Below, piece after piece: positions 1 through 64,000 of a stretch of 64,000 nucleotides of DNA. The stretch is from Candidatus Altimarinota bacterium (lineage in GTDB: Bacteria; Patescibacteriota; Gracilibacteria; BD1-5; UBA6164), in the NCBI GenBank assembly GCA_027019405.1, contig JALUWO010000057.1, positions 1-64,000 on the forward strand, in the 5' to 3' direction. Positions within the stretch are counted from its first letter, which is position 1, and each line of letters begins with the position of its first letter. The notes under the pieces are model-generated. The model saw only the letters and a list, made by a program, of their open reading frames with translations, did no database searches and had not been told where the DNA came from. Made by a program: the position numbers and the translations under genes.

Positions 1-205
1 GTTTTTTGGCTTCAATAAGTGCTAGATTTACTCATTTATATTTTAATAAATAATCTGCAAATTTTCTATCTCATCTTTTATTTCAAAGAGTTTTTCTACC
101 ATCAGTAAAATAATATTCTCTTTTTATGTTATGAGCTTCCCATTTACTATTTTTAAGTTGAGGGTCTATAAAATTTGCTCTTGTATCTGATTCTGAATAA
201 GACAT
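1..205 (-). CDS. hsdR: Type I restriction enzyme R subunit, N-terminal part (cut by window edge)
   Basis: Only the first 68 codons are in the window. The protein starts MSYSESDTRANFIDP and continues with FTDGRKTLGNKRGDRKFADY and ALIEAKK. This is the usual opening of HsdR (HSDR_N domain): the DTRxNxIDPxL start, then the start of the endonuclease fold with its E-A-K triplet. HsdR is the ATP-dependent translocase and nuclease subunit of type I restriction complexes. The helicase motors lie outside, so I cannot tell whether the gene is intact or whether hsdM and hsdS are nearby. Three glycines in this stretch are UGA. It is divergent from the methyltransferase gene at 432. Confidence 0.85.
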
Positions 206-431
206 AAATTATACATTTAAAAAATATTTTTATTTTATATTATTTTACTTGTAAACTAGTTTTTATCAAATTTTATAAAAAAATATTTTTTAAAATTGTA
301 AATCAAATTATCTATAATTTAAAATCTTTTTAAAAAAGAATTTTTATTTTTAAATCAAATAGTTAATATAAATTTATATTTATTAATAATTTAATATAAA
401 AATATTTTTTATATTTCCTAATAGATAAAAA
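206..431. other. AT-rich intergenic region between divergent genes
   Basis: This gap separates the minus-strand hsdR start from the plus-strand methyltransferase start and should hold both promoters. It is almost pure A/T with several TATAAT-like runs, so I cannot single out one promoter. No open reading frame or structured RNA is visible. Confidence 0.5.
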
Positions 432-1202
432 ATGACAAAATATTATAAATCAAAATATTACTCAGAAGATATTGAAGTTGAAAGAATAGATTGAGAATTA
501 TTAGTAAATATTATTACTAAATGATGAAAAAAAATAATTTATTCTTGGTATGATATAGAAGACAAAACAAGTTATAGTCCTTATATAAAAAATTCTATAC
601 TTGCTAGTTTTATTTGAGAAATACCTGAAAATATTTTAATTTTAGGTTTTTGATGATGAAGTTATGCTAGATATTTTAAAGATTACTTTTGAGATAAGGT
701 AAATATAACTTGAGTTGAAATAGATGAAACTATGATAGAAATTGCTAAAAATGAATTTCAATTAAATAATATAAATTATTTTAATATGTGAGCATTGGAA
801 GCTATAGAAATTCTAAAAAATAAGAAAAAAAACAAATTTGATACTATTTTTATTGATATATATGATAAAAATTCACAAATTCCTGATTTTATAAACACTA
901 TAGAATTTTGGAAAAATTTAAAATTATTAACTATAAAAGAAACAAAAATAATTATAAATTATGCAAATAATATTGATAATAAAAATTATTACAAAGAAAT
1001 TCATAATAAAATAATCAACATATTTTGAAAAAATTATATAGAAATATTAAATAATAAAGATGATACTTGAAATATTGTATGAGTATATAATTTAGAAAAA
1101 AATATTAATTCAGAAGAGTTAATACTAGAATATTTATCAAAAGTACAAAATTGAGAAATGAATTATGATTCAAATATTATTTCTAATATTTTCTTAAAAT
1201 AA
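432..1202 (+). CDS. Spermidine-synthase-like SAM-binding methyltransferase
   Basis: A 256-residue protein with a Rossmann methyltransferase core like SpeE: motif I ILILGFGGGS (about residues 68-77), an acidic residue after strand 2 in TGVEID (about 93-98), and FDTIFIDIYD (about 136-145), where spermidine synthases carry the catalytic Asp. The family moves aminopropyl or methyl groups using decarboxylated SAM or SAM. There is no second polyamine gene nearby, so the substrate is open; many such proteins are uncharacterised spermidine synthase-like methyltransferases. At least ten glycines are UGA, including two in motif I. The start is the first ATG after a long AT-rich spacer; no Shine-Dalgarno sequence is obvious. 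Confidence 0.75.
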
Positions 1203-1264
1203 TTTTGTTTTCTAAGATAAATATGTTAAACTTAAAAAGTATTTTATTATTAATTTAAATTCAT

Positions 1265-2224
1265 ATGTGACCAATAATTTTGACAATTGAAATTATTTTT
1301 TGATTAGCTTTATGATTTATACCCCAAGTTGGTATATTTATTGCAATAATATATTTTGTTATATTATTATTAGCATGAGTAAGAATGGTAAGTCCTCAAA
1401 CTGTTAGAACAAAAGAAGTATTTTGAAAATATACATGAATTTTAAGACAATGACTTAATTTTATAGTTCCTTTTGTTACAACAACTATTAGACAAGATTT
1501 ATATAGAAAGAACTTCTCTGTAGAAGTTGAATGAGTTACTCATGATAATGTAACTTGTTATGTTTGATTAAATGTTATATATTATGTTTCTGATGATAAT
1601 GATGATTCTAGAAATTGAAATATATATAAATCTGTTTATTCAATTGATGATCCTAGAACAATGATGAGGGCAGCAATTGATGAACAATTAAGAGCTATGA
1701 TGGTAGAATTTACTCATAAAGAAATTTTTGGTAAAAGAGAAGAAATTGGTAAAGATATTGAAATGAAATTAAGAGAAAAATTAAAACAATTTGGTTATAC
1801 TCTTGATTCTATACAAGTTAGAGATGTAAAACTTGATAGTCATGTAATGTCTGCTATGAATAAAGTAGTAGAAACTCAAAAATTTAAAGAAGCAGCTTTA
1901 AATGAAGCTGAAGCAAAAAAAATCATGCAAGTAAAAGAAGCTGAAGCAGAAAAAGAATCAAAAATTTTACTTTGAGAAGGTATGGCTGGTCAAAGACTTA
2001 AAATTGCTGAATGATTTCAGGAATCAATTGAAATGATTAAATGAGCTGATAATAGTTTAGATGCAAAATCAATTCTTGATTTCTTACTTGATTCTTCAAG
2101 AATTGAAGTTTTATGAAATATATGAGATAAAGAAAATTCTAAATTAATTTATCTAAATGAGGATTTAGAAGGAAGAAGTTCAAAAAGAGAATCAAAATTA
2201 ATTGCTGGAAGTGATATAATGTAA
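1265..2224 (+). CDS. SPFH/Band 7 (stomatin-prohibitin) membrane protein
   Basis: A 319-residue protein. Residues 1-40 form one or two hydrophobic segments. The SPFH domain follows, with VSPQTVRTKEVFG, LNFIVPF and a VEVEGVTHDNVT strand. A charged helix with KEAALNEAEAKKIMQVKEA (about 215-235) is the coiled coil typical of stomatin and HflK/C proteins. Such proteins oligomerise in membranes, organise microdomains and control membrane proteases. No NfeD partner is next to it. The start is fixed by an in-frame stop just upstream, and a strong hairpin follows the stop codon. Confidence 0.85.
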
Positions 2225-2258
2225 AAGAAGTGGATAAAAAATCCACTTCTTTTTTTAT
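2225..2258. terminator. Bidirectional terminator between convergent genes
   Basis: The arm AAGAAGTGGAT (2225-2235) pairs with ATCCACTTCTT (2241-2251) around a short A-rich loop and is followed by a T run on the plus strand. It serves the SPFH gene and overlaps the end of the convergent minus-strand gene. Confidence 0.85.
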
Positions 2259-3322
2259 TCTCCATTGATAAGTTTATCAATAAGATCTTTTACTGAAATT
2301 ATTTCATTTACCCTGAAACCATTAGTTCCAGTAAAAAATAATCCAGTATCATATTTTCCAAGTATTGTATCACCTAATCTATCAGCAATACAATATCCTA
2401 CTTTTTTTGCTCCTTTTCCATGTTCACATGGTTTTACACAATTGGAAATACATTTTATTTTGGGTGCAGTTTCTTTTTGTATCATTTCATGAAGTTTTGT
2501 AGTTATACTTCTTGATGGTAATCCAACTGGAGAACCTTTAAGAGATATATCATCAGAAGTACAATTAAGTAATATTTGTTTATGAATATTACTTGTATCA
2601 CATTCATGAGTAGCTACAAATCTTGTTCCCATTTGAACAGCAGTACAACCTAAATTGAGATACCAATCAATATCATTTTTATCCCAAATTCCTCCAGCTG
2701 CAATAACTGGAATATTAAATCTGCTACAAAATTCAATTATATCTGGAATAATATTTTCAAGTTGAAATTCTTCTTTTGAACAATCTTCAAGTTTAAAACC
2801 TTGATGACCACCAGATTTTGGTCCTTCAACTATAACAGCATCAGGTAATCTACCATATCTCTCCCATCTTTTAAAGATGATTTGAGTAGCTTTTATACTA
2901 GAAACTATTGGGATCAAGGCAACATCTGGAAAATCTTTTGTAAGATTTGGTAAATCAAGAGGTAAACCAGCTCCACAAATAATAATATCTGCTCCAGCTT
3001 CACAAGAATCTATTACTGATTGAGAATAACCTGTTAATGCATGCATTATATTTACAGCTAGAGGTTTATCTCCACATATTTTTCTTGCATTTTGAAATAT
3101 TTCAAATAATGCTTCTTTTGAATTACAATCCAATACATTTGGTCTTTCTCCCTTTGAATGTATCATATATTTAGGATATTTATAATATCCAGTACCTACT
3201 GTACTAATAGTACCTAATCCTCCATATAAGGAGACATGACCAGCTAACTGGTCCCAAGATACACCAACACCCATTCCACCTTGAACAATTGGATTCTCAA
3301 TATAATGTTTACCAATAAGCAT
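2255..3322 (-). CDS. Nitronate monooxygenase / FabK-like flavoprotein
   Basis: A 355-residue FMN-dependent TIM-barrel enzyme. Visible signatures are IVQGGMGVGVS near the N-terminus, the phosphate-binding VIAAGGI and VQMGTRFVATHE stretch, and SGGHQG carrying the conserved active-site His. The C-terminal part has a Cys cluster (CISNCVKPCEHG) and a TGLFFTGTNGFRV ending, as in clostridial nitronate monooxygenase-family proteins. Members oxidise alkyl nitronates or act as enoyl-ACP reductases; sequence alone does not decide which. The start has a good ribosome site (AAAGGAG about 7 bases upstream on the minus strand). All of its more than 30 glycines are GGN and none is UGA, unlike its neighbours, which suggests strong expression or recent acquisition from a standard-code donor. 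Confidence 0.85.
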   Translation of the reverse strand: MLIGKHYIENPIVQGGMGVGVSWDQLAGHVSLYGGLGTISTVGTGYYKYPKYMIHSKGERPNVLDCNSKEALFEIFQNARKICGDKPLAVNIMHALTGYSQSVIDSCEAGADIIICGAGLPLDLPNLTKDFPDVALIPIVSSIKATQIIFKRWERYGRLPDAVIVEGPKSGGHQGFKLEDCSKEEFQLENIIPDIIEFCSRFNIPVIAAGGIWDKNDIDWYLNLGCTAVQMGTRFVATHECDTSNIHKQILLNCTSDDISLKGSPVGLPSRSITTKLHEMIQKETAPKIKCISNCVKPCEHGKGAKKVGYCIADRLGDTILGKYDTGLFFTGTNGFRVNEIISVKDLIDKLINGE

Positions 3323-3367
3323 AACTGCTCCTTTTGTTTTTATTTTTTTGGTTTCTTAATTATAAAA

Positions 3368-3400
3368 AAAATCTTGAATAATGCAATTTATTCAAGATTT
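3368..3400. terminator. Terminator hairpin
   Basis: AAATCTTGAATAA (3368-3380) pairs perfectly with TTATTCAAGATTT (3388-3400), with A and T runs outside. It directly follows the stop codon of the small secreted-protein gene at 3401 (minus strand) and insulates the gene at 3322. Confidence 0.75.
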
Positions 3401-3754
3401 TTAATTTATTAAATATTTTCAGTATTTTATAAATTTTAATTTATCTAATCAATTATATAAATAAGAAACAATATAATATCTAATATCATTTTTTAAAATA
3501 TGGTATTTAAAAAGAAAATTAAGTAAAAATTCCTTCTGTTTTTCTATAATATAAACCCTATTATCAAAATCTTTTTTTACAATCTTATTTCAAACTTTAT
3601 TTATATAGTTATCCAGTTTTTCTTTTACTGAAGGTGTCAATATATATATTGAATCTATATAATCTTTTTTCATAGTATACCTATAATCTATATATCAAAA
3701 AGCTGAATGAATTGAAATAAAAATAAAAAATGTAAATAGAATTATTTTTTTCAT
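3401..3754 (-). CDS. Small secreted protein of unknown function
   Basis: A 117-residue protein. The first 20 residues (MKKIILFTFFIFISIHSAFG) are a typical Sec signal peptide with a plausible cut after the small residues. The mature part is rich in Lys, Tyr, Ile and Asn with no motif I recognise and no cysteines. It is a single-gene unit between hairpins, with a promoter-like TTGACA/TATATT pair just upstream, so it is probably transcribed alone. Four glycines are UGA. Confidence 0.6.
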
Positions 3755-3766
3755 ATTATATGATTT

Positions 3767-3804
3767 AATTAATAATTATCTTAAATATAAGATAATTATT
3801 AATT
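3767..3804. terminator. Perfect 16-bp stem-loop downstream of the FemAB-like gene
   Basis: AATTAATAATTATCTT (3767-3782) and its exact reverse complement (3789-3804) flank a six-base loop. It lies right after the stop codon of the minus-strand FemAB-like gene and is followed by an A/T run. The -10 of the next promoter appears to lie in its loop. Confidence 0.7.
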
Positions 3805-3811
3805 TTGTCAA
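3784..3811 (-). promoter_or_regulatory. Promoter of the small secreted-protein gene, embedded in a terminator
   Basis: On the minus strand TTGACA (3811-3806) is separated by 16 bases from TATATT (3789-3784). The spacer is one arm of the hairpin at 3767-3804 and the -10 is its loop. The start codon is about 30 bases further on. TATATT is common by chance in DNA this AT-rich; the perfect -35 carries the call. Confidence 0.45.
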
Positions 3812-3813
3812 TA

Positions 3814-4854
3814 CTATTCTGGATTTTTATAATAATATCATCTTTTTTTTCTTCTAATGGTTTCAATAATAAAATTAAACCAATACTTAGGAGAGATAAT
3901 TAAATCTTGAGCATGAAGTAAACTATAATCATAACCTCAAAATTTTCTTTTAAATTTAGTTACTCAAGCTATAGGATGAGCTGGATTATCATCAGGAGAA
4001 ACTCACCAAAAATTATATATTTCACATCAATCTTGTTTTGCTTGTTTTATAGCTTCCCATTGACATAAATAATTTGGAGAAAATTTATGATGTTTTATAT
4101 CTGAAGCAGCTATATAGTATACACAAGTTTTTCAAAATTTTATTGTCATCAAAATAGATTCTACTTTTCCTTCATATCTAGCTGAAATAGTAGTAATATT
4201 ATCTCCAAAAACTTCATATAAATAATTTATAAATTTTTTTGAAAATGGATGATATCAAACTTTTTTTGAATGTTCTAGGTGCATATTAGTTAAAATTTCT
4301 TTTTGCTCTTCTGAATTTCATTTAATTATCTCAACTCATTCTTTTATAGCTCTATTTATATAATACCTATCCCCTTTTTTCATATTTCATAAAAGTTCTT
4401 CTTCTGATTTTTTTAAATCAAGTAAATGAGTATCTTCAGCATGTTCATGCATAGGAGCATCTATAAAACCTAAATTTTTAAAAGATTTTTTATTTTTCAA
4501 AGTATTTTTAACTGGAGAATTAAATCTTATAAAATTAGCCTTATTTTTTTTAGCTATATTTTTTAAGTCTTTTAAAAGATTTTTTAAAACTTCAAAAAAA
4601 TCTTCTGATTTTTTAATCAAAGGAGTATGTGGTGCAAAAAGATAAGTTCATCTTTTTGCTTTTTTTACAATTAGAGGAAGGATTCCTATTAATCTATTTT
4701 GTTTATATATTCAATATTTTAATACTTTATTTCATGATTTTTCTTGAAATAAAGTCCATTCCCAAGAACACAAAAAACTATAAAAATCAAATTCATTTTC
4801 AAAAATAAAATTATTCCAAGTACTTTTATCTGTAATTTCTTTTAAATTGTGCAT
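3814..4854 (-). CDS. FemAB-like peptidoglycan bridge aminoacyltransferase
   Basis: A 346-residue protein with the double GNAT architecture of the FemABX family. The N-terminal part has FYSFLCSWEWTLFQEKSG and LIGILPLIVKK; the second domain has KKGDRYYINRAIKEGVEI and a C-terminal DLIISPKYWFNFIIETIRR, the usual lipid II aminoacyltransferase ending. Family members add amino acids from aminoacyl-tRNA to the lipid II stem peptide at the membrane. A related group acts on other acceptors, so the substrate is inferred. Its start codon abuts the T run of the hairpin at 4855-4900. No other peptidoglycan gene is adjacent, although a MurF-like gene lies at 12-13.7 kb. Confidence 0.75.
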
Positions 4855-4900
4855 AAAAAAAGATATAATTATAAATCTAAATAATTATATCTTTTTTTTA
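4855..4900. terminator. Terminator between the SulP and FemAB-like genes
   Basis: AGATATAATTA (4861-4871) pairs with TAATTATATCT (4882-4892), with A runs before and T runs after, so it can end transcription in either direction. In the minus direction its T run touches the ATG at 4854. Confidence 0.7.
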
Positions 4901-4910
4901 TTTTTTTCAA
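4884..4910 (-). promoter_or_regulatory. Possible promoter of the FemAB-like gene inside the terminator
   Basis: On the minus strand TTGAAA (4910-4905) is followed after 15 bases by TATAAT (4889-4884). The -10 lies in the first arm of the hairpin, so a transcript starting here would lack that arm and escape termination. Confidence 0.4.
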
Positions 4911-4937
4911 TTTAATTAATAATTTTTATAAAAATTA

Positions 4938-6518
4938 TTAACTTGCTAACTTATTATCACTTACAAAATATTTTGGATCTTCTATTATATTAACATCAAT
5001 TATTTTGTCTGCATTTTTTATTAATTTTCTACAATCAGCTGACAAATGTTTTAAGTGTAATTTTTTTCAAGATTTTCTATATTTATCAGTTAAAGAATTT
5101 ATTGCTTCAATAGCAGAATGATCCATAACTTTTGATTTTTCAAAATCTATAATTACCTCTTTAGTATCATTCTTTAGATTAAAAATCTCCTTAAATCTAC
5201 TAACTGATGCAAAAAATATTGGTCAATCTAATTTATAAGTTGTTATTTTTCAGTCTTTTGAAATTATTTTAGTAAAATTAATTTCTTGAGATTTTTGCCA
5301 AGCAAATACAAGTGCAGATATTATTATTCATGATATAACTGCTAAAGCTAAATCATGAGATATAGCAGTAATCAATGTAACTGATATAATTACAAAAGCA
5401 TCAGATTTTGGAATTTTATTTAACATTTTTAATGTAGGCCAAGCAAATGTTCCAATTACAACCATAAACATTAATCAAACAAGGGCAGCTAATGGAATTT
5501 TCATAATTAAACTTGTTCCAAAAACTACAAATAATATTAAAAATATACTTGCTGAAATTCCTGATAATCTTTTTCTTCAACCATTTGAAATATTAATCAT
5601 TGATTGACCTATCATAGCACATCCTCACATAGCTCAGAAAAAACCACAGGTCATATTTGCTATTCATTGTCATATAGCTTCTTTATTTGCTTTTCATCTT
5701 GTTTCTGTTAATTCATCAATCAAAGTTAAAGTCATAAGACTTTCTGTTAATCATATTATAGCTAATATTAAACTATAAGGAAAAACTATTTTCAATACTT
5801 CTAAAAAATTATCATTAATATTTGGAATAGAAAAACTTGGAAAAGATTATTTTAAAGTATTAAATCAATTACTTGATAAATAACTTGCAACTGTTCAAGT
5901 ATCACTAAAAGCAGGAATAAATAAAACCATTAAAGTTACAATTACTATTCATGCTAAACCTGAAGGAATAGTTTTAGTTATTTTAGGTAAAAAATAAATA
6001 ATTCACATTGTTATAAAAACTAATAAAAGCATTATTAACATAGGAGTAGTTGATAACCAATCTCAAGTTTTAGTTTGAAATTGTCATAATTGAGCCATAA
6101 AAATTATTATAGCAAGTCAATTTACAAATCAAAGCATAACAGAATGAGGAATTAATCTAACAATTTTTCAAAGTTTTAAAAATCCAAATAATACTTGAAT
6201 AATTCATGCTATAATCACTGCTACAAGAAGATAATCTAATCAATGTTGAACAACTAATGAAGTCATAACAACTGCCATTGAACCAGTTGCTCAACTTATC
6301 ATTCCAGGTCTTCATCAAAAAATAGATGTCATTATTCACATAATAAAAGCAGCCCAGAGACCAACCATAGGATCAACTTTAGCAACAAAAGAAAAAGCAA
6401 TAGCTTCTGGAATCAATGCTAAAGCTACAGTTATTCAAGATAAAATATCTGCCTTTATTTGTCATTTTTTATTTAAATCTATATAGTCATTATCTGATAA
6501 CCATTTAAGTAGTAACAT
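4938..6518 (-). CDS. SulP-family anion transporter with STAS domain
   Basis: A 526-residue membrane protein. The N-terminal part begins with a short cytoplasmic stretch, then [18 protein letters not shown], the hallmark first-helix region of SulP/SLC26 transporters, followed by about ten more hydrophobic segments including [17 protein letters not shown]. The last 110 residues form a STAS domain ending in a [19 protein letters not shown] region and a basic tail. The family carries sulfate, bicarbonate or other anions, usually with Na+ or H+. Bicarbonate or sulfate cannot be told apart from sequence. It is transcribed alone. Confidence 0.85.
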
Positions 6519-6581
6519 TTAGTTTTTTTAATTTATAAAAATTTTATGTATTTATATTAAAATAACTAAAAAAAGCAATTT

Positions 6582-7298
6582 TTATTGTTTTTTGAAAAGT
6601 AAAATCATTCTTTTTGAATCTTTATTAAATTTATTAAAATTAAAATCTCAAAAAGTTTTTATCAATAATAAATTATATTTTTTTCATATTTCTTCTAATT
6701 CATCTTTTGTATATATTCTTAAAGAATATTTTTCATTAAAAATATCATCTCATTTTTTTATAATTCTTTTAAATATCAATCTTTTATTTTTTATACTTTT
6801 TATATCTTTTATGTAATCATCTCATTTTTGTAATATTGATTCTCATTTTTCAAATAATAAAGTATCATAAGGATTATTTAAATCTATTAAAAATAATCAA
6901 TTTATATTTAATAAACTAGAAATATTCTCAATAATTTTTTCATTATCATTTTCAGAAAAATATCAAAATGAAGTATGTAAACTATAAATTTTATCAAATT
7001 TTTTTCATAATACATTTTTTATTCTTATATCTCATAAAAAATATTTTTTTTTATACTGAGATATTTCTTTTATATGTGATATAAAGCTTTCTGAGAAATC
7101 TATTCAATAAACATTAAATCACTGATTTAATAAAAATTCAGTATGTCTTCAAAATCAACATGCTAAATCTAAAATTTTATTTTTTTTATTTAGATTTAAT
7201 ACTTTTATTAAAAAATTAACTTCATTTTTTGTTCTTTGATATGTTAAAACTTTATCATAAAAATATTTATAAAATTCTATACTAAATAATTTTGACAT
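6582..7298 (-). CDS. Class I SAM-dependent methyltransferase
   Basis: A 238-residue methyltransferase. Motif I KILDLACGFGRHTEFLL lies at about residues 41-57. GIDFSESFI is the post-I acidic segment, and DKIYSLHTSFGYFSENDNEK the motif II region with a conserved S-F-G-Y-F pattern, as in ubiquinone/menaquinone-type and YrrT-like methyltransferases. LFLIDLNNP is motif III. The substrate is not predictable. It stands alone between the SulP gene and the strongly expressed-looking gene at 7354. Confidence 0.75.
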
Positions 7299-7318
7299 AT
7301 ATTTAAAAAATATTTAAA

Positions 7319-7350
7319 TAAAAACAAGTGGAAAAATCCACCTGTATAAT
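7319..7350 (-). terminator. Terminator of the 145-residue protein gene
   Basis: ACAAGTGGA (7324-7332) pairs with TCCACCTGT (7337-7345) with one G-T wobble. In the minus direction the stem is followed by T-rich sequence, directly after the stop codon of the gene at 7354. Confidence 0.7.
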
Positions 7351-7353
7351 TTT

Positions 7354-7791
7354 TTAAGCAGCAATTGCTGGTGAATCCCAACAAATAACAGCAGCACCTT
7401 CTGATAACATTTTAGATTTTCCAAAAAGTTCAGTAAATTTACTTGCCATTTTATCTGCTTTATTTTGATATTTGCTTAAGTTATCACCTAATCTAGCCCA
7501 AGATATATGATTAACTTTAAAACCAAACACTTTACTACAAACTTCTTCAAAAGCTTCATTATCTAAAAGACAAGCATGAAATGCTTTATCTTCATATTCA
7601 TGAAAAGCATACTCTCCTGGATTATTTACAGAAATAGTAAGAGCTCTAAAAAAGATTTCAAGTCTTTCATTTGCTTTTTGTTTAGTATCTCCATCTTTTT
7701 GAAGAATTTTACTTGCAACAGCAAACAACTTATTATTTTTAGCCAACTCAATCAATCTATTAGATTGTGAGTGAATAGTAGTTAATACCAT
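7354..7791 (-). CDS. 145-residue protein of unknown function with strong expression signals
   Basis: I do not recognise the family. The protein is soluble, mixed alpha-helical in appearance, with KSKMLSEGAAVICWDSPAIAA at the C-terminus and a conserved-looking FGFKVNHISWARLGD in the middle. No signal peptide or membrane segment is present. Expression signals are unusually good for this window: a perfect AAGGAGGT seven bases before the ATG, a TTGACA-type promoter, and a clean terminator. All its glycines are GGN and none is UGA. It is transcribed alone. A housekeeping or abundant structural role is an inference from these signals only. Confidence 0.75.
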   Translation of the reverse strand: MVLTTIHSQSNRLIELAKNNKLFAVASKILQKDGDTKQKANERLEIFFRALTISVNNPGEYAFHEYEDKAFHACLLDNEAFEEVCSKVFGFKVNHISWARLGDNLSKYQNKADKMASKFTELFGKSKMLSEGAAVICWDSPAIAA

Positions 7792-7797
7792 TTTGGT

Positions 7798-7805
7798 ACC
7801 TCCTT
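7798..7805 (-). promoter_or_regulatory. Perfect Shine-Dalgarno sequence AAGGAGGT
   Basis: The minus strand reads AAGGAGGT ending six bases before the ATG at 7791. Most genes here have no recognisable ribosome site, so this one stands out and fixes the start. Confidence 0.85.
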
Positions 7806-7839
7806 ATTTTAAAAATAGTCTTTTTTTAAAGACATATTA

Positions 7840-7867
7840 ATAGTAAAGAGAATAATAATGATGTCAA
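7840..7867 (-). promoter_or_regulatory. Promoter of the 145-residue protein gene
   Basis: On the minus strand TTGACA (7867-7862) is followed after 16 bases by TACTAT (7845-7840). Downstream, 7818-7833 can form a short hairpin (GTCTTT/AAAGAC) in the leader before the Shine-Dalgarno sequence. Confidence 0.45.
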
Positions 7868-7876
7868 ATATTTTTT

Positions 7877-8434
7877 TTATTTTCTAAAATATTTCACTTC
7901 TTCAGTATCTTCTTTAAATTCAAATATATCACTATATTTTTGTTTACTATTTATGCAAAAATCTCAGTAAGCTAGAACTTTTATTTCTTCTTTTTCTAAA
8001 ATATCTCAAAATTCTTTTTTAATATTAGTAGTTGAAAAAATTTCAGAATTATTTGAAATATTTGCACTTGTTAGAAATAATGGTCCATTTAATCTAATTA
8101 ATTTTTTTTGCATAAAATTATGAGCAACTCTAAAAGCTATTTTTTCATAAATCTCTGAATTTGGCAATTGATTTATTATTTTTAATAATTTTATATCTAA
8201 AATTTTATTTTTATTTATCAAAATAGTCCAAGGATTTTCATATTTTTTTAAAAATTTAATCTGTTCTATATTAAGCTTAGTATTTTTTTCAAAGTAATCA
8301 AAATCTGAAACCATTATAGCAATTGCTTTATCTAATGGTCTTTTTTTTATTTCATAAATTTTTTTATAATTTTCAGCTTCAGAAATAGGACAAGCTATTC
8401 AAAAACAAGTATTTGTTGGAAAAATATATAACAT
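7877..8434 (-). CDS. Sua5/YciO/YrdC-family protein (threonylcarbamoyl-AMP synthase-like)
   Basis: A 185-residue protein. It opens MLYIFPTNTCFGIACPISEAENY and YEIKKRPLDKAIAIMV, matching the PTDTVYGLxxxA and IKxRPxxKP elements of YrdC proteins. GPLFLTSANIS fits the conserved P-x-T-S-A-N motif. YrdC makes threonylcarbamoyl-AMP for the t6A37 modification of ANN-decoding tRNAs. The usual GLG is GIA here and the protein is near minimal size, so a YciO-like or divergent function is possible. No TsaB, TsaD or TsaE gene is adjacent. Confidence 0.75.
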
Positions 8435-8484
8435 TTACTAATTATAATAATTAAATATAGTAATTTACAAATATGATAATCTTA

Positions 8485-9714
8485 TTAGAAATTATTTAAA
8501 ATTTCTATAACTCTATCCATATCTTTTTTTACAATAAATTTATGATTTGGAAGTGTTAAAATTCTTTTAGAAATATCTTCAGAAATTGGACAACTTCCAG
8601 GAATATATTTAGCTTTTTGTAAATCAACTCAAAATGGAACAATATTGGTTCCTGACCAAGTATTTCATAAAATGATATTATTTTTTCTAGCTATCTTATA
8701 CAATTTATTTTTTTCTTCTTCAGATCTTAATAAAATAGGAAATCTAAATCAATTATAATTTTTTAAATCTTTAAAAATTATTTTTATTTTATCATTCTTA
8801 ATATTTTTCAAATAATAAGCAGAATTTTTCAATCTTACTTTTGTGTATTTATCTAAATTATTTAACTCTTTCAAAGCAAGATAAGCCAAAGCATTTGGAA
8901 AAGCTAAATTAAAATTAGAACTAGAAAGATTTTTTTCTTTATTATCTAATATTTCAGTAATGATTCATAATTTTCTTGAAAGATATATTGTAATTCTTCA
9001 AAGTTTAAAAAAATCATATAAAATATATGCTTTATATCAAACTATATTATACATAAGATTTTTTAAAATAAGTTTTGTAGAAGGTGATTCTTGAGTTATT
9101 TTCCTTCAAAAATACCTTTTATTATTTACTACTAAAATTCAACCTGTTACACTAGATATAACTTTATCTCTTCCTGTTGAAAATACTATAAAATCTCACT
9201 TATATTCAGAAAAATTTCATAAACTATGAGCACAATCCTCTATAATTAAGATATTATTTTTTTGGGCTAAATCTATTATTTCATCATAATTTTTAGACTT
9301 TTTTCAAAAAGTATTTTGTAAAATTATTACTTTTGTTTTTTTAGAAATATTTTTCTTTAAACTTTCTAAATCCAATCATAAAGTTTCTTTTTCTATGTCA
9401 GAATAGATTAATTTAGCTTTTGATTGTAATACTGAATTTACAACTACACTACATGTATAAGAACTAATTATAACTTCATCATCAACAGTAACTCAAATAA
9501 TTCTTAAAGCATGGTAAATAGTACTTCTTCAATTATAAAAAGTAAAAAAATCTCATTTTAATTTAATTTTTTCTAAAATTTTTTCTTTAAATAAGATTTC
9601 TTCTTTTCAATTTTTTAATTTATAAAATCAAAAAGTCATTAAATATAAACTATACAATGCTTGTTTAAATGATACAGTTGTAAAAAATTCTGATATTATT
9701 GTTTTTTTAAACAT
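8485..9714 (-). CDS. DegT/DnrJ/EryC1-family PLP aminotransferase
   Basis: A 409-residue sugar aminotransferase-like protein. TFYNGRSTIYHALR is the N-terminal substrate region, and EVIISSYTCSVVVNSV and LIYSDIEKETLGLDL follow the family pattern (G-DEVI-P-T). IIEDCAHSLGNF holds the PLP-contacting Asp, and FSTGRDKVISSVTGGIL carries the predicted Schiff-base Lys. Such enzymes put amino groups on nucleotide-linked keto-sugars for lipopolysaccharide, capsule or glycoprotein glycans. It is first in position near a long minus-strand envelope and sugar gene run, which supports that role. Confidence 0.85.
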
Positions 9715-9773
9715 TTTTAATTACTATTTTAATATATATTTACTATAATTTTAATTATATTTAAAACTATAAA

Positions 9774-11132
9774 TTAATAAACAATTACTTTTTTATTTGT
9801 AAAATTCTTCATTCATCTTTCTCCAAGTTCTCTACCATATCCTGAATCTTTCAGTCAACCATATGGTAAAAATGGATAAGATGTAGGTATTTTATTCCAA
9901 AATACACTTCAACTTTCTATCATTTTACTATATTTTTCAAATTTTTCTTTACTATCTGTAATAATTGCACTTGTAAGTCCATATTTTGAAGTATTTGCTA
10001 AAGCTATAGCATCTTGTTCATCTTTTGCTTTAATTATTGGAGCTACAGGTCAAAAAGTTTCTTCCTCAAAAACTTTTATTCAAGGTTTTACATTTATTAA
10101 AACTGTTGGAGCAAAATAAAATCATTTTCTATCAATTCTTTTTCAACCTAAAACTAATTTAGCTCATTGTTTTACACTTTCTGAAACTATATTTTCAAGT
10201 TCTTCAAGCATACTTTCTTTTGCTAAAGGTCATACTTGAGTATCTTTATTAAATGGATCTCATATTTTTAATTCACTCATTGCTTTTGTAAATTTTTCTA
10301 TAAATTCATCATAATATTTTTCTAAAATTATAAATCTTTTACTAGAATTACACTTTTGACCACAAGATGACATTCTTCATTTTAGAGCAAGCTCTATTAC
10401 ATTATCAATATTTTTTGTATCTAATAAAATAAAAGGATCAAGTCATCCTAATTCTAAAATAGATGGTTTTAAATATTTTCAAGCTAATGATCATACTACT
10501 CTACCTGCTTTTTCTCATCAAGTAATATTTACTCATTTTACTCTAAAATCTGAGATTACTTTTTCAGTTAAATTACTAGAAATTTGTAAATTTTGATAAA
10601 CTCATTGTGGAAAACCTGCTTCTAAAAACAATTCTTCTATTTTTCTTGCAACTTGTGGAACATTACTTGCATGCTTTGATAAAACTACATTTCAAGCCAA
10701 AATATTTGGGACTGCATTTCTAAAAACTTGATTATAAGGAAAATTCCAAGGACTAATTGTAAAAATAACACCTAATGCTTCATAAACTTTTTTTCATTGT
10801 AATCATCATTCATCAAATTCTATATCTGCTAACCATTTTTCAGCATGTTCAGTAAAATAAATAGTTCAACTAGCAGATTTACTTACATCTCATAAAGCTC
10901 AAGAAAAAAGCATTCACATTTCAATAGTATCCAATTTTGCCATCTCTTCTTGTTGTTTAAGCATTATTTTAGCTAAATTTAAAAAAAGTTGTTTTCTCTT
11001 AGAAATAGAAGTTCTTGACCAATTTTGAAAAGACTTATTAGCAAGTTTTATTTTTTCTTCTAATTCATTCTCAGAAATATATTCATAATTTTCAATAATT
11101 TCTCAGTTTATTGGTGATATAGTTTTTGGCAT
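9774..11132 (-). CDS. NAD(P)-dependent aldehyde dehydrogenase
   Basis: A 452-residue protein of the succinate-semialdehyde-dehydrogenase type. It opens MPKTISPINGEIIENYEYIS; SPGNFPYNQVFRNAVPNIL is the nucleotide-binding entry; SILELGGLDPFIL holds the general-base Glu; and MSSCGQKCNSSKRFI holds the catalytic Cys. The C-terminal part has FEEETFGPVAPI and SYPFLPYGGLKDSGYGRELG, both typical. The family oxidises aldehydes to acids; GabD-like specificity is only a guess. Many conserved glycines are UGA. Confidence 0.9.
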
Positions 11133-11191
11133 AGGTTTAATATAAAAATTTAAATATTTATTATTATTAATAAATTTATCTTGATTATTCT

Positions 11192-11797
11192 TTATATATT
11201 TTTTAATAATTTAATCAACTCATTAAAATCTTCCTGTAAAAAATGTCCTCTATTCTCAAAAATCATAAATTTAGCTTTTGGAAGTTCTATTTTGAAATCT
11301 TTTATATTAGAAAAAGCTACTATAAAATCATCCTTACTTCAAAAAATTATAATTTTTTCTTGAATTTTTTTTAGATTATCTAAAGGCTTAGAAAAATTAA
11401 AATTTCATAAAACTTCTTTTTCATCATCTTTATAAGCTGGTGCAACTAAAAATATTTTTTCAACTTTATCTTTTAAATCATATTTATCATCTTCCTCTAA
11501 ATATTTAACTAAAAAAGTAGCCCCTAAACTATGTCCAAGTAAAATAAAATTTTGTTTTAAATAAGGTATAGTTTTTTCAAATATTATCTTCCAAGCTTTA
11601 TAATCAGCAAAACCAGAATTTGGTCTAGGAAATTTTATAACTTCAAAATCCTCTCATAAATCTCTATCTAAAATATCTGACCATTTTAATTCATTTTCTT
11701 CATATGGATTAAAATCCTGAGATTCTAAAAAATCATAAAAATCTTTAAAATTTTCTTTAGCTTCTCAACCTTTTAAAAGAATTATCTGTTTTTTCAT
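11192..11797 (-). CDS. RBBP9/YdeN-like serine hydrolase
   Basis: A 201-residue alpha/beta hydrolase. FILLGHSLGATFLVKYL is the nucleophile elbow with Ser in GHSLG, KIIIFGSKDDFIV carries the acid residue, and ENRGHFLQED the catalytic His. Short size and the absence of a lid fit the RBBP9/YdeN group. It opens with MKKQIILLKGGEAKENFKDF. Its start overlaps the end of the upstream gene by 16 bases, so it is probably translated from the same message as the MurF-like gene. Confidence 0.75.
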
Positions 11798-12108
11798 TTT
11801 TTATTTTTTAAAATATATTTAGTATGTTTTTTTATATCTTTTATTTTATGTTTTCTAATTTTTGAGTCTTTCAAATTTTTTGATAAATAAAAAATTCATT
11901 TTCTTATTTTTCTTACATTTTTTATATCTTTAGCTTCAATTACAAAAGTAATTCCAACTATAATTAAAACAATTCCAGTTGGAACAGATAATGGTAAAGG
12001 TAGGATTATTGAGATAATTCAAGTTAAAATCAAAAATCAACCTAAAAATATCCTTATAAAATAAGGTAATTTTATTTTTCTGATATTATGATAAATTTTA
12101 TGTTCCAT
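11782..12108 (-). CDS. Small two-helix membrane protein
   Basis: A 108-residue protein with a basic N-terminus (MEHKIYHNIRKIKLPYF), two hydrophobic segments at about residues 17-37 and 42-60 rich in Gly, Ile and Leu, and a long basic cytoplasmic tail. The pattern resembles small PGPGW-type or YbaN-type membrane proteins, but I would not assign either. It overlaps the MurF-like gene upstream by 11 bases and the hydrolase downstream by 16 bases, a clear operon arrangement. Confidence 0.65.
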
Positions 12109-13744
12109 AATTCTTTTTTGTTCTATTAAAAAATTTTTTAGATTTTCTTCATTCAAATAAAATAACTGTATTATTATCTATATTCTCTAAATTAATTAAT
12201 ATATTTTCTTTTTTTAATCATCCATCAATTAAGCCTTTTTTAAAACTATCTTTATAATTAACTCATATAAATAATATTTTATCTATTAACTTATTTTTAG
12301 ATATTTGTTTTGCTATATTATAATGAATTTTCTCAGATTCTTTTCAAAGTTCTAAAATATCATCTAAAACAAGTATTTTATTTTTATTTTTAAAATATTT
12401 TAATAAATCAAGTCCAGATTTTAATCATGCTTCTGAAAGATTATAAGTATCATCAATTAATATATTCTTTCATATTTTTATTATTTCCTGAGTATTTTTA
12501 GGTTTTTTAATATTTAATAAATATTTTTTTAAATCCTTAGTTTCTAATCAAATATCATAGCAAAAAGCCAAAATTCAAGTAATATTAAGTATATTATGTT
12601 CTCAGATTAAATTTGTTTCAAAAGTTTCTCTTAGTCAATTATAACTAAATTCAAATTTTGTTTTTAAATCATTTATTTCTATTATTTTTGATTTAGCACA
12701 TGCTTTTTCAGATTTCACTCAATATCTAATAATATTTGTAGTATTGATATTTTCTAAATATTTTTCTATAAATTTATTATCATTGTTTACATATAAAAAT
12801 CAATTATTTTCTTTTACTTTTTCTAAAATTTCAAATTTTGCTTTAATTATATTTTCTTGATTTCAAAAAAGTCATATATGTTGATTTCAAATTGCAGTTA
12901 AAAATCAATATTTATGATTTACTATTTTTCATAAAAGTGATATTTCTCAAATTCTATAAGCTCACATTTCAGCTACAAAATATTTATATTTATTACTTAA
13001 TTTATTTAAAATAAGTGCTGAAACTGACATTTCTGTATTTTGATTTTCTGGAGTTTTAAGTATAGATCAGTCTTGTTCTAAAATAGAACTTAAAAATTCT
13101 TTTACACTTGATTTACCATAACTTCAAGTAATTCAAATTTTTATAGAAGTATTAATTTTTTTTGATTTTTCTATAGCTTTTTTAATTTGTTTATTTTTTT
13201 TATAATTTACAAGAGGTAAAGAAATAATATTATAAAAAAATATAATTAAAGGTAATCCTAAATAGACTCCTAAAATATATAAATAACTAAAACTCCACAA
13301 ATTCCAGCTATAAAAATAATATAAATCTATACTTGCTCAAATTATAAAAAGTAATAATAGTATAACTAATCTTCAAGTTATTATTGGTTTTATTATTTTC
13401 TTTCTAAAAATTTTTCATAGGACAAAAATATTTTCAATAACTAAAAATCAAATAAAAATCCAATAAAATGTTCACCAAAAAGTAACTAAATAAGGAGTTT
13501 TTATAAAATAAGGAATCCAAATTAAAATAGAAATAATAAATAACATTAATTCAACAACACTAAAAATGCTAAATAATGCATCTCTTCATTGTTTAGTTGT
13601 AATATATTCTTTAAATCTATCCCATCTATATTCTTTTAATTGAATTGTATAAAGCCAAAAAGAAAGCTTATAAAACAATGGTAAAGCTCATAGAATAAAT
13701 AATTCTATATAATCAAATGGTTCTCAAATTATTAAATTTTGCAT
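12098..13744 (-). CDS. MurF-like Mur ligase with an N-terminal membrane domain
   Basis: A 548-residue protein in two parts. Residues 1-180 contain about five hydrophobic segments. The rest is a Mur ligase: IKIGITGSYGKSSVKEFL (P-loop, about 201-218), TPENQNTEMSVSALIL, a VAEMGAYRIGEI strand typical of MurF, FLTAIGNQHIGLFG, and ILIDDTYNLSEAGLKSGLDL carrying the DxYN motif. MurF adds D-Ala-D-Ala to UDP-MurNAc-tripeptide. The usual MurF uridine-binding N-terminal domain seems to be replaced by the membrane part, so a lipid-linked or other substrate is possible. It is first in an overlapping three-gene operon. Confidence 0.8.
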
Positions 13745-13813
13745 ATAGTAAATTAAATATATAATAATATTTTTATATTTTCTCCTTATAAAAGGAAAGC
13801 TAAAGAGAAAGGA

Positions 13814-14608
13814 CTATATATTATCTAAAAAAGTTTTAACAAGTCTTTCTGGATTTTTAAGATGTATTCAGTGAGTTTCATTATCTAAAATTACTAATTT
13901 TGAATTTTTTATATTATTTCTCATAAAATGAGCATCAGAAACTGGAGTATAACTATCTTTTTCTCACCAAATCAAAAGAGTATGATTATCTATATTTTTT
14001 ATTTCATCTTTTAAGTCTGAAGAAATCATATTTAAATAAGTTTGTTTTAAGTTTGGATTATTTTCAGCTTTCAAATAATCATGACTTCAAATAGCTTTAT
14101 AAAATAAAATTCTAAGTTTTTTAAATCACTTTATATTTTTTAAAAATTTTAATGATTTAATTAGGTTATTAAATATTTTTCTTTTTAGACTTCTTTTTTT
14201 ATCATTTCTAATTCAAGCAGAATTGTTTAAAACAAGTCTTAATATTTTTATTTTTTTTCTATTTACTAATTTTATAGAAATAGCTCATCAATTACTATGT
14301 CCCCATAAAATAAGATTATCAAAATTTAAATCTTTATATTTTTGTTTTAAATCTTCAATAAACTTTTCTATAATTTCAGCATAATTATCTAAATTATAAA
14401 CATCACTACATTTAGTTAGTTTACTAGCACAAGGAATATCAGGAATAATTACATGAAATCAATTCTCACTTAACAACTTACCTACTTTTGTCCAACTAGA
14501 ACTAGCTCCTTGCCAACCATGTAAAATCAAAATAATATCAGAATTTTTATTTTGGTTTTCAAAAAATTCATAACTAAGATTAGTATTATTAACCTTTATT
14601 TCTTGCAT
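13814..14608 (-). CDS. Alpha/beta hydrolase
   Basis: A 264-residue hydrolase: IILILHGWQGASSSW (oxyanion HG motif), LILGGHSNGGAISI (nucleophile Ser in GHSNGG), TLLIGGEKDSYTPV (acid), and NETHGIHLKNPE (His). It is a general esterase/lipase-type fold with unknown substrate. The ATG directly follows the T run of a hairpin, so the message from its own promoter may be nearly leaderless. Confidence 0.8.
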
Positions 14609-14611
14609 AAA

Positions 14612-14641
14612 AAAATACTTATAAATAATTATAAGTATTTT
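14612..14641. terminator. Hairpin touching the hydrolase start codon
   Basis: AAAATACTTATAA (14612-14624) pairs perfectly with TTATAAGTATTTT (14629-14641) around a four-base loop. In the minus direction it ends the APH-like gene unit and its T run reaches the ATG at 14608. Confidence 0.7.
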
Positions 14642-14672
14642 ATGATTTAATTTTTATTTTTCAACTAATTCT
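14629..14672 (-). repeat. 44-bp exact copy of the TelA-family gene 3' end and its downstream hairpin arm
   Basis: These 44 bases are identical to 24514-24557. At 24.5 kb they are the last codons of the TelA-family gene (reading ELVEK then stop) plus one arm of its terminator. Here they sit between the APH-like and hydrolase genes with no TelA gene attached. The copy carries a promoter-like pair on the minus strand: TTGAAA (14664-14659), 16 bases, TAAAAT (14642-14637). Confidence 0.85.
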
Positions 14673-14676
14673 TGAT

Positions 14677-15513
14677 TTAAAAATTTTTAATTTTTTCTAA
14701 TAAATAATTAAAATTATTCTTATATATTTCATCATTCATAATTTCAAAAATAGTAGTTTTCTTATATAAAAATTTAATAGTTTTAACAAAATCTTCATCA
14801 TAAAATCATAAATATTTCACTATAATATTTTCAAAAATTTCTTCTCACCAATCAAGAAAATGAACAAAATCATTCTCTCTTCAAGATAATCTACAATCTG
14901 AAAAATCTATAATTCAAGAAATTTTATTCTTTTGATAATCAAAAATTATATTTTTTGCTTGAATATCAGTATGTACTAATGCTTTTTCTTTAAAATTTAA
15001 AGCAAATAAATCATCTATATATAATTTTAATTTTTTTATATAAGTATATTCTACTTTTCATCTTAATCTAATATCAATTTCATTTTTTAAATAATCTTTA
15101 TATATATTATAATCAGCTTCTTCAGATTTTAAAAAATCAAATTTATTAATAGGAATTGAATGCAATTCTTTTAAAAATAAAACTATATCATCTAAAATAT
15201 TATTTAAATCATCTTTATTTAAATAAATTAAACTTATTTTTTTTATTATATTTCAAGGAATGATTTTATATTTATATCAAATTCATCAAACTATTTTAAT
15301 ATTAGGTATATTTATACTAATATTCTCTTTTAATATATCTAAAATTTTTTTTTCTTTTTCTAATTCATTTATATTTTTTTCTTTTTTAGGAAATCTATAA
15401 ACAATAGAATTATCAATAATAAAGACATAATAATCCCATCATTCTTTTATTTTATATTCAAAATCTTTTCACAAATCTTCAAAAATAATATTATAGTATT
15501 TTTTTATTAACAT
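14677..15513 (-). CDS. Aminoglycoside-phosphotransferase-like kinase (APH/choline kinase fold)
   Basis: A 278-residue kinase-like protein. ALVHTDIQAKNIIFD is the catalytic loop (HxDxxxxN), and ISGIIDFSDCRLSGRENDF contains the metal-binding Asp of the DFG-like motif. An N-terminal Lys-rich lobe with YYVFIIDNSIVYRFPK precedes them. APH-fold proteins phosphorylate aminoglycosides, choline, homoserine or sugars; in this sugar-gene neighbourhood a metabolite kinase is more likely than resistance. It follows the ATP-grasp gene after a one-base gap, so they are co-transcribed. Confidence 0.8.
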
Positions 15514-15514
15514 A

Positions 15515-16744
15515 TTAAATAATTTTATTAAAAATTTCTTTAAGATATCTTATTCAATTTTCATTAAAAATATCTAATTTTAAATAAAGTTCAACTAAAT
15601 TATCTGGGTTTTCTCAAGCTGCAGATAACCATAATACAGGATATCACCATTCCTGACCTTCACATTTTATATTCATAATCTGTTCTTGTCAAAAAGATTT
15701 TCAAAAAGATTTTAAAATATTAGCTATTTCTAACAAACTTCTTTCAGAAAAATCTTGATATTTTTCTTTTATAAATCTTTTAGCAATAGGAATTCATAAA
15801 AATTTTTCATTTCAAGTATTATATGCAAAATTATTAGGTAATGTACTTCAAGTAGTTCTATGAATTCAATTTGCTTCAATTATAAAAACTTTTATTTGAT
15901 TATTTTCTTTTGAAAATATTAAATCAAATCAGATATTCCCCCTTATTCATTCTTTGTTTAATCACTCTAATAAATTTCTTAAATCAGTTTCTATTTGTTT
16001 TTCTAACTTTAATTTTTCCTCTAAACTTAAAAATCAAAAAAAATTATCAGATGAAAAGTATCATCAATTATCAGTATAATTATGAACTAATCCCCAATTT
16101 TCAATTCTATAATTTTGAATAGAAAAGGTAATACTTCATTCTCAAATTTTATTTTCTACAAATTCTTGAATTAATAATTCAGAATTTAAATTTCATCATT
16201 TTTTTCTAAATTTTGAAAGACTTTCTTCAATAGATTTTTTAAGTTTATTTTTACTAGAATAATTATTAATAATTCAAACTCAATTTCAATTTCCATCTAA
16301 TAAAGGATGTTTTAATACAATTTTGTCTTCTTGAGAAAATTTTGATCTAATAACTTTTAATATTTCATCAATTTTATCTTTTTTATCAGAAGAAATAAAA
16401 TATGATTTTGGTAAATAATCTATAATATTATATTTTTTAAAATATTCATATATTCATATTTTTGATAAAATTTTATGTTTTTCAGGATTTTTATAAAATC
16501 AAGGAATTTGTAATTTTCAACTATTATTTAATATTTGAATATTATTATCATCATATAAAATTTTTAAAACCTTTTTTTTTGTTAACTCTTCAACTTCTAA
16601 TCAAAATCTAAATAAATTATCTAATCTAACTTTATCTACTAAATTAGAAGTATTAGTTGTATAAATAATATCTTCTTGACTTGTTAATCTAATTCATCAT
16701 CAAATAGCTTGACTTAATTCATCTTCTATACAAATAGTTTCCAT
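15515..16744 (-). CDS. ATP-grasp domain protein
   Basis: A 409-residue protein. IVLKHPLLDGNGNGVGII is the glycine-rich ATP-clamping loop after the Lys strand, ELLIQEFVENKIGEGSIT supplies the next conserved acidic strand, and RGNIGFDLIFSKENNQIKV with FIIEANGIHRTTG contains the D and E-x-N metal-binding pattern. ATP-grasp enzymes join a carboxylate to an amine or thiol. The last 90 residues are an unfamiliar domain. Coupling to the APH-like kinase one base downstream suggests a two-step conversion of the same small molecule, an inference only. Confidence 0.75.
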
Positions 16745-16752
16745 ATTTTTAA

Positions 16753-17604
16753 TTAGTTAAAAAAATATTTTGATATTTTTCATTTTGAAGCTTTATTTAT
16801 AAAAATCCATATTTTAAACAAAATACTATATTTTAATATCTTCATAAAAAGCAATTTATAATTTTTAGTTATTCAATTTAAATGTAATATTTTTATATTA
16901 TTAAATAATTTTTTATCATTATATTTCATAAAAAATAATCTATATTGAAAATTTGATTTATAATCATTACTTATTTTTATATTATTCTTGTGTAAAAAAA
17001 TATTAATTATAGATTGATCTGCAAACCTAATAAAATTCTTATAATTATTTTTTATTTCAATAAATTCCTTAAAAACTTTATTTGTTAAATATTTTTTTGT
17101 TACTAAAAACATTCAAGCATTAGCACATTTTGGAGTTTTTGAAATATTATCTTGCTTAAAAAGTTTTTTTAAATTTTTATCATTTATATTTATAAAATCA
17201 TGTCACTCATAAATATCTTCAACTATAAAAAAATCATCTTTTTTAAAAATATAATCTAGAGGTCCTAAAATCAACATATCAACATCTAAATGTAAAACTT
17301 TATCAAATTTTCTAAAATATTCATTCCAAATCATAAATCTTGCATAAAATACTATTGAATCATATTTACTACTATTTAAATGTAACATTATAGGTCATAT
17401 AAGGCTTTCAGTTATACTATTTTCTATAAACTTAATATTTTTATTTACAAAAAAAGCTTTACTTTTTTGTTTTTCAGTTAAATTAATATAAATTATATGA
17501 ATTAAAGGATGGTCTTTATAATTTTTTTTTATAACTCTTAAAAATTCTAATAATAAGGTATAAAAATTATTATCAATTGAAACAAATATTGTATTTTTTT
17601 TCAT
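16753..17604 (-). CDS. Family 8 glycosyltransferase
   Basis: A 283-residue GT-A enzyme. It opens with NTIFVSIDNNFYTLLLEFL, then YARFMIWNEYFRKFDKVLHL and LDVDMLILGPLDYIF, where DVD is the DxD metal and nucleotide-sugar site. NAGMFLVTKK and FADQSIINIFLHKN complete the GT8 pattern as in LPS galactosyl and glucosyl transferases. Donor and acceptor are unknown. It lies in a head-to-tail run with two GT2 genes and a deacetylase. Confidence 0.85.
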
Positions 17605-17612
17605 AAATTCTT

Positions 17613-18524
17613 TTAAAAACTAAATTCATATATTAAAAATGACTCATTTTTTTGTATTTTTTTTTCTATCTCATTTATCTTATTTTCCAATCTAAAATTA
17701 ATTTTTACTTCAAAATCATCTTTTTTTTCATAAAAATAACTTTTAGCTTCTCTAATTAATTCTAAAGCTTTTTCTATATTATTTTTATGTTTATAATAAA
17801 TATATGTAACAACTAAATAAGAATTTAATTTTTCAACAGGAAAATTAATATCATCATTATTAATAACTTTAGATAAAATATTAATTGCTTTATCTATTTC
17901 TCAAATTTTAAAATATGAATATCATAAAAACCAAAATATTCTATTATTTCATCATTTTTGTTTAATATCATACAACATTTGTTCTATATATAATTTTGTT
18001 TTTTTTAAAAAAAAATTTGGAAAATGTTTTAATTCTACTAAATGTAAATATTCTGCTTTATATCAGTATTTTCTTAAAAATTGTTGAGGATTAGCATGTA
18101 CATATCAATCAAAAAATACTCATTTTTTTAATAAAGAAAGCTTATAATCTTCAAAAGGTTCTCAATATCTATAATCAAGAAATTTTAAAAAATATCAATA
18201 TATACCAGTCTTTAAATTAATTTTTCTTATTTTTAATACATCTTCTCTTGAAATAAATTCATCTGCATCTAATATCAAAATTAAATCAGAATTATTTAAT
18301 TTTATAGATTTATTTCTTGCTTCTATTAAACTTCAGTTATTATCTAATTTTCAATTATATACTTTTATTCAATATTTTTCTTTTAACAATTCTGGTCATC
18401 AATCTTTAGAACCAGTATCAACTATAATAATATCATCAAATAATTCATAAATAATTCAGAAGTGTTTATTTAAAAAATCTATTTCATTTTTTATTATCAT
18501 ACTTAATCATAAAGTAAAACTCAT
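17613..18524 (-). CDS. Family 2 glycosyltransferase with C-terminal helical repeats
   Basis: A 303-residue protein. SFTLGLSMIIKNEIDFLNKH is the N-terminal strand, IIIVDTGSKDGGPELLKEKY the nucleotide-binding segment, and LILILDADEFIS holds the DAD metal site. The last 130 residues look like TPR-type helices (FGFLGYSYFKIGEIDKAINI). This two-part build is common in SunS-like and WaaE-like transferases. It starts eight bases from the GT8 gene. Confidence 0.85.
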
Positions 18525-18540
18525 TTTTTTATTTAAAAAA

Positions 18541-19383
18541 TTAAAATTCTTTCATAGTTAAAATTCAAATATTTTTTTCTTTTAGAATTTGTTCAATTTT
18601 ATTTTTTAAAAATAAATATTCAATATACCTATTTTTTTTATCCAAAATAAAATCTTCTCAATAATTTTCAATTACATGAAATATAAAATAATTAACTCAA
18701 TTAGATAAATTATCTACTCTTTTTTTAAAATTACTACTAAATCACTCTAATCAATTATTATAATATTTATTATTTCCTAAAGACCATGGATCCATTCAAT
18801 CAAAAACTTTAAATCATTTTTTTATATATTCATTTATTTCTTTTCCACAGCCTCAAAACCAATCTCCTATACTAGGATTTTCTTCATATGGATTACTTGG
18901 ATATTTCAAAAAAGGTTTTAAATTATACTTTTTAGCTAATTCTATATAATATTTTATAATTTTTTTATGTAATAAAACTCACATATGAGAATCTATATGA
19001 GTTAATTCAACTCAATGATCCAATGTATATATTACTTGATTCTCTATTTCTTTTATTATATGTTCTATATTAGCATTATTAAATAATTCATATATATTTG
19101 AATAAAATTTTCAATCTTCATTTACTAATGTTTCTACTTTTTTAATTTCAGTAACTGGCTTAGTTTTTTTAGTTTCCCACTCAGAAGTTAATGTTAAATG
19201 TAATCAAGTATCAATTTTTTTAGAATAAGTATTTTTATATCTTTTTACATAATCTTGAAATCATTCTGTTACAGACATTAAACTAGTTGAAAATTTTAAA
19301 CCTTTTTCATATAAACTAAAAATTGCATCATTAGTTTTTTTTGATAATCAAACATCATCTATATGTATAATTATTTCTTTCAT
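18541..19383 (-). CDS. ChbG/YdjC-family carbohydrate deacetylase
   Basis: A 280-residue protein. MKEIIIHIDDVGLSKKTNDA carries the metal-binding Asp pair, SLMSVTEGF and DTGLHLTLTSEG a metal His, and VELTHIDSHMGVL another conserved His. These are the hallmarks of YdjC-like enzymes, which remove acetyl groups from chito-oligosaccharides or related N-acetylated glycans. Placed between two GT2 genes it probably trims an N-acetyl sugar in the locus product. Confidence 0.85.
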
Positions 19384-19388
19384 ATTTT

Positions 19389-20276
19389 TTAACATATATT
19401 GTTATAATCTATTTTTACTTCTTTTTCTTCAAGTCATAATTTTTCTAATATAAATTCCTTTTCATTATCTGTTAATTGCATTTCTTTCTTTCACATAAAT
19501 CTATATATACTTAATCTAGTCTTTCATTCTTCTTTATAAATTCTAACTTCTATCTTAGAAGTTATATCCCATTTTTCACAAAAATGTTTTATAGAAGAGG
19601 TATTATCTTGAACATTATAATGTTTAATTAATATATCATTATGATTAATTCAAAAAGTATCATCATATCATACACATAATCATTTATTTTTTATATTAAG
19701 AAAAAAATCATCATGTTCTCTTGCAAACTTTAATTCTTCATCCCATCATCAATTTTCTATAATCTTTTTAGTTTTTCAAACAAAATAATTAAAAATTGTA
19801 TCATAAATTCAGACATTATATAATTTTTTATTTTCTAATCAAACAAAGTGAATTAAGGTATCACCTAAAAACTCATATTTTCAATGAAAATCATATTTTT
19901 CAGATCAAATATTATTAACTTCTCCTCATAAAATATCTAAATTCAAACCTTGAAATTTTTCCATAAAAGAAAGGAGTTTTGTTTTTTCTTTATTAATTTT
20001 AAAATCATCATCCATAAACAAAACTAAGTCTGTATTTACTTTTTCTAATCAAATATTTCTAGAACAAGATATACCATTATTTAACATATGAATATACTCT
20101 AAATTAATTTTATTTGATTCTTTTTTTAAAATTCTATTTATCTCCTTACTAGTATCTATTACTATTAAATTTAAATCTGGATAATCAATATTTAAACTAT
20201 TAATTAAACTCATTATTTCTTTTGGTCTTTCATAGGTTGGAATAACCACAGAAAGATTTCAAATATCAAAACTCAT
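19389..20276 (-). CDS. Family 2 glycosyltransferase
   Basis: A 295-residue protein. NLSVVIPTYERPKEIMSL is the canonical GT2 start, LNLIVIDTSKE the nucleotide-binding strand, DLVLFMDDDFKINKEKT the DDD metal site, and GGGDEELKFAREHDDFFLNI the acceptor/catalytic region with the E/H-DDFF pattern of chain-type transferases. It starts ten bases from the ABC-F gene upstream and ends five bases before the YdjC gene. Confidence 0.85.
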
Positions 20277-20286
20277 AAATAATTAT

Positions 20287-21960
20287 TTATTTACAAAAAT
20301 AATCTTCTAATCAATTAACTTCTTTTAAAGTTCATTTTTCTACTAAGTAAAATTTATTAAAACCTATATTTTCTAAAAACTTTTTATCATGACTAGTTAC
20401 TATTAAATTTCAATTAAATTCTTTTAAAGCTAATTCTAATTGTTCAACTCATTCAAGATCTAAATGATTTGTTGGTTCATCAAATATTAAAGTATTACAT
20501 TTTTTTAAAGTAAAATAAGCTAATAGCATTCTACTTCTTTGTCATGGACTTAAAAGTCATATTTTTTTATTTCTATCTTCCTTATTAAAATTAAATCTTG
20601 CTAAAATAGAATTAATTTTACTTTCTTCTATTCAATCTAATTGTTCAGATAAAAAATTAAAAACTGTTTTATCTGAACTTAAATTTTGATGTTCTTGAAG
20701 ATAATTTCAAATAACTATTCAAGGAGAAATAGTTATCTCTCAATTTTTAGATTTTAACTCTCAATTGATTAACTTAATAAAAGTACTTTTTCAAGCTCAA
20801 TTATCTCATAAAATAACTACTTTTTCTCATGAATTTATAGAAAATTTTTCAATTATTATTCATCTATCACTATTAAGATATTTAAAATCTAAATTTTCTA
20901 TAATAATTCATCAATATACTTTTTCTTCTAATCTTAAACTAAAACTTAATTTTTTCTGTTTATTAAATATTGGTTTATTTCTTTGAATATCTTCTAATTG
21001 TTTTTTTATTTTTTTAATTTCTTTTCAGTTACTATTTTGAGCAGTTTCTCTAGCTTTATTAGCTGCTGCTTTATTATTATCTCTAACCCTTTTAACCTTT
21101 GAGGTAGAATTTTTTCTAGATTGTAATTCAGCAAGTCTTTCTTTTAATTTATTAACTTTTTCAATGTATTGAATATATTCAGCATTTTCTTTATTTAAAT
21201 TCAATTCTTTTTCATATTTATATAAATCATAATTTCAATTATAAATATTAACTCATCTAGAATTTAATTCTAAGGTTTTATTAGTAACTTCATTTAAAAA
21301 AATTCTATCATGAGATATAATTAAACTTGTTATTACTTTTGATTTTATATAATCAATTAACCATTCTATTGATCTAATATCAAGGTTATTAGTAGGTTCA
21401 TCAAGTAATAAAATATCTCATCAAGTTAAAAGAGAACCTGCTAATAAAATTTTACTTTTTTGTCATCAACTTAAATTAATTATTTTTGATTTTCTTGATA
21501 TTCATTCAATTTTTAATCAATCCAAAATTTTATCTACTACATTATTAAATTCATATCATCATAATTTTTCATATTGAGTTTGAATTTCTCATAATTCATC
21601 AAAAATAAAATCATCATAAGAATCTGAAGATATTTCTTCATATAATTCTTCTAATTTTCTTCATAATTTTTTAATTCAAGTTCTATCTTCAAAATAATCA
21701 ATAACAGTATCAAATTTTTTTAATTCTTCTTCATTTAATTCTTGAGGCATATAACCTATTAATGGATTTTTTACATTATATTTAACTTCTCAAGAATCTG
21801 GTTCAATAATTCATGCTATTATTTTTAACAATGTAGATTTTCATCTTCAATTTTCTCATACAATTCAAATTTTATCATTATCTCAAAATCAAGATATTGT
21901 TAAATTATCAAATATCTTTTTTCATCAATAACTTTTTGAAATTTGGTTAAGTTTAAACAT
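20287..21960 (-). CDS. ABC-F family ATPase (ribosome-associated type)
   Basis: A 557-residue soluble protein with two ABC ATPase cassettes. Cassette 1 has GENGRGKSTLLKIIAG (Walker A), INLSGGQKSKILLAGSLL (signature) and ILLLDEPTNNLD (Walker B). A basic, coiled linker with AELQSRKNSTSKVKRVRD follows. Cassette 2 has GDNGAGKSTFIKLI, LLSPGQRSRMLLAYF and TLIFDEPTNHLD. No membrane segment exists, so it is ABC-F rather than a transporter; such proteins act on the ribosome in stall rescue or antibiotic protection. It leads the glycosyltransferase run, though functional linkage is doubtful. Confidence 0.9.
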
Positions 21961-22004
21961 TAGTAATAAAATTATATTATAAGATATATAAATAAGATAT
22001 ATAA

Positions 22005-22032
22005 TATATAATATAAAAAAATAAAAAGTCAA
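22005..22032 (-). promoter_or_regulatory. Possible promoter of the ABC-F gene
   Basis: On the minus strand TTGACT (22032-22027), 16 bases, then TATATA (22010-22005). A GGAGG lies just upstream, and a TTG here is in frame with the ABC-F ATG, but reading it as a start would add a hydrophobic leader that the family lacks. Confidence 0.4.
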
Positions 22033-22065
22033 TTTTTTCCTCCTACATTCTACTTCAAACTGCAC

Positions 22066-22135
22066 AAAAATTAAAAAATAAAAAAAGACATTCATAATGG
22101 AAGTTGCTTAAAACCTAACCATATACAAATGTCTT
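22066..22135 (-). terminator. Structured hairpin with a minus-strand T run, possibly the end of a small RNA
   Basis: AAGACATT (22085-22092) pairs with AATGTCTT (22128-22135); inside, ATGG pairs with CCAT. On the minus strand the stem is followed directly by TTTTTTTATTTTTT. The 374-base gap 21961-22334 has no open reading frame I can support, so this hairpin may end a short untranslated RNA starting near 22.3 kb, or end antisense transcription. No known RNA family is recognised. Confidence 0.4.
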
Positions 22136-22334
22136 ACAAACAGTTTAAAGAATAAAATATATATGCAATAGAATTTTATAAAAAAGAAAGATATAATAAC
22201 TAAAAATATTAACTTCCTGAATAAATAGCTTTAAAAAAGAAAACTAATAAAAAATTAATATAATTTGAAATATCATATTTATTTACTAAAATAATATTTA
22301 AGTATCTTTATTCAAAAATCTAAAATTAAAAAAT

Positions 22335-23054
22335 ATGAAGGAAAAAGTTATAAAAATAAAGACAAATGATAATCATATAATTTACTGAACTTTAAATACT
22401 ATAAAGACCAATAAATTAATAATTTTTATACATTGATTATATTCTGATCAAAATGATGAAATTTATATAAGAGCTAGTAAATATTTTTGAGAAAATAGTT
22501 ATGATTCTTTTAAATTTGATTTATATTCTGAAAGAGAAAATAGTAGAAAACTAATAAATAGTAATATTACTACTCATATAGAAGACTTAAAAAATGTAAT
22601 TAATTTTTTTAAAAAAAATTATAATTATAATGAAATTAATTTAATATGACATAGTTTAGGAGGATTAGTAATAATTAATGGAAACTTTTTTTCTAGAATT
22701 AATAAAGTTATACTTTGGGATCCATCTATATGATTAAGTCCTGAAGAAAAAAAAGAAGATATAACATATGATAAAAATGAGTGAATATATATAGTAAATT
22801 GGTGAATAAAATTTAAATTAAATAAAAAAATGTTGAAAGAGTGGGAAGAAGGAATTAATAAAAAATATATAAAAAATATAAATAAAAATACATTTTTTAT
22901 ATTTGCTGAAAATAGCTCAATATATAACAGATGGAAAAAATATATAAAAGATTATAATCTAAATTATACTATAATAAAAAAAATATGACATAATTTTGAA
23001 TGAGACAAAGTTAAAAAAGAATTATTTAAACAAACACTAAATTTTTTAAAATAA
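22335..23054 (+). CDS. Alpha/beta hydrolase
   Basis: A 239-residue protein. LIIFIHGLYSDQNDE is the oxyanion loop, INLIGHSLGGLVIINGNF the nucleophile elbow (about residues 97-113), FFIFAENSSIYNRWK the likely acid region, and KKIGHNFEGDKVK holds the candidate catalytic His. Glycines of HG and GHSLGG are partly UGA. The substrate is unknown. Its terminator was split by the IS element that follows. Confidence 0.75.
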
Positions 23055-23119
23055 AAAAATACTTAATAATTTTGAATTGCCCCCTTTTTAGTAGAGTCTA
23101 AAAAAAAAGATTTTTTAGT

Positions 23120-24039
23120 TTAATGATATAAGATGATTTTGTAATTTACAGGAGTCATCTTTTTTTTATTCCATTGATGTCTATCATTATTATAATAATA
23201 TATATATATAGTTTTCTATATATTTTTCAAGTTCATGGAATGAATTACATCAAGAAACATCTATTTCATCCTTTAAATGACCAAAAAATGATTCAGTAGG
23301 AGCATTATCAATACAATTTCACTTTCTGGACATTGATTGTATAATTCATAGTTCTTTAAGTTTTTTTGAATATTTTGGATGAGTATAATGAAATCATTGA
23401 TCAGAATGAAGAATAACTCATTTTAAATTACCATTATATTTACTTTCTAGCTCTTTTACTGTATTTTGAACAAATGATATTCATAAGTTATGAAGATATT
23501 TGTGATGCTAATATTTCACCAGTAATTATATCTTTAATAATAGATAAATAAGTCCACTTTCATTGAAATTTAATATATGTAATATCTGTTCATAATTTTT
23601 TAAGTGGAGTTATTCCTCTAAATTGTCTATTTAATATATTTTTTATAGATTTATGTTCTATTGTAGCTTTTTGAATGTTTTTATATGGATTTTTTCTTCT
23701 AATTTTAGCAAGTAATCAGTATTTATTCATTATTCTTAATGTTTTTTTATCATTGATTACTATATTCAATTTTTCAATTTCCATTGAAATTCTTCTATAT
23801 CAATATTTTCTATTATATTTTAAAGATATATCTCTTATTAATTCATAATCTTGTTTTTCCTTATCTTCTTTTGTTTGATTATTTATTACTTTATTTTTAT
23901 ATTTATAATATCAAGATTCTGATATTTTAGCTAAATTAAGTAAAATATATAGATTATATTTCTTACTTAATTTTAATATTACTTTAAATCTAATTGATTT
24001 ATTAAGGATAGAATCAATGTTTTTCTTTAAAATTTTCTC
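23120..24039 (-). pseudogene. IS3-family transposase OrfB, frameshifted
   Basis: The upstream part reads as the OrfB N-terminus (KKNIDSILNKS, a KYGYRRISMEIEK segment, PLKKLGTDITYIKF with the first catalytic Asp, then IKDIITGEILASQ). Near 23480-23511 the frame changes by one base, after which VILHSDQGFHYTHPKY (second Asp), ESFFGHLKDEIDV (catalytic Glu) and YYYNNDRHQWN continue in another frame to TPVNY. OrfB of this family is normally made by -1 frameshifting from OrfA over the A-rich overlap at 24002-24039; the internal shift is extra and should inactivate it. Confidence 0.8.
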
Positions 24040-24409
24040 TTAAGTATGCATTTTCTGTTTTATAATATTCAATTTTTTCTTTATCAGTTAGATTATTAAT
24101 ATTAATCTTTTTCTTTCCTTTAAAGCCTAATTTTCTTCATCTTTTAGCTATAGTTCAAAATGCTTCTTCTCAATATTTTTTATATTGATTATTCCATCTA
24201 CAAATTGAAGTTTCAGGTATTTTTGAATTTGATATATATTCAGGAAAGTTAATTTTTCTAAATATTTCTTTAGTTCAAAATTATTTATTCCATAATTTAA
24301 CAGATTCTATTTTACATTCTTTTGTAAATGTTATTCCTGTTTCTCAACATCTTAACACATAAGGATTATTAGATATTTCTTCTATTTGAACCTTGTTATA
24401 TTTTTTCAT
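24002..24409 (-). pseudogene. IS3-family OrfA with an internal stop codon
   Basis: It reads MKKYNKVQIEEISNNPYVLR and later RKINFPEYISNSKIPET, ICRGNNQYKKYGEEAF and a leucine-zipper-like end (INNLTDKEKIEYYKTE), the usual DNA-binding and dimerisation protein of IS150-like elements. A UAA at 24281-24283 interrupts it after about 42 codons, inside the segment leading to the helix-turn-helix. UAA is still a stop in this code, so the gene is broken. Confidence 0.8.
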
Positions 24410-24513
24410 AATATATTAATTAATAATTAATACTTTTCTTTATTATATTTAAATACAAAAAAAGTAGAGACTTTTTTTTATTCAACTCTACTTTTAGGGG
24501 GGCAGTTCATTAT

Positions 24514-24557
24514 TTATAAGTATTTTATGATTTAATTTTTATTTTTCAACTAATTCT
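24514..24557 (-). repeat. Source copy of the 44-bp repeat (TelA-family gene end)
   Basis: Identical to 14629-14672. It covers the last codons of the TelA-family gene, its stop and one arm of the terminator hairpin whose other arm lies left of the IS at about 23053-23064. Confidence 0.85.
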
Positions 24558-25624
24558 GCATTTAATTCTTCTACATCTTTTTTATTCAAAACTTTTAGAT
24601 TTTCTAGTTTATCTTTAGCTCATTTAAATAATTTTCTTTCTTCTGATGCTTCTTTAGTAATTTGTTCTCTATAAGATTCCATTTCATCAAAATAATTTTT
24701 CAATTTTGTAACATTTTCAATAAAAATAGAAGTAGATAAAACTGGTTTACTAGCCATTTCTTCAGCTTTTTTATTACCTTCAATAGCTTTATCTGTAAGT
24801 TCTGAAGACATATTATCAATAGTTTTACCCATAACTTCCATTGCTTTCATAGAAGCATCAATTGCTTTTTGACTAGAAGTTTCAATTAAAGCAGTAGAAA
24901 GTAAAGTTTTAAAAATTGGTCTACTAGAACTCATTGCTAAAGATAATTTATTAGCTGAATCCAATCTCATATTTAATCTTTTTCTAGCCATATCAAGATT
25001 TCAAATCAATACAACTAAATTTCATTTAAAAAATTCTACATTTCTAATAAACATTTTTAATTTTTCTTTTTGTTTTTCATCAGTAGTTTCATCAAGTCTT
25101 TTTTGAAGTTCAACTAATTTATCTTCTATAAAATCTTTATAAGCTTCTATCTTTCCTAGATTTTTTTCTATTGTATCAAGAAATTTAATTTGTAAATCAA
25201 TAGATTTATTAACTGAATCATATGTAGTATCAAATCAACTAAAAATAATTTCTATTTTCCCTTGAATTCATTTCATATCAAATTTTGCTTGATCTATTTT
25301 TTCATCAAGAGTTTGAACTAAATCTCAGATTAAAGGTATTTTTTTGAAAAATTTAGTTATTTTTCCATCATTATCAATTATCTCACTATAAACTCCTTGA
25401 ACATTTGAATTCATTTGTCATAATTCTTCTGAAACATTCATTATTGGATCCTTATCAATAACTTGAGCAGTTTCTTTAATAATATTATCAATAGGAGCAG
25501 TGATTTTTTCTCATACTTCTCTAAAATCCTTACTTTCAGCAAAAGATTTTTCAATTTCAGCTTTATCTGTAGCTGATAATTCAACTTTTTCTTCTTTTTT
25601 AATAGTTTTTGTTTGTGTAACCAT
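24539..25624 (-). CDS. TelA-like toxic anion resistance family protein
   Basis: A 361-residue, highly charged, helical protein. FKKIPLIGDLVQTLDEKIDQ, LDTIEKNLGKIEAYKDFIED, DETTDEKQKEKLKMFIRNVE and MARKRLNMRLDSANKLSLAM match the repeated helical pattern of TelA/KlaA/YceH proteins (PF05816). These are linked to tellurite and envelope-stress tolerance, but the molecular action is not known. It is divergent from the AAA+ ATPase at 25754, sharing a 129-base intergenic region; that pairing may be functional. The convergent hydrolase is separated only by the IS. Confidence 0.85.
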
Positions 25625-25695
25625 AGTTTTTATAAATTATTTTTAAAATACATATTTAGTCTATCATATTTTTATGATTTTACAAAAATTTTTAT

Positions 25696-25724
25696 TTGCA
25701 AAAAATAACTATAAATAGTAAAAT
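25696..25724 (+). promoter_or_regulatory. Possible promoter of the AAA+ ATPase gene
   Basis: TTGCAA (25696-25701), 17 bases, TAAAAT (25719-25724), about 30 bases before the ATG in the divergent intergenic region. AT-rich context lowers the confidence. Confidence 0.35.
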
Positions 25725-25753
25725 AAGATTAATTATAATTTTATAGAAATTTT

Positions 25754-27052
25754 ATGACAAATAAAGAAAAAGAAACACAATGATTTGAAACTTTTTTTAA
25801 TAGTCTAATTAATTCTCCAGAATATAAAGCAATGGTATGAGAATTTGATTCAGATAAAACTAAAGAACAATTAAATAAAGTAGATAAAACTATAAAAAAA
25901 GCTGGTGATATAATGTGAAATTTTAAAGATATTTTTGAAACTCCTGAAGTAATCCAAGCATGAAAAAATTATAAATGAACTTCTCAAGCTGAAACAAAAT
26001 TTTCTAAATCTAATGATGAAGATGAAAATAAAATGAATTTTGAAGTAAAATATTTTAAAGATAAAAATCCAAAAACTTGGGGATTTGCTTGAATTGCTTG
26101 ACTTGAAGATCTTAAACAAGAATTAAAAGAAAGTTTTGTGAATCCTTTAAAATTTAAATTTTTAGTTGATTCTTTAGAAAAAAGCCCTCTCTCAGTCTCT
26201 CCCCAAGGGAGAGAGGTAGAACAAAATAAAAATGAAATTTATTTAAAATTAAAACAAGCTTATGATAAATTAAAAGTTAATATTCCAACAGGGCTTTTAA
26301 TGTATGGTCCTCCTTGAACAGGTAAAACTTTTATAAGTAAAAAATTGGCTCAAGAATTATGAGCATGATTTATTTCAAAATCTATGTGAGAACTTGGAAG
26401 TAGTTATATACATCAAACTACTCAAAATATAAAAGAACTTTTTGATTTTGCCAAAAAAGAATCTAAAAAATGACCTATAATTTTATTTTTAGATGAAATT
26501 GATTCTTTAGTTTCAGCTAGAACTGATAGAGTTGATGCAAATAAAGCAGAAGAAGTAAGTCAATTTTTGCAAGAATTTAATAAATTATATGAAGAAGCTC
26601 CAAATTTAATAGTTATAGCTGCAACAAATAGACCAGATCATCTTGATTCTGCTCTACTTAGAAGTGGAAGACTTGATAAAAAAATCTATGTTTGACTTCC
26701 AGATTTTGAAACAAGAAAAGCTCTATTTAAGGTATTTATAGAAAAATTTGATAGACCACATTCAAAATTAAATTACAATAAATTAGCAGAACTTACAGAA
26801 TGATATGTAGCAGCTGATATAGAAAATATAGTTAAAGAAGCTTCAAGAGATGCTAGTCAATGAATTTTGGAACTAGTTAATTTAGTAGAAAATCAAAAAT
26901 GAGATAAAATAGATTTTGAAAAAATAAATAAAGATTTAGAAAAACATGTTTTAACTCAAGAATTACTAGAACAAGCAATAAAAGATACAACTAATTCAGT
27001 AAAAATGATTGATATGTCAGTATATGAGAAATGGAAACAAAAAGTAAGCTAG
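25754..27052 (+). CDS. AAA+ ATPase carrying an in-frame palindromic insert
   Basis: A 432-residue protein. The N-terminal 140 residues are charged and unfamiliar. The AAA core follows: LLMYGPPGTGKTFISKKLA (Walker A, about residues 184-202), IILFLDEIDSLVSARTD (Walker B), VIAATNRPDHLDSALLRSG (sensor 1) and SGRLDKKIYVGLPD (arginine-finger region). These are like FtsH/Cdc48-type single-ring ATPases but without protease or membrane segment. Just before the core, residues around 144-156 (SPLSVSPQGREVEQN) are encoded by a GC-rich palindrome. It is divergent from the TelA-like gene; an unfoldase or membrane-remodelling partner role is inference. Confidence 0.85.
26185..26216 (+). repeat. GC-rich palindromic element inside the AAA+ ATPase gene
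   Basis: CTCTCCC (26197-26203) and GGGAGAG (26207-26213) form a perfect hairpin, and CCTCTCTC (26186-26193) pairs with GAGAGAGG (26209-26216) as an alternative. It is followed by TAGAACAAAAT, a linker also found beside the related element at 46809-46896. The reading frame stays open through it. Its base composition is very unlike the surrounding AT-rich gene. Confidence 0.8.
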
Positions 27053-27070
27053 AAGTCTAGCTTACTTTTT
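27041..27070. terminator. Terminator between convergent genes
   Basis: AAGTAAGCTAG (27042-27052) pairs with CTAGCTTACTT (27057-27067), then a T run. It contains the stop codons of both the AAA+ ATPase gene and the minus-strand operon. Confidence 0.85.
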
Positions 27071-27469
27071 TATTGTCTTTTTAATATAAATTATTAAATT
27101 TTTATCAACAAATATTATATATTTATTATAATATATAGTAGATAATCTAATTATTTGAAAAAAGGTAAATAATAATACAATAGATCATAATAATGGCATT
27201 ATTACTAATAATATCATTCAAGTAACAAATCAAAAGAAAAAATTTAATTGATTCTTAAATTTTATTTTATTAGAATTTCATTCTTTAACAACTCAAAAAT
27301 CTTTAGTAAAATTATCTATTTTATTATTTATTCATAAAGAAATATATAGTTCAATTTTTCTTTTTTTCTTATTTGAAAGTATATAATTTTGAGAATTCAA
27401 AAAATTACTATTCTTTAAAATAGATTCTTGTTTTTTATTTTTTGAAAATGTTTTAATTTTTCTTTTCAT
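27062..27469 (-). CDS. Small membrane protein, last gene of the TPM/M50 operon
   Basis: A 135-residue protein. A basic, Asn-rich N-terminal half (KRKIKTFSKNKKQ) is followed by one or two hydrophobic segments at about residues 76-105 (FFFGFVTGMILLVIMPLLG and SIVLLFTFFQII). No known domain. It begins 14 bases after the coiled-coil gene ends, so it belongs to the same message. It may anchor or shield the other operon products at the membrane, an inference from position only. Confidence 0.6.
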
Positions 27470-27482
27470 ATTTATCTACTTT

Positions 27483-29090
27483 TTACCAACTACTACTTCA
27501 AGAACTACTGTAACTTGAAGAAAAACTAGATGAATCTGAAGACCAAGAAGATCATCAAGAATAACTAGAATAAGAACTACTATTGGAACTTGAATAATAG
27601 TATTCTTTAGAAGAATTATATCTAGATCTTATTTCAGCAAATAAATAAGATTTTATAGAAATATAATACTTAGATTTTTTAGTAAAACCAAAAAGTTTTT
27701 CTAAATCATCTAAATATCTAACTACTATATTTTTATAGCTTTTTTGTGTAATTCAAGGAGAATAAGAAACTGATTTTATTTTTTGGGAAATAAAATTAAT
27801 ATTAGTTTCTATTTTTTTTAAAGTTTTAGTATAACTTAAAAGAGTATATTCCTTGTTTTCTAAGTCTAGCCTATTAAATTCATTAATTAATATTTTTTTC
27901 AGATTATTTAATCAATATCTTATATAATTTTCTCCTTTAGAATCTGAAGAAAACATGGAAAATAAATTACTTAATAATCAAAAAATTAGATCATTAGATT
28001 TATTTTCATAAATATCATCAAATTTTTTTAAAAATTCTAATGCTTTTTTAAAAGTATTTAAATTAATCCCAAGATTTTCTACTAAATCTAATTCATTTTC
28101 AATTCAGATAATTCAAGATATATTTTTATAAAAATTATCTAAATTATTATATTTTTCATTTATATTTTTAGATATTTTAAAAATATTTACTATAAAATCT
28201 TGATTATTAAAAATATTATATTTATTATCAAGTTCTAAAAAAGCTTGTTTATTTTTTAAGATAAAATCTAAACCTAAAATAATATTTAATTTTTTTATTA
28301 AAAAATCTATTTCTTTTTTTAAGCTAGAAAAATCATTAAAAAAATTACTTTTAAAAACATCAAAATTTTTAAATTCATAAGATTTTTTTAAATTTTTTTT
28401 AATTTTTTGCTGAAAAAAGTTTTTTAAAGATTTTTGTATAGTTCATTTTTCAAAAAAATCCTCTTCTATATTTATTAAATTATTTAAAATATTATTAAAA
28501 GAATCTTTCAAATCTTCAATATCTTCAAAAATAGAATTTATATTTTCTAAATAATCTTTTTCTTTTTTAGTTAATTCTAAAGAATTTAATTCTCTTTCTA
28601 TTTTATTTTCAAAATTATTATCTAAAGATAATTTTATATTATATTTTGTTTGATAATCTAAATTAATATTATAGAAATTATAAAAATCATATAAATTCTT
28701 ATTTATTTCAATAACATCATCTTTTGAAGAAAAATCAACTTCTATATTTTTTGACTTTATTTTAAAATCTACAGATTTTAAAATAAGTTTCAATTTTTTT
28801 ATATTATTAATTAAAATCTTTTTTAAATTATTTATCCTAACAATCATTAAATCCTTAGTTGCTTGATATTCTTCTAAACTATCATTATCAATAATTTCAT
28901 TAATTTCTCTTTTATATCAATCCAATAAATTAATATAATTATTTAATCAAGATATATATTTTTTCAATAAATCAGTATCTATAGAACTAGAATTTGTTGA
29001 TTTACTAAATTCTAAAATTCTTTTATTGAATATATCAAAATCTTTTTCCAAAGTATTTATATCTTTTATTATTTCTTTTATTGTTCTCAT
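27483..29090 (-). CDS. Long coiled-coil protein with a serine-rich C-terminal tail
   Basis: A 535-residue protein, almost entirely Lys/Asn/Ile/Leu-rich helices with many heptad-like stretches (for example around residues 80-220) and no signal peptide. The last 45 residues change to Ser, Tyr and Gly (NSSSYSSYSGGSSGSSDSSS and SSSGSSW at the end). That tail resembles the GGGSSG...GASGSW ending of TPM-domain YgcG proteins, and the TPM protein is the gene just upstream, so the tail may be a shared sorting or interaction tag. I see no catalytic motif. A structural partner, in the way LemA accompanies TPM proteins elsewhere, is possible. Confidence 0.65.
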
Positions 29091-29100
29091 TTTTTATATT

Positions 29101-30054
29101 TTATAAATCAATATTTTTAAACTTTTCTACTTTTTCTTTTATTTCTTCCTTTTGAGAGAATGCTTTTTGCATAGCTTGTAATTCTTTATTATTTTCTTCA
29201 AATGTATTTTTAGATTTATTATAATATCTTATCAAAGTAAAAATATTTTTATCTAAATCTCATAATTTCTCTTTAATTGCCTTTTCTATTATAGAATAAC
29301 TTGAAAGCAATTTTTCTTTATCTTTTTCAAAAATTTTATTTTCATTTATTGTTAATATTTTAAACTTAACATCTTTATATAAGTTATTTAATCTAAAAAC
29401 ATAAAATTTTCTTAATCCTAAATATCATAAAATAATTCAAATAACTAATAATATATAATACAGATTTTTTCTTTTTGCACTTTGTGCTTTTTCAGCCTCT
29501 TTTTTTGCTATATAATTATGATACTGCTTGGCTAATTTTACTGCATCACATTTTCAAGAAACTCATACTTCCCTACATTTAGTTAAGATTTTATTATTTA
29601 AATTATCTAAATATTCTAAAACTCATTTTGTAAATTGTTTATTTTTAAAATTATAAATTATAGAATCTTGTATGCTTTTTAATTCTCTTGGAGTAATACT
29701 TTCTTTAAATTCATCTTTTATAAGACTTCTAATATCTCATCTACTTTTTATGTCAGATTTCATTGACAAAATTATGAGTAAATCTGAACTATAATTTTTA
29801 CTTTTTTGAATACAAGAATCAAAATTTGGTTTCAAATAACAAGAATCTCATTTTCATAAAATTATAACATCAGTATTTAATCAAGTATTTTTATAAAATT
29901 TTTCTAATTTATTATTGATTTGCTCAATATTACTAGAATTAGAAATATCCCAAAAATTATTTTTTTCTCAGTAAAAATCAATTTGATTAGCTGAAGCTAA
30001 ATTAAAGCTTGTTAATAATATTATAAATAATAATATATTGTATATTTTTTTCAT
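29101..30054 (-). CDS. TPM-domain protein with signal peptide and transmembrane helix
   Basis: A 317-residue protein. MKKIYNILLFIILLTSFNLA is a signal peptide. Residues about 40-150 follow the TPM pattern: NNKLEKFYKNTGLNTDVIIL, SSDLLIILSMKSDIKSRGDI, ITPRELKSIQDS and NKQFTKGVLEYLDNL. Two cysteine pairs could form disulfides. A transmembrane helix (YYILLVIGIILGYLGLRKFY, about 205-225) precedes a cytoplasmic coiled coil. TPM proteins (YgcG, TLP18.3, MolO) act at membranes, some as phosphatases, some as chaperone-like factors. It starts four bases after the M50-like gene ends. Confidence 0.75.
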
Positions 30055-30057
30055 TTT

Positions 30058-30696
30058 TTATTTTTTAAAAATTAATTTTAAATTATATAAAGTTATTAAT
30101 ATCACTAATAATAACCAAATTATCATCCAAACTGATTCTGGTAATATTCAAGAAAAAGCTTTTAAATCTGAGCTAGGTCAAACATTGAAATCTTCTATTA
30201 TATAAATAATACTAGAAACTCATAAAAATTGCAAAATCAAAGCATTACATTTAGAATATTTTGCTAAAATAAATAATAATAAAGATAAAAATAAAAATAA
30301 AATTATAAAACTTGATATAAATCAATTAAACCAAAAAATAGCTACAAAAACTATTAATCAAGATAAAAAATATAAAATAGATTTTGCTAATTTTTCTTTT
30401 TTAAATCAAATATAAAGTAATATATTTCAAAAAATTGCAGATCATAAATATCCTCAAGCTACAACTAAATCTCTTATTCATCAAGCTGTAGTAGTAACTC
30501 AACTTCAATTGGAATTAACAACTAATCACTTTACACCTCAACCAGTAATTAAAGCAAAAAAAGCATGTCAAAATTCATGCAAAAAAGTTACTAGTAAGTT
30601 TATTGGATAAACTATATAGTTTCAATATGAGATATAATGTTTTAGCAAAATATAAACTACTACTAAAACTATTAATGTTAGGATTTTATTTTTCAT
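30058..30696 (-). CDS. M50B-like membrane zinc metalloprotease
   Basis: A 212-residue integral membrane protein. VTFLHEFGHAFFALITGG carries the HExxH zinc site in the form HEFGH at about residues 33-37, in the first hydrophobic region, as in site-2 proteases. A Gly-rich stretch (SGVTTTAGGIRDLVVAGGYLG) follows, a pattern seen in the M50B-like group, then about four more membrane helices. Several glycines of that loop are UGA. Such proteases cut membrane-bound partners. Next to a TPM protein, that partner could be its own operon neighbour. No PDZ domain is visible. Confidence 0.75.
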
Positions 30697-30780
30697 TATT
30701 TTTAATTAAATATTCATGTTGAATTCAACTTTTATTTTCAGTTAATATCTTTAATTTTGTTTTCATTATTTATTTAATTA

Positions 30781-31581
30781 TTATTTTAACAAATTAAAAA
30801 ATATTTCTAGTTTTTGCTTATAATTTTTATAAGTTACTAAATTTAAATTATCTACTACTTTTAACCTTTTTTTCATTAATTCTATATGTCAATTATTTTC
30901 CATAGTATCTGGCAATTGTTCAAGTTCTTTCAAAGTATCTGATGTTTTAATTATATTTAAATACATTATATAAACTAAATAAAGAAAATATAACAAAATA
31001 CCATAAAATTTATAATAAGTATTTGAATTTTCTCTTGTCAAAATAAAATCACCAGATTGTAAATTTTTAATAAATTCTTCTAATAATTCTACTCATTTTT
31101 TACTTTCAAATTCTTTTCTAATAGTATTTAATTCCCTAAAATCATAACTTGGATATTTTTTAAAAGCAAAGATTCAAGTTTTATAATAAATAGTATTATC
31201 TAAATCAATCAAATAATCTTTCTCTGATAATCAATCAAAACATTCAAAAATATTATTTAAAAATTGAACTGTTCTTTTTTTTGTAATATTATTTAATAAA
31301 AATTTATTATTTAAATAAATATCTAGCTTAAAAATTGGTAAAAAATATTCATCTTCTTTTAAACTTCTTATATAATATACATCTATTTGCCCCATATTAT
31401 TATTAAAAACAAGAGAAATTTTTAAGTATTTTTCAGTAGTAATTTGTTTTTTATCAAAATTTATTCAATCAAAACTAATGGATTTTTCTATTTTTTTCAA
31501 AACTCCTCCTAAATTATTCTTTTCTTGTTCTACATCCAAAAATGGAGTATAAAATCTGTAAATTGTTGTTACATTATGCAT
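30781..31581 (-). CDS. Unknown protein with one membrane segment
   Basis: A 266-residue protein I do not recognise. It opens MHNVTTIYRFYTPFLD and is a mix of beta-like (KYLKISLVFNNNMGQIDVYY) and helical stretches. One hydrophobic segment lies near residues 195-212 (FYGILLYFLYLVYIMYLNII). No signal peptide. It ends KLEIFFNLLK. Placed between the M50-like protease and two further unknowns in the same direction; the 84-base gap to the protease is the largest in the operon. Confidence 0.6.
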
Positions 31582-31587
31582 TAATAA

Positions 31588-32127
31588 TTACTTCTTAAGA
31601 AAATAAAAAATATTATTTTTATCTATCATAAATATTTTTTGATATTTTTTATATTTATTCTGAATTGTAGAAAAATACACTCAGACTATAAAAAGAAAAA
31701 CAGGTAGAAAAATTATAATAGCAAATATATCTTCAAACTTTCAACTAAAAGATCTAAATACTAATATCAAAAATATTATAAAAAAAAGCCAAAATATTTT
31801 CCTAAAAAAATATTTAAAACTGTAATTTTTCTTAAATCATTCTAAATTATTAAGTTTTCAATATATTAATTTTCATCAATTCAAAGAAACTCAATTAGTT
31901 ACAATTCAACTGTTAAGATTATTATAATCATCAAAAAGATAGTTTAATAAAAAAAATCTCTTTGTTTTTCAAAAAATATAATTCTGATTATTTCTAAAAT
32001 TTTTATTATTTAAAATTTTTAATAATTTATTATTTTTTATATTATTATAAGTTTTTTCACTATTTTTAGTGTGTTCTTTTTCTATATAATCTATTATTTT
32101 ATTATGTAAATATTTTTTAAAATTCAT
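31588..32127 (-). CDS. Unknown protein with two membrane helices
   Basis: A 179-residue protein. The N-terminal 110 residues are basic and Asn-rich and include FLLNYLFDDYNNLNSGIVTN. Two adjacent hydrophobic helices lie near residues 115-160 (IFGLFFIIFLILVF and IFAIIILPVFLFIVGVYF). The tail is KKYQKIFMIDKNN. No domain is recognised. Six bases separate it from the next gene, so it is co-translated. Confidence 0.6.
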
Positions 32128-32144
32128 ATTTATAAATTAAAATA

Positions 32145-32852
32145 TTATTTTTTACTTTCTTCCCAAACATCAATTATTTTTCAATTTGTAGTTTCTACTT
32201 CAAATTTTTTTCTATCAAAACTTGTTGGAATTCAAGTTAAATTAGTTTCTTTCAAATTAAAATATCAATTTTGATATTTTTTTTCTTCATCTTTTTCATC
32301 TAGATTTCAGATAATAAAATCTAGTAAATACCATTTATTTTCATTTTTATTATAAACAGATTTAAAAAAAGTATCTAATTCTTCTTCAATTTTTTCCTTT
32401 TTATCTAAAGTATTTATATCTAATTTTATAGTTTTAAATTTATTATCATCTAAATCTTTTGCATTAATTACAATATTATTTTTCTCATTATAAATTAGAT
32501 TTACTTCATCAGTAAAAAGTCTATATTTTTTTTCTGTTTTTATATTAATTATATCTATAAAAGGTTTTTCTCATCACATTAAACTTCATCTTTCTCAAAC
32601 AGTAATTACAATATCATCATTTTCTAAAAATAATTCTGTATTATTAAATTGTTTATTTTTCAATGGGAAAATAGCTGAACCTCTATCTCCAAGTCCATCA
32701 TTAAAATAACAATCTTCTCTTTGAAATTTGTATTTATATGGTCAAAAAGAATCTGAAGCAAATTCTATTTTAAACTCTCATTTCATTCCTAAAATAAATT
32801 TCTCTTTATTTACAGTTATATTTTCAACTGATTTTTTAATAATCTTTCACAT
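32145..32852 (-). CDS. Soluble protein of unknown function, first gene of the TPM/M50 operon
   Basis: A 235-residue protein without signal peptide or membrane segment. The first half is beta-rich and carries GMKGEFKIEFASDSFGPYKY and REDCYFNDGLGDRGSAIFPL, then NDDIVITVGERGSLMGGEKP. The second half is charged and helical and ends DVWEESKK. I do not recognise it. It leads seven same-strand genes with gaps of 3-84 bases. Confidence 0.6.
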
Positions 32853-32916
32853 ATATTATTATTTATTAATTATAAATATTACTTTTTTAAAGTTTATCAT
32901 ATTTTCCTTATTTATC

Positions 32917-32950
32917 AAAAAAAATAGATAATAAAATTATTATCTATTTT
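32917..32950. terminator. Terminator downstream of the PcrA-like gene
   Basis: AAAATAGATAATAA (32921-32934) pairs with TTATTATCTATTTT (32937-32950) with A/T runs outside. It touches the stop codon of the helicase gene and insulates the TPM/M50 operon. Confidence 0.7.
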
Positions 32951-35181
32951 TATATTTTCCTTACAGGAGCAATCTTTATATTCATTTTTTTTATTCATTT
33001 TCAACTAAAAGCTATTTCAGCTAATTCTCAATTTAAACTTGTAATTATTCAATTTCAAAATTTTGGATGAGATATTTTATCTCACATCTTAAATTGAGTT
33101 ACATCATTGTTCTTTATTTTTCTTACTAATTTTTCTCAACTACTAATAGTTGAAGTTTGCACTTTTAATGGGTTAAATCTATTTTCAAAGAAACTTGAAT
33201 TATTTAATTGAGAATCAGCCCAACTATATTCTTCAATCAAATCTTTTGGAATTTCACATAAAAATCTTGATTCAGGATTTCTTACATAATCTCAAAAATG
33301 AAATCTTTCTTTTGCTTTACATATATATAGTTCTTCTCTGGCTCTAGTCATTGCAACATACATAAGTCTTCTTTCCTCTTCAAGTGCAGAATTTTCTCAA
33401 ACAGATCTAAAACTAGGAAAAATTCATTCTTCAAGTCATACTAAAAAAACTCTATTTTGTTCAAGTCATTTTGATGTATGAATAGTCATAAGTGTAACAT
33501 AATCATTATCTTCTTCTTTTTTATCAGCATCAGTCAATAAAGCTACTTCTTCTAAAAATAAACTCAAAGATTCATTTGGAGTCATACCATTATATTCAGA
33601 AGCTATATTTATAAGTTCATCAATATTATCTTGCTTTGAATTTGCTTCATCTTTACTTAATCAATCAGTAATATAATCAATATACTTTATATCTTGTATA
33701 ATAGCTTGAATTAATTCTCAAACTACAAGACTTTTTGATTTTTCTTTTAAATTTTTATAAAGCTCTAAAAATCATTTTAAAGCAGTTCTTGCTGCTGGTC
33801 TTAGTTCTTCAACTTCATCAATATTTTCAATTATATCAAAATAATTTAATCAAAAATTATTTCTATAATTATCCAAAACTTCAATTGATTTAGCTCAAAT
33901 TTTTCTTGTAGGAGTATTTATTATTCTTTTAAGACTCACTATATCATCACTATTAAAAATAACTTTTAAATAAGCTAATATATCTTTTATTTCTTTTCTA
34001 TCATAAAATTTTAATCATCATATAACTCTATATGGAATATTTGCTATCATCAAAGCTTCTTCTAATTGTCTAGACTGAGCATTTGTTCTATATAAAATAA
34101 GATTATCTGAATATTTTCATCATTTTTCTTTTATAATTTCAACAACTGTTTTTGCTTCCATTTTATCATCAATTGCATCAATAAAAGTTATTTTTGAACC
34201 ATCATTTTTATCTGACCAAAGTTCTTTTTTTATTCAACTTGTATTTTTTGATATAACTGCATTTGCTCATGCAATAATATTTTTTGTTGATCTATAATTT
34301 TGTTCTAATTTTATTATTTCAGCTTCAGGATAGTCTTTTTTGAAATTTAATATATTTTGCATATTTGCTCATCTCCAAGAATAAATTGATTGAGCATCAT
34401 CACCAACTACAGCTAAATTTCTATACTTTGAAGCTAAAAGTTTCACTATATTATATTGTGGAGCATTTGTATCTTGATATTCATCAATCATTAAATATTT
34501 ATACTTTTCCTGGTAATATTCTAAAATCTGAGGAATATTTAATAAACTTAAAGTTTTTACTAAGATATCATCAAAATCCATTGCATTATTTTGAGATAAT
34601 CTTTTTTCATAAATTGTATATACTTTAAAAACAACTTCTTTTATAGGTCAATCAATTTCTCTTTCATATGCTTTTGCATTTATTAAAGCATTTTTTGCAT
34701 TACTTATAAAAAAAGCAATTTGTCTTGCTGGAAATTCTTTTTCATCAAGTTTTAAATCTTCTTTTATTATTCATTTTAAAACTGATAATTTATCAGACTC
34801 ATCATAAATAACAAAATCTTTTTTAAGTAATAATCTTTCAGAAACATCATTATATAAAGGGTTATTTGGATTTAAAAATTCTTTTAAAAAATATATTCAA
34901 ATAGAATGAAATGTTCAAATAAGAGGAAAATTTCTAGTAGAAAATAAATTTCTAGGAGTTTGTAATCATAAAGTTTTTGCAACTCTTTCTCTCATTTCAA
35001 GTGCTGCTTTATTGGTAAAAGTTACCATTAAAATAGAATTTGGATTTATGTTTTTATTTTTTATCATATTTTCCACTCTAGCAGTCAAAGTTGCAGTTTT
35101 TCAAGAACCTGCACCTGCTATAATCAATAAAGGTCATTCTATTTTATCTATTGCTTGTTGTTGTTTTGGGTTTGCTTGCAT
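32950..35181 (-). CDS. pcrA: UvrD/PcrA-type superfamily 1 DNA helicase
   Basis: A 743-residue protein, the usual PcrA length. Motifs in order: [19 protein letters not shown] (Walker A, about residues 19-37), [15 protein letters not shown] (Ia), [17 protein letters not shown] (II), [15 protein letters not shown] (III), [11 protein letters not shown] (IV), [20 protein letters not shown] (V) and [19 protein letters not shown] (VI). It ends in a short region with [17 protein letters not shown], the UvrD/PcrA C-terminal beta-barrel that binds RNA polymerase. It moves 3' to 5' in repair and conflict resolution. It is a single-gene unit. Confidence 0.92.
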
Positions 35182-35230
35182 TATAATCTAATCAAATAAT
35201 AATTAGCTAAATTTTATAGATTTTAAATAT

Positions 35231-35644
35231 TTATCAAATAATAAAACTATTAAAATTAAAATAAATAAAAAATCATAAAAGATATATAAAAATTGCAAAA
35301 ATAAATCATAAAAGATATGTTCAATTTTTATATTTTAAAATTATTATTACAAAATACCAAATGAAAAAAAATCAAAAAAATAATAAACTAAATTTTCAAA
35401 CTATAAAAAATAAATTTAAATCTAATTTTCAATTTTTAAAATAAAAAAATCATTCAACAATAATAGGAAAAAATAAAAAGAATATTAATACAAAAATAAA
35501 ATCCTTAGTTTTACATTTATTACATTTCATTAATAAATCCTGATATTCTTTATTATCAACAATTCAATTATTTTCTAATAAAATTTTATTAACTTTATTA
35601 CAATATTTTTTATCACAATATTTATCTTCTCTTAAAAAAATCAT
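35231..35644 (-). CDS. Small membrane protein with a cysteine-rich N-terminus
   Basis: A 137-residue protein. The N-terminal 45 residues carry DKYCDKKYC and KCNKCKTKDF, spacing that could bind zinc. Four hydrophobic segments follow (for example FIFVLIFFLFFPIIVEGFF). A short tandem repeat in the DNA near 35267-35322 duplicates a YLLGF segment at the C-terminus. The function is unknown. It is 50 bases upstream of the PcrA-like gene on the same strand. Confidence 0.6.
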
Positions 35645-35713
35645 TTAAATTAATTTAAAATACTAAAAGTTAATATAAATTATATTATTTTTCAATAAAA
35701 AAACTATTTTTTA

Positions 35714-35741
35714 TTGAAAAAAACAAAAAATAATTTATTAT
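35714..35741 (+). promoter_or_regulatory. Possible promoter of thyA-folA
   Basis: TTGAAA (35714-35719), 16 bases, TATTAT (35736-35741), about 28 bases before the thyA ATG, in the divergent gap with the small membrane-protein gene. Confidence 0.4.
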
Positions 35742-35768
35742 ATAATTAATAAATTATAATAATATACT

Positions 35769-36701
35769 ATGAAACAATACCTAAAACTTCTTGAAGATAT
35801 AATGGAAAATTGAATAGATAAACAAGATAGAACTTGAACTTGAGTTAGAGGGATTTTTGGTATGCAAGCTAAATATGATTTACAATATTGATTTCCACTT
35901 GTAACTACAAAAAAAACATTTCTAAGAATAATAATTGTTGAACTTATTTGGCTTATTAGATGAGAGACAAATATTAAATATCTAGTTGATAGAAATTGTC
36001 ATATCTGGGATGAATGGCCTTTTCAAAACTGGTTAGATAATTCCTGAGAAGTTGATAAAAAAGATTATCCAATGTATAGTGAAGAATGGTATGAGCTTAA
36101 AAAAGAATTTGCTGAAAAAATTAAACAAAAAGAATCTCAGGATCCTTGGGTAAAAAAATGGTGAGAATTAGGTCCTGTTTATGGTCATCAATGGAGAAAT
36201 TTTAACTCTCAAGATATAGACCAAATAAAAAATGCAATTGAACAAATAAAAAACAATCCTACAAATAGAAGAATAATAGTTTCAGCTTGGAATCCAGCTC
36301 AAATTGATAAAATGCTACTTCCACCTTGTCATGCTTTTTTCCAATTCAATGTTGATACTACAAATAATAAACTAAATCTTCAATTATACCAAAGAAGTGC
36401 TGATATGTTTTTGGGAGTACCTTTTAATATAGCTAGTTATTCTACTATGCTTATACTTTTTTCAAAAATAACTTGATTAAAACCTGGAACTTTTACTCAT
36501 ACTCTATGAGATGCTCATATATATTCAAATCATTTTGAACAAGTTAATGAACAATTAAGTAGAGAGCCATTTCCACTTCCAGAATTAAAACTAAAAAAAG
36601 ATATAAAAACTCTTGAAGATATAGAAAATCTAGAATGGGAAGACTTTGAACTTGTTAAGTATCAAAGTCACTGAGTTTTAAAAGCTCCTGTTGCTGTTTA
36701 A
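35769..36701 (+). CDS. thyA: Thymidylate synthase ThyA
   Basis: A 310-residue protein making dTMP from dUMP with methylene-tetrahydrofolate. DRTGTGVRGIFG (two UGA glycines) is the phosphate-binding N-terminus, [12 protein letters not shown] the conserved core, [10 protein letters not shown] holds the catalytic Cys at about residue 187, [17 protein letters not shown] binds nucleotide, and the protein ends LKAPVAV, the mobile C-terminus of the family. The segment around residues 85-130 is somewhat longer than in E. coli. The dihydrofolate reductase gene follows after 17 bases, the standard pairing that recycles the folate product. Confidence 0.95.
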
Positions 36702-36718
36702 AAAATAATAAAAATATT

Positions 36719-37264
36719 ATGAAAAACTTTTCAATAATTCTAGCAGTTAATAAAAATAATTGAATCTGAAAAAATAATGATTTATGCTGGAGACTTTCAG
36801 CAGATTTAAAACATTTCAAAGAAGTTACTGAAACCACAAAAGATTTAGCAAAATACAATGCTGTTATAATGGGAAGAAAAACTTGGGATTCTATCCCTTC
36901 TAAGTTCAGACCACTTCCTAATAGAATCAACTGTATACTTTCTAAAAGCTTAAAATATGAGGATATAAATTCAAAAATAGATAATTTTGTTTTACATTTT
37001 AATAACTTTGATCACTGTCTTAAAGAATTATCTAGCAAAGAAAATGTAGAAAATATTTTCTTGATTTGATGAGGAAGTTTATATAATCAATTTATAAAAC
37101 ATAAAAAGCTAGAAAAAATTTATATTACAAAAGTTTTAAAAGAATTTGATTGTGATACTTTTTTTGACTGAATTCCTGATAATTTTGTTTTAGAAAATTA
37201 TAGTGAAGATTTAGAAGAAAATTGAATAAAATTTAGATTTGAAACATATAAAAGAGTGAATTAA
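36719..37264 (+). CDS. folA: Dihydrofolate reductase FolA
   Basis: A 181-residue protein. [20 protein letters not shown] is the N-terminus with the nicotinamide-contacting region, followed by the [16 protein letters not shown] substrate loop; here Cys-Trp-Arg-Leu takes the place of the usual LPW pattern. [19 protein letters not shown] is the most conserved block, and [14 protein letters not shown] the NADPH-binding glycine strand. It reduces dihydrofolate made by ThyA. It is slightly longer than most bacterial forms through a loop near residue 90. Confidence 0.9.
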
Positions 37265-37271
37265 TCTATTC

Positions 37272-38288
37272 TTATTTTTGATATAAAATATAAAATATAA
37301 AAATTAAATAAACACCTAACAATATATATCAATCCTTTTTTAAAAGCTTTTGCCTATAAGCTAAAAATAAAAATATTAAAGAAGAAATTATAATAAATAC
37401 TAAAATATAATAATCAATATAAAAGATATTATTAAAATCTATTCATAAAAATATTCAAATTAAAATAGGTAAACCTAATCATATACAAATATTAAAAATA
37501 TTTGATCAAATTGCATTTCAAAAACTAGAATCTATTCTTCAATTTCTAGCAGTTTTTATTCAAAGTAATAAATCAGGAGAAGATGTAACTATAGCCAGTA
37601 ATATTAATGAAGTTACAAAATGAGATACTCAAAAATAATTACTTATAAATATAATAGATTGAACTGATAATTCAACTCAAAAATATAAAATAATAAAAGC
37701 TAATATTATTTTAAAAAAATTTATTTTTATATTTTTTGTATTTTTATAATGCTTTTTAACTCTATGTTTATGATCTAAAATATAATACTTATTTTCTTTA
37801 TTTAAATAAATTAAATATAAAAAATAAGTAAATATCAAGAGAAGAGAAGTTAATAAATATAAATTATTATTTACTCAAAAAAACAATATTAATACAGAAA
37901 TAATAAAAAATATAGTATCCCTTTTTATATCATTCTTTGAGAATTTTTTAATTTTATTTTTTTTATAAAAAACAATAGCAAAAAAAGAAATCATTAATAT
38001 ATTAAATATAGCTGATCCTCAAATTGTTCATATTCAAATTTCTAATCATTTTTTTCCTAAAATTATTATTGAAATAATAGCTGTAAAAAATTCAAGAAGA
38101 GATCATCAAATAGCATCAAAAGTAGCTCATTTTATTCAAGGAGATAATTTTAATTTATCTCACAAAATAGAAAATTCTTTTGATAAAATATCTGTAGCAT
38201 AATATATTAATAATAAAACTAATACTAAACTTAAAATTGAATATATTAAATTTCCAGTCAATGTAGTTATTAATTCATCAATAAGCAT
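37272..38288 (-). CDS. Sodium/calcium exchanger family membrane protein, copy 1
   Basis: A 338-residue protein with about ten helices and two inverted CaCA repeats. Repeat 1 has GATFDAIGSSLLEFFTAI and GTIGGSAIFNILMISFFA; repeat 2 has ATVTSSPDLLLGIKTA and GNAIGSNIFNICIGLGLPIL. Those G-S/N-x-x-F-N blocks form the ion site of Na+(or H+)/Ca2+ antiporters. The usual SLPE in repeat 1 is SLLE. The ion and partner are unproven. A paralogue lies at 40517-41536. It is convergent with folA. Confidence 0.85.
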
Positions 38289-38290
38289 TT

Positions 38291-39043
38291 TTATAAATTT
38301 TTTAATAATTTAAAATATTCATCTTTTGCAAATCAAGTTCTATAATTATTTTTAGAACAATCAATTATTTTATCATTTAAAACTGATTTTCAATCTATAT
38401 TTCTAAATCAAATATATTTATAATTAAAATTATTTTTCTTATAAAATTCTATTCAATAAATTCTTGTTTCTTCAATTAATTTTTCTAGAATTTTTAATAA
38501 TTCTAGAATTAATTGTTTTTGTTTAGGATTTTTTAAATAAATATATAAATTCAATAAATATTTTTTAGGAATACTTCTATCAAAACTAGTAAAAATAAGT
38601 AAATTTTTAGCAATATTTTTAGAATTTAGTTTTTTAAAATTTTCTAAAAAATTATTTTTCAAAATCTCTAAATTTTTATTTATTAAATTATTATCAAGTT
38701 CTTTTTTAATTAACTCATTAAAAATAATTCTATAATTTTCTTCTAAAATTAAAGAATTATAATATTTTAATTCTCTTCTTACAACTAAATAATTTTCTAA
38801 ATATTCATCAGTTTCAATATTATCTATATTTAATTCTCTACCTGATTCTAAATCATTTTTTAAATCATACAAAAAACTTAATATAGTTTTACTATACTTT
38901 GTATTATCAGTTTTTAATTGTTTTTCATAATTAAAAAGAATCTTTTCTAATTTATTTTTTTCTTTTTGTTTTTCTACTTTTGAATATTTTCAAGCAATTA
39001 AAATTAAATCTTTTGCTATATTCAGTATTTCTTGTTTTTTCAT
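38291..39043 (-). CDS. Helical protein of unknown function
   Basis: A 250-residue, Lys/Asn/Leu-rich soluble protein, almost wholly alpha-helical by appearance, with no signal peptide or membrane segment. It opens MKKQEILNIAKDLILIAGKY and contains ASFDRSIPKKYLLNLYIYL-like helices later. No motif recognised. It ends three bases before the exchanger start and is co-transcribed with it. Confidence 0.55.
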
Positions 39044-39091
39044 AAAATAATTAACTATCTAATATTTTTTCTATTTTATCACAAAAATAAA

Positions 39092-39117
39092 AAAATAGCC
39101 AATTTCTTAGCTATTTT
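39092..39117 (-). terminator. Terminator downstream of the CoA-binding protein gene
   Basis: AAAATAGC (39092-39099) pairs with GCTATTTT (39110-39117); on the minus strand a T run follows. A second small hairpin (ACATAATT/AATTATGT, 39133-39150) lies just before it. Confidence 0.65.
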
Positions 39118-39159
39118 AAATAATAAAACTTCACATAATTTTAATTATGTTATTAATTT

Positions 39160-39540
39160 TTATTTTTTACTTAAATCTTCAAGCATTATACAACTATTAA
39201 CTATATAATCCTTAAATCAATTCTTATGTAAAAATATTATAACTTCATCATCACTTGCTCAAGGCTGGCACCAGATTTTTTTATCTTTAATTTTTTCTAG
39301 ATTAAATTGTAAATCTTTTAAAACTATACTAGGTCTCACAACAAAATTAATAACATCAAAATCAATATTATAACTTAAAAAATTTTCTAAGCTTTTATAA
39401 GCTTTTATTCATTCAATTTGCTCTTCTTTAGGATTTATAGGATAAACAGTATAACCTTTACTTACTAAATCATTCAAAATTTTATTTCAATATTTTTCTG
39501 GATTGTTTGAAGCTCAAACTAAAACTATTTTTTTCATCAT
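39160..39540 (-). CDS. CoA-binding domain protein (YccU-like)
   Basis: A 126-residue protein. KKIVLVGASNNPEKYGNKIL is the Rossmann start, YTVYPINPKEEQIEGIKAY matches the V-x-P-V-NP element of YccU/CoA-binding proteins, and KKIWCQPGASDDEVI the GxxxExA-like segment. The family binds CoA through this fold and occurs alone or in acyl-CoA synthetases. Two adjacent ATG codons (39540 and 39537) could start it; the first is used. It overlaps the upstream unknown gene by 16 bases. Confidence 0.75.
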
Positions 39541-39887
39541 AAATTCAATATATTATTAATATAATCTTTTATCTCTTTTTTTAAATCTCACTTATAAAAA
39601 ATTTTAATATATTCTCTATTGTTTTTATTATCTTCATCTAAAATAGTAATAACTATAACATTATTCATTAAAAAACTTAAATCATCAATTTTATAATTAT
39701 TTATTCATAATTTTTCTAAGAATTCAGATAAATTATTTTTTATTTTTTTAAAATCACTTTTTTCTTCTAAATAAATATTATTTCTTTCTAAATTAGATTT
39801 TCAAATAATTTCTTTTTTTAAAAAATTTATTAAAGAAATATTTTTAGGTGATAATTGATATTCAGATTTATTTTCTACTGTATTCAT
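39525..39887 (-). CDS. Small soluble protein of unknown function
   Basis: A 120-residue protein, acidic and Asn/Lys-rich: MNTVENKSEYQLSPKNISLI, a helical middle, and DDLSFLMNNVIVITILDED. No signal peptide with this start; an upstream in-frame ATG would add a hydrophobic stretch but lies within the divergent promoter region. It overlaps the CoA-binding protein gene by 16 bases, so they are translationally linked. Confidence 0.5.
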
Positions 39888-39961
39888 AATAATATTTGTT
39901 AAGTTTATAAAATTAGATATAATATTTTTATAAATTATATATTTTAAAATATATTTTACAA

Positions 39962-40522
39962 ATGAAAATACCAAATACTTGAAGAAAAAAAGCACTTTTT
40001 ATAATTGATGTTCAAAAATCATTTATTATAGAAAGAAATAAATATATTATTCCAAAAATAGAAAAAATAATTAAGAATATAGATTATGACTTAATAATAA
40101 ATTCAATAACTTACAATAAAAAAAATACTCAATGGGATAAACAAATTTGATGGTTAGAAATGCAATGAATAAAAGAAGATATAATACCAGAATTGAAAGA
40201 ATGATTACAAAATAAAAAACATATAAAAGTAGAAAAATTAACAAGAAGTATTTTTAAGGCTGATACAAATATACTAGATATCTTAAAAAAAGAAAATATA
40301 AAAGAAGTACATATTGTATGATATGAAACAAATGATTGTGTTATGGCTAGTTGTTTTGAATCTATTGATTTATGATTTTATACTTTTGTTATAGAAGAAG
40401 CATCTGAAACCAGAACAACAGCTTCAAATCACACAAAAGCAATTGATATTTTAAATTATTTAAACCTTACAAATAATTCAAATTTTGTATGATATGATAA
40501 AATTAAATATTTTAATTTATAA
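39962..40522 (+). CDS. Isochorismatase-family cysteine hydrolase
   Basis: A 186-residue protein. ALFIIDVQKSFIIE carries the catalytic Asp, VEKLTRSIFKADTNI the catalytic Lys, and VHIVGYETNDCVMASCFESI the nucleophile Cys with the preceding loop. This family includes isochorismatases, nicotinamidases and related amidases. With no siderophore or NAD gene nearby, the substrate is open. Its last six bases overlap the convergent exchanger gene. Confidence 0.85.
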
Positions 40523-41536
40523 TGAAATATAAACTAAATACCCAATAAATACTAGATAAAAAAATCATAAAATATAAGAATAGTTTTTATTTAATTTTCT
40601 AATACTTAAAACTAAATAAAAAGCTACAACACTAAAAATTAAAAATCAAAATATAGGAATTTGTTCAGAAAAATTTACTTTTGGATTAAGTCACATTATT
40701 CAAATTCAAATCATTATTGGTACTCAAAGTCCTATACAAATATCAAAAATATTACTTCAAACTGCATTACTCATACTTGCATCTATATCTCATTTTTTAG
40801 AAGCTTTTACTGACAATAAAGTATCAGGAATAGATGTAATAGCAGCTAATAAAAACAATGACATTACAAGAGTAGAAATTCCTAAACTTTCTCAAATAAA
40901 TTCAGCACTTCTTACTGAAAGTTCTACTCATAGATAAATTAAAATAAGACTATAAAAAATAGAGAAAAAATTGATCTTTTTATTTTTTACTTCATTGTAA
41001 TTATTTTCTACTTCTAAAGTATTTTCTTTTTTATGTTTTTTTGAAGTAAAATATAAAACTGAAATATAAAAACTATAAAGTATAAACAAAGCAACTCACA
41101 TCAAAAATAACTCATTATAGTAAATTCAAGCAAGAAAAACTATAATTGAAATTATATAAAAAATACTATCTCTTTTAATTCAAGATTTTGATATTTTTAT
41201 AATTCAAGAACTTTTATGAAATAAAAGTGCAAAAAAAGGAATAACCAAAATATTAAAAATAGCTGATCATGAAATAGTTCAAATTCAAACTTCAAGTCAT
41301 TTTCCTTTTAGTAAAATAAGTCAAATTAAAGCAGTTAAAAATTCAGGTAAAGAGCTTGAAATAGCATCAAAAGTTGCTCATCTTACTGATGAAGGAATTT
41401 TTATTTTCTTTCAAATCATAGATAATTGCTCTTCTAGTTTTCAAGTAGCAAAATTAAGTAAAAACATTACTCAAATCAAAGTAATACTTACTCAAATCCA
41501 ATTATGAGTAAGTAAAAGTATTATATTATTTAACAT
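40517..41536 (-). CDS. Sodium/calcium exchanger family membrane protein, copy 2
   Basis: A 339-residue paralogue of the protein at 37272. Repeat 1 has GATFDAISSSLPEFLTALIG with the canonical SLPE and GTISGSAIFNILVIPFFA; repeat 2 has AAITSIPDTLLSVKASKKGD and SNAVGSNIFDICIGLGVPIM. It keeps the ion-site acid better in repeat 1 than copy 1 does, and has Asp for the second-repeat Glu. The two copies flank a 2.2-kb block of unrelated genes on the same strand as themselves. Confidence 0.85.
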
Positions 41537-41538
41537 AT

Positions 41539-42117
41539 TTATATTTTAAATCTTTTAAATTTCTTATTTCATAAAGTATCACAAACAAAATTCCAAAAAT
41601 CATCACTATGATTCATATGTTTTAAATGAGCAAGCTCATGAACTATTAGATAATCTTGTTTTTCAGCCTCTAAAAATACAATTTTATAAGAAAAATTCAA
41701 GTTTTTCTTACTACTACAACTTCCCCATTTAGTTTTTAAAGATTTTATAGCAATCCTATTATAACTAACTCCCATTTTTTCTGCCCAAGATTCACTTTTC
41801 TCCTCACATAATTTTCTAGCCTCTTCTTTATATTTTAAATAATGTGCTCTTGAATAATTTTGTAAATCAGGATTCTTTATTTGTCATTCTGAATTTTTTT
41901 TAGAATCTATCTTTATATGTTTTAAAATCCAATCAGTTTTAGACTTCAAAAAATCCAAAGCCCTTTTTTCAATACTTTCTTTTGACTGAAAAAATCAAGG
42001 TTTTGGTATAGTTAAAATAAGCTCTTCATTTTGAATAGATATTCTAATATTTTTTGCTCTTTTAGAATATCTTTTTTGGTAAGGGATTTTTTGGGAATTT
42101 AATATGATTTGTGGCAT
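41539..42117 (-). CDS. YgjP-like (DUF45/M48-type) metallopeptidase
   Basis: A 192-residue protein. IKSLKTKWGSCSSKKNLNFS is the conserved W-G-S-C block; YLIVHELAHLKHMNHSDDF is the HExxH zinc site plus third ligand His (about residues 157-175). These proteins are small zinc hydrolases often found next to type I restriction or Fic genes. The start ATG overlaps the stop of the RhuM-Fic gene by one base (TAATG), so the two are translationally coupled. Substrate unknown. Confidence 0.85.
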
Positions 42118-43073
42118 TATTTTTTCAGTAACAATATAATTAATCCAATAATTTTTTCTTTATCTTTTGGATTTGACTCAGCTGTCATAAGTGCAAGCAC
42201 TGTTAAAGCCTCTGGAGTAATTTTTTCTTTAAATTCAAAACCTACTCTTTGTAAAAACCAGATAAAACTAAAAGCTCAAGTTCTTTTATTTCAGTCATTA
42301 AAAGGATGATTTTTTACTATAAAATATAGCAAGTGTGCAGCTTTTTCTTCAATTGTAGGATACACATCTTCTCAAGCAAAACTTTGAAAAATATTTCACA
42401 AAATTCATTTTAAAGAATCTTTACTTTTTTCTTGTGCAAAAAGTTCTGTTGCTTGTCATTTTTTGACTAATTCTTGTTTAAATTCTTCTACATCTTTGTA
42501 TAAATCTTCTGAATTTATTTGCAAATCTTCTTTTGTAAAACCACTTGTTGGCAATTTATCTTCATCATAAGTTTCCAGATTAAACCAAGTATTTGCAAAA
42601 GCTTTAACTAATTCTAAAACATCTTTACTTTTTATAATTTCACTATTTTCTGGCAAGATTTTTTTTACATCTTCAATAGCTTGTATAAATTTATCATAAT
42701 TTTGTGCAATTCTATTTCTATTTATAGTAAAACCTTTTGTAATATGTTCTTTTAGTGTTTTTGTTGCCCATTTTCTAAATTCTATTGCTTTTGCAGAATT
42801 AGTTCTATAACCAACTGCTAAAATAATATCAAGATTATAAAATTTAACTGGTTTATCTGAATTTGCAATGTGCATTTTTTGCACATTGCTTTTTTCATCA
42901 ACCTCAGAATCTTTAAAAATTTTATTAATATGTTTTGTAATAACAGTTCTATCAATACCAAAAATTTCAGCAATCTGTTTTTGATTAGCCCAGATAGTTT
43001 CATTTTTACTATCTTCCTTCAAGATAATTTCTCAATTTTTACCTTGATAGATTAATAATTCTTTATTTGTCAT
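42117..43073 (-). CDS. RhuM-Fic fusion protein
   Basis: A 318-residue protein. The N-terminal half is RhuM-like: IWANQKQIAEIFGIDRTVIT (helix-turn-helix), FYNLDIILAVGYRTNSAKAI and EFRKWATKTLKEHITKGF. The C-terminal half is a Fic/Doc domain with VKNHPFNDGNKRTGAFSF, the full HPFxDGNxRTG catalytic motif, where two glycines are UGA. Fic enzymes transfer AMP or other groups to hydroxyls of proteins. RhuM-Fic genes occur in restriction and defence loci. The N-terminal two thirds mostly use GGN glycine codons, unlike the neighbours, so it may have arrived by transfer. Confidence 0.9.
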
Positions 43074-43119
43074 AATTTTATTTTTATTACTTATATAAAT
43101 TTATATTTTTTTGTAAGAG

Positions 43120-43914
43120 TTATCAATTTTTTATATATAAAAATATATTCTTTAATAACATAAAAATACTTGTAATTCAGTATTTCATAAAGAGTAATAT
43201 TCATAAAGGAATTATAATATTCATAATCTCATGTCTATTAAATTCAACAATATTTACAAAAAGAGAAAAAGTAAGAAATCAGTAAAAAAAAATTATATAA
43301 GTAATAATAAAAAATCTTCAGAAAATACTTTTATTTAAATGTTTATCTGTAAAAATAGGTTTAGCAAGTTTATTGAAAAATAATTTTTCTAAGAAAATCT
43401 TTTTTCTTTCTATTGTTTTTTTATTATTTTTATTTAATGATAAATTCAATTTTTTATCTTTTATTATAACTTTTTTGCTAAACTCATAAACTTGAGTATT
43501 AAATTTTAGGTCATAAAATGTAATTCATTCATTTTTTAATCTAAAAAACTGAGTTATTAAAAAAAATATTGATATAATTGGTAATCAAAATAGTAAATTA
43601 ACAAGGTAAGTTCTTTTAAAACACTGTTTAACTGTTAATCATTTAGTAGGATTATTTGTGTTAATAATTTTCAATCAAAATAATACTTTTCAAATAGTAT
43701 TTCAAAAAAGTAGTAATAGAAAAAATTCATAAAACATCCATAACAAAATAATTAAAAATCATATATTATACCAATTTAAGTAATCCATAGTTAGTGGATC
43801 TACAAAGAATCAAATTAGTAATCAAAAAATTAATCAAAATAAAAATAAATCAAAATTTCTAGCTAAAAATCTTTTCCATGGATTTTTTTTTAAAATATAT
43901 TCTTTTTTAATCAT
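43120..43914 (-). CDS. RDD-domain membrane protein
   Basis: A 264-residue protein. NPGKRFLARNFDLFLFGLIF has the R-x-x-A-R-x-x-D signature of RDD domains, and FGNTIGKVLFGLKIINTNNP the conserved GxTxGKxxxxL element. About four helices form the domain, then a charged loop and two further C-terminal helices. RDD proteins may act in cation transport, but most have no known function. It is transcribed toward the RhuM-Fic gene with a 46-base gap. Confidence 0.8.
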
Positions 43915-43943
43915 TTTAATTAGTTTAATATTAATATATAAAA

Positions 43944-44441
43944 TTATAAATCATTTAAATCTATTTCACTCCATTTTATATACATATCTTCCTCTCTTTT
44001 TTTCATACAATCATGTAAGCTTACTTTATTTTTATATAAAAACAAATTATTTTTATCAAAATACTCATAATATATATTTATATTCTTTTTTAGAAAAGAA
44101 TACCAATTTTTATCTTTACATAAATAACTTATAATATTATTTCTATTATTATCATATATATTTTTATTTGCTTCTTTTTTTATTTCTAATTCTTTCTTAG
44201 TATTATTAAATAAAACTATAAAAGTTATTTTTTTTCATGGTCATGCTATAACTTTTTTTAATATTAATTTATTATCTAATTTAAAAGGTAAATTTTTATT
44301 AATTTCTTTTGCTACATTATTTAAATAAATTCACCATTCTTTAGAATTAGATGGAAAATTATTTTTTCAAATAATATATGCAATATAAATTGTGAAAATT
44401 ATTAACATTAAGAATAACACTGAAAGTACTATTTTTTTCAT
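43944..44441 (-). CDS. Membrane-anchored or secreted protein of unknown function
   Basis: A 165-residue protein. MKKIVLSVLFLMLIIFTIYI is a signal anchor. The rest is soluble and Lys/Asn-rich with a small domain around FKLDNKLILKKVIAGPGKKI and two later cysteines. No known family. It ends 29 bases before the RDD gene and is probably in the same transcript. Confidence 0.6.
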
Positions 44442-44532
44442 ATTATATTTAATTATATATTTTAATTTTTTTTATAATTTATATATAAAATTGTAATTGA
44501 AATTTTTTAAAAGTAAATTTTAATTTTTTTAG

Positions 44533-45090
44533 TTAAAATAATTTACAATAAACCTCTGGATATTCTTTTTTAAACCATTCTATAAATTTTTTTGAATTAA
44601 ATCAAAATTCATACCTTTTTTCTATAATATCTCTATCAGATAAATTAGTATATTTTGATATTTCTTTTTGTATAATATTAATTTTTTGTTCTAAACTTTG
44701 ATTATAACATATTGTTCTATAATTATTTAAATTTTTATTTTTAGATTGTGGAGATTTATTACAATTATTTGGAAAATCTCAAAGAATAACAAAAATTAAT
44801 AAATATAAATGTTTTAATGTTTGAAAACTTAATTCTTCCATTTTTTTTGAAGTTTTTATTTTTTCTTCATATCTAGATAATAATTTTTCTAATTCTTCAA
44901 TATGAATATTATCAGAAAAAATGTTTTTTTCTATACTCTTTTTTAAATATAAAAATAGTTCTTCATTTATTTTCTTCCAATTATTAAATGATATAATCTG
45001 TCAAGCAAATCAATGATATTTTTTCTTAGTTAAAACAGTAGATAAAAAATCTTCTATTTCTGATGTTATATTAATAAAATCTTTTTGCAT
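44533..45090 (-). CDS. Helical soluble protein of unknown function
   Basis: A 185-residue protein. It opens MQKDFINITSEIEDFLSTVL, has a long coiled segment (HIEELEKLLSRYEEKIKTSK) and ends KKEYPEVYCKLF. Three cysteines are spread through the C-terminal half. It is unlike any family I know. Its leader contains CAGGAAGTTGAGTTTA, which recurs in similar form before the U32 gene. Confidence 0.55.
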
Positions 45091-45126
45091 AATTTTATAC
45101 TAAAAAACTAAACTCAACTTCCTGGC

Positions 45127-45144
45127 AGCTAGTTTTAACTAGCT
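45127..45144. repeat. 18-bp palindrome, copy 1
   Basis: AGCTAGTTTTAACTAGCT, identical to 55363-55380. Here it encodes the last codons and stop of the helicase-nuclease gene and may act as part of its terminator, though no T run follows directly. Confidence 0.75.
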
Positions 45145-48100
45145 GAATTCAACACCTCCTCCCAAAACTCCAAACTATTTATCTTCTCCCAACTATCTTT
45201 CACTAATTCCTTAAACTCCTCATAATCTCAAGATTCAATAGAAACTGGAACATATTTGTATTCTCAGTTTTTTCATTCTACAAAATCTAGGGCTAATTCA
45301 GTGATATTGTATTTTGAACTAAACTCTGGATCATTTTCTGCTAAAAGTTTATAAAAAAGCAATTGCCTATAATACTTCCCTTCCTCAAAACTTTCTTTTT
45401 TGTTTCAATATCTATCTACTCATTTTATTTTTCATTCTGTCTTAATACTTCAAGTCTTATAATCAACAACAGCAACATCTTCTACAAATAATGCAGATTG
45501 ACCAACAGGGTGAACACCTAGGTTCCCCCCTACATTATCTTCTGTAGAGGCAGACCTATGTGTCTGTCCTGAATTTAAACTATCCCCTATCTTCTCAACC
45601 TTATCAACCTTACCAGTTATCCTAACTCACTCAAAAACAACATCTCTTGGTCTAAAATTGTACTCTACAGCTAGTGGGACTCTAGGATTTTTAGAGAAAA
45701 TTTCATAATATCAAGTAAGTCATTCTATTCATTTTTTAGTTAATCTATCTCTTTCTTCTGCTGTCAAAACTTGATATTTTAAAAGCTCAAGAAATTTTTC
45801 TGTCATTTCTCAAAGTGTAACCTTTTCTCATCTTATTTTAGCATTTGTAGCAAGTTCTAAAACTTTATGATAAACATTACCAAAAATAGTAAATTCATTA
45901 CCAGTAAAAGGATATTTAAACACAACATTTCTTAAAAATTGTTTTGGGTCTTCTAAAAATGTATTTAAATCAGTAGGACTTAATTTATAATTTTCTAAAA
46001 ATTCTTGAATATAATTTATTTCTTCTTTAGTAGTCTTAACTAAACTATCATGATTTCACAATAATTCATTTTTTAGTGTTTCAATTAATAAGTCCCCTTT
46101 CTCCCTTGGAGGGAAAGGGTTAGGGATAGGGGGAATTCATATTTCAAGTATAAATGGACTATCTATATAAGGTTTATTATCTTTACCTGCTGGTCTAGTA
46201 AAAATAAGCTCTTTTTTTGCTCTAGTCATAGCTACAAAAAATAGTCTTCTATCTTCTTGCAGCTGAGTTTCTTTTTCTATAGATTTTATTTCTTTTTCAT
46301 CTAATCATGCAAATTGTAATCAATTTCATGCAATTCAAAGAGGTAGTTTTAGTTTATCTATAACTCTTTTTGATTCCCAATTTCCACCATAAACTCCTGG
46401 AATATAAACATAATCATATTCCAGTCATTTTGATGCATGGGCAGTAAGTATTTCTATATTTGAATTAGTTTTTTTAAGAATTTGTCTAGAAATTCAGATA
46501 TTATATTTATTGTGTAATTCAAATTTATTTAATAATTCTTTCAAACTTAAATCAGGATTTTTTTCATTAAATTCTTTAATTTTATTAAAAAGAGTAAAAA
46601 CATCTTCCAAATCAGAAAAACTTCAATTAGTTTCTATATATTCTACTAATCAAATTTTATCTAAGATTTTTTGAAATAATCTAGAAATTCAATACAAACC
46701 AAGCTCAGAGTTTAATTCTAAAATTAAATCTCTAAATTCTATGATTTTTTTATAATCTTTATATTTTTCTTCAAGTTCTAATTCAAATAGGGCTTGTTTT
46801 TCAGAAATCCTCCTCTCAGTCTCCCCCAATGGGGGAGAAGAAACTTCATTTTGTTCTACTCCTTTCTCCCTTAGGGGGAAAGGTTGGGATAGGGGGATTT
46901 TATCAATATCCTTAATCAACTCCCACAAACTCAATAAAAATCCATTTCTAAAATAATTTTTCTTATATAATTCTTTGGATAAAGTAATCACATCAATATT
47001 TTCTACATCTACAATATCAGTCCTTAAAATATCTATTAATTTTTCATCATCAAAACTTGGATTTTCAATTAATCTCAAAAAATCCAAAATAAAATTTACA
47101 AATTTATTTTTTAAAATATTTGTTTTTAATTTACTTTCAACTTCAACTCACTGTAATTGCATAAATTTAGTCCATTCTTCTACTTCCTTATTACTTCTAC
47201 AAATTATTGCAAAAGTTTCAAGGTGAACACATAGGTTCACCCCTACACTATTTTCTGTAGGGGCTTCCTCCAGTGTCTGCTCTGATTTCTTCTTTATATC
47301 CTCCAAAACAAACAATTTCTCCAAAATCTCATCTTGCAAAATATAATATTTATTTTCTATATCTAAATCTTTTAAACTTGGATTTGAAGCAATTAATTCT
47401 TTTTTTAAATCTGATAATTTATTTACCAATCTTTGAGAATTATTTTCTATTAGATTAGTTGATAAATCCAAAATAGATTGAACAGATCTATAATTGTTTT
47501 TTAAAACAATAAATTTTGTATCTGGATAAGTATTCACAAAATCAAGCATATTCTCAATATTTGCCCCTTGAAACCTATAAATTGACTGATCATCATCTCA
47601 AACTACCATAATATTTTTAGTTTCTCAGACACTTAAAATCAAATCAATTAATTTATTTTGAGAATTATTAGTATCTTGATACTCATCAAGCATTATATAT
47701 TGATGTTTTTCAGCTAAATCATATCTTAAATCTTCATCATTTTCCAAAGCTTCCACTGTAAAATTTATCATATCAGAAAAATCATATAAAGCATTTTTTT
47801 TAAAATAATCTTGATATTCTTTATAAATCAAATTTAGTTCAATCAATTTTCAAATATGTTTTTTATAAATTTCACTATCTTTTTTAGTTCTTTTTTCTAA
47901 ATCTCTAATTCTTTTATTATTTTTTAAATCCTCTAATTTTTGATCATAGTGCAATCTTAATTCTGCAATTATTTTTTCAAATTTTTTAGGACTTACTCAT
48001 TCTCACTTTAATTTTCAAATTCTGTCTTTTATATCTCTTAGATACATATATCTATCAAAAGCATTGAATAAATATTCAATATTATTATTTTTAATATGTT

Positions 48101-48494
48101 TATCTATTATATAAGTCAAAACTTGCAAAGTTTCTATATCATCAATAGTTGAACTAGCCTTAAATTCAGCAAATTTCTCTGGATAACTAGTTATAATATC
48201 TTGTGCAAAAGAGTGAAAAGTAGCCACTTTTACTTTATATGCATCACTTCAAATAAATTTTGCTAATCTTTTTTTAATAGCAATTACTCAAGCTTCTGTA
48301 AAAGTAGTAATTAAAATATTTTCTGGATTCACTCCAGCCTTCAAAATAATATTAGCAGTTCTCATTCAAATAATCTGGGTCTTCCCTGTTCCAGGTCCAG
48401 CTACAACCATAACTGGTCAATTTATTTGCTCTACAACTTGCTTTTGAGCTTCATTTAAATTATTAAATTCATCTTTATAAAATCAGATTTGCAT
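45135..48494 (-). CDS. UvrD-type helicase with C-terminal RecB-like nuclease domain, carrying four in-frame palindromic inserts
   Basis: A 1119-residue protein. Helicase motifs: VMVVAGPGTGKTQII (Walker A), ITTFTEAGVIAIKKRL (Ia), HQYIMLDEYQDTNNSQ (II), VVGDDDQSIYRFQGANI (III), LKNNYRSVQSILDL (IV), ILTAHASKGLEYDYVYI (V) and RRLFFVAMTRAKKELIF (VI). The C-terminal 250 residues are a PD-(D/E)xK fold: FGNVYHKVLELA, VEYNFRPRDVVFEGVRITGK, VDKVE and AVVDYKTGS with the catalytic D and D-x-K. It resembles AddA-like or Cas4-type helicase-nucleases for end processing. Four GC-rich elements (45505-45572, 46092-46135, 46809-46896, 47219-47285) lengthen surface loops without breaking the frame, one between the two nuclease motif strands. 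Confidence 0.9.
45505..45572 (-). repeat. In-frame palindromic element, TAGGTTC type, copy 1
   Basis: Outer arms GGGTGAACACCTAGGTTC and GACCTATGTGTCTGTCCTG are imperfect inverted repeats; inner arms CCCCTACA and TGTAGAGG enclose an AT-rich loop. It matches 47219-47285 over most of its length. Read in frame it gives SGQTHRSASTEDNVGGNLGV, placed between GKVDKVE and AVVDYKTG of the nuclease domain. Confidence 0.85.
46092..46135 (-). repeat. In-frame GC-rich stem-loop, CCCTTTCTCCC type
   Basis: CCCTTT...CCC (46095-46105) pairs with GGGAAAGGG (46111-46119), followed by TTAGGGATAGGGGG. The coding strand gives PPIPNPFPPREKGD in a loop after the helicase motif VI region. It resembles the half of 46809-46896 that holds CCTTTCTCCC/GGGGGAAAGG. 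Confidence 0.75.
46809..46896 (-). repeat. In-frame double stem-loop element
   Basis: Two GC-rich hairpins, CTCCCCC/GGGGGAG (46821-46827 and 46831-46837) and CCTTTC..CCC/GGGGGAAAGG (46861-46883), are joined by AAACTTCATTTTGTTCTACT. The CTCTCAGTCTC start and the TTTTGTTCTA linker also occur, linker inverted, at 26185-26230. In frame it gives IPLSQPFPLREKGVEQNEV and SSPPLGETERR. Confidence 0.85.
47219..47285 (-). repeat. In-frame palindromic element, TAGGTTC type, copy 2
   Basis: GGTGAACACATAGGTTCACC opens it; CCCCTACA (47240-47247) pairs perfectly with TGTAGGGG (47256-47263); AGTGTCTGCTCTGA closes it. In frame it gives SEQTLEEAPTENSVGVNLCV, clearly related to the copy-1 peptide, in the loop before the helicase strand FAIICRSNKE. 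Confidence 0.85.
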
Positions 48495-48575
48495 ATTTTA
48501 AAATATTATTTATAATAAATAAACTACATTATAGTTATATTCTATATTTTTATATTAAAAAGTAAATAAATATTT

Positions 48576-49037
48576 ATGTGAAAGACTTATCTTGATTCAA
48601 CAGATTGATTAAAAGAAATATACATTGAAGAAGAAATATTAAATTGAAAAACCATAAAATCAATGTATGAAATAAAAGATAAAACAGATTGAATTATAGT
48701 TATTAATAATCAATTAGAAAAATTATTTAATGATATATATGAATCTTTTGATTATAAAAATCCTTTGGAAAATAAACCTATAAAAAATAAACTAATTTCC
48801 AAAAAAAATGAAATTTATACAAATTTTAATTTTTTTTGTGAATACTTAATTCAAAAAATAAAAAATGCAAAAACTAAAAAAGAAATTATTAAAATTCCTA
48901 AAATAATATCAAATTTATATGATTATAAATGAAAAGCTTGATGATATGTATTTAAACAAAAAATGATTATAGAGAAAAGAGCTGAAGTTATGCAACAATA
49001 TAAACTAAAATTAAAAGAATTAAAAAATAAGAAGTAG
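48576..49037 (+). CDS. Small soluble protein of unknown function
   Basis: A 153-residue, Lys-rich protein: MGKTYLDSTDGLKEIYIEEE, a middle helix-rich part with DYKNPLENKPIKNKLISKKN, and a basic C-terminus. No membrane segment or known motif. It is divergent from the helicase-nuclease gene with an 81-base gap and stands alone before a terminator. Confidence 0.55.
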
Positions 49038-49055
49038 AAAAACTCTACTTCTTAT
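49027..49055. terminator. Terminator between convergent genes
   Basis: ATAAGAAGTAG (49027-49037) pairs perfectly with CTACTTCTTAT (49045-49055). It contains the stop codons of both flanking genes. Confidence 0.8.
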
Positions 49056-50905
49056 TTTATAGTTAAATTATTTGTCAATCTATATTCATAATTACCATTT
49101 CATAATTTCCATTTAAAAAGATATAATCAATTTAAATTATAATTAAAAATATTATCAATATCTTTTTCTATATTTTCATCATTTACTGGATAATAACTTA
49201 TATTTGTTATTCTTTTTAATTCTCATTTCTTATTATAGAATTTATAATCATCAACAACATAATAATTTAAATATTTCTTAAAATCATTAATAGTTAGTTT
49301 ATATTTAGGTCAAATTCAATGTTTTATTCTAAAAATAAAAGGTTTTAATAATAAATATCAACTATTTATATATTTAGGTGCAAGTTTATATAAATTATTA
49401 AAAATAATATGCTTTCTAGTATCTAAAGATGCATTTTTTATATTATCTGGAATATCTTTATAATCATATCTATTTGCATAAAACAAATCTCTAGGTAATC
49501 CAAAATATTTATATTCCTCTATGTTTTTTGTTTTACTTAATCATATAGGATCATCAAAAGTTGGATCATAATATCTATCTCCTATTCTTAACCAAGCATG
49601 TCAGATGTTTGGAAAATCAGGAGCATCAATTACATATCATCAAATATCTTCAACATTATTAATTCATGAAAACAATAACATATAAGTCATTAATTTTACA
49701 TATCCACTACAAACTCAATTTTTATTTTTATATGTTTCAAGTCAAGAAAAAATCCTATAATCAGTTAATGTATATCAAGAAGTATAATCTATATTTTTTA
49801 ATATCCATCAATAAATAACTTTTATTTTTTCTTTATCATTTAAACCTTTAGTTATTTTCTTAGTTAGATGTTTAATATTTATTAAATCAACTAAATAATT
49901 TTTATTTAAATATCTATAATCATCTGATAAAATATTTAAAAATAATCATTTATTTCAAATATCATTTAAAAAATCTTTATTTATTAATTTATTTTTTTTA
50001 TAATTTAAAACAAAATTAAACTTATTGTTTTTATCAATATACAACAAAGTATTTTTATTAAATCATAATGTTTTTAAAGTAGATAAATAAAATCAATAAT
50101 TATCATTTATACTAGAAAAAGAATTAAAATTATAAGAATAATAATATCAATCATTTCATAATAAAAATTTTTTATTATCTGAAAAAAATCATTTTAATAC
50201 AGTATTTCAAAGACTATATGGAATTTTATTTTCTATATTATAATTTTCAACAAAACCATATCATAAATTTTTAGAATAAATAACAATTCAAGATTTATTC
50301 TTAAATTGATCATAATTTCAAGAATTTAGCTTATAATAACTTGTAAAATTAATTTTTTTTATTCATCAATCTATAACATATTCATTTTTTTCATTTAAAT
50401 AAAAAAACTTTTTATTATAACTCATCAATTTTTTAATATAAGATGCAACAATAAAATTATTTTTATTATTCAACATCTTTTCAACTATAGATTTTTCTAT
50501 ATTCTTTTGATTAGTTAAATTAACTTTATAAATATCATCAAATTTTGTATAAAGACTATTATCTACTATAATTTTATTTTCAAATTTAGTTTTATAAATA
50601 TTATTAGTTAATATCTTTTTTATCTTATTAATTTTATTTTTATTTAAAAAAGAAAGTCTATTAATAACCATGGTAAGATTAGGACTTAATTTTTTGTTTT
50701 TTTGAATATACTCTATTTTATTTTCAAGTGATTCTAAAAAAGCTAATTCTTTTTGTTTTGTATATTTTAAATCTAATTTTGATATAAAATTAGTATAAAT
50801 AATATCTATTTGTTTTTCTGTATAATATTTTCCTGCACTAACAAAATTTATAGAAAAAACAAAAAAAGAAATAAATAACAAGATTTTTAATATATTTTTC
50901 TTCAT
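49052..50905 (-). CDS. Secreted transglutaminase-like cysteine protease-fold protein
   Basis: A 617-residue protein with signal peptide MKKNILKILLFISFFVFSIN. A long Asn/Lys/Tyr-rich region (to about residue 360) has no known domain. The transglutaminase-like core follows: NGVCSGYVKLMTYMLLFSGI (catalytic Cys), IDAPDFPNIGHAGLRIGDRY (His) and YYDPTFDDPIG (Asp), in the order of the papain-like fold. Such proteins are peptidases or cross-linking enzymes at the cell surface. It lies next to a secreted S41 protease on the same strand, so both probably act in the envelope. Confidence 0.8.
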
Positions 50906-50929
50906 AAAAGTGAAATATTAATAAAATAT

Positions 50930-50953
50930 AAAAAAGCATTAAATGCTTTTTTA
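50930..50953. terminator. Terminator downstream of the S41 protease gene
   Basis: AAAAGCATT (50932-50940) pairs with AATGCTTTT (50942-50950), flanked by A and T runs, between the protease stop codon and the transglutaminase-like gene start. Confidence 0.65.
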
Positions 50954-52498
50954 TCTAAGGTTTATTGCTCTATCTAATATTTTATCTATTGAATTAATAG
51001 ATTTTTTATCTTCAATTTTTATTGTTGGCTCTATTCAAGTTCAATCAATTCAAGTTTGAGTTTTTCAAGTAAACCATTTTGCAATAGTATATTTTAAACT
51101 AGATCAATCAGAATATTCTTTTATTGTTTGAACTGATCATTTTCAATATGTCTTTTCTCAAATCAAAGTAGTATTTGGATAATAATCTTTTATTCATCAA
51201 ATCATAATTTCAGATGCTGAAGCTGATCAAGAATTTTGTAAAATTACTATTTTATATTTTGAAAAATCTATTAAATCATATCATTTAGAATAATAAACTT
51301 TTTGTGATTTTGGATATTTTACAACTGCAACTGGTTCTCATTGCTTTACAAAATATGATAACACATCTGTAACTTGTCATAAATATCCACCTGGATTATT
51401 TCTTAAATCAATTATTACTTTATTAACTCAACTTTGTTTTTTTAAATCAGTTAAAGCTTCTTTAAAATCAGCAGCAATTGTAGGTCAAAAAATCTTTAAT
51501 TTTATATAATAAGTATGATAATTAAGTTTTTTATATTCTATATCCTTAATAATTATTTTTCATCTAGTAACTGTAACATCAAAAATTTTATTTCATCTTT
51601 TTATAGTTAATACAACTTTTGTTCATTTTTTTCATTTTACCCAAGAAACAACTTCAGCTAAACTATTACTTGGCTTAATTTCTTTTCAATCTACTTTTAA
51701 CACTATATCTCATCACTTTAATCATGCTTTTTCAGCTGGAGATCATGAAATAGGTGAAATTATTTTAAAAACTCCTGGTTGTTCCATATCAACATATGCT
51801 CAAATTCATTCATATTCTCAATTAAGAGAAGCATTAAAATTCTTATTATCTACAGGAGGAAAATACACAGTAAATTTATCTCAAACAGATTTTACTAATC
51901 ATTTTGTAGCTCAATTTAATAAATCAATATTATTAAGTTTATCATGATTATAATAACTTGTTTTTAAGGTTTTATATACATTTTCAAATATTTTTTCTTT
52001 TCTTAATAAATTATAATCTTTATTATTTAAAAAATCTATTTTATATACTTTATCTTTTAATAATCAATCCATTATCAAAAAGTCTTTTGCCTGAACATAT
52101 TCATTTTTAAATTTATTTAAATCAAAATTATCAGATAATTCTAAACCTAAATTTTTTTGTGCATATTTATAAAACAAATATTTATTAAATTTCATATCTG
52201 GATGAAAATATATTTTATCATTATTTATTAAATTTAAATATACAAGTTTTTGTAATGAATCATATAATTTTGAATTTTTATCTACTCATAAAATATTTAA
52301 TTTTATATATTTATAAGATACAGGTAATTTTCAGCTAATAAATTTAGTAAAATAATTCATTACATCTGCTCTATCTACATAACTATTTAATTTTTGATAT
52401 TCTACTTTTGAAACTATTTTTATATTAACAGCATTTGCTGTATTTCATAAAACAAAAATATTAATAAAAATTAAAAAAGGTACAACAAATCTCTTCAT
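50951..52498 (-). CDS. S41-family C-terminal processing protease
   Basis: A 515-residue secreted protease with signal peptide MKRFVVPFLIFINIFVLGNT. Residues about 30-190 are a helical N-terminal region. The PDZ domain contains GIGAYVDMEQPGVFKIISPI and SPAEKAGLKGGDIVLKVDGK. The S41 core has IIDLRNNPGGYLGQVTDV, ILQNSGSASASEIMIGGIKD (nucleophile Ser) and IGEKTYGKGSVQTI (catalytic Lys). CtpA-like enzymes trim C-termini of periplasmic or surface proteins, including peptidoglycan hydrolases. Confidence 0.9.
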
Positions 52499-52547
52499 AT
52501 ATTTTTTATAAATTAAAAAATTAAATTTAATTTATAATAGTAAAAAA

Positions 52548-52594
52548 AACAAAAAAAGAAAATATATTATAATAATAAATTTTCTTTTTTTGTT
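52548..52594. terminator. 16-bp stem-loop downstream of the small membrane-protein gene
   Basis: AACAAAAAAAGAAAAT (52548-52563) pairs with ATTTTCTTTTTTTGTT (52579-52594). It ends the transcript containing the PolA-like gene. Confidence 0.7.
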
Positions 52595-52608
52595 TTTTAT
52601 GTTATAAC

Positions 52609-52869
52609 TTATTTATTATTAAGAATATGAGTACTTCATCATTGTCATACAATCAAATCCATTCAACCAAATGGATATAATATTCATAAAAACATAAGAA
52701 ATAATCACAACAATATAATTATAAAATATGTTCATCAAGTTCAAAGATATTTTTCTGCCCATATAAATCTTCAAGTCCATCAAATAACTCTTTTTCTATA
52801 TCTTATAGAATAAAATCAAACAACAAAAAGAATAATTCCATAAAAAATTTTTAATATAAAATCTAACAT
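52609..52869 (-). CDS. Small two-helix membrane protein
   Basis: An 86-residue protein: MLDFILKIFYGIILFVVGFY is the first helix, YRKRVIGGTGRFIGAEKYLG a basic Gly-rich loop, and YFIIILLGLFLMFLGILYPF the second helix. Nearly all loop glycines are UGA. No known family. It starts 24 bases after the DNA polymerase gene ends. Confidence 0.65.
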
Positions 52870-52892
52870 TTTTCCATATTTATAAATAAAAT

Positions 52893-54341
52893 TTATTTAG
52901 CTTCTTTCCAATTATTTCAAATATTATTATCTACAATTAGCTTTATAGGTTTATTTTTTAAAATATTTTCCATTATATCAGAAACTCACTCTTTTAATTT
53001 TTCTTCTTCTCAAGGAAAGACATCAAAAACTAATTCATCATGTACTTGCATAATAAGCTTTGATTTTAAATCAGAATTATTTAAAAAATCAAAAACTTTA
53101 TTCATTGAAATTTTTATAATATCAGCTGAAGTTCATTGAATTGGCATATTTATAGCTTCTCTTTCAGCTGCCTTTTTTATTATTTTATTTGAATCATTTA
53201 TTCATTTTATAAATCTTTTCCTTCAAAAAATAGTTTCAACATATCAATTTTTTTCACAAAATTCTATAGTTTCTTCTAAATATTTTTTAACTCAAGGATA
53301 GTGTATAAAAAACTTTTTTATATAATCATTTGCTTGAGCTACAGAAATATTAATCATTTTTGATAATCAAAATCAAGAAATTCAATAGATTACTCAAAAA
53401 TTTACAGCTTTTGCAACTTTTCTATCAGTTGTTCATATCAATTCAGCAGTTTTTTTATGAATATCAAATCACTCTTTAAAAAAATTAATTAAATTCTCAT
53501 CTTCACTCATAATAGCCAATAATCTAATCTCAACTTGTGAATAATCAAAAGACATAATTTTTCAATTTTTAAATCTAGAAATAAAAGCAGATCTTATTTC
53601 TGAAGCTATTCAATCTCAAGATGGAATATTTTGTAAATTTGGATTTGTACTTGATAATCTTCATGTAGTAGTTACTGCTTGATTGTAACTTGTATGAAGA
53701 AAATCTTTATCATCTAATAATTCCAATAATCAATTTATATAAGTTGAATTCAATTTTGAAAAATGTCTATAATCAATAATTTTTTGTGCAATTGCATATT
53801 CTTTTGCTAAAGACTCCAATACTTCTGAATTTACTGAATATCATGTTTTTGTTTTTTTTCATCTAGGTAATCATAATTTTTCAAATAAGATATATCATAC
53901 TTGTTTAGGTGAACTTATATTAAATTCTTCATCTACTTCTTTATAAATTGAATTTGAAAGCCTTATTATTTCATTTTCAAAGATAATTCATAATTCTTTT
54001 AATCTATCTCTATAAATCTTAACTCAAGTTATTTCAATATTCTCTAATACTTTTATTAATGGAATTTCTATTTCTTTTAAAACTTTATCATCAATAACTT
54101 TATTTTCTTTTTGTTGTAAAAATAATTTATTTGTTATATAAACATCTTCAGCAGAATATTTTGATGCTTTTTCTAAATCAACCTCTCAAAAATCTGATAA
54201 TTTTTGTTGTTTAACTAAACTATCAAAACTTTTCTTTTCATAATTAAATTTTCTTTCAGCTATTTTGTCCAAAGACAATCACCTATCTCAAGGATTCTGT
54301 ATATATTCTCAAAGTAAAGTATCATATATTTGTGCAGACAT
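52893..54341 (-). CDS. polA: DNA polymerase I (family A), lacking the N-terminal nuclease domains
   Basis: A 482-residue protein, about half the usual PolA length. It begins MSAQIYDTLLGEYIQNPGDR, which corresponds to the end of the 3'-5' exonuclease domain, then the polymerase: TTTGRLSSTNPNLQNIP, MSFDYSQVEIRLLAIMSEDE (motif A), DRKVAKAVNFGVIYGISGFG (motif B) and KLIMQVHDELVFDVF (motif C). A UAG stands in frame two codons before the ATG, so it does not extend upstream, and no exonuclease or 5'-nuclease remnant is visible there. The three catalytic motifs look intact, so it should polymerise; flap removal must come from elsewhere. Confidence 0.88.
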
Positions 54342-54410
54342 TTTCTATTAACTTAATATTATTAAAATAAAGTATAATTTTATTTTAAAATGAGTCAAAA
54401 TTTATTAATT

Positions 54411-54773
54411 TTAAGTTTTATTATCAAATAAGCTTCATTTTTTATCATTATTTGATTTTCAAAATTTTTTTGTTGAGTATGGATTATCTTCTTGAGAATT
54501 TATATTCAAAATTAATTTAACTTTAAATAAAATTAACTGAAAATATTGTAAAACTCTAATTTCTTCAATACCTAAAATATCTAAAATTTCTTCTATAGAA
54601 AATTCATCTACATAATATAAACTAATAATTTGTTGTACTTCAGTTGGCTCAGATTCTATTATTTTAAAAATTAAATCTGAAATTTAATCTTTTCAAAGTT
54701 TATTTTCAAATATATAATTTTTAATTTTTATTTTACTATCTTCTATTTCTTTTAATAAATCACTTTTAATCAT
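54411..54773 (-). pseudogene. Sigma-region-4-like gene interrupted by a stop codon
   Basis: The frame starts MIKSDLLKEIEDSKIKIKNY and is cut by a UAA at 54684-54686 after about 29 codons. The same frame goes on with SEPTEVQQIISLYYVDEFS and IEEILDILGIEEIRVLQYF, which resembles the helix-turn-helix of sigma-70 region 4 (QQRxIIxLYY...SxxEIAxILG). No ATG restarts the second part. It may be a decayed small regulator; a sequencing error at the stop cannot be excluded. Confidence 0.5.
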
Positions 54774-54820
54774 AAAATATAATTATAAATTTATTTATAT
54801 AAATATACTTTAAAAAGAAA

Positions 54821-54849
54821 AAAAAGAAAGAATTTAATTCTTTCTTTTT
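54821..54849. terminator. Terminator downstream of ndk
   Basis: AAAGAAAGAATT and AATTCTTTCTTT pair across a short loop within 54821-54849, immediately after the ndk stop codon, with A and T runs outside. Confidence 0.7.
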
Positions 54850-54850
54850 A

Positions 54851-55294
54851 CTATAGAACTTTACTATCTAATCTTTCATATTCAAAAATTTCATTTTTTT
54901 CAAAAAATCTTTCAAGTTCTTCTTTTGCAGTTTCTTCAGAATCTGAAGCATGCATAATATTTCCATCAATTGATAAAGCATAATCACCTCTTATTGTACC
55001 TGGTTGAGCTTCAACTGGATTAGTTGCACCAGACATAGTTCTAACAGTTTTTACAACATTTGCTCAACTAATTGCCATAGCAACAATTGGAGAAGATTTC
55101 ATATACTCAACTAAAGAAGGGAAAAAAGGTTTATCTGCTAAAAATCCATAATGTTCAGTTATCAAAGAATCATCTAATCTAAGCATTTTCATGCCTCTAA
55201 TAGTAAGACCTTTTTTTTCAAATCTTGAAATAACTTCCCCCATAAGATTTCTTTGTACACAATCAGGTTTTAATAATACTAATGTAGTTTCCAT
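54851..55294 (-). CDS. ndk: Nucleoside diphosphate kinase
   Basis: A 147-residue protein. METTLVLLKPDCVQRNLMGE is the N-terminus, ALSIDGNIMHASDSEETAKE holds the catalytic His near residue 115 (usually NVVHGSDS), and TIRGDYA the nucleotide-binding stretch. It moves gamma-phosphates between NTPs and NDPs. Only one of its glycines (in AISGANVVKT) is UGA, the rest are GGN, so codon choice is nearer to that of the strongly expressed-looking genes. Confidence 0.95.
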
Positions 55295-55362
55295 ATTATT
55301 TTTTTAATTATAAATATAAATCTCCTGAATTATATTTATTTTTTTTATATTGCAAGAAAAAA

Positions 55363-55380
55363 AGCTAGTTTTAACTAGCT
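55363..55380. terminator. 18-bp palindrome, copy 2, acting as a terminator
   Basis: AGCTAGTTTTAACTAGCT, identical to 45127-45144. On the minus strand it is followed by a T run and directly follows the stop codon of the gene at 55382. Confidence 0.75.
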
Positions 55381-55381
55381 T

Positions 55382-56620
55382 CTATCAAACATATCCATAT
55401 CAAATTCACTTTCTTTTTACATCATAATACATCTTTCTAATAGTATTAACATCAACTCATATACATCACCAAGTTCACATTCATTTAAATCTTCAATTTA
55501 TCCTATATTGAGCAACTCAATGAAAATATCTACCACCTGTAGCTATAGATAAGTCTGATTGTAAAGATGCTGATTTAACTGTTTTTGAATGTCAAGAATT
55601 ACTAGCATCTCAATTAATTGATTTTGCTATTTTTGATAAATTAGGCTTAAATCTATGAATTTTTCATTCTATTGTTTTTCTATCTCATGGAACATATCAT
55701 CATCTAGTAACTCATCATTTTCATAATAAAACTGGAACTATAATCTTCCTTCAATTAATAGTATATAACATTTCTTTTTTTGAAGCATCAACTAATGCTA
55801 TAGGAGTTCTTTTTGTTAAAATTTCATTATGTTTTAATTTTGATGCAAATTCAAGTGCAATTTTTTTATAATTTTCAGGTAATTTCAATCCATCAATAAA
55901 ACTTCTATTTCTTTCTGATAAATTTTTATATTCTAATCTACTTTTATTATGATATTTCTCTTTATACTTTTTATGTTTAATTACCTCAGTATTTATATGT
56001 TTTCTTTTATTATTTTTTTCTAGTTTATTACTTTCATTAAAATTAATAAATTCTCATAATTTATCACCATTTGAAATTAAAACTCTCATTCTTTTTAAAG
56101 GTCAATTTTCAAAAACATAAGTATATTTTCAAGTTCTTTTATCTTTTCACCAAACAACATTATAAGTATTTCAATCAAATCTATTTTTATATAAACTATT
56201 TTTTGATAAAGTAATAGAAAATCTAATTTTTTCTGAAGGACCAATCAATTGATCTAATCTTAATTTTGATACATTTTTTAAAATTCAATTTTTATCTATA
56301 TGTTTTGATATATTAATAAATTTTTCTTTTCTTTTATTCTCATGATATTCTTTAGGAATATAAGCTGTAATACTTTTTTTATCTCTTGTTGTTAAATAAT
56401 TTGTATGACTCTTACTTCAAATTATTTTTCTTAAAACATTTAAATTCCTTTTTGATATAATTAAAATATTTTCCTTATTTTCTTCAAATGCATCATTTAA
56501 AACTTGAGCTTCTTCTCTTGAAAGCTCATTATCTTTTAAAAATTCATTTAATTCAGGATTTAAATTATTATTTTTTAATTCCTTATTTGAAAATCAAAAA
56601 TTATTATGTTCAATACTCAT
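55382..56620 (-). CDS. Unknown protein with a possible L,D-transpeptidase-like C-terminus
   Basis: A 412-residue, basic protein without signal peptide. The first 280 residues are Lys/Asn-rich with SREEAQVLNDAFEENKENIL and STRLRLDQL-like helices; no family recognised. The last 110 residues contain ASLQSDLSIATGGRYFHGVA and GMGTGGCIGVDVNTIRKMYY. The spacing of His-Gly and Gly-Cys recalls YkuD L,D-transpeptidases (HG...S/T-x-GC-I/V-R), but the Arg is Val here, so the match is weak. A phage or toxin-like protein is another option. Confidence 0.5.
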
Positions 56621-56678
56621 ATATTTATTTAATTATATATAAAATATAATAACATATTTTATGATAATATTCAAAAAT

Positions 56679-56705
56679 TTGCTATTTTATTATTTTTCAT
56701 ATAAT
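56679..56705 (+). promoter_or_regulatory. Possible promoter of the U32 peptidase gene
   Basis: TTGCTA (56679-56684), 15 bases, TATAAT (56700-56705), about 60 bases before the ATG. The leader holds CTAGTCAGGAACTAG, a short hairpin. Confidence 0.35.
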
Positions 56706-56765
56706 CAAAACACTTATGATTGGCTAGTCAGGAACTAGTTGAGTTTAATAATTAAAAATATAAAT

Positions 56766-58199
56766 ATGTCTAATAATAAAAAGCTGGAATTATTAATGCC
56801 AGCATGAGATTTTGAAAAATTAAAATTTGCTTATGCTTATGGAGCTGATGCAACTTATGTTGGAGCTCCTATGTTTTCTCTTAGAGCAAGAACAAATGCT
56901 TTTACAATGGAAACTTTAGCTGAAGCTGTAGAATATGCTCATAATCTTGGTAAGAAAATATACTTCACAGCAAATATATATGCTCATAATATGAAAATTA
57001 AACCATTTTTATCACAATTTAAAAAAATGGTAGAAATGTGACCAGATGCTTTTATTATGGCAGACCCTGGACTTATTCATCTTGTAAAAAAAGAATTTCC
57101 TGATGTTGAAATACATTTATCTGTTCAAGCAAATAACACAAATTGGGCACAAGCAGAATTTTGGGCATCAATGTGAATAAAAAGAATAATTTTAAGTAGA
57201 GAAATATCACTTAAAGAAATGAAAGAAATTCATGAACATGTTCCAGATATGGAATTTGAAGCTTTTGTTCATTGAGCAATTTGTATGGCTTATTCATGAA
57301 GATGTCTTATATCAAATTATTTATCAGCAAGAGATCCAAATCAAGGTACTTGTAGTCATTCTTGTAGATGGGAATATAAAATGTTTAAATCAGATAAATC
57401 AGAAGAAGAACTTGAAATGGTAACAGGAAGACCAGATGCATATCAACCTCTTGATTGACAATTTATGCTTGAAGAAAAAGAAAGACCATGAGAATTTATG
57501 GAATTTGATGAAGATGAATATGGAACTTATCTAATGAACTCTAGAGATTTATGTGCTATTGATTATATTCAAGAATTAGCAGATGCTTGAGTTATAAGTT
57601 TTAAAGTAGAATGAAGAAATAAAACTGTAAACTATATTGCTTCAGTATGACTTGCATATAGAGAAGCACTTGATGCAGTAGAAAGTGGTAAAAAATATGA
57701 TTCTAAAAAACTAAGTGAAGAACTTTTTTGAATAGCTAATAGAGGTTATATTCCTGGTTTTCTAGCTTGAAATCCAAACTCTAATGCCCAATTCTATGAA
57801 AGAAACTGAAGTTTTTGAACAAAAGCTTTCTTGGGAATACTAAGAGATTATGATGAGGAAAATAAACTTGTAAGAGTAGAAGTAAAAAATAAATTTGAAT
57901 TAGGAGATCAAATAGAAATAGTTTCTCCAAGTTGAGTAAAAACTATGAAAATAGAAAAAATATATAAAACAAATTTAAATCATTGAACACATAAAGCTGC
58001 AACAACTTTTACTGATTATGAATATAATTTTGAAAAAGATAAAGCTGAAGAAGTAAAAACAGCACATGGAGGATGATATGAAGTATGGATAAATATGAAA
58101 GAAAAACCTGAAAATTTTAGTCTAATTAGAAAAGAATTACCAATTGAAATTGATAGCAAAAAATTATGAGATTTTATGAAAGATAAAATTAAAAAATAA
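56766..58199 (+). CDS. Peptidase U32 family protein (TrhP/YegQ-like)
   Basis: A 477-residue protein. KLELLMPAGDFEKLKFAYAY is the family start, GADATYVGAPMFSLRARTNA and HLSVQANNTNWAQAEFW the core barrel, EAFVHGAICMAYSGRCLISN the U32 signature and CSHSCRWEYK an added Cys pair that with upstream Cys may bind an Fe-S cluster. FKVEGRNKTVNYIASV is conserved too. YegQ/TrhP-type members take part in 5-hydroxyuridine formation at tRNA position 34 rather than proteolysis. It stands alone and is followed by a very long terminator hairpin. Confidence 0.85.
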
Positions 58200-58217
58200 A
58201 AAGTATTTTCTAACTGA

Positions 58218-58245
58218 TTGACTTTTAAAATATTATTTTTATAAT
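58218..58245 (+). promoter_or_regulatory. Promoter inside the U32 terminator
   Basis: TTGACT (58218-58223), 16 bases, TATAAT (58240-58245). The -10 lies in the left arm of the inverted repeat at 58227-58274, so RNA begun near 58252 lacks that arm. Confidence 0.5.
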
Positions 58246-58277
58246 ATAATAATATATTATAAAAATAATATTTTTTT
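58227..58277 (+). terminator. Perfect 22-bp stem-loop with T run touching the next start codon
   Basis: The arm 58227-58248 and its exact reverse complement 58253-58274 enclose the loop ATAA; a T run reaches the ATG at 58278. It should end transcription from the U32 gene efficiently. Confidence 0.8.
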
Positions 58278-59240
58278 ATGGAACAAAATAATAAAAATAA
58301 TATAATTAGTAAAAAAATAGAAACTAATAATTTAAAAATTATTAATGATCAAATAATAGATAAATTAAACAAAATCATTATTTCAAATAATCAAAATATA
58401 GATAATGAAAAAATAATAATACAAAAATTAAAAACTTTAAAAAAACTAGCAAAAAAGAAATATAAAAAGATAAAAACTTTAGAAGAAAAACAATATTTTT
58501 TAATGACTTTGTTATATAATATTGCAAAACTATTAAATGAATTAAATTATAATGAAGTATATAATTCAGATACAATTTTAAATATCAATCTTAACAATTA
58601 TTCAAGTATTAATATAACAGAAATTGCAACAATAAAAAAATCTTTCATAAAATGATGAGATTGTAATATACAGTTATTAAATTTATATAATATATTAAGA
58701 GATATAACAAATAATGATAAACAAATAAAATATTCTTTTTTAAGTGATTATAAAGATAATCATTGAAAACTAATAATATCAATAAATAATGATTCTTATG
58801 AATATCATAGAAGTAAAAATCATTATATATGATATAGTAACAATTTAATCAATACTAAAAAAACTAAAAAAGATTTATCATTAAATGACTTTTTAGATAC
58901 AAAAAAATATATTTGATTAAAACAAAAAAAAGTTGTTTATAGAATGGGATATAATTATTTTAAAATAAAAAAAATTTTTTGAATATTTATTTTAGCTATA
59001 AAGTCAGATAATAAAGAATTAGCTCATATAAATATAAGATGATTTAAAAGATTAACTAAAAATATATCAAAAATAAATAGTGCTATAATACTTTGAACTG
59101 GTAATGATTTTAAAAATAAAGATTTTGATGAAATTATAAGTTTGATTTCATCAAAATTAAAAAACAAAAATGATATACTATTTTTAAAAAATATTATAAG
59201 ATTTTTAGATAAAGAAAAAATAGTTAATATGTTTAATTAA
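58278..59240 (+). CDS. Asn/Lys-rich soluble protein of unknown function
   Basis: A 320-residue protein dominated by Asn, Lys and Ile. The N-terminal 110 residues are helical, followed by YNEVYNSDTILNINLNNYSS and a more beta-like middle (IKYSFLSDYKDNHGKLIISI). A C-terminal block with TKNISKINSAIILGTGNDFK may be a small Rossmann-like strand. No known domain. The start codon abuts a terminator T run, so it probably has its own promoter within that hairpin and a very short leader. Confidence 0.55.
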
Positions 59241-59258
59241 ACATATTAACTATTTTTT
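59223..59258. terminator. Terminator between convergent genes
   Basis: AGTTAATATGTTTAA (59223-59237) pairs with TTAAACATATTAACT, followed by a T run. It holds the stop codon of the plus-strand gene and the end of the minus-strand one. Confidence 0.75.
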
Positions 59259-59834
59259 TATTTTATTACTTAAAAGCCATTCTTTAAAATTTTTATAAAA
59301 CCAAATTAAAAAATTATATAAAATTAATCAAATATAATAAAATAATTTAAAAAATATTATAAGTAATAAAAGATAAAATATATAATCCTGATGAAAATAA
59401 AAAAAATCATAAAATTTTGAATTCAAAAAATAATTTCATATTTTCTTTAAAAAATCTAATTTTATAAAGATATTTTCATTAATAAAAACAAAAAATCACA
59501 ATAATATAAATGGTAATGAAAATCATAAAATAATAGATATATATTTTGACTTATTACATTTACATGTAAAAAAAGAAAATATAAATGGAAAAATAAATAT
59601 AAATATAAATGATAAAAAATACAATATTTTATAATCTTTTAAAATAAATTGTTGATAAAAAGATAATTTATCTACTGGTAATAAACTAATATAAGAAACT
59701 TGAGTATTTAAAATCAAAAAAATTAAAAATCAAAAAATCAATCATAAATAAATAGTAAAAATCCTACTTATAGAAAAAAGCAAGAACAATATTCCTGTAA
59801 ATATAGATAATAATATAATTATACTATCTAACAT
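59250..59834 (-). CDS. Multi-pass membrane protein of unknown function
   Basis: A 194-residue protein with about five hydrophobic segments: IIILLSIFTGILFLLFSI, IYLGLIFGFLIFLILNTQ, ILYFLSFIFIFIFPFIFSFF, LGFSLPFILLGFFVFI and YIFYLLLLIIFFKLFYYI. A Cys pair (TCKCNKSKY) lies in one loop. No signature is recognised. It ends a two-gene unit with rlmE, which lies two bases upstream. Confidence 0.6.
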
Positions 59835-59836
59835 AA

Positions 59837-60547
59837 TTACTTTTTATTATAACAAATAACATACTCTTCAAAACTTCTATCTCTACAAGCTTTTGGTTTA
59901 TATTCAGTAAACTTTTCAAAATCCCTTTTTACAACATTTATTAAATCATTAAAATCTTCTCATTTAAATACTTTTAGTAAAAGATTTCATCCTGATTTTA
60001 AAAAATGTTTTGAAAACTCAACAATAGCAATATTTAATTCAACTGAAGCATATTGATCAACATCTTTTCTTCAAGTAGTATTTGGTCAGATATCACTTGT
60101 AATTAAATCAAATTTGTTATTTTCTCAAATATATTTTTCAACTTTTGATCTTAAAGTATCAAAATCAAAAATAGAATGAACAATTGTATTAATATTTGTT
60201 TGAGAATATTTATCTATCTTCTTTAAATCAATTCATACTATTTGTCCAGTATCTTTAATTACTTTTTTTATATATTGAATAAAACTTCCAGGTGCAGCTC
60301 ATACATCACAAATATTCATTCAAGGTTTTATTAAATCAAATCTATCTTGAATTTCAATTAATTTATATACACTTCTTGCTCTATATCATTCTTTTTTAGC
60401 CTTTTGAAAGTATTCATCATGTAATTGAAAAGCTGCTGGTTTTCTTTGTTTTTTTGTGGGATTAGGAGCAGAATTAACTGTTGTTTGCATTCTTTTTTTT
60501 GAAGTATCACCTCTTCTTGTAAATGATTTTAATTCAAATTTTGCCAT
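59837..60547 (-). CDS. rlmE: RlmE/FtsJ-family 23S rRNA 2'-O-methyltransferase
   Basis: A 236-residue protein. GYRARSVYKLIEIQDRFDLI contains the catalytic Lys, NICDVGAAPGSFIQYIKK is motif I, KFDLITSDIGPNTTGRKDVD the catalytic Asp region, and GNLLLKVFKGEDFND holds the second Lys; together the K-D-K-E tetrad of FtsJ. It methylates U2552 of 23S rRNA in known cases. A Lys/Arg-rich N-terminal 40 residues precede the domain. Confidence 0.9.
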
Positions 60548-60676
60548 ATTTTTCTTTGCTATTTTTATATAAATATATTAAAATTATATAGTAAAAGATT
60601 AAATTGCAATAAAAATTGCTTTTTTATAAAAAAATATAAAATAACAAGTCCTAAATAATAATTAATAAACAAAAAA

Positions 60677-61609
60677 ATGTACTTAAAAGAAGCTCTAGAA
60701 TTACATAAAAAATCTAAATGAAAATTGGATATTTTAGAAACTTTATGAATAGAAGTAAAAAATGATTATTGTAATAATGCTTTTTATAAAAATATAGTAA
60801 AAAAATTACCAAAATGAAATTATTTTATATCTGATTTAGATTGAACTTTTTTCAGATGAACATTAATAAAAGAAGCCTTTACAGTTTTTGCTAAATTTTT
60901 AAGAGAGCAAGATATTACTACAATAAATTTAGCAGAATATAAACAATTTCTAGATGATTTTAAATTATTTAAAAAATTGGAAAAAGAAGCATATAATAAA
61001 ACAATTAATTATAATGATTATCTTACTGCATGACTATTTTTGATAAATAAATATCACAATTTATGAGATTGGGAAAAATATCTAACTTATCTAAAAGATT
61101 ATTTTTATAGAAAAGAAAAAGTAAATCCTTTTAGATTTTCTATAAATAAATTAAAAGAAATAATTAAATCATGAAATAATTTTTTATTTGTTTCATGAGC
61201 ATCTAGTTTTGTATTTGAAATATATATTGATTTATTAAAAGATTATATAGCAAAAGAAATCTGAGAAAAATATGTAAAAAATATTTATTGATTTTGTAGT
61301 TATGCAAATCCAAAAGATAAAGTTGTGTATAATTTATGGAATTTTCAATGAAAATATGATTTTATAAAAGAATTAAAAAATAAAGATATTTTTAAGAAAA
61401 TTATTTGAGGAATGTGAGATACTTCATCAGATTATTGAATATCAAATCATCTAGATAATAATTCTCCTTTTTATTTCATAAATCCAGCTTACTGAGTTTT
61501 TAAAGATTTTGAAGAAATATCAAATAAAAATATAGATTATCATTTTATAACTGAAAGAAAAGATATTATTTTTGAATATAAAAGAAAAAATATAAATATA
61601 TTAAACTAA
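60677..61609 (+). CDS. HAD-superfamily hydrolase
   Basis: A 310-residue protein. NYFISDLDGTFFRGTLIKEA is HAD motif I (DxDGT), NFLFVSGASSFVFEIYIDLL motif II with Ser, DFIKELKNKDIFKKII the Lys region, and GGMGDTSSDYGISNHL motif IV. The pattern is close to SerB-like phosphatases of HAD subclass IB. The substrate is unknown. It is divergent from rlmE and convergent with yidD. Confidence 0.8.
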
Positions 61610-61610
61610 A

Positions 61611-61640
61611 AAAATACTATTTTAAATAAAATAGTATTTT
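61611..61640. terminator. Terminator between convergent genes
   Basis: AAAATACTATTTTA (61611-61624) pairs with TAAAATAGTATTTT (61627-61640), followed by a T run, right after the HAD gene stop. Confidence 0.75.
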
Positions 61641-61642
61641 TT

Positions 61643-61888
61643 TTATGGATTATCAATTCATCATTTACTCCATGGATTACACCTCAAAACTCTCCAAAAT
61701 CATTTTAAGCAACCTTTTAAAAATCAATCTTTTTTAATAGCAAGTTTTGTATATTCACTACAAGTTGGAGTATATCTACAATATCATCAAGGATATCTAG
61801 TTTTTCACCAAGCTGAATGATCAGGACTTATAGTATCTTGATATACTTCTATAAATTTTACAGATTTCTCAATACAATATTTACACAT
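61643..61888 (-). CDS. yidD: Membrane protein insertion efficiency factor YidD
   Basis: An 81-residue protein. IEVYQDTISPDHSAGGKTRY, PGGYCRYTPTCSEYTKLAIK and FLKGCLKGFGRVLRCNPWSK are the full YidD (haemolytic DUF37) signature: Y-Q-x-x-ISP, C-R-x-x-P-T-CS-Y, and RxxRCxP. YidD works near YidC at the inner membrane. Its usual partners rnpA and yidC are not adjacent; instead ftsK lies ten bases upstream on the same strand. Confidence 0.92.
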
Positions 61889-61897
61889 AATTATATC

Positions 61898-64000
61898 TTA
61901 ATCAACATAAACTTCCCTTGGTTTACTTCAGTTACTAGGCCCTACAACCCCTAATTCTTCTAATATATCAAGAACTTTTGCTGCTCTAGCATATCAAAGT
62001 CATAACTTTCTTTGGACAAGAGATGTAGATCATTTTTTTGCCTGTTTTACAACTTCAATTGCTTTTTCAATTATTTCAGGGTCTTCATCTTGATCTCATT
62101 GATATCATTCCATAATACTTCATGCATTTTTTGAAACTCAATTTACAATAGTATCATCTTGCATATTTTTTAACATATCTGGATCTACTGTTAATTTAAG
62201 CTTATTTACAACAGCTTCTACTTCAGAAGTCTCAACTAAAACTCATTGTACCCTTTCAGGTTCTAAAGCTCAAGTAGGATAATAAAGCATATCTCATCTT
62301 CCAAGTAAATCCTCAGCTCATTTTTTTCATAATACTGTTTGACTATCTATTTGACTAGCAACAGTAAAAGCTATTCTACTTGGTATATTTGCCTTAATTA
62401 ATCATGTAATTACATCTACAGAAGGTCTTTGAGTTGCAACAATTAAATGCATTCAAACAGCTCTTGCCATTTGTGCAATTCTTGCAATTGAACTTTCAAC
62501 TTCTTTTTTATTACCACTCATCATTAAATCAGCAAGTTCATCAACTACAATAACTATATATGGTAATTTTTCTTCTTTTGAAACTTTTGCATTATATTCT
62601 GCTAGATTTCTAGCCTTTTTAGCTACTGCTAAGTCATATCTTCTAAGCATTTCAGCAACACACCATTTTAATGAATTAAGTGCTTTATCTGGATTAGTTA
62701 TAACAGGTGTTAAAAGATGTGGAATTCAATTATAAACTGAAAGTTCAACCCTTTTAGGATCAATCATTATAAATTTAAGTTCACTAGGTCAAAATTTATA
62801 AAGCATAGAAATTAAAAAACCATTCATTCAAACAGATTTACCTGAACCAGTTTGTCATGCAATAAGTAAATGAGGCATTTTAGCTAAATCTCAAACCATT
62901 ATATTTCAAGAAACATCTTTTCATAAAGCAAGAGGAATCTCTAATTTTTTTTGTTTAAAAACTCTAGAATCTATTACTTCTTTTAATCATACAGCTTGTC
63001 TATTATCATTTGGAACTTCAATACCAACTACTCATAATCATGGAATAGGAGCTTGTATCCTTATATTTTTTGCATGTAAAGCAAGTGTTAAATCTTTTTT
63101 AAGATTTATAATCTTTTTTAATGCAACTCATGCTTTAGGTTTTAATCTATACTGAATAACAGTTGGTCAAACCTGAAAACCTTCCATTAAAACCTCAATT
63201 TTAAATTGTAACAATTTTTCTTGAATTTCTATTTCTTTTGTTCTTATTTCATTTTCATCAAAAACTATATCTCATCATCTATCATCTAATAAATTAATAC
63301 TTGGTAATTCCCAATTATTAAATTTTTTATTTACTTTAACATCTCAAGAAATACTATTTTCTGAAGTTTTTTCTTTTTTAAAAATTTTTGATAATCATGA
63401 TTTTTTTTCTATTGGAATCTTTTTAGTTGCATTTTTTAAAGATAATTGTTTAGGTTGTTTTGCTTTTATCAAAGCTTCTTTTTCTTTTTTTAATTCTTCA
63501 AGCATTTTTTCTAATTTTTCCTTTTCTTTATCAACCTTTTTTACTTCAATATTTTTTGATGATTTTTTGGTATCATCTTTTTGTTGTACTTTTAAAGTAT
63601 TTTTTAAATCTCCTATTTTAGGAGCAACAGAAGTTAATCATTGTAAAAATTTTATAGGTGAAAAAGAAAACAATATAACTAAAGAAAAAATAAAAAGTAA
63701 AAATGAAGTAAAAAATACAGCCAAAGATCAAATTAAATTATTTAAAACAGGATCTAAATTAAAAATAGCATTATAAGTAGGAGAAAAAAATCATATTATA
63801 GTAGTCAATGATACATAATAAAATAATAATCCTATAATTCTAAATAAATCAAAATCAACTTCTTTATCTTTAAATAAAATAAAACTAAATCAAATTGTAA
63901 CAGGAGCAAATATCCATTTATAATATTGACCAAACAAATCAAATAAAAAATTAAGATAATAAGAACCTATAAAAGACTTTGAATCCATAATCAAAGCCAT
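61898..64000 (-). CDS. ftsK: DNA translocase FtsK/SpoIIIE (may continue past the window edge)
   Basis: At least 700 residues, open to the window end, where an in-frame ATG ([12 protein letters not shown]) may or may not be the true start. The N-terminal part has about three to four membrane helices, then a Lys/Glu-rich linker. The motor has [18 protein letters not shown] (Walker A), [13 protein letters not shown] (Walker B), [20 protein letters not shown] and [18 protein letters not shown]. The C-terminal gamma domain ends [20 protein letters not shown], as in all FtsK winged helices. It pumps DNA at the septum for chromosome segregation. Confidence 0.93.

Follow-up and report, generated by a model that had tools for sequence, protein, structure and literature searches.

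Short palindromic elements lying in frame within conserved genes of Gracilibacteria that read TGA as glycine

The palindromic sequence found within an AAA+ ATPase gene of a Gracilibacteria bacterium is very probably a single insertion of a short, non-autonomous palindromic mobile element, kept in frame and translated as a tolerated loop. The gene is located in a window of 64,000 nucleotides, the whole stretch of DNA that was analysed, on the contig C57 (92 kb) of a 2.7 Mb draft genome (G000). The genetic code of this genome is code 25, with TGA for glycine, which is also the code of Gracilibacteria and Absconditabacteria; under the standard code the ORFs are broken and three of at least 150 aa are found at the positions 1-64000, versus dozens under code 25, which gives long ORFs. 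The reading frame of the ATPase across the hairpin is open solely with TGA as glycine, and the peptide of the element (Table 1) is predicted to be present in the host protein. The single-sequence AlphaFold2 prediction for the ATPase was of low quality (pLDDT 42) and was set aside.

Table 1. Features of the palindromic elements and their host genes in the window
Feature	Position	Strand	Basis or remark
Host gene: single-domain AAA+ ATPase, 432 aa under TGA=Gly	25754..27052	+	PF00004, E=3.9e-37
Type A palindromic element of 42 nt, 14 whole codons AGC..CAA, residues 144-157 (S144-Q157), SPLSVSPQGREVEQ	26183..26224	+	Limits inferred from the codon phase common to the copies
Inner hairpin TCTCTCCCCAAGGGAGAGA of the ATPase element	26196..26214	+	Sequence; hairpin scan
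3' tail GTAGAACAAAAT, common to the ATPase element and the 46.8 kb composite	26216..26227	+	
Second host gene: UvrD-like helicase with PD-(D/E)XK domain, 1119 aa	45135..48494	-	
Third window copy (type B43a), same UvrD-like helicase, read PPIPNPFPPREKG	46094..46136	-	
Inverted type A palindrome of the composite	46806..46842	+	55 bits with model R2, itself trained on 46806..46842
Type B palindrome of the composite, read IPLSQPFPLREKG	46859..46899	-	BLAST, covariance models

An earlier note on this DNA had placed a stem-loop inside the ATPase gene, at 26185-26230, and had related it to an element at 46.8 kb; both the location, in frame, and the kinship are borne out. The hairpin arm CTCTCAGTCTC is exact at 26189-26199 and 46813-46823, both on the plus strand, with no other site in the window even with one mismatch, at which tolerance 0.28 sites are expected and two are reached by 3 of 100 shuffles. 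The tail GTAGAACAAAAT is likewise exact at the ATPase element and at 46848-46859 on the minus strand, with no other exact window site; with one mismatch four sites are found in the window versus 1.33 expected. With the 46.8 kb element as a BLAST query against the whole genome, 26185-26230 was recovered at E=0.003, nine better relatives being located elsewhere, and Rfam gave no match in the window. The ATPase element represents a single type A palindrome with the tail, while at 46806-46899, in the UvrD-like helicase, two units are joined: a different palindrome, type B, with its tail, read on the minus strand, and then an inverted type A palindrome. This composite structure explains the linker that had been seen as inverted relative to the stem, and the one stem-loop family that had been proposed resolves into several palindrome subfamilies, the two elements having an arm and the tail in common.

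The dispersal that had been suggested from two sites extends far beyond the window, as the copies of types A and B were identified by BLAST and two covariance models both in the same genome and across further genera of the family, the best of them with E down to 1e-13 (BLAST, genome) and 1e-18 (covariance models). At the covariance-model E cut-off of 0.5, where the weakest matches are doubtful, type B gave 29 matches in G000, 100 in G011, 50 in G007, 32 in G004 and 22 in G008, and type A gave 44 in G004 and 39 in G011; most of the strong matches are within long ORFs. The units are 42-48 nt long, and two units head to head occupy about 90-110 nt. Their host ORFs are conserved genes, such as RecG, Mfd, UvrC, Tex, RsmB/F, Mur ligase and ApbE, and several copies fall between the Pfam domains of the host proteins. 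When 494 kb of the relative G011 were scanned for hairpins without bias, 58 GC-rich ones were revealed, versus none in the shuffled sequence. Of the 58, 40 are in ORFs and 91% of the scanned DNA is ORF, so that the hairpins overall are not concentrated in ORFs, and the distinctive point is how they sit within them.

Several arrangements were noted besides. A 2386-aa ORF of G011 with alpha-2-macroglobulin domains (C101; L237, 10900-17900) holds seven or more palindromic elements, drawn from four families. The same genome carries a near-perfect palindrome family CCCTTCCCTTA..TAAGGGAAGGG, mostly outside ORFs (L231, L257, L259), which may be terminators or a gene-averse family. Partial additional type A palindromes adjoin complete ones in G004 (L156, L160), which suggests local duplication of elements inside a gene. 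In G007 the paralogous genes of about 620 aa (L142, L144, L145, L147-L149) carry one and the same pair of elements in a common position, and the insertion was therefore copied along with the gene.

Within ORFs, the copies of each subfamily are nearly all in one frame, in agreement with the repeated frame-compatibility previously claimed: 18/20 for B41, 7/7 for B43a, 10/10 for B43b, 12/12 for D, and for type A 6/6 in G000 and G008 and 9/10 in G004, with the subfamilies partly delimited after the sequences had been seen and the copies within one genome not fully independent. Usually three to six frames are open per copy, on average about four of the six, and some of the used frames depend on TGA=Gly, e.g., SLPLGETEGG in G004. 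In family C, 26 of the 27 copies in ORFs have a 46-nt core in one frame, read LSPESSLPDREKGA or a close variant, whereas among the 18 copies outside long ORFs the core ranges from 46 to 49 nt and the frames are scattered; thus, the length and frame are constrained only where the element is translated. The exact type B core also occurs in Anaerolineae, Nitrospirota, Armatimonadetes and others. In Gracilibacteria, 25 of its 30 copies are in ORFs of at least 150 aa, mostly in the subfamily frame, versus 23 of 57 with scattered frames in the other phyla, where the in-ORF copies come largely from high-GC genomes, in which chance long ORFs arise.

The fixed frame of each subfamily is read here, with modest confidence, as a result of selection on the encoded peptide, so that copies in the other frames would have been selected against. 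Hydrophilicity was considered as the reason for the frame choice, but fails for B43b, B48 and type A in G004; the used frame ranks mostly fourth of five for B43b and B48, and simple selection on solubility is therefore insufficient. An unlikely alternative, though the best placed of those considered, is that the insertion machinery or a target motif sets the codon boundary on the coding strand, the frame being fixed at insertion. It would suit the tendency of the forward copies in A, B41, B43b, C and D to share one 3'-end phase (GTA GAA CAA / GCT ACA, ending at a codon boundary), as well as the different frames kept by B43a and B43b, though each could encode nearly the peptide of the other. 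However, the same core in other phyla and the C copies outside ORFs are without phase, out-of-frame insertions into genes would be removed by selection and so never be seen anyway, and no bacterial enzyme is known to us that inserts DNA according to codon phase. Slightly less credence still is given to the full form of this idea, namely mobile palindromes whose insertion would itself depend on the coding strand of the target and on its codon phase, so that the copies would arrive in frame and leave genes unbroken.

The search of 353 genomes of the class provided 29 orthologues of the ATPase, and in ten of the 29 genomes (nine with the congeners G004 and G122 taken as one) the linker before Walker A contains a palindrome. 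These are of several kinds: type A in G000, CCCCAACCCCTCCTTAATAAGGAGAGG in G008, a TTCGGG-containing element in G004 and G122, GTCATTCC..GGAATGAC in G018, GTCATTCTGAA.. in G028, GTCATCCTGAA.. in G086, GTCATCGCGA.. in G082, CCCCCCTCCTTACAAGGGAGGGG in G102, and three in a row in G093. The linker palindrome is absent in G103, of the genus of G008 and G102, and in G024 and G083, congeners of G028/G086 and G082, respectively. Across 25 orthologues the hairpins reach 3.2 per kb in the linker versus 0.8 in the rest of the gene (P=0.002), and the linker palindromes of G008 and G018, each searched in its own genome, are repeats with about 32 and 10 matches. The absence of the residues at about 140-158 from orthologues, proposed as a check in the earlier note, was found in part: the residues do differ there, in several orthologues being encoded by other palindrome families and in others without any palindrome, and no orthologue had the same residues from unrelated DNA; however, the absence is not a clean deletion. 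The palindrome-free linkers are about 18-29 aa, once 35, and hypervariable in length and sequence, so that the AAA+ site alone does not represent a clean insertion. No near-identical empty allele was present among the orthologues compared, and the net gain over most of the short unoccupied ones is 7-10 aa, less than 14.

A clean empty site is provided by the helicase, compared in four orthologues of 65-73% identity. At site 3, G008 reads AAA AAT AAA AAC AAT GAA straight through, while in G011 B43a and C stand one after the other between AAA AAT and AAT GAA, with no obvious target-site duplication. The palindromes at site 1 differ between G000, G011, G004 and probably G008, and more distant relatives have none there; site 2 is occupied by B43a in G000 and D in G008, with none in G011 and G004. 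Among 23 orthologous host pairs, elements of different families share the same site (within 8 aa) at 10 of 25 sites versus 1.14 expected, and at 6 of 21 versus 0.96 expected (Poisson P=0.0005) with one paralogue family collapsed.

The proposed course of events is as follows. Palindromic elements, probably moving by transposition, would land in genes of this Gracilibacteria lineage and persist where the added length is a whole number of codons and brings no stop; in tolerant linkers, at the surface or between domains, the kept elements would be translated as a loop rich in proline, glycine and charged residues. A small number of such linkers may be struck repeatedly by different families in different lineages, because an extra loop would be harmless there; retention would be by tolerance and not by benefit. 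It is improbable that the host uses the hairpin RNA or the peptide, e.g., for tuning of mRNA stability or as a docking loop: the elements are kept in many housekeeping and repair genes, at sites common to different genera, but the same site has different families, peptides and orientations, sister species are without any, and sequence-specific conservation is lacking. Very improbable also is translational bypass, as known from the mitochondrial byps, in which ribosomes would skip the hairpin and the insert would be missing from the protein. Short hairpin-forming inserts in conserved genes do resemble bypass elements; however, the skipped DNA is free of the whole-codon limit and need not be stop-free, whereas the in-ORF copies are whole codons without stops, constant in length and frame. 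An ordinary fast-evolving linker with hairpins arising by chance or convergence, for which the hypervariable length and sequence of the AAA+ linker might speak, is hardly credible, being refuted by near-identical DNA in unrelated genes and other phyla, while shuffled DNA has no comparable hairpins.

Mobilisation by a RAYT was considered for the inserted elements and rejected, since G011 and G004, which are among the genomes richest in copies, lack the Y1 transposase of the IS200/RAYT type (PF01797), and the stretches analysed around the Y1 genes showed none of the repeat families defined by regex. PF01797 matches are present in G000, G007 and G008; strong IS200-type matches were seen on the contigs C83, C95, C335 and C66 of G000, with no repeat copies seen on these contigs.

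The palindromic elements of Rickettsia and Wolbachia (RPE, WPE) are dispersed palindromes that lie in unrelated genes while preserving the frame; they encode a conserved peptide and are reported from solvent-exposed positions of the proteins (PMC3767692, PMC10969869). The Gracilibacteria elements appear to work like RPEs, the closest known kind, to which they are likened by behaviour and description: they too are palindromic repeats inside ORFs that leave the frame unbroken, and each family has its own conserved peptide, since the copies of a subfamily are read in one frame with few exceptions. Unlike the rickettsial RPEs of 100-150 bp, they have the shorter units and composites given above, reside in a TGA=Gly host where several families coexist, and the family found at a given site differs between genera. 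The GTAG- and CGTC-tagged REPs are short palindromes, single or head-to-head, some of them reported in genes, many of which are for replication and repair (PMC3733652). The Gracilibacteria elements share with the REPs of RAYT systems the short palindromes, single or head-to-head and some within genes, but REPs are mainly between genes, the Y1 transposase is missing from the copy-rich G011 and G004, and GTAG lies 3' of the hairpin in the forward copies, on the other side from the 5' tag of the GTAG REPs, and is absent from others. As in bacterial MITEs, the elements are small, non-autonomous, dispersed and with inverted repeats; no target-site duplication or parent transposon was identified for them.

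Protein-coding palindromes have been described mainly from Rickettsia and Wolbachia. In the open literature searched, no comparable elements were described for Gracilibacteria or Patescibacteria, though a description may exist elsewhere. The several palindrome families reported here lie in the genes of a distant, recoded bacterial group. Since the same core repeat is found without frame preference in other phyla, a natural experiment is offered on selfish DNA becoming protein sequence, and on whether the loss of one stop codon eases this conversion. If insertion were phase-specific, the copies would spread through the proteome without breaking genes. The recurrent use of the linkers marks insertion-tolerant sites in conserved proteins.

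Follow-up and report, generated by a model that had tools for sequence, protein, structure and literature searches.

The window, by which we mean the whole 64-kb stretch of DNA analysed here (GC 0.20), carries on its reverse strand a gene for a helicase with a nuclease domain at its C-terminus (Table 1). Its reading frame stays open over the full length under genetic code 25, with 36 TGA codons translated as glycine, and a Pfam scan of the product recovers UvrD-helicase (1e-62), UvrD_C (5e-30) and PDDEXK_1 (1.5e-10). Orthologues are present in 57 of the 60 relatives whose genomes were searched. A palindrome, CAGCTAGTTTTAACTAGCTG, lies at the 3' end of the gene (45124-45148) and is possibly a terminator. 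In what follows the source genome (2.70 Mb in 504 contigs) is labelled G000, its relatives bear other G numbers, and contigs and loci bear the prefixes C and L.

This helicase gene carries four hairpin-forming elements of the mobile type, which belong to two unrelated families and are all in frame. E1 and E2 make up the first family; E3 and E4, which are located between them in the same gene, make up the second and were overlooked in a sequence-only reading of the locus that had counted two copies in the gene.

Table 1. Genes and elements discussed in the text (window coordinates unless a locus, L, is given).
Feature	Position	Strand	Sequence or size	Description
Helicase gene	45135-48494	-	1119 aa	UvrD/Rep-type helicase with C-terminal PD-(D/E)XK (RecB/AddA-like) nuclease; code 25
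E1 first REP	45508-45533	-	GTAGGGGGGAACCTAGGTGTTCACCC	2 mismatches to consensus; hairpin
E1 second REP	45544-45572	+	GTAGAGGCAGACCTATGTGTCTGTCCTGA	Completes tail-to-tail dimer (GTAG inside) between nuclease catalytic strands
E2 first REP	47222-47246	-	GTAGGGGTGAACCTATGTGTTCACC	Same 25 nt as the REP within the C348 RAYT gene
E2 second REP	47257-47285	+	GTAGGGGCTTCCTCCAGTGTCTGCTCTGA	Decayed; tail-to-tail dimer in loop before FAIICRSN strand, helicase domain 2A
E3	46093-46134	-	Peptide IPPIPNPFPPREKGD	Single DUF559-type end, in frame
E4	46809-46900	-	Peptide PLSQPFPLREKGVEQNEVSSPPLGETERR	Inverted pair of DUF559-type ends, about 17 nt between them, in frame
Second-kind palindrome	26183-26217	+	AGCCCTCTCTCAGTCTCTCCCCAAGGGAGAGAGGT; peptide KSPLSVSPQGREVEQN	In frame in AAA ATPase gene (25754-27052); GC island
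RAYT gene, contig C348	L002:2212-2886		224 aa	NHFH, WQ and conserved Tyr region
RAYT gene, G009	L088:4486-5190			61% identical to C348 RAYT; HUH and Tyr motifs separated by a REP pair in frame

When the region is compared with itself, E1 (45506-45575) and E2 (47219-47288) emerge as its longest direct repeat, 77% identical over 70 nt without a gap, and their GC contents (0.49 and 0.47) stand well above that of the window. Two related GC-rich copies in the same orientation and frame, coding for related peptides, had been proposed from the sequence alone, and this description holds. In pattern searches GTGAACACNTAGGTTC has two exact matches, in E1 and E2 only, against a chance expectation of 0.33 even with 3 mismatches allowed, while CCCCTACA occurs three times against 0.07 expected. 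Compared with shuffled versions, each element has the better fold in nearly every case (z -2.4 for E1, -2.3 for E2). They are palindromic, as the same reading had stated, yet its outer and inner arms resolve into two separate GTAG hairpins that stand back to back in each element. Every one of these is a stem-loop of 25-29 nt with the layout GTAG-GGG-stem-CCTATGTG-stem-CCC-TGA, in keeping with REPs as imperfect palindromes of 20-40 nt, the second REP of E2 being decayed so that it barely folds. All four start with GTAG, a tag that stays unpaired at the base of the stem, and within each element the two tags face one another over a spacer of about 10 nt. Paired REPs of either orientation occur in this genome, tail-to-tail in the helicase gene and in an RNase HII gene, head-to-head on contig C348. 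On this pattern of tags and stems we identify E1 and E2 as tail-to-tail dimers of GTAG-type REP elements.

Both peptides are missing from helicase orthologues in which the flanks align and are conserved. Where the window encodes IKKK-SEQTLEEAPTENSVGVNLCVHL-ETFAII, the orthologue of G008 (73% identical) has IKSKNKNNETFAII; the E2 site reads IK-SKNKNNETFAII in G008 and IQKKNNKNETFAII in G030 (69% identical), and at the E1 site G030 has a short linker between the strands GKIDKVE and VVDYKTG. E1 itself is positioned between GKVDKVE and VVDYKTG, which agrees with the earlier placement of one insert in the nuclease domain between its catalytic strands, and E2 directly precedes the strand aligned to KDYAILYRGN in Escherichia coli Rep. 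Because orthologues lack the peptides, the flanks are conserved and the positions fall in loops of the alignment, we take E1 and E2 to be loop insertions, as had been suggested for both sites; the same residues were not seen in distant orthologues. Neither E1 nor E2 turned up at these positions in any sister genome, so that the exact boundaries of the insertions are drawn from orthologues that are 69-73% identical. One might argue that the two segments are ancient and native to the helicase and resemble each other through internal duplication, all the more as they share one gene and one frame. We reject this option as hardly credible, since orthologues down to members of the same family lack the segments with flanks that align, and since the same DNA recurs elsewhere, between genes as well as inside genes for a RAYT and RNase HII.

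As for the frame, two of the six possible frames of E1 and E2 are open under code 25 (one per strand) and one is open under code 11; the helicase gene uses the frame that is also open under code 11. The frame bias of the helicase dimers is explained by stop codons in the other frames, and nearly all intragenic REPs of the clade are translated as VGxxLCV or GQTHRSAPT. A requirement of E1 and E2 for code 25 can be dismissed, the frame in use having no TGA. Code 25 is needed only for the REP within the C348 RAYT gene, where TCA GGG TGA ACA is read as S-G-G-T.

Further copies, which the sequence-only reading had proposed to look for, do exist. A pattern search with the consensus GTAGGGG-stem-CCTATGTG-stem-CCCTGA finds 9 REPs in G000 at 0-3 mismatches, a count that passes over decayed copies and refers to an assembly in 504 contigs. 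At 2 mismatches there are 8 (reversed control pattern, 0), and among 99 relatives 64 matches against 5 for the reversed control, spread over 11 genomes; of 288 genomes from the class, 9 have matches when 1 mismatch is allowed. A tenth consensus match in G000, on C206, is probably due to chance. Together with the decayed second REP of E2, the nine REPs make up five dimers, two in the helicase gene, one on C144 and two on C348. The C144 dimer is tail-to-tail and occupies an in-frame position within an RNase HII-QueH gene, whereas both C348 dimers are head-to-head, one being upstream of a RAYT gene and the other in frame within it. At the C144 locus (L021:1309-2580) RNase HII and QueH are fused in one frame; in the relative G056 (L255) the fusion partner of QueH is instead a NadD-like domain that bears a DUF559 insert. 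Elsewhere in the clade, in-frame GTAG REPs reside in genes for PriA and an aminoacyl-tRNA synthetase fragment (G016), TsaD and ArgS (G022), DnaE (G045), and UvrC, TrmD and an AMP-binding enzyme (G032). These hosts show the same bias towards DNA repair and tRNA functions as those of a 2013 survey (PMC3733652). Copy number is low for a REP family (9 in G000, 20 in G009), decayed copies being missed by the pattern, and most of the copies in G009 are intergenic.

The RAYT gene on C348 gives only a weak match to PF01797, below the Pfam cut-off, the domain being split by its insert: the REP pair in frame lies between the HUH and Tyr motifs. Its third motif, YIxNNP, is degenerate and reads YIDENV, and given this worn motif the protein may be inactive. 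The homologue in G009 (Patescibacteria bacterium UBA6489) retains all three motifs of subclass 2.4 (NH[IFV]H, WQ and YIxNNP, here YIRNNP). REPs in frame between HUH and Tyr are a hallmark of this TnpA-REP subclass (Quentin et al. 2018, PMC6006769), so that such REPs inside a RAYT cannot count as novel. Consistent with this, in a scan that spanned many phyla, in-frame GTAG-derived peptide pairs (VGADLCVCP ... GEHIGSPL or GQTHRSAPT) occupy that place in almost every one of the 80 closest RAYTs, a near-universal occurrence that is biased upward by a query which itself contained the insert. In G000 the C348 RAYT with identical REPs upstream and inside therefore establishes the link between REP and RAYT. 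In G016 and G022 REPs are present and a relative of this RAYT was not detected; REP and RAYT are therefore not always found together. It seems to us that the helicase REPs were probably moved by the C348 RAYT, and their patchy presence is consistent with mobilisation. A search of mainly open-access literature found no study of RAYTs from the candidate phyla radiation. In another relative, G048, 14 IS200-like (PF01797) matches were recorded, many of which are incomplete and truncated at the ends of contigs.

Rickettsia palindromic elements, the original work on which is reportedly that of Ogata, had been named as the known parallel, and E1 and E2 could in principle be their relatives, i.e. palindromes specialised for protein-coding genes. 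The two behave alike in that GC-rich palindromes add 20-30 residues in frame to conserved proteins. RPE-4 and RPE-6, however, are described in the 2013 survey as CGTC-tagged REPs with no dedicated transposase (PMC3733652), while E1 and E2 are GTAG-tagged and the genome has a RAYT gene with the same repeat. Nor do elements that are mostly intergenic in G009 look specialised for genes. Membership among Rickettsia-type elements is refuted by the tag, so the parallel stands as an analogy, kinship is quite unlikely and GTAG REPs with their RAYTs are the nearer relatives.

E3 and E4 have a different origin. Over 42 nt E3 shares 97.6% identity with one end of a DUF559-containing insert in the RecG gene of G060 (L243), and E4 matches the other end of that insert (95.9% over 49 nt) as well as an end of an insert in the TsaD gene of G016 (L246; 95.6% over 45 nt). 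Both hence share terminal sequences with DUF559-carrying elements, and the fold of E4 has a z score of -2.7. Judging from these ends, E4 looks like a miniature version of a DUF559 element and E3 like a single end. The family occupies six places in G000, five of which are in frame in genes (helicase twice, RecG, ApbE, RsmB/F). In the RecG gene of G000 (L119:1114-3564, C206) inverted palindromes flank a complete DUF559 domain (PF04480, 5e-34) within a single ORF of 817 aa. DUF559 occurs in 60 of 99 relatives. Among the best 30 DUF559 loci, 25 had the motifs used for ORF tracing and most of these 25 are in frame in larger ORFs, the hosts being RecG (8), MiaB (2), MnmA (2), TsaD, MiaA, RecQ and the NadD-like/QueH fusion. 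The 1.8-Mb genome of G030 has 15 DUF559 matches, several of them in near-identical 125-aa frames, which suggests recent amplification.

RecG is informative on how often such an element has entered one place. From EGDVGTGKT to QVAIMAPTEILARQH the RecG proteins have 18-24 residues in 18 of 32 sequences, 80 in one and 163-203 in 13, the set of 32 being enriched for filled sites. Within genus g4, G003 and G029 are empty (ALHAIIES-NKIGNRIQVAIM) and G035, G021 and G064 are filled. In a tree of the DUF559 domain, RecG-borne copies are spread over several clades that also contain those from RecQ, MnmA, MiaB and TsaD; even the same loop of g4 RecG holds different lineages, that of G021 (clade support 100/100) and that of G035 and G064 (97/87). 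A single ancestral insertion into RecG is not supported, as the RecG-borne domains do not form one clade, and the tree is most simply read as repeated independent entry of DUF559 at one RecG site. To our minds, these data slightly favour an undescribed class of mobile element, in which a gene for a DUF559 nuclease (VSR/PD-(D/E)XK-like) lies within inverted palindromes, inserts in frame in housekeeping genes and is translated as an internal domain. It would have entered the same RecG loop repeatedly and independently, and also RecQ, MiaB, MnmA, TsaD and others, moved by DUF559, which may be the mobilising enzyme, or by a partner enzyme; E3 and E4 would be its small relatives, miniature forms beside the RAYT-driven REPs. 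This is the most novel part of our findings and could be new, albeit provisionally so: a search of mainly open-access literature found no paper on DUF559 in in-frame mobile elements, judged by the titles and opening lines of those that mention the domain.

Loops of the helicase and of TsaD are used by both families. The E1 loop is occupied by the GTAG dimer in G000 and by second-kind palindromes in G008, G011, G012 and G016; the E2 loop holds the GTAG dimer in G000 and second-kind palindromes in G011 and G018; and the TsaD loop from SKL-EYE to LFPRVW is filled by a GTAG dimer in G022 (L102) and by a DUF559 element in G016 (L246), members of different genera. Since two unrelated families converge on the same loops, the places of insertion may be set more by survival where inserts are tolerated than by recognition of a target. 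The recurrence of unrelated palindromes in the same two helicase loops can also be seen as a sign that an insert is kept for a role as nucleic acid, be it an mRNA hairpin for translation or decay or a recombination signal, rather than as a passenger. Stable hairpins would suit such a role, and PMC3733652 mentions hypotheses in which intergenic REPs act in mRNA stability and supercoiling. Presence is patchy, however, sequence and length differ at the same loop and many orthologues have no palindrome there, which makes such a role improbable. Removal of the inserts after transcription or translation, by an intein-like or bypass mechanism, might equally be envisaged for inserts that sit in frame in conserved proteins, the more so as the larger DUF559 relative is intein-like in layout and carries a nuclease. 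Against this, the inserts occupy loops where their retention is tolerable, and Pfam scans found no Hint splicing domain in the helicase, RecG or other hosts; inteins are therefore rejected and removal of any kind appears very unlikely.

We therefore favour, with a probability of roughly 0.88, a scenario in which E1 and E2 are non-autonomous GTAG REP dimers that most likely owe their spread to a subclass 2.4 RAYT and are tolerated in loops of the helicase, with E3 and E4 as a separate, DUF559-associated family. Such a RAYT, a REP-associated tyrosine (HUH) transposase whose gene is in the same genome, would most likely spread GTAG REP dimers, some of which would have come to rest in loops at the helicase surface. 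These insertions would have survived selection where one of the dimer's few stop-free frames matched that of the gene and the protein tolerated some 20 extra residues, and the inserted peptide would be without a role for the helicase. E3 and E4 would have reached the gene separately.

This extends intragenic REPs to recoded Patescibacteria and ties them to a subclass 2.4 RAYT in the same genome. It further amounts to a natural insertion scan, in which unrelated mobile palindromes settle repeatedly in a few loops of DNA-repair and tRNA-modification proteins, and loops filled recurrently would mark places at which the protein structure tolerates additional residues. As for the second family, it suggests that some of the proteins with DUF559, a domain that is widespread and whose function is unknown, travel in mobile elements inserted in frame. 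This idea can be tested directly, since the RecG site is empty in some sister species and filled in others.

Among known systems, the closest are the GTAG REPs of Di Nocera et al. 2013 (PMC3733652), who describe intragenic, in-frame REP dimers coding for 20-30 aa in genes for UvrD/Rep helicases, recBCD, DNA ligase and tRNA enzymes, with recB of two Xanthomonas species struck at nearly the same position. Our elements resemble these in their stem-loops of 25-30 nt, their tail-to-tail and head-to-head dimers, their in-frame insertion and their UvrD/Rep hosts; they differ in the use of code 25 and a much lower copy number, and the accessible text of that survey does not name Patescibacteria. Intragenic REP dimers of the E1/E2 type are hence a known phenomenon, though apparently unreported in code-25 Patescibacteria. 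With RAYTs of subclass 2.4, which corresponds to group 4 of Bertels (PMC6006769), the RAYTs found here share NHFH, WQ and (in G009) YIxNNP, long REPs whose foot has three G-C pairs and the placement of in-frame REPs in the stretch between HUH and Tyr; the C348 copy departs from them by a TGA read as glycine inside its own REP and by the degenerate third motif. REPINs (Bertels and Rainey 2011, PMC3116915), inverted REP pairs that are moved as a unit and associated with a RAYT gene, have the layout of the head-to-head pairs of C348 and G009, whereas the helicase copies turn GTAG to the inside across their short spacer and the classic pair turns it to the outside.

The DUF559 family invites a different comparison. 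Inteins and VSR-like homing endonuclease genes place a nuclease-type domain in frame in conserved genes of DNA and RNA metabolism and are patchy at the same site. The DUF559 family is like them in its in-frame nuclease domain, its conserved hosts and its patchy distribution at one site. It is unlike them in that it has no splicing domain, is flanked by palindromic inverted repeats, comes in miniature versions and is represented by several lineages at one RecG site.
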